Positions 1 to 64,000 of a stretch of 64,000 nt of DNA are shown here, piece after piece. The first letter of the stretch is position 1, and each line of letters starts with the position of its first letter. A program made the translations under genes and the position numbers. The notes below the pieces were generated by a model. That model did no database searches. It was not told where the DNA came from and saw only the letters and a list, made by a program, of their open reading frames with translations. Source of the stretch: Gammaproteobacteria bacterium (GTDB taxonomy: Bacteria > Pseudomonadota > Gammaproteobacteria > Magnimaribacterales > AG-339-G14); assembly GCA_003331625.1 (NCBI GenBank), contig QOPF01000005.1, positions 1 to 64,000 on the forward strand, written 5' to 3'.

Positions 1-126
1 AATAGCCTCAATTTCACCTTGCAAACCAGTAATGGTAGATGTCGAAGTTCCAGAAGAGCTGGATCCAGATCCACAGTTCACTAGAAGTACTGATAACGCA
101 AATAAACAAAAAAATAGACGGAACAT
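1..126 (-). CDS. Putative lipoprotein, N-terminal part only (runs off window)
   Basis: An open frame runs from an ATG at 126 to the window edge, giving 42 codons with no stop. The N-terminus is a typical lipoprotein signal: a short positive start, a hydrophobic run, then a lipobox-like L-L-V-N-C with the Cys at residue 18. A Ser/Gly/Thr-rich linker follows. A GGGAGAA ribosome binding site lies just upstream. It is the next gene downstream of the 982-residue secreted protein, beyond a terminator hairpin, so it probably has its own promoter. The body of the protein is outside the window and its function cannot be named. The lipoprotein call rests on the signal alone. Confidence 0.6.
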   Translation of the reverse strand, partial: MFRLFFCLFALSVLLVNCGSGSSSSGTSTSTITGLQGEIEAI

Positions 127-163
127 AATTTTCTCCCAAAAAATAATTAAGACTAGTTTACAT

Positions 164-190
164 TAAAAAAACCCTTCTTTAAGAAGGGTT
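164..190 (-). terminator. Intrinsic terminator after the 982-residue secreted protein gene
   Basis: The arms ACCCTTC (171-177) and GAAGGGT (183-189) enclose a 5-base loop. On the minus strand the hairpin is followed by a run of seven T (plus-strand A at 164-170). It lies 22 bases past the stop of the 982-residue gene. T residues also flank it on the plus strand, so it could act in both directions. Confidence 0.75.
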
Positions 191-211
191 TTTTTTGGAT
201 AAGTACAGTCT

Positions 212-3160
212 TTAATTAGAAGGTGTAATTACCGTTTTTCCATGGATTACAGAAGGATCCGTACTACCTGCCGACGGTATAGTAGTCGCTAAAACATTAC
301 CAATTGAATTTGTTCCAGAAAATAAATCCTGAATATTACTCGATGCTGGAAAAGTGGCTGGAGGAGTTGTGTAACTTACATTGTTATAAGGAGGATTTAA
401 TTTAAGTAAATATTCATCACCCCTTAGAGCTCTTATTTTAAGATCGTCTCCACCGCTTACATTTGTGAGCACGGTTCCATCCGGAATGACAAATTCATGT
501 ACGTAACGATAACATTCGTTCCAACCACCAGTTACATATCTTCCTAATATTGCTCCAGTACAAGTATTTACAACTTTTCCAGGAATATTATGCAGCTCTC
601 CATAGCCTTCAAATTTTAATTTGAATTTTTTTCCTGCTAAATTTGTCCCAGCAAAGTTGTAAGTAATACCAGAAGCCGGAACGGTAAATACAACATTTTG
701 AGGCGCAGTTACATTTACGAACTGACTCGTTGTGCCGTTGTACAACCTATAATCAGGCATTTGCTTAATTCTAATATCGTATGTTGTTGCTACTCCTTCA
801 TTCATTTTATTCTCACAATAATATGAAGCAGCACCAGTAGCATGCATTGATGCATTATCATCTTTGGCTCTATATCTGACGTTATAACCTCTTGCATTAC
901 CTCCAGAAGTATCGCAAAGAAGTGCCGCTTTGTTAGTATCGGAATTAATTACAGCTCGCATGTGAAAAGCCCAGCCAAAACTATTTGTCCAGTTGTTGTT
1001 GTAAGTTGCCGGTTTCATATAAAAACGATAGTTTTTTAAATTATCGTCATGGTTTCTTGCATCAACTTTAGGCTGGTTGGTACCGTTATAGTCCATATAA
1101 GTTGTACCGGCAGTACCATCCCTAAGTTTATTAGTACCACCAATATTAACAACGGTGTATTGCGGTGCATCGGCTACTTTAATGCCGCCAATATTATTAT
1201 AATTACCTACAGCGATATCTGCTTCTCCACCTTCTTGGTCTCCATTACCGTTTGCGTCGTAATAAACCGTTTCTGTCCACCAAGCTCCTATATTTTTATA
1301 AGGAGTAACACTTAATGGACCCGAAGAAGCTTCAGCTGCTACAGCAGTAAAGGCAGCATCAATAGCTGAATTCATGTTTGCTGCATCAAGACACTCTCTT
1401 ATGCACAATAATCCTGTTGCATTATCACCAGTAGTAGAAATTTCTGTAGCCAATGTATCGATACTTATTCGTTCTTCTGTTCTTGTACTTACTTGAGAAG
1501 AATTAGATGTAGAATCGGGATCAGCAAAGGCAGCATGAGGAATTGAGTAACTCTGATGCGAGTCAGGATCCCAGAAATGCATTCTTCTATTCCAGCCTGA
1601 ATCGGTCATTTGAGTAGCCCAATTAGCAGCAGTAAAAGAGAAAGGAGTAGTCAATTCAAAAGGCGTTTTTGGAGGTGTTGCTCCCCAGTCCATGCCATGA
1701 GTGACAGTAAAAGTTACGGTACCACCACTGACAGATATTGTTCCTGAATATTCAGGACAGTTACCTTGTGATGTATTACATGAGCCAGCATTTGGAAAAT
1801 TAAGATTGCCTAACTTTGTTTGGAAGGTTCCCCCGTCTCTAAAATTATTAGCATAAAATTGAAAAGAAACTCCACCCAGTTGGTCTAAAGCTAGATACTG
1901 ACGGGTTCTTTTAACAACCTCATAATAATTTTTCTTTAAATTATATTCGTTGTTATCACTTGAATCTCTTTTGTTCTTAAATATAGTTGAATCACTCACA
2001 TTCGTTCGATCGGAGGGATTAACGTGCACTCCCCAATAACTTGCGTGAGACCAGATAGGATTAGTGAGCGAATTATCGGTTGTATTAGCTTCCAAAGACA
2101 TTGATGGTGTTGTTAAGTCAGCTCTAGAACCATCAGAATTTTTATAAGTTCCATATTCGTAAATAACTCTTTTTGCTTGAGATCTACTCGTATTCCAACA
2201 ATGTTCACCTGCGATAGTTGCTGAGGTGCCTCCATCAGTCTGGATGAAACCCCCGCCATTTTGAGCATTTGTAATTGCTGTAGCAAGATCAGATTCAGTT
2301 ATAGCTGAACCTTCGGTCCAAAGGCCTGTGCCACCTTGAGAATATGCATTGGCACTTATAAATTTTTGACAATACCTATCAGAGCCTTCATTGACCTGAA
2401 CTTGATGTCTGACCCCATAGGTTGTAGATCCTCCTCCAGTAGCAATTCTAAGAATAGTTTGCATATGACCTTGAATATTATTAGCGTTGGCTAAATCAAC
2501 AACAATAATTCTATCCGGACCTTGCATGCCTGTTTCTCGATATTCGATGGTTGTATTATCAACCTTTAAATATCCTTGATTTACAGCAAGATTAGCTTGC
2601 GGTAATCCAGCACTATTATTTGCAGCTTTATTCCTTAGATCATAACGCATAATGAATGAACCAAATCTATTGGTTGCGCTTTTATCTGCCGTTACCTCAG
2701 TTGAGATCAGAGCCGTAAAAGGGACTTCAATATCATTTTGCATTTCCATGTTTATATCAACCCAACCTTTACCAGTAACCGTACTACCTGAAGTAACTCC
2801 TTGATAAATACCAGGAGTATACTCAATTGCATCCACCGTATTAGCAGCAGCTCCGCCCCCACTATCTGCAGAACCACCAGTTGCTGAGGCAGCATCTGCT
2901 GAAGCATCAGCCCCACTGGCTGACTCGCATTTGGCTTCATCTACAAGGGCTTTATAAACTCCTTTGTCTACAAAAGTAGAAAAATTGATACTTTCCATAA
3001 AACATAAAAGGAAATTAACCTGACCCATTGCATCGTTTGCTAAGATGCCAGGAACATAATAATCAACCTCTGTTGCGTCATCGTCATAAGCTGCAGCAAA
3101 AATCGAGTTGATTCCAAACATAGATATTAAAATTAAAAAAAGTGTTTTTTTAAAGTTCAT
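212..3160 (-). CDS. Large secreted protein of unknown function (982 aa)
   Basis: I do not recognise a named family. The protein starts with a clear Sec signal peptide of about 22 residues (M-N-F-K-K, hydrophobic core, F-A-A-A-Y) and has no later obvious membrane segment, so it is probably periplasmic or outside the cell. About residues 75-105 form a low-complexity Ala/Ser/Gly/Asp linker. The rest is rich in Asn, Thr, Gly and aromatic residues, as in beta-structured extracellular proteins. About a dozen Cys are scattered, several as near pairs (for example L-L-C-I-R-E-C-L), which suggests disulfides. A 53-residue lipoprotein gene lies 23 bases upstream on the same strand and a terminator follows, so the two look like one transcript. 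Base composition appears somewhat richer in GC than its neighbours. An adhesin-like or substrate-binding role would be a guess. Confidence 0.85.
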   Translation of the reverse strand: MNFKKTLFLILISMFGINSIFAAAYDDDATEVDYYVPGILANDAMGQVNFLLCFMESINFSTFVDKGVYKALVDEAKCESASGADASADAASATGGSADSGGGAAANTVDAIEYTPGIYQGVTSGSTVTGKGWVDINMEMQNDIEVPFTALISTEVTADKSATNRFGSFIMRYDLRNKAANNSAGLPQANLAVNQGYLKVDNTTIEYRETGMQGPDRIIVVDLANANNIQGHMQTILRIATGGGSTTYGVRHQVQVNEGSDRYCQKFISANAYSQGGTGLWTEGSAITESDLATAITNAQNGGGFIQTDGGTSATIAGEHCWNTSRSQAKRVIYEYGTYKNSDGSRADLTTPSMSLEANTTDNSLTNPIWSHASYWGVHVNPSDRTNVSDSTIFKNKRDSSDNNEYNLKKNYYEVVKRTRQYLALDQLGGVSFQFYANNFRDGGTFQTKLGNLNFPNAGSCNTSQGNCPEYSGTISVSGGTVTFTVTHGMDWGATPPKTPFELTTPFSFTAANWATQMTDSGWNRRMHFWDPDSHQSYSIPHAAFADPDSTSNSSQVSTRTEERISIDTLATEISTTGDNATGLLCIRECLDAANMNSAIDAAFTAVAAEASSGPLSVTPYKNIGAWWTETVYYDANGNGDQEGGEADIAVGNYNNIGGIKVADAPQYTVVNIGGTNKLRDGTAGTTYMDYNGTNQPKVDARNHDDNLKNYRFYMKPATYNNNWTNSFGWAFHMRAVINSDTNKAALLCDTSGGNARGYNVRYRAKDDNASMHATGAASYYCENKMNEGVATTYDIRIKQMPDYRLYNGTTSQFVNVTAPQNVVFTVPASGITYNFAGTNLAGKKFKLKFEGYGELHNIPGKVVNTCTGAILGRYVTGGWNECYRYVHEFVIPDGTVLTNVSGGDDLKIRALRGDEYLLKLNPPYNNVSYTTPPATFPASSNIQDLFSGTNSIGNVLATTIPSAGSTDPSVIHGKTVITPSN

Positions 3161-3183
3161 ATTAATTCTCCTAAAATATTTAT

Positions 3184-3345
3184 TTAATCAGTTGCCTGTA
3201 CAGGATCTACCTGACCTGCAAAACTTCCCAAGGGAGCATTTCCTCCAGCACCGGTTGCTCCAGAGCCACCGGAAGCAGTACCACCACCGCCACCACAAGA
3301 AGCTAGGAAAACAAGCAAAAATAAAATTCCTAATATATTTTTCAT
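3184..3345 (-). CDS. Small glycine-rich lipoprotein (53 aa)
   Basis: This frame encodes 53 residues. The start is Met-Lys-Asn-Ile-Leu, then a hydrophobic run ending in F-L-A-S-C, a good lipobox with the Cys at residue 17. A Gly/Ser/Ala-rich tail ends in Q-V-D-P-V-Q-A-T-D. An excellent Shine-Dalgarno sequence (AAGGAGAG) precedes the ATG. The mature part is only about 36 residues and looks unstructured, so it may be a surface anchor, a lipoprotein spacer or a partner of the large secreted protein encoded 23 bases downstream on the same strand. Function is unknown. The signal, the binding site and the position argue that the gene is real. Confidence 0.7.
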   Translation of the reverse strand: MKNILGILFLLVFLASCGGGGGTASGGSGATGAGGNAPLGSFAGQVDPVQATD

Positions 3346-3405
3346 AATTCTCTCCTTCAATTTACGTCACTAAATAATATATTTTATATGAAATAATATA
3401 CCTTT

Positions 3406-3513
3406 TTAGAAAGCTAAATCAATAAGATACGCAGCTAGCGCTAAAAATAAGTTGACAACAACTATTACTATCAAAAGTCCTTTTAAATTAAATTTTTTAT
3501 CTTCCTTGTTCAT
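3406..3513 (-). CDS. Single-helix membrane miniprotein (35 aa), unknown
   Basis: A 36-codon frame opposite infA gives a charged N-terminus (M-N-K-E-D-K-K-F-N) followed by one hydrophobic helix of about 22 residues (from G-L-L-I-V to A-A-Y-L-I) and a short end. This composition, with Lys/Asp/Glu confined to the first ten residues, is typical of true small membrane proteins and unlikely in random AT-rich sequence. There is no clear Shine-Dalgarno sequence. It starts 24 bases from the infA start in the opposite direction, so the two share a promoter region. I do not recognise a family. Confidence 0.5.
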   Translation of the reverse strand: MNKEDKKFNLKGLLIVIVVVNLFLALAAYLIDLAF

Positions 3514-3537
3514 AGGGCATAATTATGAACAATATTT

Positions 3538-3756
3538 ATGGCAAAAGAAGATTTAATTGAAATGATGGGTCAGGTAATCGATACGATGCCGAATACAACC
3601 TTCAAAGTTAAGCTAGAAAATGACCATGTCATTACCGCACACATTTCTGGAAAAATGCGTAAAAACTACATTCGAATACTTACGGGAGATAAAGTCAAAG
3701 TAGAACTTACGCCATATGATCTTTCCAAAGGCAGAATTACTTTTAGAGAAAAATAA
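3538..3756 (+). CDS. infA: Translation initiation factor IF-1
   Basis: IF-1 is the essential 72-residue OB-fold factor that binds the A site of the 30S subunit and helps IF-2 and IF-3 during initiation. The length is exactly that of the family. The sequence has the family core: M-A-K-E-D at the start, [12 protein letters not shown] in the first strand pair, and [11 protein letters not shown] near the middle. It sits tail to tail with clpA, with only four bases between stops, the same infA/clpA neighbourhood seen in Pseudomonas and Escherichia. No strong Shine-Dalgarno sequence is visible. Confidence 0.97.
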
Positions 3757-3760
3757 AACT

Positions 3761-6007
3761 CTAAGTAATTGCTTTCTTCTTTTCGTGCTGTAAAAACTTA
3801 ATATCTAAAATATCTTTTTTAACTGAAACTTTTGCTATACCACCATCTTTAGCAAGTTCCCCAAAAAGAATAGATTCTGCCAATTTTTGTTTTATCTCGT
3901 CTTGGATGAGTCTTTGCATGGGACGAGCTCCCATTTTCTCATCATAGCCATTTTCTGCAAGCCAAGCTCTGGCTTTGGAATCGACTTCTAAGACAACTCT
4001 TTTTTCATCAAGCTGAGCTTGTAGTTCAGTTAAAAATTTATCGACTACAGTTTTAATGATATTAGATTTCAAAGCGCCAAATTGCACAATTGAAGTCAGC
4101 CTATTTCTAAATTCTGGACTGAATGTCTTCTTAATTATTTCCGAGCCATCAGAAGTATTATCCTGTTTTTGAAAACCCATTGACTCTCTAGCCATTTCTA
4201 AAGCTCCGGAGTTAGTTGTCATGATCAAAATACAATTTCTGAAACTTGCTTTGCGTCCATTATTATCGGTCAACATTCCATGGTCCATGACTTGTAATAA
4301 AACATTGAAAACTTCTGGATGTGCTTTTTCAATTTCATCTAACAAAATTATAGAATGAGGATTTTTTGAGACAGATTCAGTTAATAAACCACCTTGGTCA
4401 AAACCAACATAGCCTGGAGGAGCTCCAATTAATCGAGAGACTGTATGTCTTTCCATGTATTCAGACATGTCAAATCTTACAAGCTCAACACCAAGAATTT
4501 TTGCAAGCTGCCTAGATACTTCGGTTTTACCAACACCCGTGGGACCTGAGAACAGAAAAGATCCAATAGGTTTTTCATCTTCTCCCAGACCAGCACGGGA
4601 CATCATGATAGCGTTTGAAAGCTTTCCTATAGCTTCGTCTTGACCAAAAATAACTCTTTTTAAATCCTCTTCTAATTTACCCAGGGAAACTCTATCTTTC
4701 GTTGAAACGCTTTTTTCTGGAATTTGCGCCATTAAGGAGATTACTCTTTCTACATCTTGCTCATTTACAGTTTTTCTTTTGGTACTTAAATTTAATCTGA
4801 GTCTTGCTCCTGCTTCATCGATTACGTCAATGGCTTTATCAGGTAGAAACTTATCGTTTATATGTTTCGCAGATAATTCTGCTGCGGCTTTGAGCGAAGC
4901 CTGAGAATACTTCAGTTCATGGTGTTGTTCGTATTTTTTCTTGAGCCCTTCAAGAATTTTTATTGTTTCTTGGACTGAAGGTTCTACTAAATCAACTTTT
5001 TGAAATCTTCTCGATAAAGCACGATCTTGTTCAAAAATTGTTCGGTACTCTTTAAAAGTTGTTGAGCCGATAAATCTAATGCCACCCTTTCCCAAGACAG
5101 GTTTCATTAAATTAGATGCATCCATCACACCACCGGATGTTGCTCCAGCACCAATAATAGTATGAATCTCATCAATGAATAATATTGCATTAGGAATATC
5201 TTCGAGTTCTTTAAGAATACCTTTCAATCTTTTTTCAAAGTCTCCTCGATATTTAGTGCCCGCTAAAAGAGAACCCATATCTAAAGAGTAAATGGTACTT
5301 TCTTGCAGGGAAGGTGCTGCTGATTTTTCAACAATATTTTTAGCCAATCCTTCTATTAAAGCTGTCTTTCCAACACCTGATTCACCAACTAGAATTGGAT
5401 TGTTTTTTGATCGTCTAGCAAGAATTTGTGAAATTCTTTCTATTTCGTTATCTCTACCCACTAAAGGATCAATTTTATTTGCTTCAGCTTCTTTATTTAA
5501 ATTTGAGGCAAATTTTCCTAAGTAGCCTGTTTCTGTTGTTGAAACCTCCTCAGTTGTTTGCTCAAAAGTTTCATCATCACTAACTCCCTCTCCATGGCTC
5601 ATATATGAAACCGCATCAAGTCTATTCATTCCCTGTTTTTTTAAGAGGTAGACACTGTGACTTTCTTTTTCGCTAAACAAAGCTACTAAAATATTAGCGC
5701 CAGTTACTTCTCCTGTGCCTGAGGATTGCACATGAAAAACAGCTCTTTGAATAACTCTTTGAAAAGATAAGGTAGGTTGAATTTCTATAGCATCGTCTTT
5801 TTTTTCAGGACAGTTTTTACTTATGAACTCTTTTAGCTCGGCTTCGAGGATATCAACGTTTACTTCGCAAGCAAGCAGAACATTAAGCGCATCCTGATTG
5901 GTTAAGATAGAAAGAAGCAGATGTTCGGTAGTAACGAATTCATGATTATTTTCATGAGCAAATTTAAAGGCGTTATTAAGACATTCTTCTAATTTTTTTT
6001 CTAACAT
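3761..6007 (-). CDS. clpA: ATP-dependent Clp protease ATP-binding subunit ClpA
   Basis: ClpA is the AAA+ unfoldase that feeds substrates into ClpP. At 748 residues it has normal length. An N-terminal repeat domain (about 1-145) is followed by two AAA+ modules. D1 has Walker A G-E-S-G-V-G-K-T and Walker B L-F-I-D-E-I-H; D2 has G-P-T-G-V-G-K-T and I-L-L-D-E-I-E-K-A-H-P. The loop before F-S-P-E-F-R-N-R-L carries M-G-F where the ClpP-docking I-G-L/F tripeptide is usual. It follows clpS by two bases, so the unfoldase and its adaptor are co-transcribed and probably translationally coupled. clpP is not in the window. Confidence 0.97.
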   Translation of the reverse strand: MLEKKLEECLNNAFKFAHENNHEFVTTEHLLLSILTNQDALNVLLACEVNVDILEAELKEFISKNCPEKKDDAIEIQPTLSFQRVIQRAVFHVQSSGTGEVTGANILVALFSEKESHSVYLLKKQGMNRLDAVSYMSHGEGVSDDETFEQTTEEVSTTETGYLGKFASNLNKEAEANKIDPLVGRDNEIERISQILARRSKNNPILVGESGVGKTALIEGLAKNIVEKSAAPSLQESTIYSLDMGSLLAGTKYRGDFEKRLKGILKELEDIPNAILFIDEIHTIIGAGATSGGVMDASNLMKPVLGKGGIRFIGSTTFKEYRTIFEQDRALSRRFQKVDLVEPSVQETIKILEGLKKKYEQHHELKYSQASLKAAAELSAKHINDKFLPDKAIDVIDEAGARLRLNLSTKRKTVNEQDVERVISLMAQIPEKSVSTKDRVSLGKLEEDLKRVIFGQDEAIGKLSNAIMMSRAGLGEDEKPIGSFLFSGPTGVGKTEVSRQLAKILGVELVRFDMSEYMERHTVSRLIGAPPGYVGFDQGGLLTESVSKNPHSIILLDEIEKAHPEVFNVLLQVMDHGMLTDNNGRKASFRNCILIMTTNSGALEMARESMGFQKQDNTSDGSEIIKKTFSPEFRNRLTSIVQFGALKSNIIKTVVDKFLTELQAQLDEKRVVLEVDSKARAWLAENGYDEKMGARPMQRLIQDEIKQKLAESILFGELAKDGGIAKVSVKKDILDIKFLQHEKKKAIT

Positions 6008-6009
6008 TG

Positions 6010-6357
6010 TTAATCCTCGTCAATAGGTTCTATATCACTAACAAGTGGGTGTTCATTTTGTTTCGCGAAACTATTAATCTGGTTGGATTTAGTTTCCGCA
6101 ACTTCTTTTGTATATATACCGCATACACCTTTTCCTTTTGTGTGCACTGCCAACATAATTTGTGTAGCTTTTTCTTTATCATAGCTAAAAAAGGTTTGCA
6201 GTACGTAGATCACAAACTCCATTGGAGTGTAATTATCGTTTAGTAGTATGACTCTATAAAGAGAAGGTTTTTTAAGTTTCGGTTCCTCTAATTCTATTAA
6301 GGATGAGGTGTTAGATTCAAAATCTTCGGATTTATTTTTTAAAAAAATTTCTTCCAT
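6010..6357 (-). CDS. clpS: ATP-dependent Clp protease adaptor ClpS
   Basis: ClpS binds N-degron substrates and hands them to ClpA. The 115-residue protein has a charged, flexible N-terminal tail (about 1-28) and then the ClpS core, with [16 protein letters not shown], the strand and acidic pocket motif. A-V-H-T-K-G-K-G-V follows, supplying the His of the hydrophobic pocket. The core is followed by an acidic C-terminal tail. It is the first gene of a clpS-clpA pair, two bases apart, and lies 15 bases after icd on the same strand, so read-through from icd is possible. Confidence 0.96.
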
Positions 6358-6372
6358 TCACTCGAAAATTAA

Positions 6373-7632
6373 TTAAGACATACCATTACAAATTTGTTCT
6401 GCAAACTCAGAACATTTTAGTAATTTTGCGCCAGTCATCAATCTTTCTAAATCATAAGTTACTAACTTATTCTTTATTGCCCAACTAATTCCTTTGATAA
6501 TATTTTCCGAAGCCTCATGCCATCCCATATGATTTAACATCATTTCAGCTGAAAGAATTAATGAAGCAGGATTTACTTTGTCTAATCCAGCGTATTTCGG
6601 AGCAGTACCATGTGTGGCTTCAAATAAAGCGACCTTGTCTCCAAGGTTTGCACCTGGAGCCAATCCTAGGCCACCAACTTTAGCTGCTAAAGCATCTGAA
6701 ATGAAATCTCCATTAAGATTCATTGTTGCAATAACATCGTAATCACCTGGTCTAATTAGAATCTGTTGAAGAAAATTATCAGTAATAATATCTTTTAGGA
6801 TTATTAATCTCTTCGTAACTGGATTCCTAAAACTCATCCATTCTCCACCATCTAGAGATGTAGCTCCAAATTCTCGTGCTGCAAGAGAATAACTCCATTC
6901 TTTAAAAGAGCCTTCTGTATATTTCATAATGTTTCCTTTGTGAACTATGGTTACAGAGGAGCGATCATTATCAATAGCATATTGAATAGCTTTTCTTACG
7001 TGTCTTTCAGTACCCTCTTTTGAGATTGGCTTAATTCCAATACCGCAAGCTTCTTCAAATCGGATATTTTTAACGCCCATTTCTTTGGTAAGAAAGTCAA
7101 TTAATTTAACAGCATCATCTGAGTTGGCTTCAAATTCTATACCGGCATATATGTCTTCAGAATTTTCTCTAAAAACTATCATGTCAGTAGTTTCTGGAAT
7201 GACTACTGGACTCGGTACTCCTTCAAAATATCTAACCGGTCTCTGACAAACATAAAGGTCTAATACTTGTCTTAAACGAACATTTAAGGATCTGATGCCT
7301 CCTCCAATAGGAGTTGTTAAAGGACCCTTTATTCCAACAACGTACTCTTTTAGTGCATCTATAGTCTCATCAGGCAACCATTCGTCTTCGCCATAAACAC
7401 TAATGGATTTTTCTCCGCAAAATATTTCCATCCAAGATATTTTTCTTTCGCCATTGTAGGCAATGTTTACAGCATGATCGACAACCTTAAGCATTGCAGC
7501 GGTGACGTCGGTACCAATACCATCGCCTTCAATGAAGGGGATTATGGGATTATTAGGTACGCTCAGTTCACCTGAATCATCAATTGTTATCGCGTTTCCA
7601 TCCTCTGGAATTTTTATGTGTTTATAAGCCAT
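6373..7632 (-). CDS. icd: Isocitrate dehydrogenase (NADP+), E. coli Icd type
   Basis: This enzyme oxidises isocitrate to 2-oxoglutarate with CO2 release in the TCA cycle. The 419-residue length and sequence match the homodimeric Icd family. The substrate segment I-R-S-L-N-V around residue 115 includes the Ser that is phosphorylated in enterobacterial Icd. The Mg-binding region ([11 protein letters not shown]) is present. The cofactor segment H-G-T-A-P-K-Y-A-G near residue 345 keeps the Lys-Tyr pair diagnostic of NADP use. It is divergent from mnmA across 62 bases. Isocitrate lyase, which competes for the same substrate, is encoded 2.5 kb away; no aceK is seen here, so branch-point control by phosphorylation is unproven. 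Confidence 0.97.
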
Positions 7633-7694
7633 AGAAATTATTAAAGTCCTTTAAAGCGCGGTATCATAGCACTTTTTAGGTATCTATAGAAATT

Positions 7695-8753
7695 ATGAAA
7701 ATTCTTTTGGGACTATCAGGAGGCGTAGATTCGTCTGTTGCTGCATATCTTTTACAAGAACAAGGACATGAAGTCACTGCAGGTTTTATGAGAAATTGGG
7801 AAGATGATGATGGAAGTCCCTATTGCAGTGTTAAAGAAGATTTTTTAGATGCAGCTCAGGTGGCAGATAAATTAAATATTAATTTAGTTCAAATGAATTT
7901 TGCTTCAGAATATAAGGAAAAAGTTTTTAGCTATTTTTTAAACGAATTAAATAAAGGCAGAACACCAAATCCTGATATTTACTGTAATAAATTTATTAAG
8001 TTTAAAGAATTCACTAATTTTGCTTTTAAAAATAATTATGATGCCGTGGCAACAGGACATTACTCAAATATCTTAAAAGATAATGGTAATAATTATTTAG
8101 CTAAATCATTGGATCAAACAAAAGATCAAACATATTTTTTAAGCCAAATAGATAAGTCTTTATTAGGAAAAATAGAATTTCCTTTAGGAGGTATTTTAAA
8201 ATCTGAAGTGAGAAAAATAGCGGAACAAGAGAACTTAATAACTTTTAACAAGAAGGATAGCACCGGAATCTGTTTTATTGGCGAACGACCTTTCCCTGAG
8301 TTTTTAAATAGATACTTACCTGTCAATACAGGATCTATTGTTGATGAAAATGGTATTGAAATTGGCGAACACAAAGGCTTATATTTTTATACAATCGGAC
8401 AACGCCAAGGTTTAGGAATTGGAGGAGTAAAAAATAGAGATGAAAAAGCATGGTATGTTGCTGATAAAGATTTCGATCAAAATAACCTCATAGTAGTGCA
8501 AGATAATAACCATCCCCTTTTATTTAGTTCTGAATTAAAAGTATCTAATATCAATTGGCTAAAACAGCCGAATAAAAAAAATATAACTGCAAAAATTAGA
8601 TATCGACAAGAAGATCAAGAATGTGAAATACATCAAGCAGAAGGAAATCTTTATGTTAAATTTAAAAATCCTCAGCGAGCGGTAACTCCAGGGCAATTTA
8701 TCGTTTTTTATGAAGATGAAATTTGTTTAGGTGGCGGAGAGATAGATATATAA
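7695..8753 (+). CDS. mnmA: tRNA-specific 2-thiouridylase MnmA
   Basis: MnmA adds sulfur to U34 of tRNA Lys, Glu and Gln, using ATP and sulfur relayed from the IscS/Tus system. The 352 residues begin with the PP-loop L-G-L-S-G-G-V-D-S-S. The first catalytic Cys is in G-R-T-P-N-P-D-I-Y-C-N-K and the second in S-T-G-I-C-F-I-G-E-R. The C-terminal beta-barrel that binds tRNA follows, with a V-T-P-G-Q-F family ending. It is followed by purB 22 bases later; the mnmA/purB neighbourhood is conserved in gammaproteobacteria, where hflD usually lies between them. hflD is absent here. Confidence 0.97.
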   Translation: MKILLGLSGGVDSSVAAYLLQEQGHEVTAGFMRNWEDDDGSPYCSVKEDFLDAAQVADKLNINLVQMNFASEYKEKVFSYFLNELNKGRTPNPDIYCNKFIKFKEFTNFAFKNNYDAVATGHYSNILKDNGNNYLAKSLDQTKDQTYFLSQIDKSLLGKIEFPLGGILKSEVRKIAEQENLITFNKKDSTGICFIGERPFPEFLNRYLPVNTGSIVDENGIEIGEHKGLYFYTIGQRQGLGIGGVKNRDEKAWYVADKDFDQNNLIVVQDNNHPLLFSSELKVSNINWLKQPNKKNITAKIRYRQEDQECEIHQAEGNLYVKFKNPQRAVTPGQFIVFYEDEICLGGGEIDI

Positions 8754-8775
8754 TCACTTATTAATAAACCATTTA

Positions 8776-10143
8776 ATGCCCAAAGATAATTTACTTTCTA
8801 TAACTTCCATCGACGGAAGATATTCTTCTAAAACAGAACCGCTTAAAAATTATTTTAGCGAATTTGCTTTAATAAAAACTAGATTAGAAGTTGAAATCAA
8901 ATGGCTTCTTGTTCTTGCCAAAACAAAATCTTTAAAATTTATTCCTGAAATCTCTACTGCTAAGGAAAGAGCTATTTTAAAAATTTCAGAAGATTTTTCA
9001 CTTGCCGATGCTAAAAAAATTAAAAAGATTGAAACTAGGACAAATCACGATGTAAAGGCAGTAGAAATTTTCATTGTTGAAGAACTAAATAGATTAAATT
9101 TAAAAAAACTTTGTGAATTTGTACATTTTGGCTGTACTTCAGAAGATATAAATAACCTTTCTTATTCCCTAATGATGCAACGTTTTGTAGATAAAGAGTT
9201 TTTACCTAGACTTAATACTCTTCAAAGATCATTCAATTCTCTTGCAAAAAAGTGGTCAAGAATTTCGATGCTTGCTTTTACTCATGGGCAGCCGGCTTCT
9301 CCAACAACTTTGGGAAAAGAATTCTCTAATTTTACATCGAGAATAAAATTTAATAAGGAGATGATTTCTTCTATCAAACAACAAGGCAAGTTCAATGGCG
9401 CATCTGGTAATTACAATGCGCACGTTCTTGCTAAGAAAAATTTTAATTGGGAAAATCTTTCTAAAAAGTTTGTTAGTTCCCTGGGGCTAAACTTTTCATC
9501 ACACTCTACCCAAATTGAATTAAAAGATGCTATGGCTAGTCAGCTAGGAAATATCCATAATTTGAATAATGTCCTAATCGACTTTTCCCAAGATATCTGG
9601 CTTTTAATTTCAAAAAATTATCTCAAGCAAAATTTAGAATCTGGAGAAGTGGGATCGTCAACAATGCCTCACAAAGTCAATCCAATAGACTTTGAAAATG
9701 CTGAAGGAAATTTATCAATGGCAAACGGATTGTTAATAGCGATTAAAAACAAAATTCAAATTTCTAGATTGCAAAGAGATCTATCAGATTCGACTGTATT
9801 AAGAAATATTGGTGCATTATTTGCTTATATTTTTATCAGTCTCTCATCGTTAGAAAAAGGCATTGATAAAATTCTTCCAAATAAAGAAAAAATGAGCGCA
9901 GACCTTGATAATTCCTGGGAAATCTTAACCGAAGCTATTCAGACGATTTTAAGAAAAAACGGTTACGAAGATAGCTACAATAAAATTAAATCCATTTCAC
10001 GTGGAAAAAAGCTTGATTATCAGTCCTACATAAAGATAATTGACGACTTAAAAATAAATAAAGCAGATAAAGAACTACTTTCTAAGCTTACTCCAAAAAA
10101 ATACATTGGATTGGCAGAAAAATTAGCAAAATCTTCTTTCTAA
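8776..10143 (+). CDS. purB: Adenylosuccinate lyase
   Basis: PurB cleaves SAICAR and adenylosuccinate, releasing fumarate, in purine synthesis. The protein has 455 residues, as in Escherichia. Visible family marks are S-I-D-G-R-Y at the N-terminus, the H-F-G-C-T-S-E-D-I-N-N segment near residue 115, T-H-G-Q-P-A-S-P-T-T near 172, and the superfamily signature S-S-T-M-P-H-K-V-N-P around 295 with the catalytic Ser in the mobile loop. It is the middle gene of a plus-strand run (mnmA, purB, aceA) with short gaps. The Lys/Ser/Asn-rich composition is typical of this AT-rich genome. Confidence 0.97.
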   Translation: MPKDNLLSITSIDGRYSSKTEPLKNYFSEFALIKTRLEVEIKWLLVLAKTKSLKFIPEISTAKERAILKISEDFSLADAKKIKKIETRTNHDVKAVEIFIVEELNRLNLKKLCEFVHFGCTSEDINNLSYSLMMQRFVDKEFLPRLNTLQRSFNSLAKKWSRISMLAFTHGQPASPTTLGKEFSNFTSRIKFNKEMISSIKQQGKFNGASGNYNAHVLAKKNFNWENLSKKFVSSLGLNFSSHSTQIELKDAMASQLGNIHNLNNVLIDFSQDIWLLISKNYLKQNLESGEVGSSTMPHKVNPIDFENAEGNLSMANGLLIAIKNKIQISRLQRDLSDSTVLRNIGALFAYIFISLSSLEKGIDKILPNKEKMSADLDNSWEILTEAIQTILRKNGYEDSYNKIKSISRGKKLDYQSYIKIIDDLKINKADKELLSKLTPKKYIGLAEKLAKSSF

Positions 10144-10158
10144 CCTAAAGGGAAAACT

Positions 10159-11763
10159 ATGCTTGAGTATAAAAAAATTGTTAAGGAATACGAGGATCTT
10201 AAAGAGTCAAATCCTAATATCTATAAAAATATTAATCCTATTTCCGCTGCAAGAATGCGTCTTCAAAATAGATTTCATACAGGGCTAGATATCGCTCAAT
10301 ATACTGCCGATATCATGCATGCTGATATGAAAGACTATGACCAGGATACTGCATCATATACTCAGTCTTTAGGATGCTGGCATGGTTTCACTGCTCAACA
10401 AATGATGATGGAAATTAAAAGATCTTGCCAAACTACATCGAAAAGATACGTTTATTTAAGTGGATGGATGATTGCTGCATTACGTTCTGAGTTTGGCCCT
10501 CTACCCGATCAAAGTATGCATGAAAAAACAGCTGTCCCAAATTTAATCAAAGAGATTTATACGTTTTTAAAAAGAGCAGATTCTGTTCAATTGCAACATT
10601 TATTCGAAGAACTTGATGCAGCTCAAGCAGCTGGAAAATCCACAGATGAAATCATTACAAAGATTGATAATTTTGAAACGCATGTAGTACCAATTATTGC
10701 CGATATAGATGCAGGGTTTGGAAACGAAGAAGCAACCTATTTACTTGCAAAAAAAATGATTCAAGCTGGAGCATGTGCTATCCAGATTGAAAATCAAGTT
10801 TCTGATGAAAAACAATGTGGCCACCAAGATGGAAAAGTTACGGTTCCTCATGAAGATTTTCTTTCAAAAGTTAATGCCGTTAGATATGCCTTTTTAGAAC
10901 TGGGTATTAAAAATGGGGTTATTGTGGCAAGAACCGATTCTCTCGGCGCTGGTCTTACTCAAAAGGTCCCAGTTTCAAAAGATCCAGGAGATCTTGCTGA
11001 TCAATATAATGATTTTCTTGAATCAGAAGAAATTCACGATATAAGCGAACTACAAGATAATGACGTGACTATTCACCAGGACGGGAAGTTAGTTAAACCT
11101 GTGAGACTTCCTAACGGATTGTATCAATTTAAAAAAGATACCGGGTTTGATCGTGTCGTATTAGATTGTGTAACTAGTCTTGAAAATGGAGCAGATCTTC
11201 TTTGGATCGAGACAGAAAAGCCAAATGTAAAACAAATTGCTGAAATGGTTTCAGCCATTAGGGAAAAACAACCACAAGCGAAACTTGTCTATAACAATTC
11301 TCCTTCTTTTAATTGGACGTTATCTTTTAGAGAGCAAGTTTATAAAGAATGGGTAGATTCAGGAAAAGATGTTTCAGACTATCCAGATCCTTCACAAGAT
11401 CCTAAAGGATTAATGGATGAAAAATTTGATTCTTCTGAACTTGCTATTGAGGCTGATAAATTTATTCAAAATTTTCAAAAAGATGCTTCCAGAGAAGCTG
11501 GGATATTTCATCATCTTATTACATTGCCAACTTATCATGAGACTGCTCTTGGAACCTCTGTTCTATCTGAGGGCTATTTTGGAGACCTTGGAATGTTAGC
11601 TTACGTTAAAGAAATTCAGAGACAAGAAATTAGAAGAGATATGTCATCTGTTAAACATCAGGATTTAGCAGGCAGTACTGTTGGAGATACTCATAAAGAA
11701 TATTTCTCTGGAGATAATGCGCTTAAAGCTGGCGGTGAAGACAACACTATGAACCAGTTTTAG
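10159..11763 (+). CDS. aceA: Isocitrate lyase (long Pseudomonas-type)
   Basis: AceA splits isocitrate into succinate and glyoxylate, the entry to the glyoxylate shunt needed for growth on acetate or fatty acids. At 534 residues it matches the longer Pseudomonas-like class rather than the roughly 430-residue enteric form. The catalytic loop reads K-Q-C-G-H (normally K-K-C-G-H), the metal segment I-I-A-D-I-D-A-G-F-G-N is present, and Y-N-N-S-P-S-F-N-W near residue 375 is conserved. A good ribosome binding site (AAAGGGAAAA) precedes the ATG. Its last four bases overlap the end of nqrM on the other strand. No malate synthase is in the window. Confidence 0.97.
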   Translation: MLEYKKIVKEYEDLKESNPNIYKNINPISAARMRLQNRFHTGLDIAQYTADIMHADMKDYDQDTASYTQSLGCWHGFTAQQMMMEIKRSCQTTSKRYVYLSGWMIAALRSEFGPLPDQSMHEKTAVPNLIKEIYTFLKRADSVQLQHLFEELDAAQAAGKSTDEIITKIDNFETHVVPIIADIDAGFGNEEATYLLAKKMIQAGACAIQIENQVSDEKQCGHQDGKVTVPHEDFLSKVNAVRYAFLELGIKNGVIVARTDSLGAGLTQKVPVSKDPGDLADQYNDFLESEEIHDISELQDNDVTIHQDGKLVKPVRLPNGLYQFKKDTGFDRVVLDCVTSLENGADLLWIETEKPNVKQIAEMVSAIREKQPQAKLVYNNSPSFNWTLSFREQVYKEWVDSGKDVSDYPDPSQDPKGLMDEKFDSSELAIEADKFIQNFQKDASREAGIFHHLITLPTYHETALGTSVLSEGYFGDLGMLAYVKEIQRQEIRRDMSSVKHQDLAGSTVGDTHKEYFSGDNALKAGGEDNTMNQF

Positions 11764-11918
11764 TCTGCTGTTTTTCCACAAACTTTACAGGTATCACCTT
11801 TTTCTAAATAAATTCCTCCACAACTTGGCTGGAGGGGTTTGTTTCTAAAAATTAAACCTATTGACATACCCGCTATAGATAAAATCACTATTAATATCGC
11901 TAGAATTGCTGTTGTCAT
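11760..11918 (-). CDS. nqrM: Na+-NQR maturation factor NqrM (52 aa)
   Basis: NqrM is a small membrane protein needed for correct iron insertion and assembly of the Na+-translocating NADH:quinone reductase (the former DUF539). This 52-residue frame has one N-terminal membrane helix ending in M-S-I-G-L-I-F. It then has the Cys-rich tail that defines the family: P-S-C-G-G (Cys33) and C-K-V-C-G (Cys44, Cys47). The gene starts one base after the apbE stop and is last in nqrABCDEF-apbE-nqrM, the order known from other gammaproteobacteria. It overlaps the aceA stop by four bases, tail to tail. It is short enough to be missed by routine gene calling. Confidence 0.9.
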   Translation of the reverse strand: MTTAILAILIVILSIAGMSIGLIFRNKPLQPSCGGIYLEKGDTCKVCGKTAD

Positions 11919-11919
11919 A

Positions 11920-12768
11920 TCAATATTCTAACAATTCTTCCCAGTATTTGGACTGAAAAGATTTTATTTCTTCATCATCAATGAAAATCACTAGTGCTGG
12001 TATGTCGTTTCTTTCTATGATCTTTTTCACTTCTTTTAAACTTTCAAGCGCATAAAGACCCGTTGCTAATGCATCAGCTTTTGCAGTAGAACCTTTATCA
12101 AGTACAGATATAGAAAGAATATTATGTATCACTGTGTTCTTATTTTTTCCTAAAATATGCCCAGGGTTTTTATAATTTCCAGAAGTAGCAACTGATAAAT
12201 TATTTAGATTTATTATTTTAAAAATTTCTTGTTTTTCTTCATCTGGATACTCAATACCAATTTTCCAAGACATATCATTTTTATTTCCTTGAGCTTTAAT
12301 TTCTCCACCAATATTTATAAAGAAATTTTCAATATTAAGCTTTTTGAATTCAGAGCTAATTAAATCTACCGCATATCCCTTTGCCACAGCATTAAAATGG
12401 TCATAGCTATCAAATAAAATAAATCCTTGGGTTATTACATTTACTGCTTTTGATATTTTATTTATTTCATCAAAAATAGTTATTAACCGAAGATCAAATA
12501 AATTAATGCTTTTATTATCTCTCACATGAGAAACGAGCGATTCTTCATCATATGTTGAACAACATTTATTCATTTCTCCGATAGAGTCATTTAAAGTTTT
12601 TTTGATTTTAGACACAGATACAGAATTTGTAACAAGCTTGATGTCGTAAAAAGTTCCAAAGGCATTACCTTTCAAAGAAATTAAATCAGGGTTTTTGGAA
12701 CAAGCTGCTAAAAGTAATAGAGCTGAGTAAAAAAAGACAAGAGGTAGCTTAACTACCAAAGTCATCAA
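11920..12768 (-). CDS. apbE: FAD:protein FMN transferase ApbE
   Basis: ApbE transfers FMN from FAD to a Thr in substrate proteins, here presumably NqrB and NqrC. The N-terminus is a lipoprotein signal with L-L-A-A-C, the Cys at residue 23, so the enzyme is anchored on the periplasmic side of a membrane. Family motifs are A-V-A-K-G-Y-A-V-D around residue 125, A-T-S-G-N-Y, and [11 protein letters not shown] with the Mg-binding Asp near residue 235. At 282 residues it is shorter than the usual 330-350. Its start overlaps the end of nqrF by 20 bases, and nqrM follows after one base, a tight operon of enzyme and maturation factors. Confidence 0.94.
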
Positions 12769-13975
12769 ACATTATATTTTCAGGCTCTACACCAAGACTA
12801 TCAAGCATTTTAAAAGCTGCTGACATCATCATCGGAGGTCCACAAAGGTAATATTCACAATCTTCAGGTGAAGAATGATTCTGGAGATATTGATCGTATA
12901 AGACATGGCTTATAAAACCTGTAAGACCATCCCAATTGTCTTCGGGCAAAGGATCTGAAAGAGCTGCATGCCAAAAGAAATTTTCATTTTCCTTTGCTAA
13001 TTTATCAAATTCATCAACATAAAACATTTCTTTAAGACTTCTAGCTCCATACCAGAAACTTATTTTTCTTGAAGAGTTTATTGTCAATAATTGATCAAAG
13101 ATATGTGATCTCATAGGTGCCATTCCAGCCCCTCCACCAATAAAAACCATTTCAGCATTTGTTTTCTTGGCTTTAAATTCTCCGAATGGACCAAAGATAG
13201 TCAGTTTGTCTCCGGGCTTTAAGTTAAATAGATATGAAGAGGCTTCTCCAGGAGGAACAGAAGTTCCTGGAGGAGGCGAAGCTATTCTTATATTGAACTT
13301 CATAATACCCTTCTCCTCTGGATAATTTGCCATAGAATAAGCCCTTATAACTTCCTCTTTAACATTGGACACGTTATTGAAAACGTCAAATCTTTCCCAG
13401 TCTGACGTATATTCTTCTTGAATATGAAAGTCTTTGTAGTCAGCATTGTATGGAGGTATTTCCATCTGAACATAACCTCCCGCTTCAAATCCCACGTCTT
13501 CTCCTTTAGGAAGTTCCAAAACAAGTTCTTTAATGAAGGTTGCAACATTATCATTAGATTTTACTGTTGTTTCCCATTTTTTTACTCCAAATACTTCATC
13601 TGGAATAGTTATTTTCATATCGCTTTTAACTGGCACTTGGCAGGATAATCTCCATGAATCTTTTTTTTCTTTGTTATTAAAATGACTTTCTTCAGTTGAC
13701 AAAATAGATCCACCACCGTCAAAAACCTGACATCTGCATTGAGCACAGGTACCACCCCCACCACATGCTGAGGATAAAAAGAGGTTGTTTGCAGCTAGCG
13801 TTTGAAGCAGCTTCCCTCCTGCAGGAACAGTTATGATTTGATCGGGATCATCATTAATTTCAATAGTTACATCGCCTGTAGAAACTAATTGAGAACGAGC
13901 TAAAAGTATTATCGCAACCATGACGTTAACAATTACAGTAAACGATAAAATACCTAGAACAATTTCAGTAATCAT
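12749..13975 (-). CDS. nqrF: Na+-translocating NADH:quinone reductase subunit F
   Basis: NqrF is the NADH entry point of the Na+ pump. Its 408 residues have the normal order: one N-terminal membrane helix (about 4-26), a 2Fe-2S ferredoxin domain with Cys71, Cys77, Cys80 and Cys112, then a ferredoxin-reductase module. That module has the FAD motif R-A-Y-S-M-A-N-Y, the NADH-binding [10 protein letters not shown], and the ending L-C-G-P-P-M-M with F-D-D-F-G-S. It overlaps nqrE by one base (TAATG) and apbE by 20, so the whole operon is translationally coupled. Confidence 0.97.
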
Positions 13976-14586
13976 TAGAGGATAATGCCTCCAAATGACA
14001 TGAAACCAAAGCTCATCAAACCAACAATTATAAATGTAGAACCTAAGCCTTGAAGGCCTTCAGGCATATCGCTATATTTTAGTTTTTCTCTTATCCCAGC
14101 AAGAATAGTAATTGCTAAGGCCCAGCCAACCCCTGCGCCTAGTCCATAAGCAACACTTTCTCCAAAATAAAGATCCTTTTCTACCATAAAAAGAGAAGCC
14201 CCTAAGATTGCACAATTAACTGTGATTAAAGGCAAAAATATACCTAAAGCGTTGTATAAAACTGGCACATATTTATCTAAGAACATTTCTAAAATTTGGA
14301 CACATGCGGCTATAACGCCGATGTAACTTATAAGGCCAACAAAACTTAAATCAATATCTGATAATCCGGCCCAAGCTAATGCTCCATCTCGTAAAATATA
14401 ATTGTAAATTAGATTATTGATGGGAACTGTGATGGCTAGAACTACAATTACAGCAATACCCAAACCAATAGCAGCTTCAATCTTTTTTGATATTGCTATA
14501 AAAGTACACATCCCTAGAAAAACTGATAAAGCAAGATTCTCAATGAAGATAGCGTTTATAAAAATATTAAGATAATTTTCAATCAT
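13975..14586 (-). CDS. nqrE: Na+-translocating NADH:quinone reductase subunit E
   Basis: NqrE is a six-helix inner-membrane subunit that pairs with NqrD in an inverted pseudo-symmetric dimer. The 203-residue protein is of normal size. Cys27 in the first helix (L-G-M-C-T-F) and Cys125 (T-V-N-C-A-I-L-G) are at the positions of the ligands for the intramembrane Fe-S centre between NqrD and NqrE. The [11 protein letters not shown] stretch is a family hallmark. It overlaps nqrD by four bases and nqrF by one. Confidence 0.96.
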
Positions 14587-15281
14587 GCTGAGGTCCCTTT
14601 TGAAGAGGGTATGGGTGGAGGATTAGGAATAACGACTGGCGAGTTTTCGGCCATTTTAAATTCTGGTTCCTCGATTTGATCTGTTTGCCATGCTCTTAAA
14701 GCCCAAATAATTAGACCGATTAAAATAAAAGATACAGGAGGAAGTAAAAAGAAATTGTTTGGTACATACCAACCTCCATTTTGTACAAGAGGAAAAATCT
14801 CGTACTCTAATATTGTTCCTGTACCAAAAAGTTCTCTAATTGTGCCTAAAATTATCAAGATCACGCTGTAACCCAAACCATTTCCAAAACCATCTAAAAA
14901 AGAAACTCCTGGAGGATTTTGCATAGCAAAGGCTTCCGCTCTGCCCATCACTATACAATTAGTGATGATGAGACCAACAAAAACCGAAAGAGTTTTGCTA
15001 GTTTCATAATCATATGCTTTCAAACCTTGATCCACTAAAATCACCAATGAAGAAATAATAGTCATCTGAACGATAATTCGAATATTAGAAGGAGTTAAAT
15101 TTCTGATCATAGAAATAAAGAAATTAGACAAACTCACTGTGACAGTGAGAGCGACACACATGATTAACGTAGGATACAGTTTACTCGTTACAGCAAGGGC
15201 TGAGCAGATTCCCAACATTTGCAACGCAATAGGATTTTCTTTAAAAACTGGACGGAATAATATTTCAGTGTATTTAGACAT
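14583..15281 (-). CDS. nqrD: Na+-translocating NADH:quinone reductase subunit D, with Pro-rich tail
   Basis: NqrD is the second of the paired six-helix membrane subunits of the Na+ pump. Cys26 (L-G-I-C-S-A) and Cys109 (I-T-N-C-I-V-M-G-R) occupy the Fe-S ligand positions. The family motif G-R-A-E-A-F-A with [11 protein letters not shown] is present. At 232 residues it is about 20 longer than the familiar Vibrio subunit, because of a C-terminal tail of about 30 residues rich in Pro, Ser and Glu ([10 protein letters not shown]). The tail lies at the cytosolic or interface end; its role is unknown. Overlaps of four bases with nqrE and eight with nqrC indicate coupling. Confidence 0.96.
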
Positions 15282-16050
15282 CTATCTCTTTTAATTTTTG
15301 TATGAAATTTAGATACCCATCATTTCCCATCCAATAAGCAATTAAATTAGAAACACCATTACAAGTTAGGGTAGCTCCAGAAAGACCATCTACTTCATAA
15401 TTATAATTAATACTATTATTTAACACAGAACCTTTTATAACTTTTAAAGAAACTTCCCCATTGTCTTTGTATATTTTTTTACCTTTCCAAAGCGATTTCC
15501 ATTTAGGGTTATCTATTTCTGCTCCTAAACCAGGAGTCTCTTTATGTTCATAAAATTCTAATCCTGCAACAGTATTAAAGTCATTTTCTATGGCGAGATA
15601 TCCATAAAGAATACCCCACAATCCGTAACCCCTAACGGGAAGAATAATAGTATTTATTTTATCGTCTTTGTACTCAATATATATTTTAGAAAATTTTTCT
15701 CTTTTCTTAATGGAGGCAATATCTTCTTCTGCTGATAAAAATTTATATTTACCGTCCTCTCTAAGCTCTTTAGCAAGTTCATACGTTTGAGGATTTAAAT
15801 CAACTATTTCACCCTCGTCTAAATTAATGATAATTGATTTAATATTAGACATTGCATTTTCTACAGAGCCATAAACTTCTTTTAAGCCGGCAGACGATAC
15901 TATTTTTTTTTGTTGATCCAAAACAGCATTTTCAATCTGGAGAGATCTAAGTTGAATTGCTATAAGTGAAATAATGGCACTGCATACCAAACAGAGACCT
16001 ATTCCTACTAAAGTTATATTTAATGTGCTGTCTTTGTTAATTTTGAACAT
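15274..16050 (-). CDS. nqrC: Na+-translocating NADH:quinone reductase subunit C
   Basis: NqrC is a single-helix subunit with a large periplasmic domain carrying covalently bound FMN. The 258-residue protein has a membrane helix at about 13-33 and an FMN-binding domain ending in the flavinylation motif S-G-A-T-L-T at about 224-229. The last Thr is the likely attachment site, filled by ApbE. The segment T-P-G-L-G-A-E around residue 170 is also typical. The start overlaps nqrB by 14 bases and the end overlaps nqrD by eight. Confidence 0.96.
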
Positions 16051-17257
16051 TTTGTATAGATAATCTTTTTTTAATATTTTGCTGAACTACAAAATGATCT
16101 ACTAATGGGGCCAGTAAATTACCAAATAGAATTGCTAACATCATTCCTTCAGGAAAAGCTGGATTTAAAACTCTTATTAGGATGACCATAACTCCAATAA
16201 TAATCCCATATATCCATCTTCCTTTATTAGTATGAGAGCCGGAAACTGGTTCAGTAGCCATAAAAACTAAACCAAATGCATAGCCTCCAATTACCATATG
16301 CCACCAAAAAGGCATAGCAAACATTGGATTAGTGTCGCTACCAATAAAATTAAATAAATAACTTGTTAAAATAGTGCCTATAGCAATTCCAACTACAATT
16401 CTCCATGATGCAACTTTTGTATATAAAAGAATGGCTAGACCAACTAGTATTGCTAAGGTAGATGTTTCCCCAATTGAGCCTGGTATAAATCCATAGAATG
16501 CATTTGACCAAGAGTAAGCAAGGCTTTGATATCCTTCTTGTGCAGCTGTGCCTAAAATGGTTGCAGCTGTATAACCGTCCACCGCTATCCAGGACATATC
16601 ACCAGACCAAGATGCAGGATAAGCAAAGTATAAAAAAGCTCTCCCCGTCAAGGCAGGATTTAAAAAGTTCTTTCCTGTACCGCCAAATATTTCTTTACCT
16701 ATAACCAAGCCTACTGCAATCCCTAAAGCTGCCTGCCATAGAGGCGCATTAGGTGGGCACGAAAGAGAAAACAATACTGTTGTAACAAATGCTCCCTCGC
16801 TTATCTCATGACCTCTTACTAAGGAAAAAATTATTTCGCATCCTATTCCAACAGCAAAGACTACGACGTAAATTGGAATAAAATATATAGCGCCATAGAC
16901 AAGACAATCCATAAAGCTATTTGGATTAAGAGACGTAAAAAAGGTAATCAAAGGCCAATGCCAATCTTTTTCAAAAGTTCCGTTCGACAAAGCAACTTGT
17001 TCTAAGGCAAATAAAGATTGATAGCCTAAGTTATACATTCCCACAAACATAGTGGGAAAAGTTGCAAGCCAAACAACAACCATTATTCTTTGGATATCCG
17101 AACCATCTCTGATATGAGTCAAGCCAGATGTTCGTTTATCTGAGGAATAAAAGAAATTTTCTATAATGTCAAAAACTGGAAAATAATAAGAGAGGCCACC
17201 CTTTCCTTGGAAAGAAGGCTTGATTTTATCAAGAAAATTTCTTAATGGATCTTTCAT
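16037..17257 (-). CDS. nqrB: Na+-translocating NADH:quinone reductase subunit B
   Basis: NqrB is the largest membrane subunit. It holds covalent FMN and riboflavin, forms the main Na+ path and contributes to the quinone site. The 406-residue protein has about ten hydrophobic segments. G-G-T-G-K-N-F-L-N-P-A-L-T-G-R-A is a strong family signature, and V-D-G-Y-T-A-A-T carries the flavinylation-type Thr near residue 230, slightly unlike the usual S-G-A-T. Y-A-F-G-L-V-F-M-A-T-E-P-V-S near residue 335 is also conserved. It is preceded by a 75-base gap from nqrA, the only real gap in the operon. Confidence 0.97.
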   Translation of the reverse strand: MKDPLRNFLDKIKPSFQGKGGLSYYFPVFDIIENFFYSSDKRTSGLTHIRDGSDIQRIMVVVWLATFPTMFVGMYNLGYQSLFALEQVALSNGTFEKDWHWPLITFFTSLNPNSFMDCLVYGAIYFIPIYVVVFAVGIGCEIIFSLVRGHEISEGAFVTTVLFSLSCPPNAPLWQAALGIAVGLVIGKEIFGGTGKNFLNPALTGRAFLYFAYPASWSGDMSWIAVDGYTAATILGTAAQEGYQSLAYSWSNAFYGFIPGSIGETSTLAILVGLAILLYTKVASWRIVVGIAIGTILTSYLFNFIGSDTNPMFAMPFWWHMVIGGYAFGLVFMATEPVSGSHTNKGRWIYGIIIGVMVILIRVLNPAFPEGMMLAILFGNLLAPLVDHFVVQQNIKKRLSIQNVQN

Positions 17258-17332
17258 CTCAGTAGCTCGTTAATTTTAAAGATTTAGATAACCGAAAACA
17301 GCTTTTAGAAGATATTCTTCTATATTATGCTT

Positions 17333-18679
17333 TTAGCCATCTTTCTCAATTTTATCCAAAACAGATCGTAATATTAATCCGTAATCATACTTACTTGGAC
17401 AACTATAAGTACATATAGCCAAGTCTTCCTCATCTAATTCTAAAATTCCTAGATTTTGAGCTAATTCAGTATCCTCAGTGACAATTGCCTTGAGTAGTTG
17501 GGTTATCATTAAATTCATTGGAAAAACATCTTCGTAAATACCAACTGGAACAATAGCTCTAAATCCACCATTTATAGATGAAGATAAATTAAATTTATAA
17601 TTTTTAAGAAATGACGTAAAAAACATCCTTAAAGACGAGTGTTTTTTTATCTCTGGTCTTATCCAATTCATAAATTCTCTGTCTTTTTTATTAGATTCTC
17701 TGATGACGCTTATCTGATTTGAAAAATTTGAAAGATATGTTTCCGCACCTTCAGAGCTATGACCGCACAGTACCGACCCTGAAATAACTCTATTATCACC
17801 TTCAATAATTTTTCCTGCTGTTAATTCTGAGATACTTGAACCATATTCTGTTAGCAGTATCTCTGGACTAAATACTTGAGGCCCTGATAACGATATATAT
17901 TTTTCATTTGATAAATAACCAGAAAGTAAAATTTTTCCTATGGTAATTACTTCTTGATAGCCAATAGTCCAAGCTTGATTTATCAATGAAACAGGAGAAA
18001 TTTTATTTATTTGAGTGCCGACCAAGCCATAAGGATGAATACCAGAAAACTTATGTATCTTTAATTTTTCTAAATCTTTTAAATCTAAATCAGAAGACGA
18101 ATCTTGACTTAAATGGATATGCTTTTCAGGAATGACAGAAAGATATTTAAGTCCCAAGTTAAAAGCTTCAAAGTTTTCTTTAACTATTATTTCTGGATTA
18201 ACTGCAAGCGGATTTGAATCTATAAGGGAAATAAATATATTTTTTGGAGTAGAGTTAACTTCAGGAACTTTAGAAAATGGACGTGTTCTAAACAAATTCC
18301 AACATCCTGAAGTAATTAAAAAATTAGCAACATTTTTAGAGTTTATTTCAAAATCTTTATCTATTTCATAAGTATTTTCTTCGTTAGATTTTTCTATCAC
18401 CAAAGATAAAAAAGCCCTTCTGTCTCCTCTATTAATTTCTAAGATTTTTCCATTTACTGGCGATAGAAAGTTAAACCCAGGATTTTTCTTATCCTCAAAC
18501 AACTTATCTCCTTGAGACACTTCTTCTCCTTCTGAAACAAACATTGTAGGTTTGATTCCGTGATAATCTCTTCCGAGTATGGCTACTTTATTAGTTGATG
18601 ACTTATTTATAGGCAAGATATGATTTGTTATCTCTCCTTCTAGAGATAAGTTTAATCCCTTTGAAATTTTGTAATTCAT
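17333..18679 (-). CDS. nqrA: Na+-translocating NADH:quinone reductase subunit A
   Basis: NqrA is the hydrophilic cytosolic subunit of the pump, implicated in quinone binding near NqrB. Its 448 residues have the family form: a lipoyl-like N-terminal domain (K-P-T-M-F-V-S-E-G-E-E-V, then S-P-V-N-G-K-I near 75), a Rossmann-like middle part with H-P-Y-G-L-V-G-T-Q, and G-F-R-A-I-V-P-V-G-I-Y near 370. There is no membrane segment. It is first in the nqr operon and starts only two bases after the end of gap, so transcription may begin upstream of gap. Confidence 0.96.
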   Translation of the reverse strand: MNYKISKGLNLSLEGEITNHILPINKSSTNKVAILGRDYHGIKPTMFVSEGEEVSQGDKLFEDKKNPGFNFLSPVNGKILEINRGDRRAFLSLVIEKSNEENTYEIDKDFEINSKNVANFLITSGCWNLFRTRPFSKVPEVNSTPKNIFISLIDSNPLAVNPEIIVKENFEAFNLGLKYLSVIPEKHIHLSQDSSSDLDLKDLEKLKIHKFSGIHPYGLVGTQINKISPVSLINQAWTIGYQEVITIGKILLSGYLSNEKYISLSGPQVFSPEILLTEYGSSISELTAGKIIEGDNRVISGSVLCGHSSEGAETYLSNFSNQISVIRESNKKDREFMNWIRPEIKKHSSLRMFFTSFLKNYKFNLSSSINGGFRAIVPVGIYEDVFPMNLMITQLLKAIVTEDTELAQNLGILELDEEDLAICTYSCPSKYDYGLILRSVLDKIEKDG

Positions 18680-18681
18680 GC

Positions 18682-20169
18682 TTAAAGAAAAAGAGGCAAT
18701 CTAAGATACTTTATTCCCGCCATTCTTTTTAAAACTCGTAGAAGTTGAGCACAATAACCTAATTCATTATCGTACCAAGCATAAATTACTATATTTTTTT
18801 TATTACAAATTGTTGCTTGTGAATCAATTACACAACCAAACCTACTCCCAATAATATCCGATGATACTGTTTCAGGAGAGTTCGTATAATCTATCTGATC
18901 TTTAAAAATACTATGAAAAGCAGTTTTTCTTAAAAAAGAATTCAACTCATCAAGATTAGTTTCTTTATCTAGATATAGATTTAATATTGCCATTGAAACG
19001 TTTGGAGTCGGAACTCTTATAGCATTTGCTGTAAGTTTCCCATTTAATTCTGGTAAAACCTGAGAAACAGCACTAGCAGCTCCGGTTTCTGTTAGAACCA
19101 TATTTAGAGCAGCACTTCTTCCTCTTCTGGCCTTATCATGATAATTGTCTATAAGGTTTTGATCGTTTGTATATGAATGAACTGTTTCAACATGCCCATT
19201 ATCAATTCCAAATTCTTCAGTAATAGCTTTTAAGAGAGGAACTATCGCATTGGTAGTACATGATGCTGCTCCTATAATATTATCCTCTTCGGATATATTT
19301 TTATGGTTCACACCGTATACAATATTTTTTAAATCCCCTTTAGTTGGAGCAGTAAGTAGAACTTTAGATATTCCTTTTGCATTTAAATGTCTAGAAAGTC
19401 CTTTTTTATCTCTTGAAATTCCAGTGTTATCGATCAGGATTGCATTCTTGATATTAAATTTTGAATAGTCTATGTTTTCTGGATCATCTGAATAGATAAA
19501 TTTTACGGGATTACCATTCATAATAAGCGTATTAGAATCTTCATCTACCCTGATAGTGCCTTTAAAAGGACCATGAACAGAGTCTCTTCTCATGAGCTCA
19601 GCTCTTTTCGTAAGATCTTCAGATTTAGATTTTCTTACAACAACTGCTTTCAAAGAAAAAGTTTCACCAGCACCTGTGTCTTCTAGTATCAATCTACTTA
19701 TTAATCTTCCAATTCTTCCAAATCCAAAAAGAACTACATCTTGAGGTTTTTCTAAAACTGGAGAATGATTACCTATAGCCTTTGAAGTTTGATCAGTAAC
19801 AAATTCATCAATATTCTGTCCATGGTCATCAAATAAAAATGCTGCAGCTAAAATTCCAATGTCAATCTGTGCAGGACCTAAATCTAATTTTTCCAAACTA
19901 GCTAAAATCATTGAAGTCTCATATTCACTCAGTTCGTTTTCTTCAACCTCTCTGACTGTTCTATGAGCTTGCATTATTTCAATTACTGACAAAGAAATAA
20001 GAGGTATTCCGTATAAAAGTATACGAACATTTTTCTCTCGATGAAATTTACCTATTATTGGGACCATCGACTCCACGAGCGATTGTCTCTCAATCCAGTT
20101 TTCTAGATAATTATCTGGTTTTGCTCTACCCCTCTTATCTGGGTTAGAGTCAGATTTGATTGATGTCAT
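18682..20169 (-). CDS. Glyceraldehyde-3-phosphate dehydrogenase, long form
   Basis: The C-terminal 350 residues are a GAPDH: an NAD-binding start (V-V-L-F-G-F-G-R-I-G-R around 147), the catalytic A-A-S-C-T-T-N near residue 300, an H-S-Y-T-N-D-Q region and a W-Y-D-N-E-L-G-Y end. About 140 extra N-terminal residues (charged, helical, from S-N-P-D-K-R-G) make it 495 long instead of about 335. The long form next to mfd and nqrA is known from Pseudomonas, so it is a distinct conserved class. Whether it works in glycolysis or gluconeogenesis cannot be read from the sequence. It ends two bases before nqrA and follows the acyl-CoA dehydrogenases by three. Confidence 0.93.
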   Translation of the reverse strand: MTSIKSDSNPDKRGRAKPDNYLENWIERQSLVESMVPIIGKFHREKNVRILLYGIPLISLSVIEIMQAHRTVREVEENELSEYETSMILASLEKLDLGPAQIDIGILAAAFLFDDHGQNIDEFVTDQTSKAIGNHSPVLEKPQDVVLFGFGRIGRLISRLILEDTGAGETFSLKAVVVRKSKSEDLTKRAELMRRDSVHGPFKGTIRVDEDSNTLIMNGNPVKFIYSDDPENIDYSKFNIKNAILIDNTGISRDKKGLSRHLNAKGISKVLLTAPTKGDLKNIVYGVNHKNISEEDNIIGAASCTTNAIVPLLKAITEEFGIDNGHVETVHSYTNDQNLIDNYHDKARRGRSAALNMVLTETGAASAVSQVLPELNGKLTANAIRVPTPNVSMAILNLYLDKETNLDELNSFLRKTAFHSIFKDQIDYTNSPETVSSDIIGSRFGCVIDSQATICNKKNIVIYAWYDNELGYCAQLLRVLKRMAGIKYLRLPLFL

Positions 20170-20172
20170 TTA

Positions 20173-21300
20173 TTACAAATCAGAATATCTTTTTAGATGG
20201 TAGTCAGTATTTCCAAAAATAGCTCTTATTGTCGTAAGACGCTTAAAATAGTGACCAATGTTCGTTTCATCAGTTACTCCCATGCCACCATGCAACTGAA
20301 CAGCTTCTTCGCCAACATGTTTTGCTGCAATTCCAACTTGATATTTTAAGGCAGAAACAGATTTTGAAGCATCTTCGGTTTTATCTGTTAGTTTTGCCGC
20401 ACACATTAATAATAAAGATTTTGTTTGTTCATAAGCCATGAAAGTATCAACCATCCGATGTTGCAAAGCTTGAAAAGAACTTAAAGTTTCACCAAATTGT
20501 TCTCTTGTTTTAGTGTATTCCAAAGTAATTTCATTCATCTTTTCCATTATTCCTATGGCTTCAGCCGATATAGCTAAAGTAGCTAAATCGATTACTTCTT
20601 CAAGTGAGTTATAAGCTTCACCCTCTTTGCCTAACATTGTAGAAGAAGAAACAGTTACACTTTCCAAGGTGACTTCTGAAGCTTTAGACCCGTCTACATT
20701 GGAATAGTTTCTTAAAGATACTCCTTCTAGCGAAGGGTCTAATAGAAACAAAGTGAGACCTTTTTCTTCTAATTGTTTTCCTGAAGTTCTGGCAACAATA
20801 ATTATAAAGTTTGAAGATGGCCCATTCATAACTACAGATTTATATCCATCTAAAATATAATTATCACCATCTTTTTTAGCTGAAGTAATAACATCACTTA
20901 AGTTGAATCTACTCTGTGGCTCTGAAAAAGCTACAGACATTTGATTTTCGCCTGAGATAATTTTTGGTAAAAGATTTGATTTTTGTTCACTAGAACCAAG
21001 CCTACTAATCAGACCGCCTGCTAAAACTACATTTGGAATATAAGGCTCAACGACAAGTCCTCTTCCAAGAGATTCCATGATTACCATTAAATCTGTTGGA
21101 CCTCCGTTATATCCTCCATCCTCTTCTGAAAAAGGCATCCCAAGCCAGCCCAGATCAGCAAAAGTTTTCCAGAATTCTGAGCTATAACCCAGGTCAGATG
21201 AAACATTTCTTTGTCTAATATCAAATTGATAGTCTTTGTCTACAAATTGAGTAATGCTGTCCTTTAAGAGTTGTTGCTCTTCTGATAATGAAAAATCCAT
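20173..21300 (-). CDS. Acyl-CoA dehydrogenase, probable non-catalytic subunit of a heteromer
   Basis: A 375-residue acyl-CoA dehydrogenase fold: N-terminal helices (M-D-F-S-L-S-E-E-Q), a flavin beta domain (S-V-A-F-S-E-P near 125), and a C-terminal bundle with T-R-E-Q-F-G, Q-A-L-Q-H-R and Q-L-H-G-G-M-G. The usual catalytic Glu is missing at both known positions: the loop that normally reads E-G-T reads G-N-T, and the alternative helix position has Ala (D-L-A-T-L-A). This and the abutting partner gene suggest the beta subunit of an alpha2-beta2 enzyme like the FadE26/FadE27 (ChsE) pairs. The substrate is unknown; steroid side chains or branched acyl-CoA are possibilities by family only. Confidence 0.88.
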   Translation of the reverse strand: MDFSLSEEQQLLKDSITQFVDKDYQFDIRQRNVSSDLGYSSEFWKTFADLGWLGMPFSEEDGGYNGGPTDLMVIMESLGRGLVVEPYIPNVVLAGGLISRLGSSEQKSNLLPKIISGENQMSVAFSEPQSRFNLSDVITSAKKDGDNYILDGYKSVVMNGPSSNFIIIVARTSGKQLEEKGLTLFLLDPSLEGVSLRNYSNVDGSKASEVTLESVTVSSSTMLGKEGEAYNSLEEVIDLATLAISAEAIGIMEKMNEITLEYTKTREQFGETLSSFQALQHRMVDTFMAYEQTKSLLLMCAAKLTDKTEDASKSVSALKYQVGIAAKHVGEEAVQLHGGMGVTDETNIGHYFKRLTTIRAIFGNTDYHLKRYSDL

Positions 21301-22494
21301 CTATATTCCTAAAACTGCTTTAGCAATTACATTCCTTTGAATTTCATTGCTTCCACCATAAATAGAAACTTTTCGCATATTCAAATAATGAGGCATGATA
21401 TTTGCTGCAAAATCAGGACCGATTCTTCCTTCATTTGATGCTAAATCATCTTCGGACATAAAAGGATGAGCGTAGTAGCCAATTGCTTCCACAAATAAGT
21501 CTGAAAGACCTTGTTGTAAATCTGTACCTTTAATTTTAAGAATAGATGATTCAGGTCCAGGATGTCCTCCTTTTGACATTGCAGCCAGTGTTCTCAATTC
21601 ACTATATTCAGCTGCTAATAGATCAATTTCTAGCTTATTAAGCTTATCCATGAATAAGTCATCATCTTTTAAAAATCCATCTCCTAAAGGCAGCTCAGAA
21701 GTAATCTCTCTTAGCCTTCTAATTTCTCTTTTCAAAGTAGGGATTCCACCAATACCAGTACGTTCATGAGCTAGAAGAAATTTGGCAATATTCCAACCAG
21801 CGCCTTCTTCTCCAATTAAATTTTCAACAGGTACTTTTACATTATCTAGATATACCATATTAACTTCGTGCGAACCGTCTATAGTAATGATTGGCTTCAC
21901 TTCTACTCCTGGAGTCTTCATATCAATCAAAAGGAAGCTAATTCCTTGTTGTTTAATGTCAGTTGTTTCAGTTCTAACTAAACAAAATATCCAATCTGCA
22001 TGTTGAGCCATTGTTGTCCAGGTTTTTGTTCCATTAACAATGTAATGATCTCCGTCTTTTACAGCTTTGGTCTTAAGAGAAGCCAAATCCGACCCAGAAC
22101 CTGGTTCCGAATAACCCTGACACCACCAGACATCATTATTTATTATTCCTGGTAAAAATTTATCTTTTTGTTCTTGATTTCCGAAACTATAAATTACAGG
22201 TCCACACATGCTGACTCCAAAAGGAACCAATGTTGGCGTGTTGGCATTTGCTAATTCATTTTGGAAGATATGCTTTTGAGTAACTGTCCATCCAGTACCA
22301 CCATATTCTTCAGGCCAATTTATAGCAAACCAACCTTTCTTACTTAAGATCTTTTGCCAAGTCTGTATGTCTTCCTTAGAAACAGGAATTCCGTTGTCCA
22401 TTTTATTTTTAATGTCCGCAGGATAGTTATCTGCAATAAAAGATCTTACTTCGTCTTGAAATTTAAGATCTTCTTCTGAAAAAGATAAATTCAT
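21301..22494 (-). CDS. Acyl-CoA dehydrogenase, probable catalytic subunit of a heteromer
   Basis: A 397-residue acyl-CoA dehydrogenase with N-W-P-E-E-Y-G-G-T-G-W near residue 75, the flavin motif C-Q-G-Y-S-E-P-G-S-G-S-D-L-A-S-L near 130, T-K-T-W-T-T-M-A-Q-H-A-D near 160, and S-I-Y-G-G-S-N-E-I-Q-R at the end. The canonical Glu (E-G-T) is replaced by Gly. A Glu in L-A-H-E-R-T-G sits at the position used as base by isovaleryl-CoA and long-chain dehydrogenases. The stop of this gene abuts the start of its partner, as expected for subunits made in equal amounts. Its start faces mfd across 81 bases. Electrons would go to EtfAB, encoded 6 kb away. Confidence 0.9.
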   Translation of the reverse strand: MNLSFSEEDLKFQDEVRSFIADNYPADIKNKMDNGIPVSKEDIQTWQKILSKKGWFAINWPEEYGGTGWTVTQKHIFQNELANANTPTLVPFGVSMCGPVIYSFGNQEQKDKFLPGIINNDVWWCQGYSEPGSGSDLASLKTKAVKDGDHYIVNGTKTWTTMAQHADWIFCLVRTETTDIKQQGISFLLIDMKTPGVEVKPIITIDGSHEVNMVYLDNVKVPVENLIGEEGAGWNIAKFLLAHERTGIGGIPTLKREIRRLREITSELPLGDGFLKDDDLFMDKLNKLEIDLLAAEYSELRTLAAMSKGGHPGPESSILKIKGTDLQQGLSDLFVEAIGYYAHPFMSEDDLASNEGRIGPDFAANIMPHYLNMRKVSIYGGSNEIQRNVIAKAVLGI

Positions 22495-22575
22495 TTAAAA
22501 CCTCTTTGTAGTCTTATTCATAGAAGTCAGTATTATACACAAACATTTATCGGTTCAAACGAAGTAAAAATCATT

Positions 22576-25509
22576 ATGGAAATAACATTTGGTTATGAAA
22601 AAAATTTAATTATTTGTAGTAGCACTTCTCAATTGAAAACAGCGATTGAGTCTTCTAAAAATAAAAAAAATATTATCATCCCTGACTTAGAAGTTTTACC
22701 TTATGATAATTTCTCTCCTCACCCGGAAGTTTCTTCTAATCGACTAATCTCCTTTAGAGATATCTTAAAGAAATCCTCAGTAAATGTATTCACTACTATT
22801 CCTGCTTTATTTCAACCTCTTTTTGATCAAGCTAACATTAATAACCTTTTTTTTGAATTTAAGGAAAATCAATCTCTTGATCGAAATTCATTACTTAACA
22901 ATCTTGCTGAAAATGGATACGAGACATCTGATTTAGTTTCAAAACCTTCTCAATTTGCATTGAGAGGATCTGTAATAGATATTTTTCCAATTAATAGCAG
23001 CTATCCTATTAGACTTGATTTAGATGATGAGATAATTTCATCCATTCATATTTTTGACAAAGAGAGACAAAAAACAATTAGAAAGATATCTTCCTTTGTA
23101 ATCAGGCCTTCTAAGGGTTTTGCTCTGAATAAAGAATCAATAACTATCTTCAAAAAAAAATGGCGATCAAGGTTTGAAGTAGATGGAGATATTTTCGATA
23201 GCGTTTTAAATGGCGATTTTTTTGCCGGTATTGAATTTTATTCTTCTCTTTTCTATGAGAAAAAGCCCCTCCTCAAAGATTACTTTGATGATTTTAAAAT
23301 ATTTAGTGTTGGCAATTCTAAAGAAGAATCAAAAAAATACTGGAATCTAATAAATGATAGATACGAAGAGTTTATAGATATTAAAAATAGGCCTATTTTA
23401 AAACCCATAGAAATATTTAACTCTTTAGATGAAGTATCCATGCTTTTAAAAAATGCGGAAGTTATTCAGATCGAGCCAAAACAACAAGCAAATGTTGAAG
23501 TTCAAAAAATTAAAGAAATAAAAGAAATATCTTTAAAAGAAGAGAAGGATTTTGATTCTTTATTAAACTTTAAAAAAGATGAACTCGTCGTACATACTAA
23601 TTTTGGAATAGGGAGATTTAGGGGATTAAAAAATTTAAATAATACAGAATGTTTTTTAATTGAATATGACAATGGTGAATTACTATATGTTCCAGTAAAT
23701 TCCTTATCTCAAATTACCCCATATGTTGGTATTAAAGATATTTCTTTAGACTCGTTAAGTAAAAAGAAATGGAAAGAAAAATCAAATAAATCAAGAATTA
23801 AAGCTTTTGATGTAGCCACAGAAATTTTAGAAGCAGAAGCAAAAAGAAATCTCGAATCTTCTCCTGAAATAAAATTTGATATAAATGCTTATGAAAAATT
23901 TTCAGATAACTTTAAATTTACAGAAACACCAGATCAAGATCGCGTCATAAAAGAGGTAATACAAGATCTAATTTCAAAAAAACCTCAAGATAGATTAATT
24001 TGTGGCGAAGTTGGCTTTGGTAAAACTGAAGTTGCTCTTCGCGCTTCATTTATAGTCGCCGATAATAATTTTCAAGTTTGCCTATTAGCTCCAACCACAG
24101 TGCTGGCTAAGCAACATTTTGAAGTTTTTAAAAAAAGGTTTGACGACTTTCCTTATAAAATTTGTCTTTTGACTAGAGAACAATCCCCTAGTGAAAAAGA
24201 GAAAATTTATAAAAAAATTAATGAAAATCATTTTTCAATAATTATTGGTACACATGCCCTGTTTAATAAGGAGATTAATTTTTCAAACTTAAATTTATTA
24301 ATAATCGATGAGGAGCATAAATTTGGAGTGAGACAGAAAGAACAGATTAGATCGTTAAAAAAAGGTATAAATGTTCTATCTTTGTCAGCAACTCCAATAC
24401 CTAGAACTCTTAACTTATCTCTTTCAAAGGTTAGAGACATTTCGTTAATAACTACAGCTCCAAAAGGAAGAAAAAGCGTTAAAACTCTTGTTTCTAGATA
24501 TTCTAAAAGTCTAGTGAATGAGGCAATTCAAAGAGAATTTTCTAGAGACGGGCAGGTTTTTTATTTAATAAATAACGTTAGTTTGCTGGAAGAAAAATGC
24601 TTAGAAATATCTAAAAAGTTTAAAGATCAAAAGATTGCAATTGCTCATGGACAAATGAAGCCAAAGGACTTAGGAATCGTAATGGATGATTTCATCAATA
24701 AAAAAATTGATTTGCTTGTATGCACTACAATAATAGAAAGTGGTATCGATATCGAAAATGCAAATACTCTTATAATAGAAAATTCTGAAAATTATGGCCT
24801 CTCACAATTGCATCAAATAAGAGGAAGAGTTGGAAGATCGAACAGAGAAGCTTTCGCCTATTTCTTACTAAACGAGCATAAAGATTTGAAAAATAAAGCC
24901 TTAGAGAGAATAGAAGCACTTCAAGAAAATGAATCTTTATTATCAGGATTTAGTTTAGCGATGCGAGATCTTGAAATTAGAGGAGCTGGAGAATTACTTG
25001 GAGAAAAACAAAGCGGAGCTATTGATTTAGTTGGATTAACTTTATTTTCAAGAATGATTGAAAACTCTATTAAATTATTAAAAGGAGAAGAAATAATTGA
25101 TCAGTCAGAAATAGATATTGACATAGGTGTTTATGGATTTATTCCAGAAGAAATAATTCCTCAAACAGAAGTAAGATTAAGTATTTATAAAGAAATTTCT
25201 TCTATCACAGATAATAAAATTCTGAATGAAAATAAAAAAATATTTAGAGATAGATTTGGAGAGGCGTCCACAGAGGTTACCAATCTTTATGAATTATCAA
25301 AATTAAAAAATATTTCTAGAATTCTTAACATTCAAAGAATCAAATATAGTAATGAGATTTTTACTTTAAAACTTTTGGATACTTCTAGATTGATTCCACC
25401 ATCTTCAAACATTAGAGAAATTAAAATTAAAGCAGATAATATTAAAAGTGATCGTCTTACATTTATAATAGCCAAATTAGAAAGTTTTTTAACAAAGGAT
25501 GAAATTTAG
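22576..25509 (+). CDS. mfd: Transcription-repair coupling factor Mfd, shortened
   Basis: Mfd removes stalled RNA polymerase from DNA lesions and recruits UvrA. At 977 residues it is about 170 shorter than the E. coli protein. The UvrB-like N-terminal module (L-P-Y-D-N-F-S-P-H near 41; A-L-R-G-S-V-I-D-I-F-P near 128), the RNA-polymerase-interacting domain (V-V-H-T-N-F-G-I-G-R-F near 338) and the translocase are present. The translocase has Walker A G-E-V-G-F-G-K-T, D-E-E-H, S-A-T-P-I-P-R-T and H-Q-I-R-G-R-V-G-R-S. The C-terminal domain is also present. Only about 35 residues separate the UvrB-like module from the polymerase domain, so the linker domain D3 seems to be missing. The end overlaps the csiV-like gene by 11 bases. 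Confidence 0.96.
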   Translation: MEITFGYEKNLIICSSTSQLKTAIESSKNKKNIIIPDLEVLPYDNFSPHPEVSSNRLISFRDILKKSSVNVFTTIPALFQPLFDQANINNLFFEFKENQSLDRNSLLNNLAENGYETSDLVSKPSQFALRGSVIDIFPINSSYPIRLDLDDEIISSIHIFDKERQKTIRKISSFVIRPSKGFALNKESITIFKKKWRSRFEVDGDIFDSVLNGDFFAGIEFYSSLFYEKKPLLKDYFDDFKIFSVGNSKEESKKYWNLINDRYEEFIDIKNRPILKPIEIFNSLDEVSMLLKNAEVIQIEPKQQANVEVQKIKEIKEISLKEEKDFDSLLNFKKDELVVHTNFGIGRFRGLKNLNNTECFLIEYDNGELLYVPVNSLSQITPYVGIKDISLDSLSKKKWKEKSNKSRIKAFDVATEILEAEAKRNLESSPEIKFDINAYEKFSDNFKFTETPDQDRVIKEVIQDLISKKPQDRLICGEVGFGKTEVALRASFIVADNNFQVCLLAPTTVLAKQHFEVFKKRFDDFPYKICLLTREQSPSEKEKIYKKINENHFSIIIGTHALFNKEINFSNLNLLIIDEEHKFGVRQKEQIRSLKKGINVLSLSATPIPRTLNLSLSKVRDISLITTAPKGRKSVKTLVSRYSKSLVNEAIQREFSRDGQVFYLINNVSLLEEKCLEISKKFKDQKIAIAHGQMKPKDLGIVMDDFINKKIDLLVCTTIIESGIDIENANTLIIENSENYGLSQLHQIRGRVGRSNREAFAYFLLNEHKDLKNKALERIEALQENESLLSGFSLAMRDLEIRGAGELLGEKQSGAIDLVGLTLFSRMIENSIKLLKGEEIIDQSEIDIDIGVYGFIPEEIIPQTEVRLSIYKEISSITDNKILNENKKIFRDRFGEASTEVTNLYELSKLKNISRILNIQRIKYSNEIFTLKLLDTSRLIPPSSNIREIKIKADNIKSDRLTFIIAKLESFLTKDEI

Positions 25510-26314
25510 CTACGCTTTTAAAATAATCTGTTTAATTTACTCATTAAATATTTTTAGTCAGGAACAAATCTACCTTGTGGATTTAATATTTCTAAAATAT
25601 TTACCAGAAGACGTATCTGAAGAAAATTTTTTAGTACCTTCTTTAGAAAGAAAAGATAATGTAATTTTTTTATCCCAATTTCCATATCCTGAAATTGAAA
25701 TAAGTCCCCTGCCTTTAAATCTAAATTACGAATATCAAGATTTATTTTTATCTATTAAATTTGAAGATGATCTAGACTCAATAGAAAGCGAAGAAGATTC
25801 AAATTTACTTAATTTAATTCCTACTTTGAATAAAGAAAAATCTGAATTTGAAGTTGATTCCGCAAGAATCTTTACGCTATCCGATGAAGTAAAAAAAATA
25901 GCACGTAGTAGAGACTTTAGGGTTATTGGAACAAAATCATGGTTTCAAAAAATTCAAGACATCAATAATTCTGAAACAGTATTTATCGATACAGATTTTT
26001 TTAAAGGAAATAGAATTTTTGGCTACCTTAAATTATATAAAGAGCGTTTCTTACATTTTTCTTCAACTATTTATTTATCAGAGGAAGACCTTTTTGTTGA
26101 AACTAACTCCCATATTATTAAAGGCAAAAGTATAAATAATGATGATTTAGAACTTAATATTTTTGAAAATAAAAATCAAATTCTTTTGCATGAAGTAAGT
26201 CAAGAAAAGAAATTACGAAGTGGCGAACTTCATTATGTTGATCATCCAAAATTTGGAATGTTAGTTAAATTAACTAAAGCTCAGAGAGAGCTAACTTCTC
26301 TTGATAATGAATAA
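25499..26314 (+). CDS. CsiV-like exported protein
   Basis: CsiV is a periplasmic protein known from Shewanella as a partner for lipid-II inhibitor defence; family members lie next to mfd in many gammaproteobacteria. This 271-residue protein has an N-terminal signal (hydrophobic L-I-Y-S-L-N-I-F-S, then Q-E-Q). The C-terminal half has the pattern that led to this call: I-F-G-Y-L-K-L-Y-K-E-R-F-L-H near 180, and L-H-Y-V-D-H-P-K-F-G-M-L-V-K-L near 246. It starts inside the mfd end (11-base overlap) and its last 41 bases overlap sbcB tail to tail. The assignment rests on the C-terminal motif and synteny and is not certain. Confidence 0.72.
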   Translation: MKFSYAFKIICLIYSLNIFSQEQIYLVDLIFLKYLPEDVSEENFLVPSLERKDNVIFLSQFPYPEIEISPLPLNLNYEYQDLFLSIKFEDDLDSIESEEDSNLLNLIPTLNKEKSEFEVDSARIFTLSDEVKKIARSRDFRVIGTKSWFQKIQDINNSETVFIDTDFFKGNRIFGYLKLYKERFLHFSSTIYLSEEDLFVETNSHIIKGKSINNDDLELNIFENKNQILLHEVSQEKKLRSGELHYVDHPKFGMLVKLTKAQRELTSLDNE

Positions 26315-27689
26315 GCAAAGATTCAATTATTTTTAAATCTTCCGGATTATTAGATTCTTCTGCATCAACTTTTAAAGTGTTAGTTCTTGATATTGCTTTT
26401 TCTAAGTTCATTTTCCAAGGACCTTTAACTAATAATCTTTCTCTAAGAAATTCATGATAATTATCTTTATCTTTATTAGATGAAAATTCTGGTTTTAAAT
26501 AATTAATCAACCTTTGAGATAATAATCTGAACCTTTCATCTTCAAAGCCGTTTAATAATTTACTCTTTTCTGACCATGGAGATATTTCAAATCTTTCCAT
26601 CCATAACTTGTCGCTATTTGAAGGAAATCTTTCGTAGACTTTCTGTTCAATAAATTTATTTGGAGGATACTCTCTTTGATTTATAGAAAGAAGTTCGCAA
26701 ATTCTGTCTTGAAAATCAGTATTTTCTAATACTAATTTAGCTCTTGATTCTAATATTTTTTTTGGTGAATCTAAAAATAATTCTATATTTGGAATATTAT
26801 CTGCTGGAATTAGAGGAATGCTCTTATTAATAGAAATAGTTTTTATTCCTCCGCCAGAACCAAATTGTTCTGAGAGCTCATAATCAGACATTTCAAACAT
26901 TTTTATTGGGTCAAAATATAAATCAATTAATGCAACTTGATTAGTCTGATTAGGATTTTGACCGCATGCTATTACTGGATATATATATTTCTTTTTTCTA
27001 TATATCTCTCCTAAAAGAGTAAAAGGCAAGGATTTGCTAAGTTCTATATTTCCATTTTTTGATGACCCGCGGACAGCCGCCTCTAGAGCTTCAGGAGATT
27101 TAGATTTAATGATTTTCATTAAATTTAACATCAACATACAATCAACAATTGCATCGTGGGCATTTTCAACCGAGATTTTATTTTCTTTTGATAAGTCCGT
27201 AAGCTTCAAACTTACGTTTCCATCATTGTCTAAAGGAACCTTTACTTTATCGGAAAAAAAATTTCCAATTATTTGAAAAAGACTCATCAAATCTAGCCTT
27301 CTATTTCCATTCGTATTGGTAATATAAGGATCAAATAAGTTCCAGTAAAATTGCCTTCTAACTAGTTCTTCATCAAATCTATGACCGTTATAAGACACAA
27401 AAATTAAATTTTTATTTTTTCCCCAGGCCAACCATTTATCTCTAAGTGTTTTCATCATCTCATAATGAGATAAACCACTATCGAGACAATTAGTTTGTTT
27501 ATGAACAAGAAAAGCATCTGGGGAAGGAACAATCCAGGGTAAAACTTGTGAATTTAAATTTACTTCTTCGATAATATTAAAATCATGGTCTGTAAGAACG
27601 CATCCAACTTGAATTATTTGTGAAAAATTTATATCAAGACCAGTTGTCTCTGTATCGTAAAAAACATAATAATCTTCTTGAGAAGTCAT
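26274..27689 (-). CDS. sbcB: Exodeoxyribonuclease I
   Basis: ExoI degrades single-stranded DNA 3' to 5' and works in mismatch repair and recombination. The 471-residue protein begins with a DEDDh exonuclease domain. Exo I is F-Y-D-T-E-T-T-G-L-D at about 9-18, Exo II is S-Y-N-G-H-R-F-D near 105, and N-A-H-D-A-I-V-D near 180 supplies the last His and Asp. The SH3-like and helical C-terminal parts of the ExoI family follow (A-C-G-Q-N-P-N-Q-T-N near 248; R-E-Y-P-P-N-K near 343). The 3' end overlaps the csiV-like gene by 41 bases in convergent orientation. Confidence 0.95.
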   Translation of the reverse strand: MTSQEDYYVFYDTETTGLDINFSQIIQVGCVLTDHDFNIIEEVNLNSQVLPWIVPSPDAFLVHKQTNCLDSGLSHYEMMKTLRDKWLAWGKNKNLIFVSYNGHRFDEELVRRQFYWNLFDPYITNTNGNRRLDLMSLFQIIGNFFSDKVKVPLDNDGNVSLKLTDLSKENKISVENAHDAIVDCMLMLNLMKIIKSKSPEALEAAVRGSSKNGNIELSKSLPFTLLGEIYRKKKYIYPVIACGQNPNQTNQVALIDLYFDPIKMFEMSDYELSEQFGSGGGIKTISINKSIPLIPADNIPNIELFLDSPKKILESRAKLVLENTDFQDRICELLSINQREYPPNKFIEQKVYERFPSNSDKLWMERFEISPWSEKSKLLNGFEDERFRLLSQRLINYLKPEFSSNKDKDNYHEFLRERLLVKGPWKMNLEKAISRTNTLKVDAEESNNPEDLKIIESLLIHYQEKLALSEL

Positions 27690-27727
27690 TGAAGGATTAT
27701 AAAGGAATGAAGCGTCAATTAATGACG

Positions 27728-28312
27728 TTATTTGTAAAAAGCGTTATCTTTAAAAGTATGATCGGTAGAGTCAATAATTTCTGTAATTTCAGGAATATTA
27801 TCTATAAGAGTTTTCTCAACTCCATTTTTGAGAGTTAAATCGACCATGCCACAACCTTGGCAGCCACCACCAAACTTTAAGACTGCTTTGCTAGAATCTA
27901 TTACCTCTACAAGACTTACTTCGCCGCCATGAGAGGCTAGAGAAGGATTAACTTCGCTGTATAAATAATAATTAATTTTATCTTCAATAGAGCTATTTTC
28001 TTTAAGGCTTGGTATCTTTGCATTTGGAGCTCTAATAGTTAATTGACCGCCAAATTTATCTGGGTTGTAATCTACTTTACAATCTTCAAGGAAGGGTAAA
28101 CTTTCATTTTCAAGAAAGACAGAAATTTTATCAATCTCCATTAAGATATCATCTTCCTCTTCTTCACCAACCTTGCTATAAACGATGCAGGTTTCTGCTC
28201 TCATCGTACCCGGATCAGAAACAAAAATCCTGATGTTTGTTGGTTCATCCTGACTGTCTAAAAGGTTTTCTAAATATTTTATCGCAGAGTCAGATATTGA
28301 AACGTTAGACAT
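27728..28312 (-). CDS. nfuA: Fe-S biogenesis protein NfuA
   Basis: NfuA is an Fe-S cluster carrier used under oxidative or iron stress. The 194 residues comprise an N-terminal A-type-like domain that has lost its Cys ligands, and a C-terminal NifU domain with G-G-G-C-Q-G-C-G-M (C-x-x-C at about 151-154), followed by T-L-K-N-G-V-E. Two monomers bind one 4Fe-4S cluster across the C-x-x-C pairs. It lies three bases from the end of etfA on the same strand, placing an Fe-S carrier with the electron-transfer flavoprotein whose partner ETF-QO needs a 4Fe-4S cluster. Confidence 0.95.
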   Translation of the reverse strand: MSNVSISDSAIKYLENLLDSQDEPTNIRIFVSDPGTMRAETCIVYSKVGEEEEDDILMEIDKISVFLENESLPFLEDCKVDYNPDKFGGQLTIRAPNAKIPSLKENSSIEDKINYYLYSEVNPSLASHGGEVSLVEVIDSSKAVLKFGGGCQGCGMVDLTLKNGVEKTLIDNIPEITEIIDSTDHTFKDNAFYK

Positions 28313-28315
28313 TTT

Positions 28316-29245
28316 CTAGATTTTAGACTCCATTTCAGGGAGAGCGGTAAATAAATCAGCAACTAATCCATAATCAGCAACCTGAAAAATGGGAGCATCT
28401 TCGTCTTTATTGATAGCAACAATCACTTTACTATCTTTCATTCCGGCAAGATGTTGAATGGCTCCAGATATTCCTACAGCAATATACAAATCTGGGGCAA
28501 CTATCTTTCCTGTTTGACCTACTTGATAATCATTAGGAACAAAACCAGAGTCTACAGCTGCTCTAGAAGCTCCAATAGCTGCACCTAATTTATCTGCTAT
28601 TCCTTCTAGTAAAGAAAAATTATCTCCATTTTGCATGCCTCTGCCTCCAGAAATAACAATTTCTGCGGCGGTAAGTTCAGGCCTATCTGATTTTGCAAGC
28701 TCATCTTTAATAAACTGAGATAATCCAGCATCATTAACTTCTTCAAGTTTTAAAATTTCAGCTGAACCAGTACCTTTTGGAGAAGCATCAAATGCTGTAG
28801 TTCTTACTGTTATTACTTTTACAGAATCGGATGATTTAACTGTAGCGATACAACTTCCTGCATAAATAGGCCTCTGAAAAGTATCTTCAGATTCTACTGA
28901 AATTATGTCTGAGACCTGAGAAACATCCATTAAAGCTGCAACTCTTGGCATATAGTTTTTTCCATTCGTAGTTGATGGAGCTAAAATCGATGAGTAATCT
29001 GTACTAATATTCTTAATGAGTGAAGACATATTCTCTGCCAAGAAATTTTCGTATTCACTAGAGTCAACATAGAGAATTTTTGATACTCCTTCACATGTAG
29101 CTGCCTCTTCAGCGACGCTATTACAATTTAGTCCCGCAACTAAAATATGAATATCATCTTCTATTTTAAGAGCTGCACTTATTGTATTCTGTGTGGATAC
29201 TTTGAGCTCATTATTGTCGTGTTCTGCTATTACTAATGCTGTCAT
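28316..29245 (-). CDS. etfA: Electron transfer flavoprotein alpha subunit
   Basis: EtfA binds the FAD of the heterodimer that collects electrons from acyl-CoA dehydrogenases. The 309-residue protein has an N-terminal adenine-nucleotide-like domain and the C-terminal FAD domain: V-I-S-G-G-R-G-M near 200, A-A-V-D-S-G-F-V-P near 232, Q-V-G-Q-T-G-K and G-I-S-G-A-I-Q-H near 265, and [10 protein letters not shown]. Its start overlaps the etfB end by four bases. With the two acyl-CoA dehydrogenases and ETF-QO nearby, the electron route from beta-oxidation to quinone is complete in this window. Confidence 0.97.
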
Positions 29246-29994
29246 GAAATCACCTTTGCTTCATTTTTTAATTTTTCAACCAACTGGTCAACTGATTCAA
29301 CAATTATACCCGCCTCTCTTTCTGGCGGAGGAGATACTTTAACTGTAGAAATACGTGGATTTAAATCAACTCCTAAATCACCAGAATTTATTACGTCTAA
29401 TTGCTTTTGTTTTGCTTTCATAATGTTTGGAAGAGATGCATATCTAGGTTCGTTGAGCCTTAAATCTGAAGTTACCACGGCTGGCAAGTTTATGGAGATT
29501 GTTTGTAATCCACCGTCTACTTCCCTAATAACTTCTGCTTTATTATCAGAAATTTTTAATTCTGAAGCGAAAGTTGCCTGAGGATATCCCATTAAAGCTG
29601 CAAGCATCTGCCCTGTTTGGTTATTGTCACCGTCAATTGCTTGCTTACCCATGATAATTAAATCAGGTGATTCTTTTTCTACTATAGCTTTTAAAACTTT
29701 TGAGATCCCCAGCGGTTCAACTTCAATATCTGTTTCAACCAATATAGCTCGATCTGCTCCAAGTGCAAGAGCAGTTCTTAATTGTTCTTGTGTATTAGTA
29801 GCGCCAACTGTTACAGCTATGATTTCAGTAGCAGAGCCAGCTTCTTTGAGACGAACAGCTTCCTCGACCGCTATTTCGCAGAAAGGATTAATGGCCATTT
29901 TAACATTATTTAAATCAACGCCTGATTCATCAGCTTTTGGCCTCACTTTTACGTTGTAATCTACAACTCTTTTTATTGGTACTAAAATTTTCAT
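29242..29994 (-). CDS. etfB: Electron transfer flavoprotein beta subunit
   Basis: EtfB is the structural partner of EtfA and holds the AMP. The 250-residue protein starts [12 protein letters not shown] and contains [14 protein letters not shown] near 35, [13 protein letters not shown] near 115 (nucleotide-binding loop) and [13 protein letters not shown] near 178, the recognition loop that docks dehydrogenases. It is first in etfB-etfA-nfuA and faces the ETF-QO gene across a 145-base region that holds a perfect palindrome. Confidence 0.97.
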
Positions 29995-30065
29995 ACTTTA
30001 CCCTTATAATGGTTAGTGGAATAACTCAAGAATCATATATTCTATAGGATGATGAGTATCGTTCA

Positions 30066-30084
30066 AAGAGTTAAAATAACTCTT
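30066..30084. promoter_or_regulatory. 19-bp perfect palindrome between etfBA and the ETF-QO gene
   Basis: The sequence AAGAGTTA-AAA-TAACTCTT is an 8-3-8 perfect inverted repeat inside the divergent promoter region, 72 bases from the etfB start and 56 before the ETF-QO start. It could be an operator read by a dimeric regulator controlling both sides, or a hairpin in the ETF-QO leader RNA. A half-site-like AATAACTC occurs again about 50 bases upstream. It does not match the PsrA or FadR consensus as I know them. Confidence 0.45.
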
Positions 30085-30139
30085 GTTTAATGGGTTATAT
30101 ATTAATAATAAGCTCAATTATTTACTAAGAGATGAAAAA

Positions 30140-31810
30140 ATGAGTGAACAAGTAGAAAGAGATGTCATGGAGTATGACGTTTTAGTTATTGGAGGAGGCC
30201 CTTCTGGCTTATCTTCTGCTATAAAAATAAAACAGCTTGCAAGCGAAGAAAACAAAGATATTTCTGTATGTGTTCTAGAAAAAGGGTCAGAGATAGGCGC
30301 ACATATACTTTCTGGAAATGTTTTCGAACCTACTGCCTTAAATGAGCTATTCCCAGATTGGAAAGATAAGGGTGCCCCTTTAAATACTCCTGCTACTAAA
30401 GATGTAGTTAAATTTATGATATCCGACAGTTTATCTTTCGACGTTCCCTTTCCAAGCTTTTTAATACCAACTTTTAATAATCATGGGAATTACATTATGA
30501 GTTTGGCTAATTTCACTAGATGGTTAGGCACTCAAGCTGAATCTCTAGGAATAGAAATTTTTCCTGGATTCACTGCAGCAGAAATTATTTTTGAAGATAA
30601 TATAGTTAAGGGTGTTCTAACTGGAGAAATGGGCATTTCTAAAGACGGTGAAAAAAAGGCTTCATATCAGCCCTCTATGGAATTAAGAGGAAAATATACA
30701 ATTTTTGCTGAGGGATGCAGAGGACATTTAGGGAAACAGCTAATAAATAAATATAATTTAGATAAAAATAAAGATCCTCAACACTATGGAATTGGTTTCA
30801 AGGAAATATGGGAAATTTCTCCTGAAGATCACAAAGAAGGTACTGTAATGCATACCATGGGCTGGCCAAGTAATGGCACAATATCTGGTTCTTATTTTTA
30901 TCATGGAGAAAATAACCAAGTTTACCTAGGCTATGTCGTACCCCTGGATTATGAAAATCCTCATTTAAGTCCTTATGATGAATTTCAACAGTGGAAAAAT
31001 CATAAAGATGTTAGAAAGGTCCTAGAGAAAGGGAAAAGAATCGCCTATGGAGCTCGAGCTCTTATAAAAGGAGGTTATCAATCAAGACCTAAAATGTCTT
31101 TCCCAGGAGGTTTGCTCGTTGGAGATAACGCGGGAACTCTTAATTTTCCAAAAATTAAAGGAACACACACAGCAATGAAGTCCGGAATGATTGCAGCTGA
31201 AATAATATGTGAAGCGCTCGGAGAAAATAAAATTGGACAAGATCTAATTTCTTATGAGGAAAAATTTGAAAATTCTTGGATAAATACTGAACTCTATAAA
31301 TCACGAAATTGGGGTCCTTTTCTTCATAATGGACTCAAATGGGGTTTTAAAGGTCTAATTGGAGTCGCTTTTGCTGCAATAGATCAATTATTATTTAGAG
31401 GAAGACTTCCATTCACTCTAAATCATCCTACACCGGATTACGCTTGTTTAAAAAAAGCTTCTGAATGTAATAAAATTGAATATCCAAAGCCAGATGGAGT
31501 GGTAAGTTTTGATAAATTATCGTCAGTTTTTCTTTCGAATACAAATCATGAGGAAGATCAGCCTTGTCACTTAACTTTAAAAGATGCTTCGATTCCTATA
31601 TCGGTTAATCTTCCCGAATATGATGAACCCGCACAAAGATATTGTCCTGCCGGTGTATACGAAGTTGTGGAAAAGGATGGCGAAAAGAAATTTCAAATTA
31701 ATGCCCAAAATTGCGTTCACTGTAAAACTTGTGACATCAAAGATCCTAGTCAAAATATTGTATGGATTACTCCTGAGGGAATGGGCGGTCCAAACTACCC
31801 AAATATGTAA
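30140..31810 (+). CDS. Electron transfer flavoprotein-ubiquinone oxidoreductase
   Basis: ETF-QO passes electrons from reduced ETF to the quinone pool at the membrane surface. The 556-residue protein begins with a Rossmann FAD motif (V-I-G-G-G-P-S-G-L-S-S-A). The quinone/FAD domain includes G-D-N-A-G-T-L-N-F-P-K-I-K-G-T-H. It ends with a ferredoxin-like 4Fe-4S site (Y-C-P-A-G-V-Y and C-V-H-C-K-T-C). An ATG at 30083 is in frame, but the ATG at 30140 is preferred: it matches the usual N-terminus length and follows an AAGAGA-type binding site, whereas the 19 extra residues resemble leader. The neighbours etfBA and nfuA supply its electron donor and an Fe-S carrier. Confidence 0.96.
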   Translation: MSEQVERDVMEYDVLVIGGGPSGLSSAIKIKQLASEENKDISVCVLEKGSEIGAHILSGNVFEPTALNELFPDWKDKGAPLNTPATKDVVKFMISDSLSFDVPFPSFLIPTFNNHGNYIMSLANFTRWLGTQAESLGIEIFPGFTAAEIIFEDNIVKGVLTGEMGISKDGEKKASYQPSMELRGKYTIFAEGCRGHLGKQLINKYNLDKNKDPQHYGIGFKEIWEISPEDHKEGTVMHTMGWPSNGTISGSYFYHGENNQVYLGYVVPLDYENPHLSPYDEFQQWKNHKDVRKVLEKGKRIAYGARALIKGGYQSRPKMSFPGGLLVGDNAGTLNFPKIKGTHTAMKSGMIAAEIICEALGENKIGQDLISYEEKFENSWINTELYKSRNWGPFLHNGLKWGFKGLIGVAFAAIDQLLFRGRLPFTLNHPTPDYACLKKASECNKIEYPKPDGVVSFDKLSSVFLSNTNHEEDQPCHLTLKDASIPISVNLPEYDEPAQRYCPAGVYEVVEKDGEKKFQINAQNCVHCKTCDIKDPSQNIVWITPEGMGGPNYPNM

Positions 31811-31812
31811 AA

Positions 31813-31846
31813 GGCTGAAAGTTTTCAGCCCTTTACTTTATTTTTT
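31813..31846 (+). terminator. Intrinsic terminator after the ETF-QO gene
   Basis: GGCTGAA (31813-31819) and TTCAGCC (31824-31830) pair around a 4-base loop; a T-rich tract ending in six T follows. It sits two bases after the ETF-QO stop, between convergent genes. The tract also overlaps the end of the opposite gene. Confidence 0.7.
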
Positions 31847-32222
31847 ATTTAGACGACGCCGTAACGTAAGTCAAAAAAGATTCCTGACAGGTATAAACTT
31901 CTTGATAAAGTTCCCCGAAAGTCTGACCATCTTTTGATGAAGTAAACCATTCAATAGCTTTACCAAAATCTTCTGCTGTTGGCGAAATACCAATCCAATT
32001 AACCGAGCCAGGTTTTATTGGTATTTGTTGAAATCCTACGTGAGCTTTGTAAGAGTTTTCTAATCCAGCTTTTTTAAGATATTCAGAAAATGAATCCATC
32101 ATATTTGATAAATCTTCTAAAGTTTTACCTTTATTGATTTGGCATTCAAAAATTTCAACAACAGGACCAGCAAAAATATTACTCGTTATTGTTAACAAAA
32201 CAATTAAAAATAATTTTTTCAT
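31845..32222 (-). CDS. Small secreted protein, unknown (125 aa)
   Basis: The protein has a clear Sec signal peptide (M-K-K-L-F-L-I-V-L-L, cleavage likely after N-I-F-A) and a mature part of about 107 residues with two Cys (F-E-C-Q-I-N and Y-T-C-Q-E-S) that could form a disulfide in the periplasm. The mature segment, with E-I-F-E-C-Q-I-N-K-G-K-T near the start and a W-I-G-I-S-P stretch, resembles a dimeric alpha-beta barrel repeat, but I do not recognise the family with confidence. An AAGGAGAA binding site precedes the ATG. It diverges from a predicted dimeric alpha-beta barrel monooxygenase gene 59 bases away, which may mean related roles. Confidence 0.75.
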   Translation of the reverse strand: MKKLFLIVLLTITSNIFAGPVVEIFECQINKGKTLEDLSNMMDSFSEYLKKAGLENSYKAHVGFQQIPIKPGSVNWIGISPTAEDFGKAIEWFTSSKDGQTFGELYQEVYTCQESFLTYVTASSK

Positions 32223-32281
32223 AAATTTCTCCTTTTAATGTTTAAATAAAAATAAATATTAATATAAAAATAAAAAAAATT

Positions 32282-32584
32282 ATGAAAAATTTAGTTATTG
32301 TTGTTTTTCCAGCTAAAGAAGATAAATTTGAAGAATTAAAAAATACATTAAAAGTAGCTTTAGTTGATACAAGAGCTTTTAAGGGATGTATTTCTATTGA
32401 AACTTACGAAGAAGAATCTTCAAACACTATTTTTTTAATAGAGGATTGGGAAACATTGGATGATCATACAAAATATGCATCATGGCGTGCAGAAACAGGA
32501 TTAGCAGATGTCATGGAACCATTGCTTAATGGAGGAGCAAAAGCCCTTAAAATGATTCAATGCGGATCAAGTTTAGAAATCTAA
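32282..32584 (+). CDS. Antibiotic biosynthesis monooxygenase-domain (YgiN-like) protein
   Basis: The 100-residue protein fits the ABM family of small dimeric alpha-beta barrels, which includes quinol monooxygenase YgiN and heme-degrading enzymes. The pattern is V-V-F-P-A-K-E-D-K-F-E-E-L at the start, G-C-I-S-I-E-T-Y-E-E in the second strand, F-L-I-E-D-W-E-T-L-D-D-H in the middle and W-R-A-E-T-G near residue 68. There is no signal peptide, so it is cytosolic. The upstream 40 bases are almost pure A/T with no Shine-Dalgarno sequence. The substrate cannot be inferred. Confidence 0.8.
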   Translation: MKNLVIVVFPAKEDKFEELKNTLKVALVDTRAFKGCISIETYEEESSNTIFLIEDWETLDDHTKYASWRAETGLADVMEPLLNGGAKALKMIQCGSSLEI

Positions 32585-32585
32585 G

Positions 32586-33149
32586 TTAAATATTTCCTAA
32601 AGAAAATGTTTTTCCCTCCGAAACTATTTCTAATTGGTTGCTTTTCTCATTAAGAGTAGCCTCTTCTACTAATTGATAATATACATTTCTAGATATTAAA
32701 CCTTCTAAGTTTTTTCTTACTAACAAATAAGGCGACGGTTCATGAGTATCTTTATTAATTTCCACCCTCAAGGGGTTATTTTTACCAAGTCTTACAATTT
32801 CATTAACGTTGGTTCGAAAGAAATAGACATCTTGACCATCAAGCATTTCCTTTTCAAATGTAGTAATGATGAATGGCTTGTCTTCAACCTCTAGTCTTAT
32901 TTTTTCAACAGGAGTTACCAGATAATAAGATCCATCATCATCGTAACGAATGACAGTACTGAAAAGATTTATCATTTTTTGTCTTCCTATGGGAGAATCT
33001 TTAAAAAACCATTTGCCATCTCGAGATATCCTCATTTCAACATTTTCACACAATGGAGGATTCCAATTTTCTACAGGCGGTAATTTATCCTTTTTTTGTG
33101 CCTCTACTATCGATTGTAATAAAGAGGATGTATTAACTTCTTTTGACAT
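32586..33149 (-). CDS. DUF1285 family protein
   Basis: DUF1285 proteins are conserved in proteobacteria and have no firm function. The 187-residue sequence has the family core: P-P-V-E-N-W-N-P-P-L-C near 24, M-R-I-S-R-D-G-K-W-F-F-K-D-S-P-I-G-R around 38-56, Y-Y-L-V-T-P-V-E-K-I near 77, and V-E-D-K-P-F-I near 89. It is cytosolic, with no signal or membrane segment. Its start overlaps the murB stop by one base, so it is the last gene of the lipid A/cell-wall operon. Its opposite neighbour ends one base away. Confidence 0.88.
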   Translation of the reverse strand: MSKEVNTSSLLQSIVEAQKKDKLPPVENWNPPLCENVEMRISRDGKWFFKDSPIGRQKMINLFSTVIRYDDDGSYYLVTPVEKIRLEVEDKPFIITTFEKEMLDGQDVYFFRTNVNEIVRLGKNNPLRVEINKDTHEPSPYLLVRKNLEGLISRNVYYQLVEEATLNEKSNQLEIVSEGKTFSLGNI

Positions 33150-34135
33150 TAAATAATTCTTGGTTCTTCTGTTAACTTTATTTTGTATTTGTTACTTATT
33201 TCTTTTTTGATTTTATTTGATAAACCTAAAATAGAGGAGCTTTTAGAATCTTTATTAACTAGAACTAAAGCATGTTTTTTAGAAACAAAGGATTTCTTTA
33301 ATTGCTTTCCTTTCCAGTTACACCTATCTATCAACCAAGCAGCAGAAACCTTATAGTCTTTTTTATATTTATAAAATTTTAAATCATCATGGATAGATAA
33401 TATTTGTTTGAGTTTTTTTTCATTAATAATTGGGTTTTTATAGAAGCTTCCAACATTAGGATTTACTTTATAATTTTCTAACTTTCTCTTTCTAATTTTT
33501 AAGATTTCTTTTCTTACATCTATTGCATTATCAAATTTTATATTTTTTAAATCATCATACGATGTGTTCGGAATGAAATCTTTATTCAAGGAAAAACATA
33601 TATTTTTAATAAATAGATGAGGTTTTTTTTTAAAAATTGAATCTCGATATTTAAAAACCATATCTTTTTTTAAAAATTCTTCATTCTTCCCTGTTTTGAG
33701 ATTAAAAATCTCAATCCTCTCAATTAAGGATGAAACTTCTTTTCCGTAGGCTCCTATATTTTGTATAGGCGTTGCCCCTATAGAGCCTGGAATACCTGAT
33801 AAATTTTCAACACCATAAAGAGAATTATTTAAACAATATTGAACAAACTTATCCCAATTAAATCCACTAGATATCTTTATTTTATTTCCATTAACTTTTT
33901 TTAAAGTTTTGTAAGAATTCTTTATTACCAAGCCATCAAAATTTTTTTTAAAAACTATATTTGTTCCTTCACCTAATATGAAAAATTTTATTTTTTTATT
34001 TTTTAAAAAAGCATGAACACTTTTTAAATCTTGATCATTAGAACATTCAATAAAATACTTGGATTTAACTGAAAGTTTTAAAGAATTTAAATCAATTAAG
34101 TTTTTATTTAGAATAATTTTTTTTTGCAAATTCAT
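33149..34135 (-). CDS. murB: UDP-N-acetylenolpyruvoylglucosamine reductase MurB
   Basis: MurB reduces enolpyruvyl-UDP-GlcNAc to UDP-MurNAc with NADPH and FAD. The 328-residue protein is a type I MurB: the FAD domain has L-G-E-G-T-N-I-V-F near 55, N-L-S-G-I-P-G-S-I-G-A-T-P-I-Q-N-I-G-A-Y-G at about 111-131, and F-K-Y-R-D-S-I-F. The substrate domain has N-V-G-S-F-Y-K-N-P near 229 (catalytic Ser) and S-A-A-W-L-I-D-R near 264. It overlaps the end of kdsB by 32 bases, an unusually long overlap in frame-shifted phase, and the DUF1285 gene by one base. The composition is extremely Lys/Asn/Ile rich. Confidence 0.95.
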   Translation of the reverse strand: MNLQKKIILNKNLIDLNSLKLSVKSKYFIECSNDQDLKSVHAFLKNKKIKFFILGEGTNIVFKKNFDGLVIKNSYKTLKKVNGNKIKISSGFNWDKFVQYCLNNSLYGVENLSGIPGSIGATPIQNIGAYGKEVSSLIERIEIFNLKTGKNEEFLKKDMVFKYRDSIFKKKPHLFIKNICFSLNKDFIPNTSYDDLKNIKFDNAIDVRKEILKIRKRKLENYKVNPNVGSFYKNPIINEKKLKQILSIHDDLKFYKYKKDYKVSAAWLIDRCNWKGKQLKKSFVSKKHALVLVNKDSKSSSILGLSNKIKKEISNKYKIKLTEEPRII

Positions 34136-34823
34136 TAGCCTTTTTTAAATCCTCTTGAGTATCTACTCCAATATGAAATTCTGAAACAGATTCAATAGCC
34201 CTTATAGAAATTCCATTTTCTAAAGCCCTTAGTTGTTCTAGCTTAAATTTTATTTCATTTTTAGAAGGCTTTAAGTTAATAAATTGTTTTAAAGTTTTAA
34301 AATTAAATGCATAAACACCTTGATGAATATATATATTATTCCCTCCTAAGCACATCCTCATAAATTTTGATGCAAAGCCATTATTAATTTCTACTTTTAC
34401 AATATTTTTATCTTTAAAAATTTCCTGATTTCGTATTTTTGAATACAGGGTAGCTATTCTATTTTTTTTATCATCAAATAAATTGAACAAGTTATCTAAA
34501 TCTTTTGCGTTTATAAAAGGTTCGTCACCTTGTACATTGATAACTATATCCTCATCTTTTAATTCAAGTAAATTGGCAGCTTCAAAAACTCTATCTGTTC
34601 CAGAAATATGACTTGACGAAGTAATTACCACTTTTTCAGGTGAGGTTTCAAACAAATTAACAATCTTTTTTGAGTCTGTTGCTACCTTAACTATATCTGC
34701 AGAAGATTTTTCCACCGCTTCAAGAGTCCAATTAATCATTGGTTTATCTAAAATTATCTTAAGAGGCTTTTCAGGTAATCTTTCAGATAAAAGCCTCGCA
34801 GGAATTATTATTACTTTTTTCAA
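34104..34823 (-). CDS. kdsB: 3-deoxy-manno-octulosonate cytidylyltransferase KdsB
   Basis: KdsB makes CMP-Kdo for the lipopolysaccharide inner core. The 239-residue protein begins with the nucleotide-binding I-P-A-R-L-L-S-E-R-L-P-E-K-P-L motif, which differs from the usual I-P-A-R-x-x-S-x-R-L-P-G-K-P by Glu for Gly. I-N-V-Q-G-D-E-P-F-I near 93 binds CTP and metal. H-Q-G-V-Y-A-F near 165 and the final G-V-D-T-Q-E-D-L near 224 are also family features. It overlaps msbA-lpxK by four bases and murB by 32. This gene order is the gammaproteobacterial lpxK-kdsB-murB arrangement. Confidence 0.95.
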   Translation of the reverse strand: MKKVIIIPARLLSERLPEKPLKIILDKPMINWTLEAVEKSSADIVKVATDSKKIVNLFETSPEKVVITSSSHISGTDRVFEAANLLELKDEDIVINVQGDEPFINAKDLDNLFNLFDDKKNRIATLYSKIRNQEIFKDKNIVKVEINNGFASKFMRMCLGGNNIYIHQGVYAFNFKTLKQFINLKPSKNEIKFKLEQLRALENGISIRAIESVSEFHIGVDTQEDLKKANEFAKKNYSK

Positions 34824-37591
34824 ATTGATATCTTTTCTAATATTTGAGATTGAAAATCATCAGATAAATTCGATTCTATTTTTAAATACCAACAATTAGG
34901 ATTTTTTAAGAATTTGCATTTAATTGCATCTTTTTCAGTCATAACAATAGGTAAGTCTTCCATTTGATTGAAATCACTTTCAATAAATTCATGATGATCT
35001 GGGAATATTTTCTCTATGACATGAAAGTTTAGACTTCTTAATAATGAAAAAAAGCTGCTTGGATTTCCAATTCCTGCAATAGCATAAATTATTTTATCCT
35101 TACTCCAATCTTCAATTTTTAAGGATTGTCCAGTAAAAAGATTTACCCATGCGGCTGGCTTGTAAGTCATTAGAAAATTTTTATTATTTTCTTCAGCATC
35201 AGCTGAATAAAAACTATTTGTATTCACAACAAAATTTACTTCTTCTAATCTCTTTATTGGCTCTCTAAGGGGACCAGCTGGTAATAATTTATTATTTCCA
35301 AACTTTCTAATTCCATCAATCATAGCAATTTCTATATCTCGTCCTAATTTAAAATGCTGAAGACCATCATCACTAATCAAAACATTACAATTATTTTCTT
35401 TTAATAAAAGTTTAGCTGAAGCAATTCTGTTGGGACCAACAGCTACTGGACAAAGTGTATTTTTCGAAATTATTAAAGGCTCATCTCCAACTTGATTTGC
35501 ATTTGAATTGCTTTTGATCAAAAAAGAATTCATGTTAGCTGTACTTTTATAGCCTCTAGAGATAATTCCTGGTTTATAGCCTCTACTTTTAAGCATTTTT
35601 GCTAACCAAATTACTAATGGTGTTTTCCCTGTTCCACCAACAGTTAAATTACCTATTACAATAGTTTTAACCTTTGGCTTCCAAGAATTTTGAATGTCTT
35701 TTCTTCTTTTGATTTTAAAGATAAATCTATATAGCCATGAAAGAGGAATAAAGATTTTTATCCAATTTTTATTTTCGTACCAAGCTTCTTCTATAAAATT
35801 AGAAGTTCTATACTCGGACATTGAAAATTCTGATTTCAAGATAGGAGTTTTTCTTAAGTATTCTGGTTCTTTTTCGTCTTTGAATTGATTTTTATAAAGT
35901 TCGAAATAGGTCTCACCTTGATTCATAAGATCCTCATGAGAACCGCTTTCAACAATTGCTCCATTCTTAAGAACAATAATATTCTCAGCTTTTTCTACAG
36001 TAGATAATCTATGAGCTATAACAATTGTTGTTTTTCCTATCTTTAAGTTGTCGATAGCTTGTTGAATTAATTTTTCTGATTCCGAATCCAAAGCAGAAGT
36101 TGCCTCATCAAGAATTAATAACGGCGCATCTTTCAGAAGAGCTCTAGCTATTGCTAATCTCTGTCTTTGCCCTCCTGATAATAACGTTCCATCATCGCCC
36201 ACTCTTGTATCATATGCATTTGGTAAATTTGTTATGAAATCATGAGCATTAGCTTTTTTTGCAGCATCAATGATTTGTTCTTCCGTTGCCTCTGGATTAG
36301 CATAAAGGATATTATTTTTAACAGTGTCATTAAATAAAACAGTATTTTGGCTTACTATAGAAACAAAACTCCTTAAATTTTCAATCTCTATGTCTTGAAT
36401 ATTTGTATTATCAAACAGAATATCTCCATCACTAAGTTCATAAAATCTTGGTATTAAATTTACCAAAGTACTTTTTCCAGATCCAGATTGCCCAACTATT
36501 GCTAAAGTATTTCCTTTCGAAACTTCAAAAGAAACATTGTTTATTATTTTTTCATTTTCAGAGTAAGAAAAATTTACATTTTTAAAAGTTATATTGCCTT
36601 TTGCATCTTTAATTTCTTTATTACCATTATTTATTTCTGGATCTAAATCCATTTGGTAAAAAATTATTTCAGCAGCTGCCAATCCCTTTTGTACCATAGA
36701 ATTTGTCATAGACAATTGCCTTATTGGTCTTGGAAGCATTGCTGCTGCTCCAAAAAAAGCTATAAAAGTTCCAGGAGACATTTTTTCAAAAAAAGAAGAA
36801 TCCAATGCAACCCAAGTAATTACTGAAAGAGCCATAGCTAAGAATATTTGTATTATCGGCGACTGAAGTGCATTAGTAGTTTCTAATTTAAGATTTTGTT
36901 CTCTATTATTTTTATTTACTGAATTAAATTTATTAATTTCTCTTTCTTGTTGTCCAAAAATTTTTACTTCTTTATTAGCATTTATTGATTCAGAGCTAAC
37001 TTGAGTAACATCACCCATTGAATTTTGTATTCTTGTACTTACTCTTTTCATTCTCTTACCAGCAATTGAGACAACAAATAAAATAAAGGGAGAGGCAAGA
37101 AAAAGAAGCGCTGTTAGTTGCCAATTTAAATACAAAAGATAACTTAGCAAGCCTAGAACTATTAGGCCTTCTCTTATTAAAATAGTTATAGCTGCAGTGC
37201 CTGCTTCATTTATTTGCGAAACATTAAAAGTAATTCTAGATAAAAGATGTCCGCTGTTATTGGTGTCGTAAAAGTTTGATGGTAAATATATTAATGACTT
37301 AAAAAGATCTTTTCTTAAGTCATATACAAGCCTTGTAGAAACAAGGGCCATAAAAAAATTTCCTATGAAATAGCCTATTCCTCTCCCGAAAGCCAAAACT
37401 AATAAAAGTATTGGCAGGTAAAGATTTAAAGAAGAATCAGGTTGTGATATGTAATCTACTATTTGTCTGAACCAATCAGCTATTCCAACTTGAGATATTG
37501 CAAAAAGAAAATATCCAAAAGAACTTAGAATAAAAAATCCTAAATTTGGAAGGACATAAGAAATAATCCTAGAATAGGGACTCTTTTTCAT
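34820..37591 (-). CDS. MsbA-LpxK fusion: lipid A flippase joined to tetraacyldisaccharide 4'-kinase
   Basis: One 923-codon frame contains two normally separate proteins. Residues 1 to about 572 are the MsbA ABC exporter: six membrane helices, then a nucleotide-binding domain with Walker A G-Q-S-G-S-G-K-S-T, signature L-S-G-G-Q-R-Q-R and Walker B L-L-I-L-D-E-A-T. After a charged linker of about 20 residues, residues 591-923 are a whole LpxK. It has an amphipathic N-terminus with I-P-L-S-W-L-Y-R-F, P-loop G-N-L-T-V-G-G-T-G-K-T near 647-657, D-D-G-L-Q-H near 741 and L-P-A-G-P-L-R-E-P. LpxK phosphorylates the disaccharide precursor; MsbA later flips the finished core-lipid A. The frame is open across the join and no Shine-Dalgarno sequence precedes the internal Met591 codon (35819-35821). 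kdsB follows with a 4-base overlap. Confidence 0.93.
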   Translation of the reverse strand: MKKSPYSRIISYVLPNLGFFILSSFGYFLFAISQVGIADWFRQIVDYISQPDSSLNLYLPILLLVLAFGRGIGYFIGNFFMALVSTRLVYDLRKDLFKSLIYLPSNFYDTNNSGHLLSRITFNVSQINEAGTAAITILIREGLIVLGLLSYLLYLNWQLTALLFLASPFILFVVSIAGKRMKRVSTRIQNSMGDVTQVSSESINANKEVKIFGQQEREINKFNSVNKNNREQNLKLETTNALQSPIIQIFLAMALSVITWVALDSSFFEKMSPGTFIAFFGAAAMLPRPIRQLSMTNSMVQKGLAAAEIIFYQMDLDPEINNGNKEIKDAKGNITFKNVNFSYSENEKIINNVSFEVSKGNTLAIVGQSGSGKSTLVNLIPRFYELSDGDILFDNTNIQDIEIENLRSFVSIVSQNTVLFNDTVKNNILYANPEATEEQIIDAAKKANAHDFITNLPNAYDTRVGDDGTLLSGGQRQRLAIARALLKDAPLLILDEATSALDSESEKLIQQAIDNLKIGKTTIVIAHRLSTVEKAENIIVLKNGAIVESGSHEDLMNQGETYFELYKNQFKDEKEPEYLRKTPILKSEFSMSEYRTSNFIEEAWYENKNWIKIFIPLSWLYRFIFKIKRRKDIQNSWKPKVKTIVIGNLTVGGTGKTPLVIWLAKMLKSRGYKPGIISRGYKSTANMNSFLIKSNSNANQVGDEPLIISKNTLCPVAVGPNRIASAKLLLKENNCNVLISDDGLQHFKLGRDIEIAMIDGIRKFGNNKLLPAGPLREPIKRLEEVNFVVNTNSFYSADAEENNKNFLMTYKPAAWVNLFTGQSLKIEDWSKDKIIYAIAGIGNPSSFFSLLRSLNFHVIEKIFPDHHEFIESDFNQMEDLPIVMTEKDAIKCKFLKNPNCWYLKIESNLSDDFQSQILEKISI

Positions 37592-37603
37592 GGAATCTAT
37601 ATT

Positions 37604-38272
37604 CTAAACGAAATTACCTGAATCCATAGTAAGAATTTTATCTCCAAAACTCCTAAACTCAGAATCATGAGTTGCAACAACAACCGATGCATTAGATTCT
37701 TCTACTGAAGAATCTAAGAAATTAATAACCTCTTTTGCTGTGTCATTATCTAAATTTCCGGTAGGCTCATCTAAAAAGACAACATCAGGTTTGTTTATAA
37801 GGGCTCTGGCCATCGCAACTCTTTGCTTTTCTCCGCCCGATAGTTGGCCTGGAAAATGGTTTAATCGCGAAACTAACCCAAATTTGTCTAAGATTTCTTT
37901 AGCTTTTAAAATTGAATCCTTTTTATTAGTTCCAAATATCATAGCTCCTAAAGAGACATTTTCAGCTGCTGTAAATTCATTTAATAAAAAATGAAATTGA
38001 TAAACAAATCCCATATTCTCTCTTCTTATCTTTGTTAATTTCTTATGATCATTTTTATACGGAATGTTTTTATAAAAAATTTCTCCATCTGAAAATTTTT
38101 CAATACCACAAAGTAAATTTAGTAGAGTAGATTTTCCTGACCCCGATCTTCCGTAGATTACTATTTTCTCTTTTTCTTTCAATTCAAAATTAATATTTTG
38201 TACCGCATTAATTTTGGAAGATCCCTGATGATAAATTCTTGAAAGATTATTTGTTTTTATTAAGCTATTCAT
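37604..38272 (-). CDS. lolD: Lipoprotein-releasing system ATPase LolD
   Basis: LolD powers release of outer-membrane lipoproteins from the inner membrane to LolA. The 222-residue ABC ATPase has Walker A G-R-S-G-S-G-K-S-T near 41, signature L-S-G-G-E-K-Q-R-V-A-M-A-R-A-L near 144, Walker B V-V-F-L-D-E-P-T-G-N-L-D and the H-loop A-T-H-D. The segment F-H-F-L-L-N-E-F-T-A-A-E-N-V is typical of LolD/MacB ATPases. The start overlaps lolC by eight bases. LolA, which receives the lipoprotein, is encoded 14 kb away. Confidence 0.94.
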   Translation of the reverse strand: MNSLIKTNNLSRIYHQGSSKINAVQNINFELKEKEKIVIYGRSGSGKSTLLNLLCGIEKFSDGEIFYKNIPYKNDHKKLTKIRRENMGFVYQFHFLLNEFTAAENVSLGAMIFGTNKKDSILKAKEILDKFGLVSRLNHFPGQLSGGEKQRVAMARALINKPDVVFLDEPTGNLDNDTAKEVINFLDSSVEESNASVVVATHDSEFRSFGDKILTMDSGNFV

Positions 38273-39512
38273 TTCTTAATATTTCTACAGGATGAAGTTT
38301 ACTTGCTACTTTTGCAGGATAAATTACAGAAAGAATGGTGATCAAAAGGCTAAAGAAAATTATATAAAGAATCCAGGACAGTCGAATATCATATGGAAAA
38401 TAAGATATGAAATATGTACCAAAATATTCCATTAAAGAGGAAAGTTGTGATTCGAAAAAAGATGAGCCTATTAAAAAAGTTAATATCAATCCTAAAGCTA
38501 AGCCTAAGGATGTTCCTATAAAAGCAATAATTGATCCCAAATAAAAAAATATTTTATAAATCTCTAGATTTGTCATACCCATGGTCTGCAATATTGCGAT
38601 TTGCCCTCTTTTCTCATTTATGAGCATCATCAACATCGAAACAATATTAAATGCTGCAACAATAATTATTAAGAAAAGCAAAAGTAAAACCAAACTCTTT
38701 TCCATCATTATCGCCTCAAACAGTGGACCATATGTATATGACCAGTCTTCTGCGTTTAATAAATTAATTAAATCTTTTTCAGCAAATATTAATGATTGCC
38801 ATACTAAATAGGGAGCATCAAACAAATTCTCGTATTTGATGCGAAATCCATGAATCTTATCTTTTAATCCAGTTAAAGATGCTGCATTCTCCAGAGAAAT
38901 ATAAGCCAAAACTTCATCCAGCTCTTTAGATCCGACATTAAAAATCCCTCCGATCTGAAAAGTTTTAGATTTTGGAAAATACCCAGCAAAAGACGCATTA
39001 CTATCAGGTAGTAATAAAGAAACTTTGTCCCCTAAACCAACATTTAATTTTCTAGCTAAAATGTAACCTAAAATAATTTTATCGCCTTGCTCTATTTCAC
39101 TTAGATCACCTAACTCAATGAATTCATTTATAACGGAAACAGATTTATCTTTTTTTGAATCTACGCCATTTATTCTTGCCCCTACTACAGATGACTTGCT
39201 TTTTATAAGCGCTTCCGTTTCTATATATGGAGAGATACCTTCAATATTTTTGTCTTCTCTAAGGTTAAGTTCAACTTGTTTCCAATCCTGAATTGGACTT
39301 ACACCATATATAGAGGCATGAGGAATTACGTTTAAAATTCTTTCTTTAAGTTCTTTTTCAAACCCATTCATAACAGAAGAAACAATTATTAAAACTGCCA
39401 CTCCTAAAGAAGTAGAGACAAAAGCTAAAGAAGAGATGAAGGAAAGAAAACCTGATTTTCTTCCTTTTAAATATCTCAGAGCTATATATAGAGGCGTATA
39501 GTTTTGAGACAT
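38265..39512 (-). CDS. lolC: Lipoprotein-releasing system transmembrane protein, LolC/LolE family
   Basis: A 415-residue permease with the family layout: a first helix at about 24-48 after the L-R-Y-L-K-G-R-K-S-G-F-L start, a large periplasmic MacB-like domain (about 50-270), and three C-terminal helices with M-L-M-M-L-I-N-E-K-R-G-Q-I-A-I-L-Q-T-M-G, the coupling motif. The E. coli system uses LolC plus LolE; no second permease follows here, since msbA-lpxK comes directly after lolD. The transporter may therefore use two copies of one permease, as in the LolDF arrangement of other bacteria, unless lolE is elsewhere. It overlaps lolD by eight bases. Confidence 0.92.
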   Translation of the reverse strand: MSQNYTPLYIALRYLKGRKSGFLSFISSLAFVSTSLGVAVLIIVSSVMNGFEKELKERILNVIPHASIYGVSPIQDWKQVELNLREDKNIEGISPYIETEALIKSKSSVVGARINGVDSKKDKSVSVINEFIELGDLSEIEQGDKIILGYILARKLNVGLGDKVSLLLPDSNASFAGYFPKSKTFQIGGIFNVGSKELDEVLAYISLENAASLTGLKDKIHGFRIKYENLFDAPYLVWQSLIFAEKDLINLLNAEDWSYTYGPLFEAIMMEKSLVLLLLFLIIIVAAFNIVSMLMMLINEKRGQIAILQTMGMTNLEIYKIFFYLGSIIAFIGTSLGLALGLILTFLIGSSFFESQLSSLMEYFGTYFISYFPYDIRLSWILYIIFFSLLITILSVIYPAKVASKLHPVEILRNE

Positions 39513-39528
39513 TTATTAAGCTACAAAG

Positions 39529-40983
39529 CTATTTTTTCATTATTTGATTTTTAGTATTTTCAAACATCTTACCTTCGTAAGGAGGCATCATTCCTTTAAT
39601 CAGATCTGATTTGAATTGTCTTAGTACAGATTTTTGATGACTAAATTGTTTGAAGCCTTCTACGCCATGATACGAACCTATTCCACTATCTCCAACTCCG
39701 CCAAATGGCATATCTTCCTGACCGTATTGCCAAACTACATCGTTAATAGCAGCTCCACCGGAAGTAGTTCTATTTAGTATTTTTTCCTCTGAATCTTTGT
39801 TCTTACCAAAGTAATATAAAGCCAAAGGTCTAGGATTTGAATTAACATAATCTATGGTTTCTTCAATATTGTCATACTCTTTTATTGGTAGAACGGGACC
39901 AAATATTTCTTCCTGCATAATTTTCATATCATCAGTAGGATTTATTACAAAAGTAGGAGGAATTTTATGCCCTTCCTGTTGTTCAAAATCTTCATCAGCA
40001 GGATTAATAGTTCTAATTTCAGCGCCTTTTTCTTTAGCATCGTCTATTAGATGATTAATTCTTTCGAAATGTTTTTCATTTACAATTGAAGTGTAATTTT
40101 CGTTATATTTGATATCTGGAAACATATAACTTATAGCTTTTTCACTTTCTTCAATAAATTCATTTACCTTGCCTTTAGGCATCATCATGTAGTCGGGAGC
40201 GATACATATTTGACCTGCGTTCATTGTTTTGCCTCTCATTATTCTGGTGGCAGAAGTACTTAGATCGCAATTATCATCCATAATGACTGGAGATTTTCCT
40301 CCTAATTCTAGAGTTATTGGAACCAGACTTTTTGAAGCAGATTCCATTACCTTTTGTCCATTTTGAGTAGATCCAGTAAATAGAAGATGATCAAATTTTA
40401 GATTACCAAAAGCTATAGCAATTTCTGGACCGCCCAAAAAAACTTCAATTTCAGATTTATCAAAGAATTCATTGAACATTTTTTTTGTTAAGGCTGAAGT
40501 TTTAGGAGTTATTTCTGATGGTTTTAACATAATTCTATTACCAGCAGCAAACGCCTGAGCTACAGGAGAAATAATAAGATTTATTGGAAAATTCCAAGGT
40601 TTTATCATTCCTATAGTTCCAAGAGGTTGATACTGAATTTCTGCACTTGCTCCTAATAGCTTCATCATCAAGCGTGCAACGAAGGGTTGACCTGCATTGG
40701 CTATTCTTTTTTCTGGCTTCATCCATTTTTTTAAGTTTTTTATTGAATAATCAACACTTCCTAAGCTTGATAGGATTTCAGAAAGAAAAGTATTATTTTT
40801 ATCTCTAGTCCCATAGTCATCGTTGATAGTTTCTAAGATTTCATCAGAATATTTAAGAAGCATTTCTTTAAGCCTCTTTAACCTATCCATTCTTAAATCA
40901 TAACTTGGCGCATCTTCTGAATTGTGTAATTTCTTTTGAAGATCAAGAACACTCTCCATCTCTTTTATCGTTTCAGTTGACAT
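39529..40983 (-). CDS. Aldehyde dehydrogenase, coniferyl-aldehyde dehydrogenase type
   Basis: An NAD(P)-dependent aldehyde dehydrogenase of 484 residues. It has the cofactor segment I-K-P-W-N-F-P-I-N near 127, F-T-G-S-T-Q-N-G-Q near 204, the general base in L-E-L-G-G-K-S-P near 227 and the nucleophile Cys in M-N-A-G-Q-I-C-I-A-P near 262. The hydrophobic C-terminal part with Q-F-K-S-D-L-I-K-G is like the class 3/CalB subgroup acting on aromatic or long-chain aldehydes. It lies between the dienoyl-CoA reductase gene (20-base gap) and lolC (16 bases). An AAAGGGAGAAA binding site precedes the ATG. Confidence 0.9.
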   Translation of the reverse strand: MSTETIKEMESVLDLQKKLHNSEDAPSYDLRMDRLKRLKEMLLKYSDEILETINDDYGTRDKNNTFLSEILSSLGSVDYSIKNLKKWMKPEKRIANAGQPFVARLMMKLLGASAEIQYQPLGTIGMIKPWNFPINLIISPVAQAFAAGNRIMLKPSEITPKTSALTKKMFNEFFDKSEIEVFLGGPEIAIAFGNLKFDHLLFTGSTQNGQKVMESASKSLVPITLELGGKSPVIMDDNCDLSTSATRIMRGKTMNAGQICIAPDYMMMPKGKVNEFIEESEKAISYMFPDIKYNENYTSIVNEKHFERINHLIDDAKEKGAEIRTINPADEDFEQQEGHKIPPTFVINPTDDMKIMQEEIFGPVLPIKEYDNIEETIDYVNSNPRPLALYYFGKNKDSEEKILNRTTSGGAAINDVVWQYGQEDMPFGGVGDSGIGSYHGVEGFKQFSHQKSVLRQFKSDLIKGMMPPYEGKMFENTKNQIMKK

Positions 40984-41003
40984 AATTTCTCCCTTTTTAA
41001 TAA

Positions 41004-41897
41004 TTAAACCGATCTTTGTTTTTTATCTTTTTCGTTAGATTTTTTTATACTGTCTCTAATATTATCCCAATCTTCATCGGATAAGCTATTTAGATTTGCA
41101 AAAGTTCCCGAAGATGATAAATATTGTGCTCCATCTATTGCGATAGTTTGGCCGGTAAGATATTCGCAACCATCTGCCATTAGAAAAGTAGCCAAATTTC
41201 CTAATTCATTCATTTCTCCTGCTCTTTGCAAGGGAATATTCATGTATTGACTCGTTACGTTTTCATCTTTTTTGCTATCACCAGTTTGTGGCATGAGCCT
41301 TGACCAAGCTCCTTCGGTAGGAAAAGGACCAGGGGCAATCGCATTTAATCTTATACCGTGTTGACCCCACTCTACTGCTAATGATTTTGTCATAGCATTT
41401 ATGCCAGACTTAGACATTGCTGAAGGTATAACATAAGGAGACCCTGTCCAAACCCAAGTAGCTAAGATAGAGATAATACTTCCCTTCTGATTATTTTCGA
41501 TCCATTTTTTTCCAACAGCATTTGTAATATAAAAAGTTCCGTGAAAAACAATACTCGCGATAGCGTTAAACCCATTTGGCGATAAGTCTTTAGTCCTGCT
41601 AATGAAATTACCGGCAGCATTATTAACTAAGCCTGTGATCGGTTTCTCATTAAATAATTCCTCAACAGATGATTCAATTGCTAGAGAATCTCTTATATCT
41701 AGAGGAAAATAACTTATAGTGCCCCCCGTTTCATCGGTTAATTCTTTCGCAGTATCCTCAAGGACAGATTCTCTTCTTCCACAAATAACCACTTCTGATC
41801 CATGTTTTAAAAAATGTCTAGACATTTCTTTACCTAATCCCGATCCACCACCAGTAACCAAAATTCTTTGACCTTTTAACGCGTTTTTACTAAACAT
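41004..41897 (-). CDS. 2,4-dienoyl-CoA reductase-like SDR (mitochondrial DECR type)
   Basis: A 297-residue short-chain dehydrogenase with G-G-G-S-G-L-G-K-E near residue 15 and N-N-A-A-G-N near 90. The C-terminal half closely follows animal mitochondrial 2,4-dienoyl-CoA reductase: I-P-S-A-M-S-K, L-A-V-E-W-G, and A-P-G-P-F-P-T-E-G-A-W-S-R. That enzyme removes double bonds of unsaturated fatty acids before beta-oxidation. The catalytic Lys is present, but the Tyr found 15 residues before it in DECR is a Trp here. The start at 41897 is chosen because GAGGAAAG stands seven bases before it; an in-frame TTG lies at 41912. It overlaps the transporter gene by eight bases. Confidence 0.85.
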   Translation of the reverse strand: MFSKNALKGQRILVTGGGSGLGKEMSRHFLKHGSEVVICGRRESVLEDTAKELTDETGGTISYFPLDIRDSLAIESSVEELFNEKPITGLVNNAAGNFISRTKDLSPNGFNAIASIVFHGTFYITNAVGKKWIENNQKGSIISILATWVWTGSPYVIPSAMSKSGINAMTKSLAVEWGQHGIRLNAIAPGPFPTEGAWSRLMPQTGDSKKDENVTSQYMNIPLQRAGEMNELGNLATFLMADGCEYLTGQTIAIDGAQYLSSSGTFANLNSLSDEDWDNIRDSIKKSNEKDKKQRSV

Positions 41898-43125
41898 TTT
41901 TTCTTTCCTCAAGATTTATAAAATTAAAAAATAGCTTTTGATTATAGAACATATAAACAATAAGAAATAACCCTAAAATAGAAATTAATAAGTATGGAAA
42001 ACTAGGATCCATCATGTACAAAGGCATTATTGAAAAAGGAGTAATAAGATGTCCTAAGGGAAAAACGGTACCCATTAATCCTGAAGCAGCTCCTTGTTCG
42101 TCCTTGTTTACTGACAGAGAAAGTATGGAAACATTGCCTGGCCTTGCTAATCCTCCTCCAAAACCATAAATCATTAAAAGTAGATAAAACCAAATTATTT
42201 CCGAAGTATTAGAAAGCAGATAGAAAACTCCAGCCATTAAAGTAATGCCTGTAATAACTAAAATTTTAGGATTAAAAGTATATCTATCCACTAGAAATAA
42301 TTGTGTAAGCAAACCTGAAAGCGCGACAATCGCAAAACCTAAAGAAACAAAAAAATATAAATTATCTTTATTCTCTAAAATTACATCATTTACAAATAAT
42401 GAGGAAGTTAGAACTATACATGCATTAGAAATACCTAAAAAAGTTGCTATAACTAGAGATGGAAATACTCTGCTATCAGAAAATTTTAAAGATGAAGTAT
42501 CTTTTTTAGAGGTAAAAATTGAATCATCTTTTTTTAAAAGTTTATAATTCAAATAACCAATAAACAGACCAAGAAATCCTAAAAATAAAAATGGCATTAA
42601 CAGATTATTATTAGAAATAATCATTATAAAACCTACCGCAACTGGCCCTAAGACAACACCAAATTGCCATCCCGCATCTAATCTTGCAAATCCTGAAGTT
42701 CTATTTGTTAAGTCTGTTATATCGGCTATTCTTCCACCAGCAGAAGGTCTTACAGCACTACCTAATAATCCATTGATTAGTCTTGCTCCAATTAACAAAA
42801 TAAACAGAAGGTAAAAAGACATTGCGTATACTTGAGCATATTTAATGATTGCAGCAAATAAAACAAGAGAAAGAGCAAACCCTATAATCCCCAATAAAAA
42901 AACTTTGCTCCTACCTATTTGATCACTTAATCTCCCCCAAAAAGGACTAAAAAATACCCAAGCTAGGGCTGAAATTGAGAAAATAATTCCCACTTGAAAT
43001 TCATTAAAGCCTAACAGTCTTATTTCTTGAGGAACTAAGATAAAGATTGTTGATTGCCCCGCTCCAATACAGGCCAAAGCAGCAGATAAAACCCAAATAG
43101 AATTTGGTGTTTTATTTTTAGTCAT
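41890..43125 (-). CDS. MFS transporter, drug-efflux type
   Basis: A 411-residue protein with twelve hydrophobic segments. It carries the MFS signature between helices 2 and 3 (F-W-G-R-L-S-D-Q-I-G-R-S), and the TetA-like G-A-R-L-I-N-G-L-L-G-S-A pattern in helix 4 followed by P-S-A-G-G-R-I-A-D-I. This is the 12-helix proton-antiporter class. The substrate cannot be read from the sequence. The ATG at 43125 is chosen over an in-frame TTG at 43131; either way it overlaps the upstream unknown gene (eight bases with the chosen start) and the dienoyl-CoA reductase gene downstream, so it is coupled to both. Confidence 0.88.
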   Translation of the reverse strand: MTKNKTPNSIWVLSAALACIGAGQSTIFILVPQEIRLLGFNEFQVGIIFSISALAWVFFSPFWGRLSDQIGRSKVFLLGIIGFALSLVLFAAIIKYAQVYAMSFYLLFILLIGARLINGLLGSAVRPSAGGRIADITDLTNRTSGFARLDAGWQFGVVLGPVAVGFIMIISNNNLLMPFLFLGFLGLFIGYLNYKLLKKDDSIFTSKKDTSSLKFSDSRVFPSLVIATFLGISNACIVLTSSLFVNDVILENKDNLYFFVSLGFAIVALSGLLTQLFLVDRYTFNPKILVITGITLMAGVFYLLSNTSEIIWFYLLLMIYGFGGGLARPGNVSILSLSVNKDEQGAASGLMGTVFPLGHLITPFSIMPLYMMDPSFPYLLISILGLFLIVYMFYNQKLFFNFINLEERKNV

Positions 43126-43672
43126 AAGCAAGAAGCAAACTAAAAATATTGTTAGAAGAATTATTAATCAAGAGAAACTCATAATATTCAGTCAATGCAT
43201 GTGACCATTCATGTTCAAATTTTAAAGCTTCAGCAGATATTTCTTTCTCAAGAAAATAAAAATCAGTATCCTTTTTGGCTATTAAACTTACTTTTTCTAA
43301 AAGACTTTTCGTTCTCTTGCCGTCAATTTTTGGAGTATGAATTCTTTCGGTTGAAATAATAGTTGATAATTTTTTAAAAAAACTTTTCTCGCTTAATTTG
43401 ACGTAATCACTTTCTTTAATAAGTTTACTTTTAAAAGGGCCATGAAATCCCTTAACTTTATTAAACATAAAATCTGTAATTTGAAAATCAAGCGTTCCTT
43501 TGTCAATAATTCTATTTATTAAAAAAGAATTTTCTCTTTGTTCAATATTGTCTTCGAATGTAAGGTAAACAAAGATTGCTTGACCATGATCATGAAGTCT
43601 CATGGCGTCAATTCCTGAAAGTTTGATATTCAAATTATCAGGAAAGGAGATAATTTTTTTATTTTTTGTCAT
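43118..43672 (-). CDS. Conserved-looking protein of unknown function (184 aa)
   Basis: I do not recognise this protein. It is 184 residues, soluble, with no signal peptide and mixed alpha/beta character: an N-terminal part with D-A-M-R-L-H-D-H-G-Q-A-I-F-V-Y, a basic middle (K-S-L-L-E-K) and a helical C-terminus (F-E-H-E-W-S-H-A-L-T-E-Y-Y-E). The two His-containing stretches might bind metal, but that is only a thought. It overlaps trpS by four bases and the MFS transporter by eight, so it is co-translated with both. The overlaps and regular codon use support a real gene. Confidence 0.8.
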   Translation of the reverse strand: MTKNKKIISFPDNLNIKLSGIDAMRLHDHGQAIFVYLTFEDNIEQRENSFLINRIIDKGTLDFQITDFMFNKVKGFHGPFKSKLIKESDYVKLSEKSFFKKLSTIISTERIHTPKIDGKRTKSLLEKVSLIAKKDTDFYFLEKEISAEALKFEHEWSHALTEYYEFLLINNSSNNIFSLLLAYD

Positions 43673-44652
43673 AAAGCTCTAATTCCTACTAACTCTCTAA
43701 TTCCTTTTAAATTTTCAGTAGCAATATTTAGCGCTTTTGACTCTCCATCTACAAGAATTTCTTCAACTTCTGCAGGATTTTCTATTAGGCTAAGATACTT
43801 TTCTCTATAGTCTCCAATTTCAGAATTAATTAGTTTAAATAATTCTTTCTTAAGATCTCCCCAACTAGCACCATCATCAAATAGATCATCATATTTGTTT
43901 AAATCATCTTTATTGGAGAAACAGTAAAAATACTTGTAAAGAAAAGAATCTCGGGGTTTTTTTTCACCCGGTTCTAAAGAATTAGTTTTAATTTGATTAA
44001 TCTGTTTTTGAAGTTTTTTTTCATTTGAAAACAAATCAATATAATTGTTATAGCTTTTTGACATTTTACTACCGTCTATTCCTGGCAATAAAGGAATTTC
44101 ATTGTCTATTATAGGTTCAGGCAAATTAAAAAAATCTCCATAAGAAATATTAAATTTATTTGCTATGTCTCTAGTCATTTCAATGTGTTGTTTTTGATCG
44201 CTGCCTACCGGTATTAACTTAGCGTTAAACATCAATATATCTGAAGACATCAGTATTGGATAATTATACAAACCCATAAGCACGTTTTTATCCTTATCAT
44301 TTCCTTTGGTTTGATCTTGAATTGCTTTGTAGGCATGCGCCCTATTCATTAAACCTTTAGGCGTAATTGAAGAAAGTATCCAATTCAACTCCATAATTTG
44401 TGGAATGCTTGATTGTCTATAAAAAACTGTATTTTCTAAATTTAATCCGCAAGCAATCCATGCCGCAGCTATAGATAAAGTAGATGCGTGAGTTAGCTTA
44501 GGATCTTGTTGTTTTATAAGTGAATGATAGTCAGCTAAAAAAATAAACGATTCAGTCTCTTGAGATAATTTAATAGCAGGACGCATAGCTCCAATATAAT
44601 TTCCAAGGTGAGGAGATCCATTTGTTGTTATACCGGTTAAAACTGAAGACAT
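43669..44652 (-). CDS. trpS: Tryptophan--tRNA ligase
   Basis: TrpS charges tRNA-Trp. The 327-residue class I synthetase has the HIGH-type motif S-P-H-L-G-N-Y-I-G-A near 13-22, G-S-D-Q-K-Q-H-I-E near 150 for Trp and ATP binding, and the K-M-S-K-S motif in G-S-K-M-S-K-S-Y near 196. Length is normal. The upstream context is odd: a strong terminator hairpin ends only about ten bases before the ATG, and there is no Shine-Dalgarno sequence. A TATACT sequence just before the start could be a -10 element giving an almost leaderless mRNA. It overlaps the next gene by four bases. Confidence 0.95.
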   Translation of the reverse strand: MSSVLTGITTNGSPHLGNYIGAMRPAIKLSQETESFIFLADYHSLIKQQDPKLTHASTLSIAAAWIACGLNLENTVFYRQSSIPQIMELNWILSSITPKGLMNRAHAYKAIQDQTKGNDKDKNVLMGLYNYPILMSSDILMFNAKLIPVGSDQKQHIEMTRDIANKFNISYGDFFNLPEPIIDNEIPLLPGIDGSKMSKSYNNYIDLFSNEKKLQKQINQIKTNSLEPGEKKPRDSFLYKYFYCFSNKDDLNKYDDLFDDGASWGDLKKELFKLINSEIGDYREKYLSLIENPAEVEEILVDGESKALNIATENLKGIRELVGIRAL

Positions 44653-44661
44653 TCACATAGT

Positions 44662-44850
44662 ATAAAAAAAAACACCACATAAGTGGTGTTTTTATATACG
44701 AAGTTAAAGGGGTCTAGTAGGTTGTCTAGCGCAGGCGAATTACCTTTCTCCCTGCAGGTGGCGAAATTTCTTCCGTCTTCTCACCCTTTTCCTTCTGTTC
44801 TTAAGTTTCCCTTCTTCCGTCTCGAGTTAGAAAATCTTTCACTTAAGCTT
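44662..44850 (-). ncRNA. Candidate structured small RNA or trpS leader
   Basis: No protein gene explains this stretch between tRNA-Ser and trpS. It is bounded by a promoter-like pair (44857-44884) and a strong terminator. AAGTGAAAG (44844-44836) can pair with CTTTAACTT (44709-44701), eight of nine positions, closing the RNA ends into a stem. Inside, the purine-rich minus strand repeats ACGGAAGAA twice and CTAGAC twice, has five GGA triplets, and a possible GCAGG/CCTGC stem. It is visibly richer in G/C than the surrounding spacer. It does not match tmRNA, RNase P, SRP, 6S or T-box signatures as I know them. It could be a free sRNA, a CsrA-binding RNA or a leader controlling trpS. Confidence 0.45.
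44664..44690 (-). terminator. Intrinsic terminator just upstream of trpS
   Basis: AACACCAC (44671-44678) and GTGGTGTT (44683-44690) form an 8-bp stem with the loop ATAA. On the minus strand it ends in nine T. It would stop transcripts coming from the tRNA or the candidate RNA about ten bases before the trpS start, so trpS needs read-through, attenuation control or a promoter within the hairpin region. Confidence 0.8.
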
Positions 44851-44856
44851 GAATTT

Positions 44857-44884
44857 ATTTTATGAGTTTTTAGGAAATTTTCAA
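44857..44884 (-). promoter_or_regulatory. Sigma-70-like promoter for the candidate RNA before trpS
   Basis: On the minus strand TTGAAA (44884-44879) and TAAAAT (44862-44857) are separated by 16 bases, one base and one position from consensus in each box. The predicted start near 44850 coincides with the 5' end that pairs with the RNA 3' region. In so AT-rich a genome such boxes arise by chance, so support comes mainly from the position. Confidence 0.45.
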
Positions 44885-44972
44885 TAGGCAAAAAAAGGTT
44901 TTTAAGACTTTGTTTTTATAAAAAATAAATTCTTTATTACAAATTTTAAAAAATAATAAATTCAATGGAATT

Positions 44973-45064
44973 TGGCGGAGGGGGTGGGATTCGAACCCAC
45001 GAGGCCATCGCTGACCTGCCGGTTTTCAAGACCGGTGCATTCAACCAAGCTCTGCCACCCCTCC
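44973..45064 (-). tRNA. tRNA-Ser (anticodon UGA)
   Basis: The minus strand reads as a type II tRNA of 92 bases including an encoded CCA. The acceptor stem pairs GGAGGGG with CCCCTCC, the discriminator is G, the anticodon stem CCGGT/ACCGG holds the loop C-T-T-G-A-A-A with anticodon TGA, a long variable arm follows, and the T arm has GTGGG-TTCGAATC-CCAC. The long variable arm and TGA anticodon define Ser. It lies between the thiolase gene and the candidate RNA before trpS, on the same strand. Confidence 0.97.
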
Positions 45065-45111
45065 TTTTAAAACCCTAGTTTCTATAAGAACTTTAAAAAA
45101 ATTATTGAAGA

Positions 45112-46290
45112 TTAACTCATTCTTTCAATGATCATCGCATTAGCGGTACCGCCTCCTTCACAAATTGCTTGAAGGCCATATTTCCCTTCTCTTCTTTCCA
45201 GCTCATGAAGCAAAGTAGTCATTAACTTAGCTCCTGTACCACCAAGCGGGTGTCCGAGTGCCATGGCTCCTCCATTTACATTAAGCCTTTCTTTATTTGC
45301 CTTTAATTCATGAGCCCAAGCCAATGGGACTGGGGCGAAAGCTTCGTTGACTTCGTAAATATCGATATCTTCAATTGACAAATTTGCCTTATCTAAAACA
45401 GTTTTTGATGCAGGAATAGGTCCAGTTAGCATTATGACTGGATCATCTCCAGCTAATGCTAAAGAAACTACTTTAGCTCTTGGCTTGATGTTTAATTTTT
45501 TTAATCCGGCATCATTAACTATCATAATAGCTGCTGCGCCATCGCAAATTTGGCTCGAGCTGCCAGCTGTTAAAACACCATTTTCAGATAATGTTTTCAA
45601 CCCCGATAAACTTTCCAAAGAAGCATCAAAACGAATTCCTTCGTCTATCGATACCATTTCTTTTTCTCCAGAAGGTAAATCGCCTTCGACCAGAACAATC
45701 TCTTTATGAAAGAATCCTGATTCAGTAGCCGCAATTGCTTTTTTATGACTTTCGTAAGCAAACGAATCTAAATCTCCTCTAGAGAAATTCCATCTTTTAG
45801 CCATCATTTCGGCTCCGGCAAATTGACTGAATTGAACTCCTGGATATCTTTCTGTCATACCTTTCCCATTAAATGGTTGACCATGTCCTTCTTTAAAACT
45901 ATCAATAATATTGGACCCGATGGGCACCTGGCTCATCACTTCTACACCTCCAGCAATAACAATATCTTGGGTTTCAGACATCACAGCTTGAGCTGCAAAA
46001 TGAATTGCTTGTTGAGATGAGCCGCATTGCCTATCTACAGATGTTCCAGGAACAGATTCTGGGAGTTTTGAGCTTAAGACTGCATTTCTAGCAACATTAC
46101 CTGCTTGGGCACCCGATTGACTTACGCATCCAAAAATAACATCGTCTATCATTTCTCCTTTCGCCCCTGTTCTCTCTACTAGCTCATCTAAAACCAAAGC
46201 ACCTAAATCTGAAGGATGCCAATTTTTTAATTTTCCATCTTTTTTCCCACCCGGTGTTCTAACGGCACCAACAATGTAAGCATTACCCAT
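45112..46290 (-). CDS. Acetyl-CoA C-acyltransferase (thiolase)
   Basis: A degradative-type thiolase of 392 residues: the acyl-carrying Cys in V-D-R-Q-C-G-S-S near 89, then N-E-A-F-A-P near 312, the base His in G-G-A-M-A-L-G-H-P-L-G-G-T-G-A near 346, and the second Cys in C-E-G-G-G-T-A-N-A near 377. These features define the thiolase family; members act in the last step of beta-oxidation or make acetoacetyl-CoA. Together with the CoA ligase, acyl-CoA dehydrogenases, enoyl-CoA hydratase and dienoyl-CoA reductase in this window it suggests acyl-CoA breakdown. TTTGGAGAA precedes the ATG. The 210 bases upstream hold no gene, only a weak inverted repeat (46342-46348 with 46406-46412). Confidence 0.93.
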   Translation of the reverse strand: MGNAYIVGAVRTPGGKKDGKLKNWHPSDLGALVLDELVERTGAKGEMIDDVIFGCVSQSGAQAGNVARNAVLSSKLPESVPGTSVDRQCGSSQQAIHFAAQAVMSETQDIVIAGGVEVMSQVPIGSNIIDSFKEGHGQPFNGKGMTERYPGVQFSQFAGAEMMAKRWNFSRGDLDSFAYESHKKAIAATESGFFHKEIVLVEGDLPSGEKEMVSIDEGIRFDASLESLSGLKTLSENGVLTAGSSSQICDGAAAIMIVNDAGLKKLNIKPRAKVVSLALAGDDPVIMLTGPIPASKTVLDKANLSIEDIDIYEVNEAFAPVPLAWAHELKANKERLNVNGGAMALGHPLGGTGAKLMTTLLHELERREGKYGLQAICEGGGTANAMIIERMS

Positions 46291-46500
46291 TTATTTCTCC
46301 AAAGTTTAATTATTAATTCAATTTTAAAATTTTATGAAAGACAACCTTAAAGGCGATTGAAAAAGACCCAATTTGCAACGACAGTGTCTCTTTAAAAAAA
46401 CCCTCAAGGTTGAAAAAAGAATTTTACACGAAAGATAATTTAATTGGAGTTAAAAATCTTTTAAATATTTAAATTACTTTCTTTTTTGAATTTAGAAGAA

Positions 46501-47082
46501 TTATGTCTGCCAACCCTCAGGAATTAATTTTTCTTCTAAAAAATTACTTGGCACATCTTCTATAACTGTTCCAAAAGTATCATTCCATCGATTCAAAAAA
46601 CCAAATAAAGAAATTACAGAAACAATATCAATAATTTGTTCGTTAGAAAAATACTCTCTCAATTTATCAAAATGTTCTTTTTTACTTTGATTAGGAGCAG
46701 TTCCAGAGGCAAAAGCTAGATCTAATAAAGCCTTTTCTTTATCATCAAATAGACTAGATTTAGAGTAATTCAAAATATTAGAAATTTTTTTTATTGATAT
46801 TCCCGATCTTTCAGCGCCATGAGCAGTGTGCGACTGACAATATTTACAGCCCGAGCTTAAACTTGAGGCCAAAGCAATCAATTGTTTTGTTCCTGCATCA
46901 ATATTTTTTGATAGAAATATGGTATTAGTTAAGCCGGAAAAAGATTTAATTAAAGCCTCGTTTTCAGCCATTAAAAGATATGCATTTGGTAAGTAGCCCA
47001 TATAGTTTTCAATGAAGTCAAACATTTCTTTAAATTCGGTAAAATCTTCGCGTTTTTTAGTATCGATGAATGCGATAGTCAT
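46501..47082 (-). CDS. Carboxymuconolactone decarboxylase/AhpD-like protein
   Basis: A 193-residue all-helical protein of the peroxidase-related AhpD/CMD superfamily. The motif C-K-Y-C-Q-S-H-T-A-H-G (C-x-x-C followed by His) near residues 78-88 is the redox centre of the family. The surrounding helices (L-I-A-L-A-S-S-L-S-S-G and G-F-L-N-R-W-N-D-T-F-G-T near the end) are also typical. It may reduce peroxides or act as a decarboxylase; which one cannot be told. It follows the acyl-CoA ligase gene with one base between, so the two are co-expressed. Confidence 0.85.
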   Translation of the reverse strand: MTIAFIDTKKREDFTEFKEMFDFIENYMGYLPNAYLLMAENEALIKSFSGLTNTIFLSKNIDAGTKQLIALASSLSSGCKYCQSHTAHGAERSGISIKKISNILNYSKSSLFDDKEKALLDLAFASGTAPNQSKKEHFDKLREYFSNEQIIDIVSVISLFGFLNRWNDTFGTVIEDVPSNFLEEKLIPEGWQT

Positions 47083-47083
47083 T

Positions 47084-48649
47084 TTAGTTGCCAGATACCT
47101 TTCGATCTATGCCTTCCCAATAAGGGTCTCTTAATTCTCGTCTAAGGATTTTTCCCGAGGGATTTCTGGGTAATTCTTTAATAAACTCTATTGATTTAGG
47201 ACATTTATAAGCAGCAATTTTAGTTCTTGAATAGCTAATAATTTCATCTTCAGATAAAGAAGTATTTTCGGCAATTACGACAAACCCCTTTACTGATTCA
47301 CCCCATTTATCATCAGGTACGCCAACGACCGCAGCGTCTATAATTTGATCATGACTCATTAAGGCATTTTCTACTTCTGCAGGATAGATATTTTCTCCAC
47401 CGGAGACAATCATATCTTTAACCCGATCATGAATGAATAAATATCCTTCCTCATCAAAAAAGCCTGCATCACCAGAATAAAACCAGCCATTTACTATCGA
47501 TTCTTTTGTTGCATCGGGTTTATTCCAATAACCCTTCATATTTAAATCAGATTTAGAAACGACCTCTCCTATCTCTCCAGTTTTTAAATCATTACCCTCT
47601 TCATCTATTACTTTTAGCTCTACGCCTTTAAGTGCCTTTCCGCAAGATCTAAGCTTTCCTTTGCTTGGATCATGATCAGCAGGCATCATAATAGTAATAG
47701 CCCCTGTAGTTTCGGTTAAGCCATATACTTGATATAAATCACATTTCATTATTTCTTGAGCTTTAATAATAGTATCGTCTGCTATTGGTGAAGCGCCATA
47801 AAGAACAAAATTTAATGAGGAAAAATCTATTGTCAAAGCATCTGGATGACTTATTAAGAAAAGAATTACTGCGGGAACAAATAAAGATGATCTAATTTTT
47901 TCTTGTTCAATTAATTTTAAAATTAATCCAGGATCAATATCTGCGATGATTATATTTCTACAGCCAAATATATATCCCCAAATGCCCCAGTTTGTCCCAG
48001 CTACATGATATCCAGGCATACAAACTAAATTTGTACTGCCTTCTTCGAAAGGCACTATACCGTTTATTGATTCATTAGCTGAGGCAAAATTTCTGTTGGT
48101 TAGTTGAACCCCTTTGGGATGACCTGTAGTTCCTGAAGTATAAAGCTGAAGAATGTCATCGTCATTAGAGGTTTTTAATTTCGTGTTCGACGTACTTTGA
48201 GAGTTGCGCCAAGTAATAAAGTCTTCAAATTTTTCATGGTTTCCATCAACGGCGATAACTTTCTTTACATGAGGAAGATCGTCTAAGATCTGATCAATAA
48301 TAGGATAAAACTCCTGTCCTACAAATAAGACTTCACTTTGGGAGTCATTCAATACATAACTAACTTCAGGAGGCGCAAGTCTCCAATTAACTCCAACAGT
48401 TACCGTACTAGATTTTAAAGTTCCTATTAAAAACTCAAAAAAATAATCTGAATTTTTTCCATAATATGCGATTCTTGTGTCGGGCTTACAACCGAGCTCT
48501 ACAAGACCATTTGCAATTTGATTTGAATATGCGTTGAGTTCTTCATAAGTTGTCTCTCTATCTTCAAATTTATGAGCCACTGCCAAAGGAGTTTTATCAA
48601 AACGCCATTCAAATAATTCTTGTAAAGTTTTGTCTTCTGGGATCATCAT
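47084..48649 (-). CDS. AMP-dependent acyl-CoA synthetase/ligase
   Basis: A 521-residue ANL-family ligase that activates a carboxylic acid, probably a fatty acid, to its CoA ester through an acyl-adenylate. It has the P-loop L-Y-T-S-G-T-T-G-H-P-K-G near 167, the A5 motif Y-G-L-T-E-T-T-G near 305, Y-S-G-D-A-G-F near 390 with D-R-V-K-D-M-I-V-S-G-G-E-N-I-Y-P, and the C-terminal P-R-N-P-S-G-K-I-L-R-R-E-L-R with the catalytic Lys. There is no signal. It is first in a two-gene unit with the CMD protein. Its start faces the miniprotein gene across a region with an imperfect palindrome. Confidence 0.92.
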   Translation of the reverse strand: MMIPEDKTLQELFEWRFDKTPLAVAHKFEDRETTYEELNAYSNQIANGLVELGCKPDTRIAYYGKNSDYFFEFLIGTLKSSTVTVGVNWRLAPPEVSYVLNDSQSEVLFVGQEFYPIIDQILDDLPHVKKVIAVDGNHEKFEDFITWRNSQSTSNTKLKTSNDDDILQLYTSGTTGHPKGVQLTNRNFASANESINGIVPFEEGSTNLVCMPGYHVAGTNWGIWGYIFGCRNIIIADIDPGLILKLIEQEKIRSSLFVPAVILFLISHPDALTIDFSSLNFVLYGASPIADDTIIKAQEIMKCDLYQVYGLTETTGAITIMMPADHDPSKGKLRSCGKALKGVELKVIDEEGNDLKTGEIGEVVSKSDLNMKGYWNKPDATKESIVNGWFYSGDAGFFDEEGYLFIHDRVKDMIVSGGENIYPAEVENALMSHDQIIDAAVVGVPDDKWGESVKGFVVIAENTSLSEDEIISYSRTKIAAYKCPKSIEFIKELPRNPSGKILRRELRDPYWEGIDRKVSGN

Positions 48650-48682
48650 ATTTATCTTGATATTAGGTTATTTTTAAATTTA

Positions 48683-48704
48683 TCAAATTTCATTAAGTTT
48701 GACA
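48683..48704 (+). promoter_or_regulatory. Imperfect palindrome overlapping a -35 box
   Basis: TCAAATTT (48683-48690) and AAGTTTGA (48695-48702) form an inverted repeat with a 4-base spacer and one mismatch. Its right arm overlaps a perfect TTGACA (48699-48704), a candidate -35 for the miniprotein gene; possible -10 sequences near 48722-48731 are weak or badly spaced. The site lies between the divergent acyl-CoA ligase gene and the miniprotein gene, so a regulator here could affect both. Confidence 0.35.
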
Positions 48705-48805
48705 GAAAATAACTTTGATAGTAACGATAATTTATAAAAAATTGCTGGGTAATACGTCCTATGGTTTTATGAATTAGCTAAATCACATAGATGGGGAGGT
48801 ACATT

Positions 48806-49027
48806 ATGGATAAAGCATTCGATATGATTAGAGATCTAGTTTCTGGATTAACCGGAATCCTGGTCGGTGTAATCGGTCTTGGTGTTGTAGCCGGGATTGT
48901 TTTCGATAACAATGCCTGGTTTTTTGGCGGAGTTCTTGGTAATTTACTTGGTGTGATCCAACAATTGGGTGATGCTGGTATTGTCGGACTTTTAGCCGCA
49001 GCATTGCTTTATAAGTTACTTAAGTAA
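48806..49027 (+). CDS. Two-helix membrane miniprotein, likely highly expressed (73 aa)
   Basis: I do not recognise a named family. The 73-residue protein has a short amphipathic start (M-D-K-A-F-D-M-I-R-D-L), then a Gly-rich hydrophobic helix (about 14-33), a turn with D-N-N-A-W-F-F-G-G and a second helix ending in L-L-Y-K-L-L-K. The start at 48806 is chosen because a near-perfect GGGGAGGT binding site stands just before it; an ATG at 48791 overlaps that site. Codons are less AT-rich than in neighbouring genes (ATC, TTC, AAC, GGT, GTC used freely), a mark of strong expression. A paralogue follows after a GC-rich hairpin. Confidence 0.8.
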   Translation: MDKAFDMIRDLVSGLTGILVGVIGLGVVAGIVFDNNAWFFGGVLGNLLGVIQQLGDAGIVGLLAAALLYKLLK

Positions 49028-49039
49028 TTTTAGCTTTGG

Positions 49040-49059
49040 GCCGGAGTAAAAGCTCCGGC
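49040..49059 (+). other. GC-rich intercistronic hairpin between the miniprotein genes
   Basis: GCCGGAG (49040-49046) pairs with CTCCGGC (49053-49059) over a 6-base loop. It is the most GC-rich hairpin seen in the window's spacers and has no T tract on either strand, so it is not a standard terminator. It may protect the 3' end of the upstream message or lower expression of the second gene, whose start is at 49071. Confidence 0.65.
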
Positions 49060-49070
49060 TCATTAAAGAA

Positions 49071-49298
49071 ATGGACATATTTAAATTTAAAAAAATAAAA
49101 AAATTTTTATATAAATCAACAGAAGTGCTTGGTTTATTTATAGCAATTTCATTACTATTGAGTTTAATTTTTGGACCAGAAACTCCTGTTTTTGGAAAAA
49201 TTTTGACTAATTTCTCAGCCGTAATAAATCTATTTGGTGAAAATGGTCTTTTAGCCCTTCTTTCCCTGATAATAATATTTGCTATTTTGAAGAAATAA
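49071..49298 (+). CDS. Two-helix membrane miniprotein, paralogue of the preceding one (75 aa)
   Basis: This 75-residue protein aligns with its upstream neighbour over about 55 residues. Each has a hydrophobic helix, a turn (here F-G-P-E-T-P-V-F-G-K-I-L, there F-D-N-N-A-W-F-F-G-G-V-L), the pattern I-N-L-F-G-E-N-G-L-L-A-L-L versus I-Q-Q-L-G-D-A-G-I-V-G-L-L, and a Lys-ended second helix. It differs by a Lys-rich N-terminus (F-K-F-K-K-I-K-K-F) and very AT-rich codons, with only a weak AAAGAA binding site. It is therefore probably expressed far less. Function unknown. Confidence 0.75.
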   Translation: MDIFKFKKIKKFLYKSTEVLGLFIAISLLLSLIFGPETPVFGKILTNFSAVINLFGENGLLALLSLIIIFAILKK

Positions 49299-49311
49299 TT
49301 TTTATTTAAAA

Positions 49312-49437
49312 TTAAGAATGACTTTGCTCAAAGTCTTTTTTAATATCTTTACAATCTCCAACCATTATATGGCCCTTACTTTTTATAAGAATCTTATCCA
49401 ATATTCGTATAAGAAACAAAGGAATTAAACCATCCAT
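49312..49437 (-). CDS. Possible small protein (41 aa) next to sohB
   Basis: A 42-codon frame on the minus strand fills the gap between the second miniprotein and sohB, starting 11 bases beyond the sohB stop. It has a hydrophobic N-terminus (M-D-G-L-I-P-L-F-L-I-R-I-L) and a charged C-terminal half (C-K-D-I-K-K-D-F-E-Q). There is no clear Shine-Dalgarno sequence and no family that I recognise. The codon pattern looks plausible and the region has no other explanation, but a chance open frame of this length is quite possible. Confidence 0.3.
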   Translation of the reverse strand: MDGLIPLFLIRILDKILIKSKGHIMVGDCKDIKKDFEQSHS

Positions 49438-49448
49438 AAAGAATAAAA

Positions 49449-50465
49449 TTACCGATATTTATTTTTGTCAAAGTAGGACTCAAAGGAAACAAATAATTTT
49501 GAGATAGTACTTGATATAAAGCCGCTGAAGCGATCTTGAAGATTCTGTTTTGTGATATATGAAATTTCAAAAATTTCATGTTTCTTAGATAAATTCAAAA
49601 GGTAGTCGTCACTTGTAGAAATTTCGTCCACCAATCCAACCTCAAGGGCTTTTATTCCTTCCCAGGTCTCTCCGGTAGCAACTTTTTTCATGTTCAAAGA
49701 AGGTCTAAATTTTTGTATATGATCTTTAAATAAAACATGGATATCTTCTAAATGTTCTTTGAATTTTTTTCTGCCAGCGGCTGTAGTCTCGCCGAACATT
49801 GTTATAGTTCTTTTGTATTCGCCTGCAGTGTGAAGTTCATAATCAACATTATTTTTTTTAAGAATTTTATGAAAATTTGGAATGGCAGCTACGACCCCGA
49901 TAGAACCTATGATTGCGAAGGGAGAAGAAACAATTTTATTACAAACACAGGCCATCATGTAGCCTCCAGATGCAGCAACTTTATCAACGCATGCAGTAAC
50001 CTTAATACCGGCATCTCTTAGTCTTTGTAATTGCGCAGCACAAAGACCATAACCTATTACTGTTCCTCCAGGGCTTTCTAATCTAAGGACTAATTCTTGA
50101 CATTTAGTTTCACTTTTAATGATAGCGGTAATTTCTTCTTTTAAATTTTCTACTCTAGATGCTTCGATATCACCATTAAAATTTAATACATAAACTGGCT
50201 TAGGAATTGATTTATTCTTTTTTGCTTTTAAAGATTTCTTTTTTTCTTTCATTAACTTTTTTTTATCTGCTTTACTCAAAGTTAAGGATTTGATAACGCT
50301 AGACATACCGTCTAATTTGTCAGAAAGATTAGTAATCTTCAAAGTACCTGATGGGCTTGTTTCTTTGCTTCTAGATGAAAAAAATAGCATTAAAGGTATA
50401 GAAAATATCACAATGAAAGTGATTGTTTTTAAAAGGAAAGAGCCGTAATCAATTAAAAATTCCAT
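49449..50465 (-). CDS. sohB: Probable protease SohB
   Basis: SohB is an inner-membrane serine protease of the S49 (signal peptide peptidase A) family facing the periplasm. The 338-residue protein has one N-terminal membrane helix (about 9-29), a basic linker (K-K-K-L-M-K-E-K-K-K-S-L-K-A-K-K) and the catalytic core. The nucleophile Ser is in K-V-A-A-S-G-G-Y-M-M near 167 and the catalytic Lys in Y-K-R-T near 218. R-L-E-S-P-G-G-T-V is the substrate loop, and the G-S-I-G-V-V motif is also present. It is a lone minus-strand gene, 31 bases after serS. Confidence 0.94.
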   Translation of the reverse strand: MEFLIDYGSFLLKTITFIVIFSIPLMLFFSSRSKETSPSGTLKITNLSDKLDGMSSVIKSLTLSKADKKKLMKEKKKSLKAKKNKSIPKPVYVLNFNGDIEASRVENLKEEITAIIKSETKCQELVLRLESPGGTVIGYGLCAAQLQRLRDAGIKVTACVDKVAASGGYMMACVCNKIVSSPFAIIGSIGVVAAIPNFHKILKKNNVDYELHTAGEYKRTITMFGETTAAGRKKFKEHLEDIHVLFKDHIQKFRPSLNMKKVATGETWEGIKALEVGLVDEISTSDDYLLNLSKKHEIFEISYITKQNLQDRFSGFISSTISKLFVSFESYFDKNKYR

Positions 50466-50496
50466 AGAGCAAAGGAGTTTATCAGGAAAAATATAT

Positions 50497-51771
50497 TTAT
50501 CTAGGGAGATTCAATTCTTTAGTTCCACCCATATAACTTATTAGGATTTCAGGAACATTGATAGTTCCATTTTCAGTTTGATAGTTCTCAATTATTGCAG
50601 CCAATGCTCGTCCAACAGCTAAACCAGAACCATTTAATGTGTGGCAAAGAATATTCTCCTTAGATTTTTTTATCCTTATTTTCATTCTTCTTGATTGAAA
50701 ATCAGTAAAATTTGAACACGAAGAAATTTCTCTATAATTTTTTTGACTTGGAAACCAAACTTCTAAGTCATAAGTCAAAGCTGCAGAAAAGCCAGTGTCT
50801 CCTTTGCACAAAATTATTTTTCTATAAGGAAGTTTTAATAAATTTAATATGCTTTCAGCGTCTTCAGTAAGTTTTTCTAATTCTTTTTCTGAATCTTCAG
50901 GATGCACAAATTTAACCAATTCAACTTTATCAAATTGATGTTGACGAATGATGCCCTTAGTATCTTTGCCATAACTTCCAGCTTCGCTTCTAAAACATGG
51001 AGTGTGGGCAACATAATTGATGGGTAAATCTTCCGAATTTATTATTTGGTTTTTATAAATATTACTCACAGGGACTTCAGCGGTAGGAATTAAGTACATA
51101 TCGTGCTCAGCTATCTTGAAAAGATCTGCTTCGAATTTAGGTAACTGACCGGTTCCAATGAGAGATTCTTTATTAACCAAATAAGGGACATAAATTTCTT
51201 CATAACCACTTTTTAAGTGACAATCCAACATGAATTGAATTAAAGCTCTGTGTAACTTGGCAATTTCTGATTTAAATACAACAAACCTAGATTTTGATAT
51301 TTTTGCTGATTGTTCAAAATTTATTCCATCATACATTTCTCCAATTTCTTGATGATCTTTAACTTTAAAGGTAAATTCGGGCTTAGTTCCTTTTTCATAA
51401 ATAAGTTTATTTTCTTTCTCAGACTTACCATCTGGGACGCTATTTAAAGTTATGTTGGGTATTTCAAGTAAAAACTTATTAAGATTTTTAATCGCTAATT
51501 CTAAATCTAATTTAGCAGCTTTGAGTTCTTTAGAAATTACTGTAGCTTTGGATAATTTGTTAGCCTTTAAATTTTCATCTTTTTCATTAGCTATTTCTTT
51601 TGCAAAAATATTCGACTTTTCTTGAAGTGATTCTGTTTTTATTTGAATATCTTTTCTTTGCAAGTCTAATTCTTCAAATTTTTTTATATCAAATTCAAAA
51701 CCTTTTTGACTTAAATTTAGTTTTATATCTTCGGAGTTTTTTCTAATTAAATTTATATCCAACATACTCAA
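50497..51771 (-). CDS. serS: Serine--tRNA ligase
   Basis: SerS charges all tRNA-Ser species, including the tRNA-Ser(UGA) encoded in this window. The 424-residue class II enzyme has the N-terminal coiled-coil arm (about 25-105, very Lys/Glu rich) that grips the long variable arm. The catalytic motifs are motif 2 F-R-S-E-A-G-S-Y-G-K-D-T-K-G-I-I-R-Q-H-Q-F and motif 3 G-S-G-L-A-V-G-R-A-L-A-A-I-I-E. S-S-C-S-N-F-T-D-F-Q-S-R-R is the Ser-binding loop. It overlaps lolA by four bases. In E. coli rarA lies between lolA and serS; here it is absent. Confidence 0.96.
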   Translation of the reverse strand: MSMLDINLIRKNSEDIKLNLSQKGFEFDIKKFEELDLQRKDIQIKTESLQEKSNIFAKEIANEKDENLKANKLSKATVISKELKAAKLDLELAIKNLNKFLLEIPNITLNSVPDGKSEKENKLIYEKGTKPEFTFKVKDHQEIGEMYDGINFEQSAKISKSRFVVFKSEIAKLHRALIQFMLDCHLKSGYEEIYVPYLVNKESLIGTGQLPKFEADLFKIAEHDMYLIPTAEVPVSNIYKNQIINSEDLPINYVAHTPCFRSEAGSYGKDTKGIIRQHQFDKVELVKFVHPEDSEKELEKLTEDAESILNLLKLPYRKIILCKGDTGFSAALTYDLEVWFPSQKNYREISSCSNFTDFQSRRMKIRIKKSKENILCHTLNGSGLAVGRALAAIIENYQTENGTINVPEILISYMGGTKELNLPR

Positions 51772-52322
51772 TTCATAATTATTAGATTTAATTCTACATT
51801 GTAGTTAAATAAATTTTTATCTAACTCATTATTTAAATCTATATTGTAAAAATTTATTTCTGTAAAAGTTTCAAATTGATCTGTGTAAGAGATTTTCTTT
51901 AATTCACCCTGCTTTTCTTCAAGCTTTAAGTTTTTTATGGAATTTGAATTGGATGCTTCGGTCATTACCTTACAAATTTCCTTTTTTGATTCCAAAAAAA
52001 TGAAAGCTGGAACTTGAGATTTAATATTTTCTGTTTTATATCTTATTGTTTCCCCTAATTCAAAATCCGATCTGTATGTGTATTCATTTCTCACGATCAA
52101 CTCTGATTTGTAAGGTTCAAAGGTTTCGATTTTAAAATTTAAAGGCCTATCAATATATACTTTTCCTCTTACAATCTCTTTATCTAGTTCAACAAAAATC
52201 TGTTCGTATTCGAAAGATGCTGTTTTTACTGCATCATCAAATAAATTTATCTTTTCCAGTAAGGGGCAGGTAAATATTGAGGATGATAAAAATAGTAAAA
52301 AAAACTTATTCTGCATTGGCAT
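51768..52322 (-). CDS. lolA: Outer-membrane lipoprotein carrier protein LolA-like
   Basis: LolA carries lipoproteins across the periplasm from LolCD(E) to LolB. The 184-residue protein has a signal-like N-terminus (F-F-L-L-F-L-S-S-S-I-F) and the LolA-type half-barrel pattern: A-S-F-E-Y-E-Q near 36, V-R-G-K-V-Y-I-D-R-P-L-N-F-K-I near 51, then a strand-rich C-terminus. Sequence identity to well-known LolA is low, so the name leans on its place between ftsK and serS, where lolA is conserved in gammaproteobacteria. It overlaps ftsK by 17 and serS by four bases. Confidence 0.82.
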   Translation of the reverse strand: MPMQNKFFLLFLSSSIFTCPLLEKINLFDDAVKTASFEYEQIFVELDKEIVRGKVYIDRPLNFKIETFEPYKSELIVRNEYTYRSDFELGETIRYKTENIKSQVPAFIFLESKKEICKVMTEASNSNSIKNLKLEEKQGELKKISYTDQFETFTEINFYNIDLNNELDKNLFNYNVELNLIIMN

Positions 52323-54657
52323 TTGGCGCTAAGACTTCTCTATTTCCATTTGAATTCATTTCGCTTACCAAACCAGCAGCTTCCATAGCCTCTATTAATC
52401 TTGCCGCTCTGTTATATCCAATTCTAAATTTTCTTTGTACAGCTGAAATTGATGCCCTTCTAGTTTCTAAAACAAAAGAAACAGCTTGATCATAAAATTC
52501 GTCTTTTTCCGAGTCGCTTTCTCCTGAACCTGAATCAGCTACCTCAGGCGCCTTAGTAACTTCTTCTAAATAGTTAACATCTTCTTTATTCTTCCAGTCT
52601 TCAACCACGCGAAGAATTTCTTCTTCTCCAACAAATGCTCCATGAACACGCATTGGTATGGATGTTCCCGAACCAACGTAAAGCATGTCTCCTTTTCCTA
52701 ATAATTGTTCTGCGCCTACTTGATCTAAAACAACTCTTGAATCCATAGATGATGCTACGTTAAATGCCATTCTTGCAGATATATTTGCTTTGATAAGCCC
52801 CGTTATAACGTCTACCGAAGGTCTTTGTGTAGCAAGAAGCATATGAATGCCTGCTGCTCTTGCTTTCTGAGCAAGCCTGGCAATCAAGTGTTCCACTTTT
52901 TTTCCTACAACCATCATAAGATCTGCTAATTCATCTACCCCGATCACAATTAGCGGAAGCTCTTCTAAAAGAGGAATTTCTGATTCAATGATTTCTTCTC
53001 CTTCTTTAGGCTTCCATAATGGATCTTTTAGTGGAGAGCCAGATTTTTTTGCTTGCTCCACCTTAGTATTGAAACCATTGAGATTTCTAACGGACATGGC
53101 TGCCATTAATTTATATCTGCGTTCCATTTCATTCACACACCATCTCAAACCATGAGCTGCCTCAGACATATCTGTTATTACAGGCGTGAGTAAATGAGGG
53201 AGGTCTTCATAAACCGATAATTCAAGCATTTTTGGATCTATTAGAACAAGTTTCACTTCTCTTGGAGTTGCTTTATAAAGAATACTCATCAACATTGAAT
53301 TGAGTGCAACGGATTTACCAGAACCAGTTGTTCCGGCTATTAATAAATGTGGAAGACTTGCAAGATCTTCAAGGATTGGTTTTCCTTCAATGTCTTTACC
53401 ATAAGCAAGAGTAATTGGACTCTTTGACTCTTCAAAAACCTTAGATGCAATCACTTCACCAAGAAATACATCTTCTCTATCAGCGTTAGGAATCTCAATT
53501 CCAATTGTTTCTCTGCCTTGAATTACCTCTACAATCCTTAAGCTTCCTACCCCCAAAGACCTAGCCAGATCTTTATTTAAACTAGAAACTTGAGAAACTT
53601 TTATTCCCTTAGGTAATTCTACTTCAAATCTAGTGACTACTGGTCCTCTCATAGTTTCTTTTACAATTGCATATTCATTTTCCGGGCCAGTAATTTTAAA
53701 TTCAGCAAGTTTTGTAATTAGAGCATTTTTTAAAATATCTAATTCATAGGCTTGTTGAGAGGTAAATTCTTTTGATTCAGAGACTTTTTCTTTCAAGAGT
53801 GAAATTTTTGGCATTTCTCCAGGTAAAGATTTTTCAAACAATTCTTTTTGTTTTTCTTTGTGAACTTTTTTTCCTTGAGGAATTTCCTTTTTAACTTCTT
53901 TTACAGACGGCTTTGGCATTTCTTCCATCTTTTTTGTATGTTCATCTAGAAAAGATTGTCTATTCCTTTTATCAACTCTTTCCTTGTTTTTATTTTTTAA
54001 AAAACTAAATCCATCTTTAAAGTACTTTGATAACAGGTAAGAAAAATTAATAAAAGAGTCTTGTAAATTGGATACTAAAAGTTTCCAGGAAAGATTGCTT
54101 GCAAGGGTAAAACTAATTAAGAGAAAGAATACCGAAACAATTGTAGACCCAGTAACGCTTAAATAAGGTATCAGTGAATTCTTTATATTTAATCCAATAT
54201 ATCCTGCTGAAGAGCTCGGGAAAAATTCCTTATAAGGATCTAAGTGTATTGAAATTAAAGTTGCAATTGAGAAAATAGAAAGAAAAAAGCCTAAAGCTGA
54301 AGAAACTATTTTTTTTAAATTAATGCGTGCATCGCCAGATCTTTCTGTGAATAAATATTTAATTGGTATCAAAAATGTTGGAATGATTAAAACCCAAGCA
54401 GTTAAGCCAAAAATTAAATAACTAAAGTAAGATAAATATGCTCCAATTAAGCCGATACTATTATTGAGATTTTTTGAGTTATCTAAAAAATTTTTTTCAT
54501 CTAAAGGATTATAAGTCCACAAAGAAATTACTAAAATGATACCAATTAAAATTAAAATTAAAACGAATATATCTGAAACCAGTCTTTTGGCGGCAGACGA
54601 AATGCTCAAAGAATTAATGAGTTTGGATATTGAAGAAGATACTCGTTTGTCTGACAC
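52306..54657 (-). CDS. ftsK: DNA translocase FtsK
   Basis: FtsK links cell division to chromosome segregation, pumping DNA towards dif for XerCD recombination. The 783-residue protein has four to five N-terminal membrane helices (about 25-200) and a short linker rich in Lys/Glu (about 225-300), much shorter than the E. coli linker. The RecA-like motor has Walker A G-T-T-G-S-G-K-S-V near 446 and Walker B V-I-G-V-D-E-L-A-D-L near 560. The winged-helix gamma domain includes R-R-A-S-I-S-A-V-Q-R-K-F-R-I-G-Y-N-R-A-A near 736. It faces trxB across 39 bases and overlaps lolA by 17. Confidence 0.96.
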   Translation of the reverse strand: MSDKRVSSSISKLINSLSISSAAKRLVSDIFVLILILIGIILVISLWTYNPLDEKNFLDNSKNLNNSIGLIGAYLSYFSYLIFGLTAWVLIIPTFLIPIKYLFTERSGDARINLKKIVSSALGFFLSIFSIATLISIHLDPYKEFFPSSSAGYIGLNIKNSLIPYLSVTGSTIVSVFFLLISFTLASNLSWKLLVSNLQDSFINFSYLLSKYFKDGFSFLKNKNKERVDKRNRQSFLDEHTKKMEEMPKPSVKEVKKEIPQGKKVHKEKQKELFEKSLPGEMPKISLLKEKVSESKEFTSQQAYELDILKNALITKLAEFKITGPENEYAIVKETMRGPVVTRFEVELPKGIKVSQVSSLNKDLARSLGVGSLRIVEVIQGRETIGIEIPNADREDVFLGEVIASKVFEESKSPITLAYGKDIEGKPILEDLASLPHLLIAGTTGSGKSVALNSMLMSILYKATPREVKLVLIDPKMLELSVYEDLPHLLTPVITDMSEAAHGLRWCVNEMERRYKLMAAMSVRNLNGFNTKVEQAKKSGSPLKDPLWKPKEGEEIIESEIPLLEELPLIVIGVDELADLMMVVGKKVEHLIARLAQKARAAGIHMLLATQRPSVDVITGLIKANISARMAFNVASSMDSRVVLDQVGAEQLLGKGDMLYVGSGTSIPMRVHGAFVGEEEILRVVEDWKNKEDVNYLEEVTKAPEVADSGSGESDSEKDEFYDQAVSFVLETRRASISAVQRKFRIGYNRAARLIEAMEAAGLVSEMNSNGNREVLAPNANAE

Positions 54658-54672
54658 GTTATCTTTGTATAA

Positions 54673-55626
<954 letters not shown>

Positions 55627-55672
55627 AACTTACAAATATTAATTATTTTTACTTCTTAAAAAGAATAAAAAA

Positions 55673-56401
55673 GTGAGAAACTTTAAACTAAAAAAATCAA
55701 AAAATATTACCTACGTTTCTTTCAATAGAAACAAGGCAATGAATGCTCTTAATTCAGATACGCTTAAAGAGCTAATAGATATCAACAATAAAATAAAAAA
55801 AGACTTTAAAACTAAAGTAGTAGTCTACCAGGCAAATGGAGATAACTTTTCAGCTGGTGCAGATATAAAAGAAAAAATAAAAAAATCATCTGATATAGAA
55901 ATATGGAAAACTAATTTAGGAAAAGAGGTAATTGAATCAATTTTAAAAATTGATCAGATAACAATCGCTTCAATCAAAGGTTATTGTTTAGGAGGAGCTG
56001 CATGCATTGCTACAGCATGTGATTTTAGAATTGCTTCAAGAAATACCTTAATTGGTTATCCTGAAATAAATCTTGGGATGAATCTAAATTGGTTTGGCCT
56101 ACCTTTAATTTTAAGATTGATAGGACCTTCAAAAACAAAAAAGATGGTTATTAGTGGAGACTTAGAAAATGCTGAGACACTATTAGAGTGGGGCCTGATA
56201 GATCAGATATGTGAACTTGAGAATCTTGAAAAGATTACAACTAAAATGGCAATAAAATATAGTCTAAAAAAACCTATTCCTGCACAAATGATTAAAAAGA
56301 GTATAAATATATTGTGCTATCAAAATGACCAATCAGTAATGCATATGGATTATGATCAATTTCTTTTGTCTAGAGAATTTTTAAAAAAAGAAAAAAATTA
56401 A
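55673..56401 (+). CDS. Enoyl-CoA hydratase/isomerase family protein
   Basis: A 242-residue crotonase-fold protein, a little shorter than the usual 255-260. The oxyanion-hole segments are S-A-G-A-D-I-K near 58-64 and G-Y-C-L-G-G-A-A near 104-111. The position of the first catalytic Glu of hydratases holds Ile-Ala (A-C-I-A-T-A-C-D-F-R), while P-E-I-N-L-G-M near 130 supplies the second Glu. The reaction, hydratase, isomerase or other, is thus open. The start is a GTG at 55673 with no strong Shine-Dalgarno sequence; no ATG gives a complete N-terminus. The stop overlaps that of the convergent nitronate-monooxygenase-like gene by four bases. Confidence 0.85.
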   Translation: MRNFKLKKSKNITYVSFNRNKAMNALNSDTLKELIDINNKIKKDFKTKVVVYQANGDNFSAGADIKEKIKKSSDIEIWKTNLGKEVIESILKIDQITIASIKGYCLGGAACIATACDFRIASRNTLIGYPEINLGMNLNWFGLPLILRLIGPSKTKKMVISGDLENAETLLEWGLIDQICELENLEKITTKMAIKYSLKKPIPAQMIKKSINILCYQNDQSVMHMDYDQFLLSREFLKKEKN

Positions 56402-57372
56402 CTAATTTTATCTAATCTTTCTTTGGAAGATTTGTACTCTGAATAAAGCTTATCAACAGTTTCTTTTACCGATGATATTTCTTTAATTGATCCAATGCCT
56501 TGACCAGAGCCCCAGATGTCTTTCCAAGCCTTCTTAGAATTATCGCCTGATAATCCTGAGCTACCAAAATTCATATCATTTTTGTCGGCATGCGGTAGGT
56601 TTTTAGGATCAAGCCCTGCATTTTCAACACTAGGAGTTAAGTAATTTCCATTTACACCTGTAAAAGTTGAACTATACATAATATCTTTTGCTTCACTATC
56701 AACTAACATTTGCTTATATCCTGGAGAAGCGTTTGCTTCTTTAGTAGCAATGAATCTTGTTCCTATATAAGCATAATCAGCTCCTAATGCTTGTGCAGAT
56801 AAAACTGAAGATCCTTCGGAAATGCTTCCTGACAAAGCAATAGGCCCATCAAAAAATTCTCTAACTTCGTTGACTAAGGCGAAAGGACTTAGTGTGCCTG
56901 CGTGACCACCTGCACCAGCACAAACTAAAATTAAACCATCTGCGCCCTCTTCAACCGCTTTTTTTGCATGTCTAACATTTATCACATCATGCATTACAAC
57001 TCCGCCATAACTATGAATGGCGTCAACAACAAATTTAGGTGCTCGCAGGCTAGTAATTACCATAGGAACTTTGTGCTTAACGCAAATTTCAACATCATGC
57101 TCGAGTCTGTCATTTGAACTATGACAAATTTGATTTACTGCAAAAGGAGATACTATTTCATCAGGATTTTCTTGCTTGTATTTGTCTAGTTCAGAAGAAA
57201 TTTTGATTATCCATTTCTCTAATTCCTCAGCAGGCCTTGCATTTAATGCAGGAAATGAACCTATTACGCCTGCCTTACATTGAGCAATGACCAACTCAGG
57301 ATATGAAATTATAAATAAAGGGGCAGCTAATACTGGTAAACGTGTATTTTGAAATAGTTCAGATACTTTCAT
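56398..57372 (-). CDS. Nitronate monooxygenase-like flavoprotein (2-nitropropane dioxygenase family)
   Basis: A 324-residue FMN-dependent TIM-barrel protein: the start P-V-L-A-A-P-L-F-I-I, the S-L-R-A-P substrate loop, I-L-V-C-A-G-A-G-G-H-A-G with the catalytic His near 155-167, and the phosphate-binding S-G-S-I-S-E-G and G-A-D-Y-A-Y-I-G-T-R-F motifs. Such enzymes oxidise nitronates or act as enoyl reductases. An upstream ATG gives six more residues, but the ATG at 57372 is chosen because it shares its A with the TAA of the small membrane protein gene before it (TAATG), a coupling signal. It is third in yhdH-like, small protein, this gene. Confidence 0.9.
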   Translation of the reverse strand: MKVSELFQNTRLPVLAAPLFIISYPELVIAQCKAGVIGSFPALNARPAEELEKWIIKISSELDKYKQENPDEIVSPFAVNQICHSSNDRLEHDVEICVKHKVPMVITSLRAPKFVVDAIHSYGGVVMHDVINVRHAKKAVEEGADGLILVCAGAGGHAGTLSPFALVNEVREFFDGPIALSGSISEGSSVLSAQALGADYAYIGTRFIATKEANASPGYKQMLVDSEAKDIMYSSTFTGVNGNYLTPSVENAGLDPKNLPHADKNDMNFGSSGLSGDNSKKAWKDIWGSGQGIGSIKEISSVKETVDKLYSEYKSSKERLDKIS

Positions 57373-57497
57373 TATTGTGTAGCAACCCAAAAGACTATGA
57401 TCCCTGTTATAGCAAGAATTACAATTACTGCTATCAAAGAATCTAGCTTGCTATCTTCTGTAGCGATTTTTTCATTAAAATTATTTTCTTCAGTCAT
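57372..57497 (-). CDS. Single-helix membrane miniprotein (41 aa), unknown
   Basis: This 41-residue frame begins with an acidic, Asn-rich soluble part (M-T-E-E-N-N-F-N-E-K) and ends in one membrane helix (L-I-A-V-I-V-I-L-A-I-T-G-I-I-V-F-W-V) followed by A-T-Q. The start overlaps the end of the oxidoreductase gene by eight bases and the stop overlaps the next start by one base (TAATG). A stop-to-start junction on both sides, plus a soluble-then-helix design, argue that it is a real gene in the operon. It is too short for default gene calling. No family recognised. Confidence 0.65.
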   Translation of the reverse strand: MTEENNFNEKIATEDSKLDSLIAVIVILAITGIIVFWVATQ

Positions 57498-58476
57498 AAA
57501 CTACTCTCACTCTTCCAATTTGCTTACCTTCTAAAATCTTTTCAATTTCAACTGGTAGTTCATCCAGAGAAATGTCTTTTATATTGTCGTTAATATTTTC
57601 TAATTTCCAAGATGAAGATAAATTATTCCAAACTTCTTCTTTAACTTCGATTAAAGATTCAGCTGAATCTACCCCAAAGAGTGATAAACCCCTTAAAATG
57701 AAAGGAAAGATGCTAGTATTTAGAGATAAACCGCTTACCATACCACAACAAGCTATTGAGGCTCTTTGGGTAGTGGAACACATTAAATTAGAAAGAATTT
57801 TTCCACCTACAGCATCTATTCCTCCAGCATAAATTGTTTTTTGAAGAGGAGAAATTAAATCAATGTCTAATTCATTTCTATCGATTACTCGGTCAGCTCC
57901 TAATTTTTTTAAAAGATTTTCTTGATCTTTCTTGCCAGTAATAGCAGTAACTTTAAAACCTAATTTTTTAAATAGCATCAAACTTATAATTCCTACTCCT
58001 CCGGTAACACCTGTTACAAAAACTTCGCCATCAGATGGGTTTAAATCATTATTTAAAAGTTTCCTCAAGCAAAGTCCTGCTGTTAACCCTGCAGTACCAA
58101 AAGCCATAGAGTCTGATAAAGATAAGTTAGAAGGTTTTTTAACAATCCAGTTTTCAGGAATCCTTATGTATTCACCAAAACCTCCAAAAGTGTTCATTCC
58201 CATGTCATATCCGGTAACTATGACTTCTTCTCCAACATCAAATTTCGAACTTGATGTTTCCTCAATGATGCCAGCTGCATCAATACCTGGTGTATGAGGA
58301 TAAGATCGAGTTACACCTTTGTTTCCTGATGCCGATAAAGCATCCTTATAATTTAGTGATGAATACTTAACCTTTATCAAGGTATCATTATTAGGAAGAA
58401 TAGATAAATCCTGTTCAATAACCTCATTAATAAATGACTTATCTTTTTCAGAAGTTACTAAAGATTTATATTTCAT
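57490..58476 (-). CDS. Zinc-free medium-chain reductase, YhdH/acrylyl-CoA reductase type
   Basis: A 328-residue medium-chain dehydrogenase/reductase of the quinone-oxidoreductase (YhdH/AcuI) subgroup. S-S-L-N-Y-K-D-A-L-S-A near 49 is the subgroup mark, H-T-P-G-I-D-A-A-G is near 76, and the NADPH site is V-T-G-V-T-G-G-V-G near 152. It lacks the Cys/His zinc ligands of alcohol dehydrogenases. AcuI members reduce acryloyl-CoA, relevant to marine DMSP and propionate metabolism, but other enoyl substrates are possible. It heads the operon containing the 41-residue membrane protein and the nitronate monooxygenase-like gene. Confidence 0.88.
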   Translation of the reverse strand: MKYKSLVTSEKDKSFINEVIEQDLSILPNNDTLIKVKYSSLNYKDALSASGNKGVTRSYPHTPGIDAAGIIEETSSSKFDVGEEVIVTGYDMGMNTFGGFGEYIRIPENWIVKKPSNLSLSDSMAFGTAGLTAGLCLRKLLNNDLNPSDGEVFVTGVTGGVGIISLMLFKKLGFKVTAITGKKDQENLLKKLGADRVIDRNELDIDLISPLQKTIYAGGIDAVGGKILSNLMCSTTQRASIACCGMVSGLSLNTSIFPFILRGLSLFGVDSAESLIEVKEEVWNNLSSSWKLENINDNIKDISLDELPVEIEKILEGKQIGRVRVVYD

Positions 58477-58638
58477 GAGTTATTGGAACCGTTATTAAAA
58501 CATACCACATTAGTTAACAAAAGTTATGCACTAAAAAAATTCAGCATAATTAAAATTTTTTATTAAAAAGCACTGAAATGAAACAAAAAATGTATTTTTT
58601 ATCATTTAGAGCTAAAAATTTATTCATATACTTAAAGA

Positions 58639-58644
58639 TATAAT
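58639..58644 (+). promoter_or_regulatory. Perfect -10 box before the first torF gene
   Basis: A TATAAT hexamer lies 36 bases before the first torF start, followed by a T-rich leader and an AAGGAG binding site. No convincing -35 box is found at 16-18 bases, so the promoter may depend on an activator or an UP element, or the match may be chance in AT-rich DNA. Confidence 0.4.
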
Positions 58645-58679
58645 TATTTTTTTTTAGATTAACCAAACAAGGAGTATTC

Positions 58680-59312
58680 ATGAATTTATTTAAAAAAATT
58701 ATTTTTGTCTCATTCTTTTCTTTAAGTAGCTTTAGTTTCGCTGAAACTTCCCTTTCTGGGAATGTAGCTTTAACTACTGATTACATTTGGAGAGGTATGA
58801 CGCAAAATGCAGGAGATCCATCCGTTAGTGGCGGTTTCGACTTAGAACATGATAGCGGTTTTTACTTAGGAACATGGGCGGCCAATGTCATGTCAGATGA
58901 CGGAGCTGGAAATACAGGTTCTTTAGAATTAGATGGTTATTTTGGTTTTAGCGGATCTTTCAATGATGATGCTGGGTATGACGTAGGGTTTATTGCTTAT
59001 ACTTATCCATCAGTTGATGCATGGGATTTTGAAGAATTATATGTATCTTTTGATTTCTTTGGAGTATATGTCATGTATGCAGCAGGAATAGATGATGCAA
59101 ATGACTATACAGAAATTGGCTATGGTGTTGATGCTGGTCCAGGGAGTTTTTCTATCTCCTATGGCGACTATGAAAACATGGGTACGAACGTTCTTGTGGG
59201 CTATGACTGGTCTGTAGGAGATTTTACTCTAGGTTTTTATTACTCAGACTTTAGTCATGATACGACTGCATCAAGTGATGAAGATGGAGCTTATTTCACT
59301 ATAAGTTACTAA
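58680..59312 (+). CDS. TorF-family outer membrane protein, copy 1 (210 aa)
   Basis: TorF-type proteins (TIGR02001) are beta-barrel putative porins of proteobacteria. This copy has a Sec signal (cleavage after F-S-F-A, mature E-T-S-L-S-G), the family opening motif T-D-Y-I-W-R-G-M-T-Q, then alternating Gly/aromatic strands and an aromatic C-terminal strand (Y-F-T-I-S-Y), as needed for barrel insertion. A strong AAGGAG binding site precedes the ATG. It is the first of three tandem paralogues. A GC hairpin and a strong terminator follow, so it is its own transcript. The substrate is unknown. Confidence 0.88.
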   Translation: MNLFKKIIFVSFFSLSSFSFAETSLSGNVALTTDYIWRGMTQNAGDPSVSGGFDLEHDSGFYLGTWAANVMSDDGAGNTGSLELDGYFGFSGSFNDDAGYDVGFIAYTYPSVDAWDFEELYVSFDFFGVYVMYAAGIDDANDYTEIGYGVDAGPGSFSISYGDYENMGTNVLVGYDWSVGDFTLGFYYSDFSHDTTASSDEDGAYFTISY

Positions 59313-59319
59313 TTAAAAT

Positions 59320-59342
59320 CCTCCCAGTTGCTTACTGGGAGG
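59320..59342 (+). other. Stable hairpin directly after torF copy 1
   Basis: CCTCCCAG (59320-59327) pairs with CTGGGAGG (59335-59342) around a 7-base loop. No T run follows, so it is not a standard terminator. Together with the real terminator 60 bases on it suggests protection of the 3' end of an abundant mRNA. Confidence 0.6.
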
Positions 59343-59400
59343 TCCCAATAAAAATAAACTGTATAAGTTTTATTCCCCTTTCTTAAAATTATATAGTTTA

Positions 59401-59450
59401 CAAACCCCTTAAAATCTGTTGTGTTTTAGGGGGTTTGTTTGTTTTTTTTT
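59401..59450 (+). terminator. Strong intrinsic terminator after torF copy 1
   Basis: CAAACCCCTTAAAA (59401-59414) pairs with TTTTAGGGGGTTTG (59424-59437) over 14 positions with one G-U, with a 9-base loop, followed by a long run of T. It separates the transcripts of torF copies 1 and 2. Confidence 0.85.
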
Positions 59451-59556
59451 ATTGTTTATGTAAAAAGAAAAAAAAAATACCAAAAAAATCCTTTATTGAG
59501 TGTTTTATTTAAGGTTAAATGCGCATATCTTTTATAAATTTATAAACGGAGATGAT

Positions 59557-60180
59557 ATGAAAAGTATAAAAATTGCTTTAACAAGCATGTTTTTAATTTT
59601 AAGTTCTTATGCATCTGCTACAGAAATTTCAGGTAATGTAGGCTTAAGTAGTGACTACATCTGGCGTGGAATGACGCAGACAAATGGAGACGTAGCTATC
59701 AGTGGTGGATTTGATTTATCTACTGATAACGGTTTTTACTTGGGAACATGGGCTTCTAATGCCAGTGCTGGTACAGCTTCTATGGAATTAGATGTTTATT
59801 TAGGTTTTTCAGGTGAAATGGCTGAAAACATGACCTACGATGTAGGTTATATTTCTGTTATTTACCCAGGAAATGATGCGGCTGATTTTGAGGAAGCTTA
59901 TGTAGGTTTTAATATCTATGGATTAAGCATTCTATATTCTGATGGTCAAAACAATGGGCCATCTTATAGTGAAGTCGGTTATTCAGTTGATGCTGGACCC
60001 GGATCTTTCAATATCTCATATGGTGAATATGAAGATGCTGGAGACAACACTCTTGTAGGTTATGACTGGAATATTGGTGACTTTGGTCTTGGTTTTTATT
60101 ACTATGACTTTGAAGCTGATGCAGCTGGTTCAATGACTGATGATGATGGTGCTTACGTTTCTTTAAGTAAGTCTTTTTAA
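59557..60180 (+). CDS. TorF-family outer membrane protein, copy 2 (207 aa)
   Basis: Closely similar to copy 1 over its whole length: signal peptide ending A-S-A-T, then S-D-Y-I-W-R-G-M-T-Q-T-N-G, F-Y-L-G-T-W-A-S-N and the shared G-Y-S-V-D-A-G-P-G-S-F-N-I-S-Y-G near 140. It ends in L-S-K-S-F, a C-terminal Phe as in many barrels. The ATG at 59557 is preferred over one at 59500 because GGAG stands seven bases before it and the 19 extra residues would precede the signal peptide. The gene is flanked by terminators on both sides. Duplication within the locus is the simplest origin. Confidence 0.88.
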   Translation: MKSIKIALTSMFLILSSYASATEISGNVGLSSDYIWRGMTQTNGDVAISGGFDLSTDNGFYLGTWASNASAGTASMELDVYLGFSGEMAENMTYDVGYISVIYPGNDAADFEEAYVGFNIYGLSILYSDGQNNGPSYSEVGYSVDAGPGSFNISYGEYEDAGDNTLVGYDWNIGDFGLGFYYYDFEADAAGSMTDDDGAYVSLSKSF

Positions 60181-60202
60181 GTACTTAATTTAAGTTAAAA
60201 TT

Positions 60203-60231
60203 AAAGCCTCTCTTCATGAGAGGCTTTTTTT
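60203..60231 (+). terminator. Terminator hairpin after torF copy 2, overlapping the RBS of copy 3
   Basis: AAAGCCTCTC (60203-60212) pairs with GAGAGGCTTT (60218-60227) over a 5-base loop, then a T run to 60231. The T run touches the ATG of torF copy 3 at 60232. The GAGAGG of the 3' arm (60218-60223) is also the only Shine-Dalgarno-like sequence for copy 3, eight bases from its start, so the hairpin could both end transcription and hide the ribosome site. Confidence 0.75.
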
Positions 60232-60882
60232 ATGGTATTTTTTAAATTAATAAAAATTTTTCTTTTTTTAATTCCTATTAATCTTTTATCACAAGGTGAA
60301 ATAGAATTGTCTCTTAATAGTGATTCTATATGGAGAGGCATAACTCAAAATAATGGAAATGCTTCAATCGGAGCAGAGTTGAATTTTAATTTAAATAATG
60401 GTTTTTATTCAGGATTTTGGATAGAAAACTGTTGTTCAGAAACCAAATCCTATCCAAATAAAGAAATTGGATATAAAACTGGTTATATAAAAAACTTAAA
60501 AAAAAATTTTGATATCTCTATTGAATATTTAGGAACAAATTATCCAAATTCAAAAAAAGATAATTTTGATGAGATTAAACTTGATTTTTTCTTTTATGAT
60601 TTCTTGATTTCCTATTCTACAGGCCTTGATGGTTTTCCTGACTATTATGAAATATCTTATGAATATGAATTCCTTGATAGTTTTTTTAATATTTCTTATG
60701 GAGACTTTAAGCCTTATAAAAAAAATCCTAATTCAAACGGTTCTAATTTTAATATTGGTGTTTTAACAAATGCGAATGATTTTTCTTTTGAGGTTTCTTA
60801 TTTTTACTTTAATTCAAATATGAATAGCAACTTAGATAACGATGGTATTATTTTTTCAATTGCTAAGAAAACATTTTTTTAA
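60232..60882 (+). CDS. TorF-family outer membrane protein, divergent copy 3 (216 aa)
   Basis: A third paralogue, more distant and much richer in Lys, Asn, Ile and Phe codons. It has a signal-like start (F-F-K-L-I-K-I-F-L-F-L-I, cleavage near L-L-S), N-S-D-S-I-W-R-G-I-T-Q-N-N-G, G-F-Y-S-G-F-W and F-N-I-S-Y-G-D-F, matching copies 1 and 2 in order. It also has a vicinal Cys-Cys (E-N-C-C-S-E) not seen in the others, and ends in A-K-K-T-F-F. Its ATG follows immediately on the terminator of copy 2, so it relies on read-through or an undetected start. Its end overlaps the convergent carboxyltransferase by 20 bases. Confidence 0.8.
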   Translation: MVFFKLIKIFLFLIPINLLSQGEIELSLNSDSIWRGITQNNGNASIGAELNFNLNNGFYSGFWIENCCSETKSYPNKEIGYKTGYIKNLKKNFDISIEYLGTNYPNSKKDNFDEIKLDFFFYDFLISYSTGLDGFPDYYEISYEYEFLDSFFNISYGDFKPYKKNPNSNGSNFNIGVLTNANDFSFEVSYFYFNSNMNSNLDNDGIIFSIAKKTFF

Positions 60883-62224
60883 AAATAACCTCACTTCCAT
60901 AAGGAATTAAAAGAAAAGTTAAAACTTGCTCATCTATGAAACTTATATCTTTGATGTCTAATTTTTTACAAAATTCTTTTAAATTTTCCCTATACTCATT
61001 CAAAGTCTCTTTCAAATTATCCGCGGGCCTATCGAAGATTCTTTTTTTCTCATTGCAAGCCTTTAATAACAAACCTTCATTGATTTCTCCTGGCAATTTA
61101 CCGTAGTATCCCAAAGCTAAATCTATTATTTCTACAGAAAGGGTTTCGTATCTAGCTTCATTTATAATATTTGATAATGCTTGTGCTCCAATTATTTGAG
61201 ATGCTGGAGTTACCAAAGGAACATAACCTAAATCTTTTCTTACTTGATATATCTCTGTAATGACGTCATTTAAAAGATGTTCTTTTTCCAAACCTTTTAA
61301 TTGCGTTTCTAAGTTAGAAAGCATTCCGCCTGGAACTTGATTTATTATCATTTGGAGATCTACGCCTTTCATGCTGCCTTCAAATTCAATATAGTTTTCC
61401 CTAATTTTTTTAAAATGAGATGATATTTCTATTAAATTTTTTAAATCAATTCCTGTGTCTATTTTTTTTTCTGACAATAAATAGATCATAGTTTCAGTTG
61501 CAGAATGACCATAACCCATGCTCATTGAAGAAATAGAAGTATCTATATTGTCTACACCCGCATCTATTGCTCTTATATTCGTTAAATTAGACATTCCTGT
61601 TGTTGCATGGGTATGCAAATGAATTGGAATCGATACTTCTTCTTTTAACTTAGAGATAAGTTCAAACGCATACTCTGGACTCAAAATTCCTGACATATCT
61701 TTTATACACAATGAATCTGAATCCAGATCTTCAATTTTTTTAGATAAGTCAATCCAATTATCTATTGTATGTATAGGACTTATTGTAAAGGCAATTGTTC
61801 CTTGAGCATGCTTCCCATTTTTCTTTACTTCTTTAATACTGTGCTGAATATTTCTTAGATCATTCAAAGCATCGAACACTCTAAAAATATCAATTCCGTG
61901 GGAAGCAGATTTCTCAATGAATTTTGAAACTATTTCATCACTATAGTGTTTATATCCAACTAAATTTTGCCCTCTCAGCAACATTTGTTGCTTAGTTTTA
62001 GGCATGGCCTTTTTAAAAAGATCTAATCTTTCCCAGGGATCTTCATTTAAATATCTAACACAAGAATCAAAAACTGCTCCTCCCCAACTTTCAATAGAAT
62101 AGTATCCAGCATCATCAAGATTTTTAGCTATAGGCAATATATCCTCAATTTTCAATCTTGTTGATAATAGTGATTGATTTCCATCACGCAGAACAACTTC
62201 TGTGATTCCTACTTGTTTAGTCAT
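60863..62224 (-). CDS. Oxaloacetate decarboxylase/pyruvate carboxylase-type carboxyltransferase without biotin domain
   Basis: The 453-residue protein is the carboxyltransferase part of OadA/PycB: T-E-V-V-L-R-D-G-N-Q-S near 8-18 (metal and substrate), L-R-G-Q-N-L-V-G-Y near 98, C-I-K-D-M-S-G-I-L near 183 with the carbamoylated-type Lys region, and H-L-H-T-H-A-T-T-G near 216 (metal His pair). The usual biotinyl domain with M-K-M at the C-terminus, which makes OadA about 590 long, is absent, so a separate biotin carrier would be needed. No oadB or biotin carboxylase is nearby. Direction, pump or anaplerotic carboxylation, is open. It overlaps the hydrolase by four bases. Confidence 0.88.
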   Translation of the reverse strand: MTKQVGITEVVLRDGNQSLLSTRLKIEDILPIAKNLDDAGYYSIESWGGAVFDSCVRYLNEDPWERLDLFKKAMPKTKQQMLLRGQNLVGYKHYSDEIVSKFIEKSASHGIDIFRVFDALNDLRNIQHSIKEVKKNGKHAQGTIAFTISPIHTIDNWIDLSKKIEDLDSDSLCIKDMSGILSPEYAFELISKLKEEVSIPIHLHTHATTGMSNLTNIRAIDAGVDNIDTSISSMSMGYGHSATETMIYLLSEKKIDTGIDLKNLIEISSHFKKIRENYIEFEGSMKGVDLQMIINQVPGGMLSNLETQLKGLEKEHLLNDVITEIYQVRKDLGYVPLVTPASQIIGAQALSNIINEARYETLSVEIIDLALGYYGKLPGEINEGLLLKACNEKKRIFDRPADNLKETLNEYRENLKEFCKKLDIKDISFIDEQVLTFLLIPYGSEVIFKKMFS

Positions 62225-63189
62225 TTTTTAGAGAATTGTTTTATTTTATTTACAAGAAATGATCCTACTTTTGTCGGCATCGCATAAGTAATATCATGAA
62301 AACCATTTTCAATTATTTCATCGGAAATTATAGGAATATCTTTTTTTAAACTATTTAGTCCTTCTATTGAAACTATTTCATCTGAAGATCCCCAAATTAC
62401 TGAAAAATTTAAATCTTTTGTGCCCAATTCTTGATACATTTTTTTTGTATTAAATAGATTAAAATTCTTTGCTGTAGATAATAAGGACCTAGTAAAACCT
62501 TCGTACCTCATTTGTTCTTTATAAATATTTTCTAGCTCCTGCTGGGAGATTTGATTTGGGTCTGAGTTAGATTTAATCTCTATTGAAGAATTTCCTCCAT
62601 ACATTAATGATGGAAAAACAATGGCAACATAATTACTAATAATAGGTAATGTTAAAATTCTTAAAAATATATTTCTACTTGCTTGATTTTCATGCATATA
62701 ACCTGCAGGGGCAATAAAATTTACTGAAGATACTCTATGCTCGTTTTCATTTGCAAAATGTCCAACTATTGGACCTCCCATTGAATAACCTATCAGATGA
62801 ATTTTTTGTTCTATTTTTAAGATATTTAAAAGTTCACTCAGAGTTGAGATGTAAAATTCTTTTGTATATTTAACATTTGGTCGAGATGAATACCCTCTGC
62901 CGTAATGGTCATAAGCTAAAACTTTAAAGCCTTGATTTAGAAAAAAGGGAACTATTCCTTTCCAAACTATACTGGGAGTTGAAAATCCATGAACTAAAAC
63001 AATAATCTCGCCATTGGGACTCTTTGGTTCAAACCATTGATAAAATATTTTTCCAAATTTTAAGTTTGCAAATAATCCATAATCAGGTTTTTTTATTTTT
63101 GCTTGATTTTCTAATTTAAAATAAAAATATAAGTAAGAAGAAAAGAGAAATACAATTAAAATTAAAACAAATATTAATAAATATTTCAT
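62221..63189 (-). CDS. Alpha/beta hydrolase, membrane-anchored
   Basis: The 322-residue protein has an N-terminal membrane helix (about 3-24) that probably anchors it in the inner membrane. An alpha/beta hydrolase core follows, with the oxyanion H-G-F-S-T-P near 74, Y-D-H-Y-G-R-G-Y-S-S-R-P, and the nucleophile elbow G-Y-S-M-G-G with Ser near 146. The acid is near the W-G-S-S-D-E segment and the final His is in G-F-H-D-I near 302. The substrate is unknown; lipid esters fit the family. It overlaps the carboxyltransferase by four bases and faces the phosphodiesterase gene across 36 bases. Confidence 0.88.
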   Translation of the reverse strand: MKYLLIFVLILIVFLFSSYLYFYFKLENQAKIKKPDYGLFANLKFGKIFYQWFEPKSPNGEIIVLVHGFSTPSIVWKGIVPFFLNQGFKVLAYDHYGRGYSSRPNVKYTKEFYISTLSELLNILKIEQKIHLIGYSMGGPIVGHFANENEHRVSSVNFIAPAGYMHENQASRNIFLRILTLPIISNYVAIVFPSLMYGGNSSIEIKSNSDPNQISQQELENIYKEQMRYEGFTRSLLSTAKNFNLFNTKKMYQELGTKDLNFSVIWGSSDEIVSIEGLNSLKKDIPIISDEIIENGFHDITYAMPTKVGSFLVNKIKQFSKK

Positions 63190-63225
63190 AGTCTAATATT
63201 ATGTCTTAATGAACGATTAATCTAT

Positions 63226-63963
63226 ATGAATAATACTTTTCAAAAATCTCCTTTCATAGCACTATCTCATCGAGGGAATTCAAAAGAATTCATTGAAAAT
63301 AGTTTGGAAGCTTTCGAATCTGTAGTTAAAAAAGGATATAAATATATAGAAACGGACTTAAGATTAACTCTAGATGGTCATGTCGTAACATTTCATGATG
63401 AAGATTTAAAAAGATTATTTGATCTTGATATCAAAATAAAAAATCTGACTTTGAAAGAAGTAAATATTTTATTTAATAAACATAATTGCCAATTACTTAC
63501 TTTTGAAGAAACTCTAAAATATTTCCCAAATATTTATTTCAACATTGATTTAAAAATTAAAGAGGTAGTTTCCAAAACTATTGATATTGTTAAAAATACA
63601 AAATCATTTAATAGAGTTTGTTTTGCCTCTTTTAAATCATTACATACCAATATGGTTTTGAATAAGCATCCAGAAGCTATCACGTCTATGGGATTGACAG
63701 ATGTGGCTTTATTTAAATTTTTAAAAATAAATAAAAAAAATTCTAATATTCTTCAAATACCAATTAAATGGAACGGTATAAAAGTTCTCACTAAGAAATT
63801 AATAAATGATGCAAAAAAAAGAAACTTACTCATACATGTTTGGACTATAAACAACGCTAATGAAATGGAAGTATTAATTGATATGGGAATTGATGGGATT
63901 GTTACAGATGAACCTGATGTATTGATTAATGTAATAAAGAATAGAAATTTACTTGAAAGTTAA
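63226..63963 (+). CDS. Glycerophosphodiester phosphodiesterase
   Basis: This enzyme hydrolyses glycerophosphodiesters to sn-glycerol-3-phosphate and an alcohol. The 245-residue TIM-barrel protein has the GDPD signature: H-R-G-N-S near 15 with E-N-S next (metal and phosphate ligands), Y-I-E-T-D-L-R near 39 and V-V-T-F-H-D-E near 52 (the catalytic His pair is His15 and this His). V-W-T-I-N-N-A-N-E and G-I-D-G-I-V-T-D-E-P close the barrel. There is no signal peptide, so it is cytosolic. The closing 37 bases of the window carry no complete gene; see the rejected list for a possible convergent tail. Confidence 0.93.
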   Translation: MNNTFQKSPFIALSHRGNSKEFIENSLEAFESVVKKGYKYIETDLRLTLDGHVVTFHDEDLKRLFDLDIKIKNLTLKEVNILFNKHNCQLLTFEETLKYFPNIYFNIDLKIKEVVSKTIDIVKNTKSFNRVCFASFKSLHTNMVLNKHPEAITSMGLTDVALFKFLKINKKNSNILQIPIKWNGIKVLTKKLINDAKKRNLLIHVWTINNANEMEVLIDMGIDGIVTDEPDVLINVIKNRNLLES

Positions 63964-64000
63964 ATTATCTCTAGGAACAAAAGATAAAATTATTATTCCC

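Follow-up and report, generated by a model that had tools for sequence, protein, structure and literature searches.

A small lipoprotein and a large secreted protein of a SAR86-order bacterium as the probable two pieces of one tethered envelope protein

Two neighboring genes at the start of the analyzed stretch of DNA (the window, i.e., the initial 64 kb of contig C7 in an assembly of 1.09 Mb, window base 1 being contig base 1) probably encode the two pieces of a single protein that is tethered to the outer membrane, with the tail of a 53-residue lipoprotein docking on a 982-residue secreted protein. The latter and its homologues are referred to here by the working name F0. The small lipoprotein would be exported, lipidated at the cysteine of its lipobox and put in the outer membrane, with its Gly/Ser linker serving as a flexible leash. 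Its conserved tail would dock non-covalently on the separately exported, disulfide-stabilized F0, which would then be retained at the cell envelope, probably on its outer face. We infer docking, outer-membrane placement, surface exposure, the export route and a structural or binding role of F0.

The F0 gene (212-3160, minus strand) encodes a protein with a signal-peptide-like stretch at the N-terminus of its translation. Judged by F0, the closest named relatives (76-78% identical) are SAR86 cluster bacteria. The alignment of 48 relatives has ten invariant columns (C53, C78, W133, G167, G196, C321, Y336, G377, C586, and C590), with the five cysteines kept in 48/48 sequences. Among these relatives, none of the invariant columns holds His, Asp, Glu, Ser, or Lys; D28 and N49 come closest with 40/48 each. 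Invariance is confined to Cys, Gly, Trp, and Tyr, without any acid, base or non-Cys nucleophile, which suggests that F0 after its signal peptide is a disulfide-braced structural or binding module rather than a catalytic one.

The initial annotation had described a secreted protein of no recognizable family, and this description holds: the ORF is real and no confident profile match was found. Family membership required a score exceeding the curated Pfam or NCBIfam cut-off, or a significant E-value with PHROGs. The best Pfam match of the window's F0 was NigD_N with 14.8 bits, under the cut-off of 24.3, and NCBIfam and PHROGs gave no match. Nothing exceeded the Pfam cut-offs for 26 F0 members (best E-value 0.034), nor the Pfam and NCBIfam cut-offs for seven relatives outside SAR86. 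Searches against PDB profiles yielded best E-values of 0.083 for the protein, 0.44 for the 26-member alignment and 2.6 for a 9-row alignment of non-SAR86 relatives. Fimbrial profiles run against the 26 members gave no match above cut-off, the best being FimA with an E-value of 0.037 in one member. PsbO, NigD_N, and MRJP/FimA were dropped as identities of F0, as their sequence matches are weak. Furthermore, the family is not named in the titles and abstract openings listed by literature searches on SAR86 and on surface or anchoring lipoproteins.

An AlphaFold2 (AF2) model of the entire F0, built from seven sequences, was useless (pLDDT 34.7), and a model of residues 316-605 reached a pLDDT of 62.3. 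Its sole fairly modelled part is a beta-rich block of residues 415-565 (1466-1918, minus strand), with block pLDDT values of mostly 57-92. These two weak models gave best VIA Z-scores of 4.7 and 3.5, respectively, and Foldseek E-values of the domain model started at 0.079 against PDB, the best PDB value obtained, and at 0.049 against viral models. Weak lipocalin/streptavidin/FABP-like or methyltransferase matches of the domain model (Z ≤ 3.5) were taken as noise.

The small lipoprotein gene (3184-3345, minus strand) precedes F0, as the initial annotation had reported for a Gly-rich lipoprotein. It starts with an ATG at 3345, its stop ends at 3184 and the F0 start follows 23 bp past it; counted from an upstream TTG the product would have 58 amino acids. 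Shine-Dalgarno-like AGGAG stretches can be read upstream of both ORFs. The protein (MKNILGILFLLVFLASC-GGGGGTASGGSGATGAGGNAPLGSFAGQVDPVQATD) comprises a signal peptide, the lipobox LASC, a GGGGG and Ser/Gly linker and a C-terminal tail; by pattern, the signal peptide followed by the lipobox cysteine (FLASC-GGGGG) marks it as a bacterial lipoprotein. Its match to NF058595 (invert_tail; 14.9 bits, E-value 0.026, cut-off 37) covers residues 6-34, outside the tail.

The tail, GSFAGQVDPVQ followed by ATD (residues 40-53; 3187-3228, minus strand), is conserved in the tail alignment and is proposed as the docking element. It was scored with leave-out matrices, i.e., matrices built without near-identical tails. 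As high a score as that of the window's tail was reached by one of the 319 control C-termini and by none of the 200 shuffles. Over all cases, the tails scored above 95% of the 319 control C-termini in 50/52 and above 95% of the shuffles in 45/52. Across all loci examined, a tail score of at least 10 was reached by 53 of the 59 lipoprotein-like ORFs near F0 vs. 4 of the 283 elsewhere, a comparison which is not independent, as the matrix was trained on those tails, so that the leave-out test is closer to an independent one. Five of the six low-scoring ORFs near F0 are, by inspection, inside F0 frames or chance-looking frames. All four hits elsewhere adjoin F11 (512-574 amino acids), a distant F0 relative which the F0 profile recognizes in part. 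The tail pointed to F11 partners that the F0 profile had overlooked.

The arrangement of the two genes recurs outside the window. Altogether 83 distinct F0-family ORFs were collected; 17 are flagged as having their own lipobox, three are fragments or have open ends and L089 was removed because of its open 5′ end, which leaves 62 stand-alone genes. With near relatives taken separately in this count, a tail-bearing gene lies directly upstream of F0 in 60 of these 62 cases, all of them with an intact 5′ end, and it was thus borne out that lipoprotein and large protein genes stay together elsewhere. Because 60/62 stand-alone homologues keep the arrangement, chance is excluded for the gene pair of the window. 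The upstream partner consists of a lipobox, a Gly/Ser linker or stalk and a conserved C-terminal tail of 11 residues; the lipobox is unseen in three of the 60 partners (L122, L056, and L129), whose start lies off the contig. In 59/60 pairs the stop of the partner is located within -14 to 48 bp of the F0 start, and in one (L072) the distance is 222 bp. No lipoprotein was found within the 7 kb examined for two close F0 orthologues (L118 and L119).

F0 relatives were found in 33 of 101 relatives. The F0 profile recognized 41/203 genomes of the order (the SAR86 order) and F0 was present in 18/369 genomes of the class, including the own genome and G016; a second profile found it in 8/398 genomes of the phylum, own genome included. 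Complete F0 frames range from about 460 to 2461 amino acids, and several genomes carry two or three tandem F0 genes. Apart from the lipoprotein, no neighbor is conserved across genera: F0 lies on the clpA side in the genus of the window and next to acyl-CoA/SDR genes in another genus. As to a phage or plasmid origin, no F0 was found in the collections of viral contigs and phages, nor in plasmids, the latter being queried with one fused relative (L082). Two F0 C-terminal remnants, G034:C3:22271-22471 and a 143-residue ORF in L022, one of them with internal stops, are probably decayed paralogues.

In other Proteobacteria, lipobox, linker, a motif (e.g., GLQMPSSMSVV), a variable stretch and the F0 module are found in one polypeptide. 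Such fused proteins comprise the 17 ORFs flagged with their own lipobox and the motif-bearing L089, whose 5′ end is cut. Split relatives in G401, G337, G152, G331, and G792 have lipoproteins of 56 to 58 amino acids. When scored with the matrix of stand-alone tails, the junction motif outscores every other segment of the fused protein in 8/11 cases and ranks second in 2/11, with that of L085 ranking 48th; this ranking and the other better figures come from a reweighted matrix and another background, and with an earlier split-tail matrix the fused motif was first in just 3/11. A matrix of fused motifs only gives the window's own tail a score of -2.9, with an overall AUC of 0.78. As this matrix misses the tail of the window, the window's clade is linked to the fused motif via intermediate tails. 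A similar stretch (LTLGTNVSVVD) was seen by eye in the fused proteins of f212.

In a tree of 54 rows, three switches between the split and the fused state are needed, and well supported (starred) branches force two of these. The tree results from a short search, has some long branches and does not indicate whether the split or the fused state is older, but it requires at least two separate changes. The pairing, the fused homologues and these changes of state are best explained by taking the small lipoprotein for a detached anchor of F0 that docks via its tail. That the lipoprotein may anchor or help to display the large protein was already suggested by the initial annotation. Of this, the anchor is backed by the tail and, far more than by adjacency alone, by the fused homologues, while display at the surface is to be regarded as presumptive.

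The segment between lipobox and tail is variable, being a bare linker, a cupredoxin-like domain or a stalk of 350-900 amino acids, while the tail persists. The cupredoxin-like stretch (YYYC..HSGMGG) was recognized by eye in partners. Short lipoproteins carrying it as YYYC.NHSGMGG, also noted by eye, are encoded at L044:12871-13407, L051:8268-8792, and L052:15375-15896 and are F0 partners in some genera. A 577-residue lipoprotein with a cupredoxin-like stretch was also found at L042:3247-4980, not adjoining F0. The one long stalk tested has an Ig-like Pfam match. The longest pair found (L131:456-10195) consists of a 794-residue stalked lipoprotein followed by a 2453-residue F0 relative. The tail TGSIPEKIEVVEAE is common to G016 and G034, where it is carried by partners of 65 and 174 amino acids. 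G006 and G013 each have three tandem paralogues with a different tail on each, and in the second and the third of them the tail matches that of the corresponding paralogue in the other genome. In a more far-reaching interpretation, which we hold plausible if somewhat short of probable, the leash with its lipid anchor would act in trans through the 11 residues of the tail, completing or clamping a large extracellular module; the stalks would be interchangeable (none, cupredoxin-like or long Ig-like), and the chain would have been joined or broken at the same point repeatedly in evolution.

Downstream of F0, a symmetric hairpin flanked by A/T (165-195; fold -16.5 kcal/mol, z -4.9) separates two units and is a probable bidirectional terminator. 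It was not listed by a simple terminator scan, apparently because its A/T runs are absorbed into the stem. Beyond it, the ORF running from 126 to 1 (minus strand) encodes the truncated lipoprotein (...GSGSSSSGTSTSTITGLQGEIEAI) of a next lipoprotein and F0 unit. It aligns with the lipoproteins ahead of the second F0 in L037 and L039, with 0/500 shuffles reaching the score for either. The second Ser/Gly-rich lipoprotein after a terminator, as initially annotated, is real and the hairpin does lie between, but the ORF leaves the contig at base 1, is incomplete and starts the next unit instead of flanking this one. Since the lipoprotein of a next unit is present and no second F0 was found in the own assembly, a second F0 gene, with a product of about 1040 amino acids, is predicted in the contig gap.

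The T2SS exports folded, disulfide-bonded proteins and is, for this reason, the favored, possible candidate for the export route of the pair. A gsp operon is present in the own genome. Pfam profiles confirm C, D, E, and K of this operon; the matches of L and N stay under their cut-offs, and the assignment of F, G, and the minor pseudopilins is by inspection. In G152 the lipoprotein/F0 pair directly follows gspK-L-M-N on the same strand. GspK matches occur in 96/203 genomes of the SAR86 order vs. 41/203 for F0, counts which are rough, as PF03934 also matches control genomes without obvious T2SS; for the same reason the gsp operon of the own genome was read directly. As GspK is more widespread than F0, the T2SS was ruled out as an F0-specific marker. 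A search for SlipAM gave no match in the own genome, the control being likewise empty, and SlipAM-type genes are located near F0 in G004 and G013. Next to F0 in these two genomes and beside the SlipAM-type gene lies a gene for a 1222-residue FecR/cadherin-type protein (L054:45-4799; L055:11244-15731). Its match to a TbpB-like barrel is weak, and it may form a Slam cargo pair with the SlipAM-type gene.

Small lipoproteins can also be helpers, as exemplified by LptM, and the partner of F0 could be an assembly factor for folding, disulfides or exit of F0, which would then be released. Its size, similar to that of LptM-like helpers, and the conserved cysteines of F0 would fit such a role. We regard it as unlikely, as in the fused homologues the same lipobox and tail are covalently part of F0, so that anchoring is the end state there, and as partners with cupredoxin-like or long Ig-like stalks are unlike small chaperones. 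If the tail were instead an export or sorting signal for a secretion machine, its position at the lipoprotein C-terminus would be accounted for, as would the T2SS in the genome and next to the pair in G152. However, the tail is absent from 279/283 other lipoprotein-like ORFs of the loci examined, the four exceptions being partners of an F0 relative, it is internal in the fused proteins, and for paralogues two and three in G006 and G013 its type tracks the paralogue and not the genome, which makes this explanation very improbable. The question whether F0 is a secreted enzyme, e.g., a hydrolase with an unrecognized active site, concerns the module itself and is compatible with a tether. Many T2SS-exported lipoproteins are enzymes, but only Cys, Trp, Gly, and Tyr occupy invariant columns in the 48 relatives, with no His, Asp, Glu, Ser, or Lys among them, and no enzyme family was matched, so that there is little to recommend an enzymatic F0.

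The putative detached anchor resembles several known systems in part. Pullulanase is a single-chain surface lipoprotein exported by type II secretion; lipoproteins of this type likewise have a lipid anchor and an exported module at the outer membrane, and a T2SS operon is present in the genome, whereas in the F0 system anchor and module are two genes and the T2SS is a candidate carrier. In fimbrial anchor subunits with strand donation, a separate lipoprotein anchor docks on secreted subunits. Here, too, the secreted protein would be held through a short segment of a lipoprotein encoded on its own, but F0 has no fimbrial profile above cut-off and no sign of polymerization. The NCBIfam "choice-of-anchor" domains share with F0 one extracellular module with varied anchoring; however, no such model matched F0, and a single anchor type occurs, either fused or detached. 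Slam-dependent lipoproteins are surface lipoproteins, as the F0 system would be, and in G004 and G013 F0 has a SlipAM-type gene in its vicinity; the difference is the missing SlipAM match in the own genome, with the reservation of the empty control.

If the reading of the small lipoprotein as the detached anchor of F0 is right, an uncharacterized family of large envelope proteins, found in 41/203 genomes of the SAR86 order and scattered over other Proteobacteria, becomes tractable as a two-part system of a short peptide tail and a socket. It would constitute a natural peptide-protein attachment pair, for which the fused relatives provide a built-in test, and would give an insight into how the surface of a streamlined ocean bacterium is equipped.

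Follow-up and report, generated by a model that had tools for sequence, protein, structure and literature searches.

In ocean metatranscriptomes, IMES RNAs count among the abundant RNAs that still lack an explanation, and SAR86 is a common uncultured lineage of the surface ocean. Our literature search returned no paper naming IMES-5, none naming IMES-1 together with RNA and marine, and no assigned function. In Rfam, IMES-5 (RF02995) is represented by a nested covariance model, which, compared here on its own, includes neither a loop-loop pseudoknot nor a dimer contact. OLE and GOLLD are structured bacterial RNAs that, as we propose for IMES RNAs, have symmetric kissing loops backed by palindrome switches; they are larger and unrelated in sequence, and their oligomers have been solved, whereas for IMES RNAs we infer them (PMC12286853). 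Kretsch and co-workers reasoned that switches between self-complementary loop sequences must reflect intermolecular pairing, and GC-to-CG-type switches were used as support for contacts in the solved OLE and GOLLD oligomers (PMC12286853).

Minus-strand positions 44699–44847 of the window (the whole 64,000-nucleotide stretch of DNA analysed, from a SAR86 genome of 1.09 Mb) matched the IMES-5 model over its full length, model positions 1–150, with a score of 141.3 bits against a gathering cut-off of 96.1 (E 4.5e-28), and the RNA has the same helices as the Rfam family. When the whole window was scanned against Rfam 15, tRNA-Ser and RF02995 were the two matches to exceed the cut-off; at the IMES-5 locus there was also a weak match to IMES-1 (RF02034; 32.9 bits, E 4.6e-5). 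IMES-5 is present in a single copy in this genome. An earlier note on this DNA had called the RNA unassigned and stated that it matched no RNA family. The hit to a known family, which that note had named beforehand as refuting, overturns both statements; the note's description of a minus-strand RNA that is structured, ends in a terminator, and has a plausible promoter still stands. From the sequence match, the locus almost certainly belongs to IMES-5, which is an already catalogued family, here in a SAR86 genome. The features of the locus are as follows.

44973–45064, minus strand: tRNA-Ser(TGA), the upstream neighbour, conserved in the window's own family.
44857–44884, minus strand: promoter-like pair, with –35 TTGAAA at 44884–44879, a 16-nt spacer, and –10 TAAAAT at 44862–44857.
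44699–44847, minus strand: IMES-5 RNA (RF02995), with a covariance-model score above the curated cut-off.
44800–44847, minus strand: helix P1, 44841–44847 with 44800–44806; two-sided changes at 6/7 pairs.
44813–44834, minus strand: hairpin P2, 44829–44834 with 44813–44818; two-sided changes at 5/6 pairs.
44819–44828, minus strand: P2 loop, 10 nt, AACUCGAGAC.
44821–44826, minus strand: self-complementary hexamer CUCGAG in the P2 loop, the proposed symmetric kissing (dimer) site.
44784–44795 (5' strand) and 44700–44711 (3' strand), minus strand: junction-closing helix P3.
44762–44775, minus strand: hairpin P4; two-sided changes at 5/5 pairs.
44730–44756, minus strand: hairpin P5, whose loop has AGGU (44742–44745); two-sided changes at 7/10 pairs.
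44712–44729 (approximate span), minus strand: hairpin P7 region, whose loop has ACCU (44719–44722).
44742–44745 with 44719–44722, minus strand: P5-P7 loop-loop pseudoknot, AGGU with ACCU, with covariation.
44660–44693, minus strand: intrinsic terminator, a hairpin at 44693–44668 plus a T run, kept in 27/27 own-family copies.
43669–44652, minus strand: trpS, the downstream neighbour, outside the RNA gene.

The flanking tRNA-Ser and trpS genes, both on the minus strand, and the terminator hairpin and T run were confirmed as the earlier note had given them. The promoter-like pair is likewise present and places a predicted transcript start near 44850; taken by itself it is no rarer than in shuffled sequence (1 found, 0.8 expected), and across the 27 copies of the window's own SAR86 family (f1) the best pair at this place averaged 8.6 of 12 versus 6.9 in shuffled flanks. 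Gene order (tRNA-Ser, IMES-5, trpS) was the same in 27/27 of these own-family copies. A terminator lay 3' of all 27 f1 IMES-5 copies and of the 50/50 IMES-1 copies tested; by the same rule, 5/21 IMES-5 copies of the sister family (f2) had a simple terminator and none was found in the other 16/21. On these sequence features the RNA would be about 170–190 nt long, with its own promoter and, in f1, its own intrinsic terminator, both predicted. A 183-nt stretch folds better than its shuffles (–48.5 kcal/mol, z –2.9). Also present are the repeated words noted earlier, ACGGAAGAA and CTAGAC with two copies each, and the five GGA triplets. P7 has one CUAG arm in each CTAGAC copy, and of the ACGGAAGAA copies one forms an arm of P2 and the other an arm of P4.

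For the secondary structure we used an alignment (A1) of 46 distinct IMES-5 sequences, with the Rfam helices and one added loop-loop helix; it was built from sequence and represents P7 poorly across families. Together these helices were paired in 85.3% of cells, a count that related sequences inflate, and two-sided changes occurred at 29/47 pairs, a number that 0/500 shuffles reached and that compares with 9–18 when partners were slid. The helices are thus conserved with covariation. P7 had two-sided changes at 3/5 pairs, in a helix poorly aligned between families. By contrast with these variable pairs, 9/10 pairs of P3 were invariant and 99.8% of its cells in A1 were paired. P3 and three segments of the junction (GGGUGARAAG, CCACC, and GAC) belong to the most constant parts of the RNA, and few unpaired segments are as well conserved as the P2 loop. 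The earlier note had proposed a pairing of the RNA ends (44836–44844 with 44701–44709, eight of nine positions), which exists in the window sequence and is not conserved: across the 46 distinct relatives, 49.8% of cells pair versus 48.3% in shuffles. We therefore rejected this end-to-end stem as a fortuitous pairing that competes with P1 and P3, both of which are conserved.

The added helix is a P5-P7 pseudoknot. In A1, 98.9% of its cells were paired and two of its pairs were compensated, one of them by the window's own A-U replacing G-C; most IMES-5 relatives have GGGU/ACCC at this site. RNAalifold selected the same four pairs unprompted. The corresponding loops of IMES-1 pair GAGA with UCUC, a contact that is longer in some copies (GAAGA/UCUUC in one) and shrinks to three pairs, GAG/CUC, in two f2 copies; the mean Watson-Crick run between these loops was 4.3, versus 2.3 for shuffled loops. 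The covariation supports this pairing, through which P5 and P7 would lock the 3' junction, and the pseudoknot is a new addition to Rfam's nested IMES-5 model.

SAR86 has a second IMES family, IMES-1, which from sequence appears to be homologous to IMES-5. The IMES-1 model matches IMES-5 (E 4.6e-5), and the IMES-5 model weakly matches the IMES-1 RNAs of f2. Both RNAs have a 5' stem with a palindromic loop, a loop-loop contact at the corresponding place, and the junction segments GGGYGAAAG, CCACC, and GAC, which are common to the two. IMES-1 differs in its length of ~190 nt, its helix sequences, the GAGA/UCUC form of the contact, its genome location, its sometimes tandem arrangement, and its CUGCAG hexamer in families without IMES-5.

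Among 151 genomes of the order, IMES-5 was found in 48, all f1 or f2, and IMES-1 scored above its cut-off in 86, belonging to f2 and to two further SAR86 families (f3 and f4). Neither RNA was found outside the order in 274 genomes of the class, three of which are in the order. Named genomes scanned with a pattern gave SAR86 records together with scattered unrelated ones. A laxer search of the f1 and f2 genomes without IMES-5 found no member, and nearly all of these genomes also lack a close trpS match (in two, trpS lies close to the end of a contig); because trpS is mostly missing too, the absences are best read as assembly gaps. Many f1 and f2 assemblies (for example G019, G027, and G047) have no recognisable trpS or IMES-5, and the region seems gap-prone. 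Where f2 genomes carry both RNAs on one contig, IMES-5 and IMES-1 lie ~14 kb apart on opposite strands, as at loci L074 (G005:C1:825000-842500) and L085 (G029:C2:44000-62500). Some f3 genomes (L041, L039) have tandem IMES-1 copies ~320 bases apart, both with CUGCAG.

The P2 loop displays a hexamer that was self-complementary in 134/135 of the IMES-5 and IMES-1 copies in which it was read, a count that leaves out two records lacking the 5' end and one low-scoring match to a non-homologue. It reads CUCGAG in 47/48 IMES-5 copies and in 28/28 f2 copies of IMES-1, and CUGCAG in 59/59 f3 and f4 copies of IMES-1 whose hexamer was read; the sole exception, an f2 IMES-5 copy (G033), has CUAGAG. Rfam places the IMES-1 hexamer in a larger loop. 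Self-complementarity has thus been kept through a change of sequence, between two states that may be separated by one switch event. Because the switch between CUCGAG and CUGCAG fits the logic applied to OLE and GOLLD, IMES RNAs may pair symmetrically as loop-loop dimers, and by this analogy copies of IMES-5 may join through P2 kissing loops. The two states are split by lineage, so the switch was possibly a single event; because the change may have occurred only once, the hexamer evidence is suggestive rather than strong.

The explanation that we favour, with moderate confidence, is a stand-alone IMES-5 gene for a two-domain, pseudoknotted RNA that dimerises and whose junction core binds a partner. 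The 5' domain would be the P1/P2 stem-loop, with an apical loop showing the self-complementary hexamer, and the 3' domain would be a multi-helix junction, closed by the near-invariant P3 and locked by the P5-P7 pseudoknot. Such an RNA would act as a folded structural RNA, not as an antisense RNA. Two IMES-5 copies, or one IMES-1 and one IMES-5 where both exist, would join via the P2 kissing loop. We infer that a partner binds at P3 and the junction because few parts of the RNA vary so little; the junction core (GGGUGARAAG, CCACC, GAC), itself conserved, would then be the binding surface, and the partner is probably a protein. By sequence comparison, IMES-1 and IMES-5 could form a superfamily of RNAs shorter than 200 nt that make palindromic-loop dimers, with possible mixed dimers in the family that has retained the two RNAs, a proposal on which we are evenly balanced. 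An IMES-1/IMES-5 superfamily with a pseudoknot and a predicted dimer makes an unexplained family testable in vitro. Our analysis separates IMES-5 from trpS, gives evidence against a Csr role, links IMES-1 to IMES-5 as apparent homologues, and adds the pseudoknot and a testable dimer proposal; the labels of trp attenuator and Csr sponge, tempting as both are, fall away.

The conservation of the P2 loop, which ranks it among the best of the unpaired segments, would also be expected if IMES-5 were a monomeric trans-acting RNA whose loop pairs with palindromic sites in target RNAs, or if the palindrome were an operator in the DNA. Dimeric regulators often bind palindromic DNA, a point in favour of the operator. 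A fixed target or operator, however, would preserve the sequence of the hexamer and not its self-complementarity through a two-base switch, and the hexamer shared by the two f2 RNAs is consistent with their pairing to each other. In addition, this genome has no Hfq match and no ProQ match, and Hfq had no match in the 61 SAR86 genomes searched, which argues against a classical Hfq-dependent antisense sRNA. We regard a monomeric RNA or an operator as unlikely, and as the most serious competitor to a dimerising structural RNA.

Distinctly less probable is the proposal of the earlier note that IMES-5 is a sponge of the CsrB/RsmZ type, in which GGA motifs sequester and titrate CsrA. CsrB/CsrC and RsmY/RsmZ are, like IMES-5, stand-alone gammaproteobacterial RNAs, and the IMES-5 host encodes CsrA; they differ in having enriched or fully conserved GGA motifs, which IMES-5 lacks. 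We mapped CsrA across this genome (csrA at G000:C7:83541-83690) and 150 relatives. CsrA was confined to the two families that carry IMES-5 (f1 and f2), and the f3 and f4 genomes, which have IMES-1 only, all lacked it; this co-presence, however, tracks one family split and may reflect ancestry alone. All five GGA triplets of the window lie in an ANGGA context, against 2.1 in shuffles. Four results speak against GGA-mediated titration. First, the mean number of GGA triplets was 3.2 in f1 and 4.1 in f2, versus 4.3 and 4.6 in dinucleotide shuffles, so that they are no more frequent than composition predicts. Second, some copies have just 1–2 GGA, and the best GGA column was filled in 27/48 copies, with no position occupied in all. 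Third, the IMES-1 RNAs of f3, which has no CsrA, contain 5.3 GGA. Finally, no Rfam family of the CsrB/RsmZ type was among the matches up to E 10.

The same note had also suggested an attenuator-type leader, that is, a cis-acting element of trpS, and the arrangement in the window invites this reading: in 48/48 IMES-5 copies trpS is found downstream with the same orientation, immediately next in f1, and the T run of the window's terminator ends ~11 bases short of the trpS ATG. In f2, however, trpS starts ~640 nt further downstream in 21/21 copies and the RNA structure is kept, so that IMES-5 is not directly upstream in a trpS transcript there. In the f2 locus that was read throughout, the two are separated by an ORF on the opposite strand, which by inspection of its sequence we take to resemble a 2'-5' RNA ligase (ThpR). 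The homologous IMES-1 adjoins unrelated genes. Because the f2 trpS lies ~640 bases on, behind an opposite gene, we reject the attenuator, which has very little chance of being correct, and from gene order we are highly confident that IMES-5 is an independent gene.

A replacement for 6S RNA, which IMES-5 recalls in its similar size, its predicted own promoter, and its one copy per genome, can be dismissed for practical purposes, as 139/151 SAR86 genomes have a separate 6S match (in this genome at G000:C6:12494-12665), RF00013 gave no match at the IMES-5 locus up to E 10, and the IMES RNAs fold as a multi-helix junction. At 42.5 bits, the 6S match of this genome falls short of the Rfam cut-off of 46.4, as do those of many SAR86 genomes, and this cut-off seems to miss the 6S RNA of SAR86.
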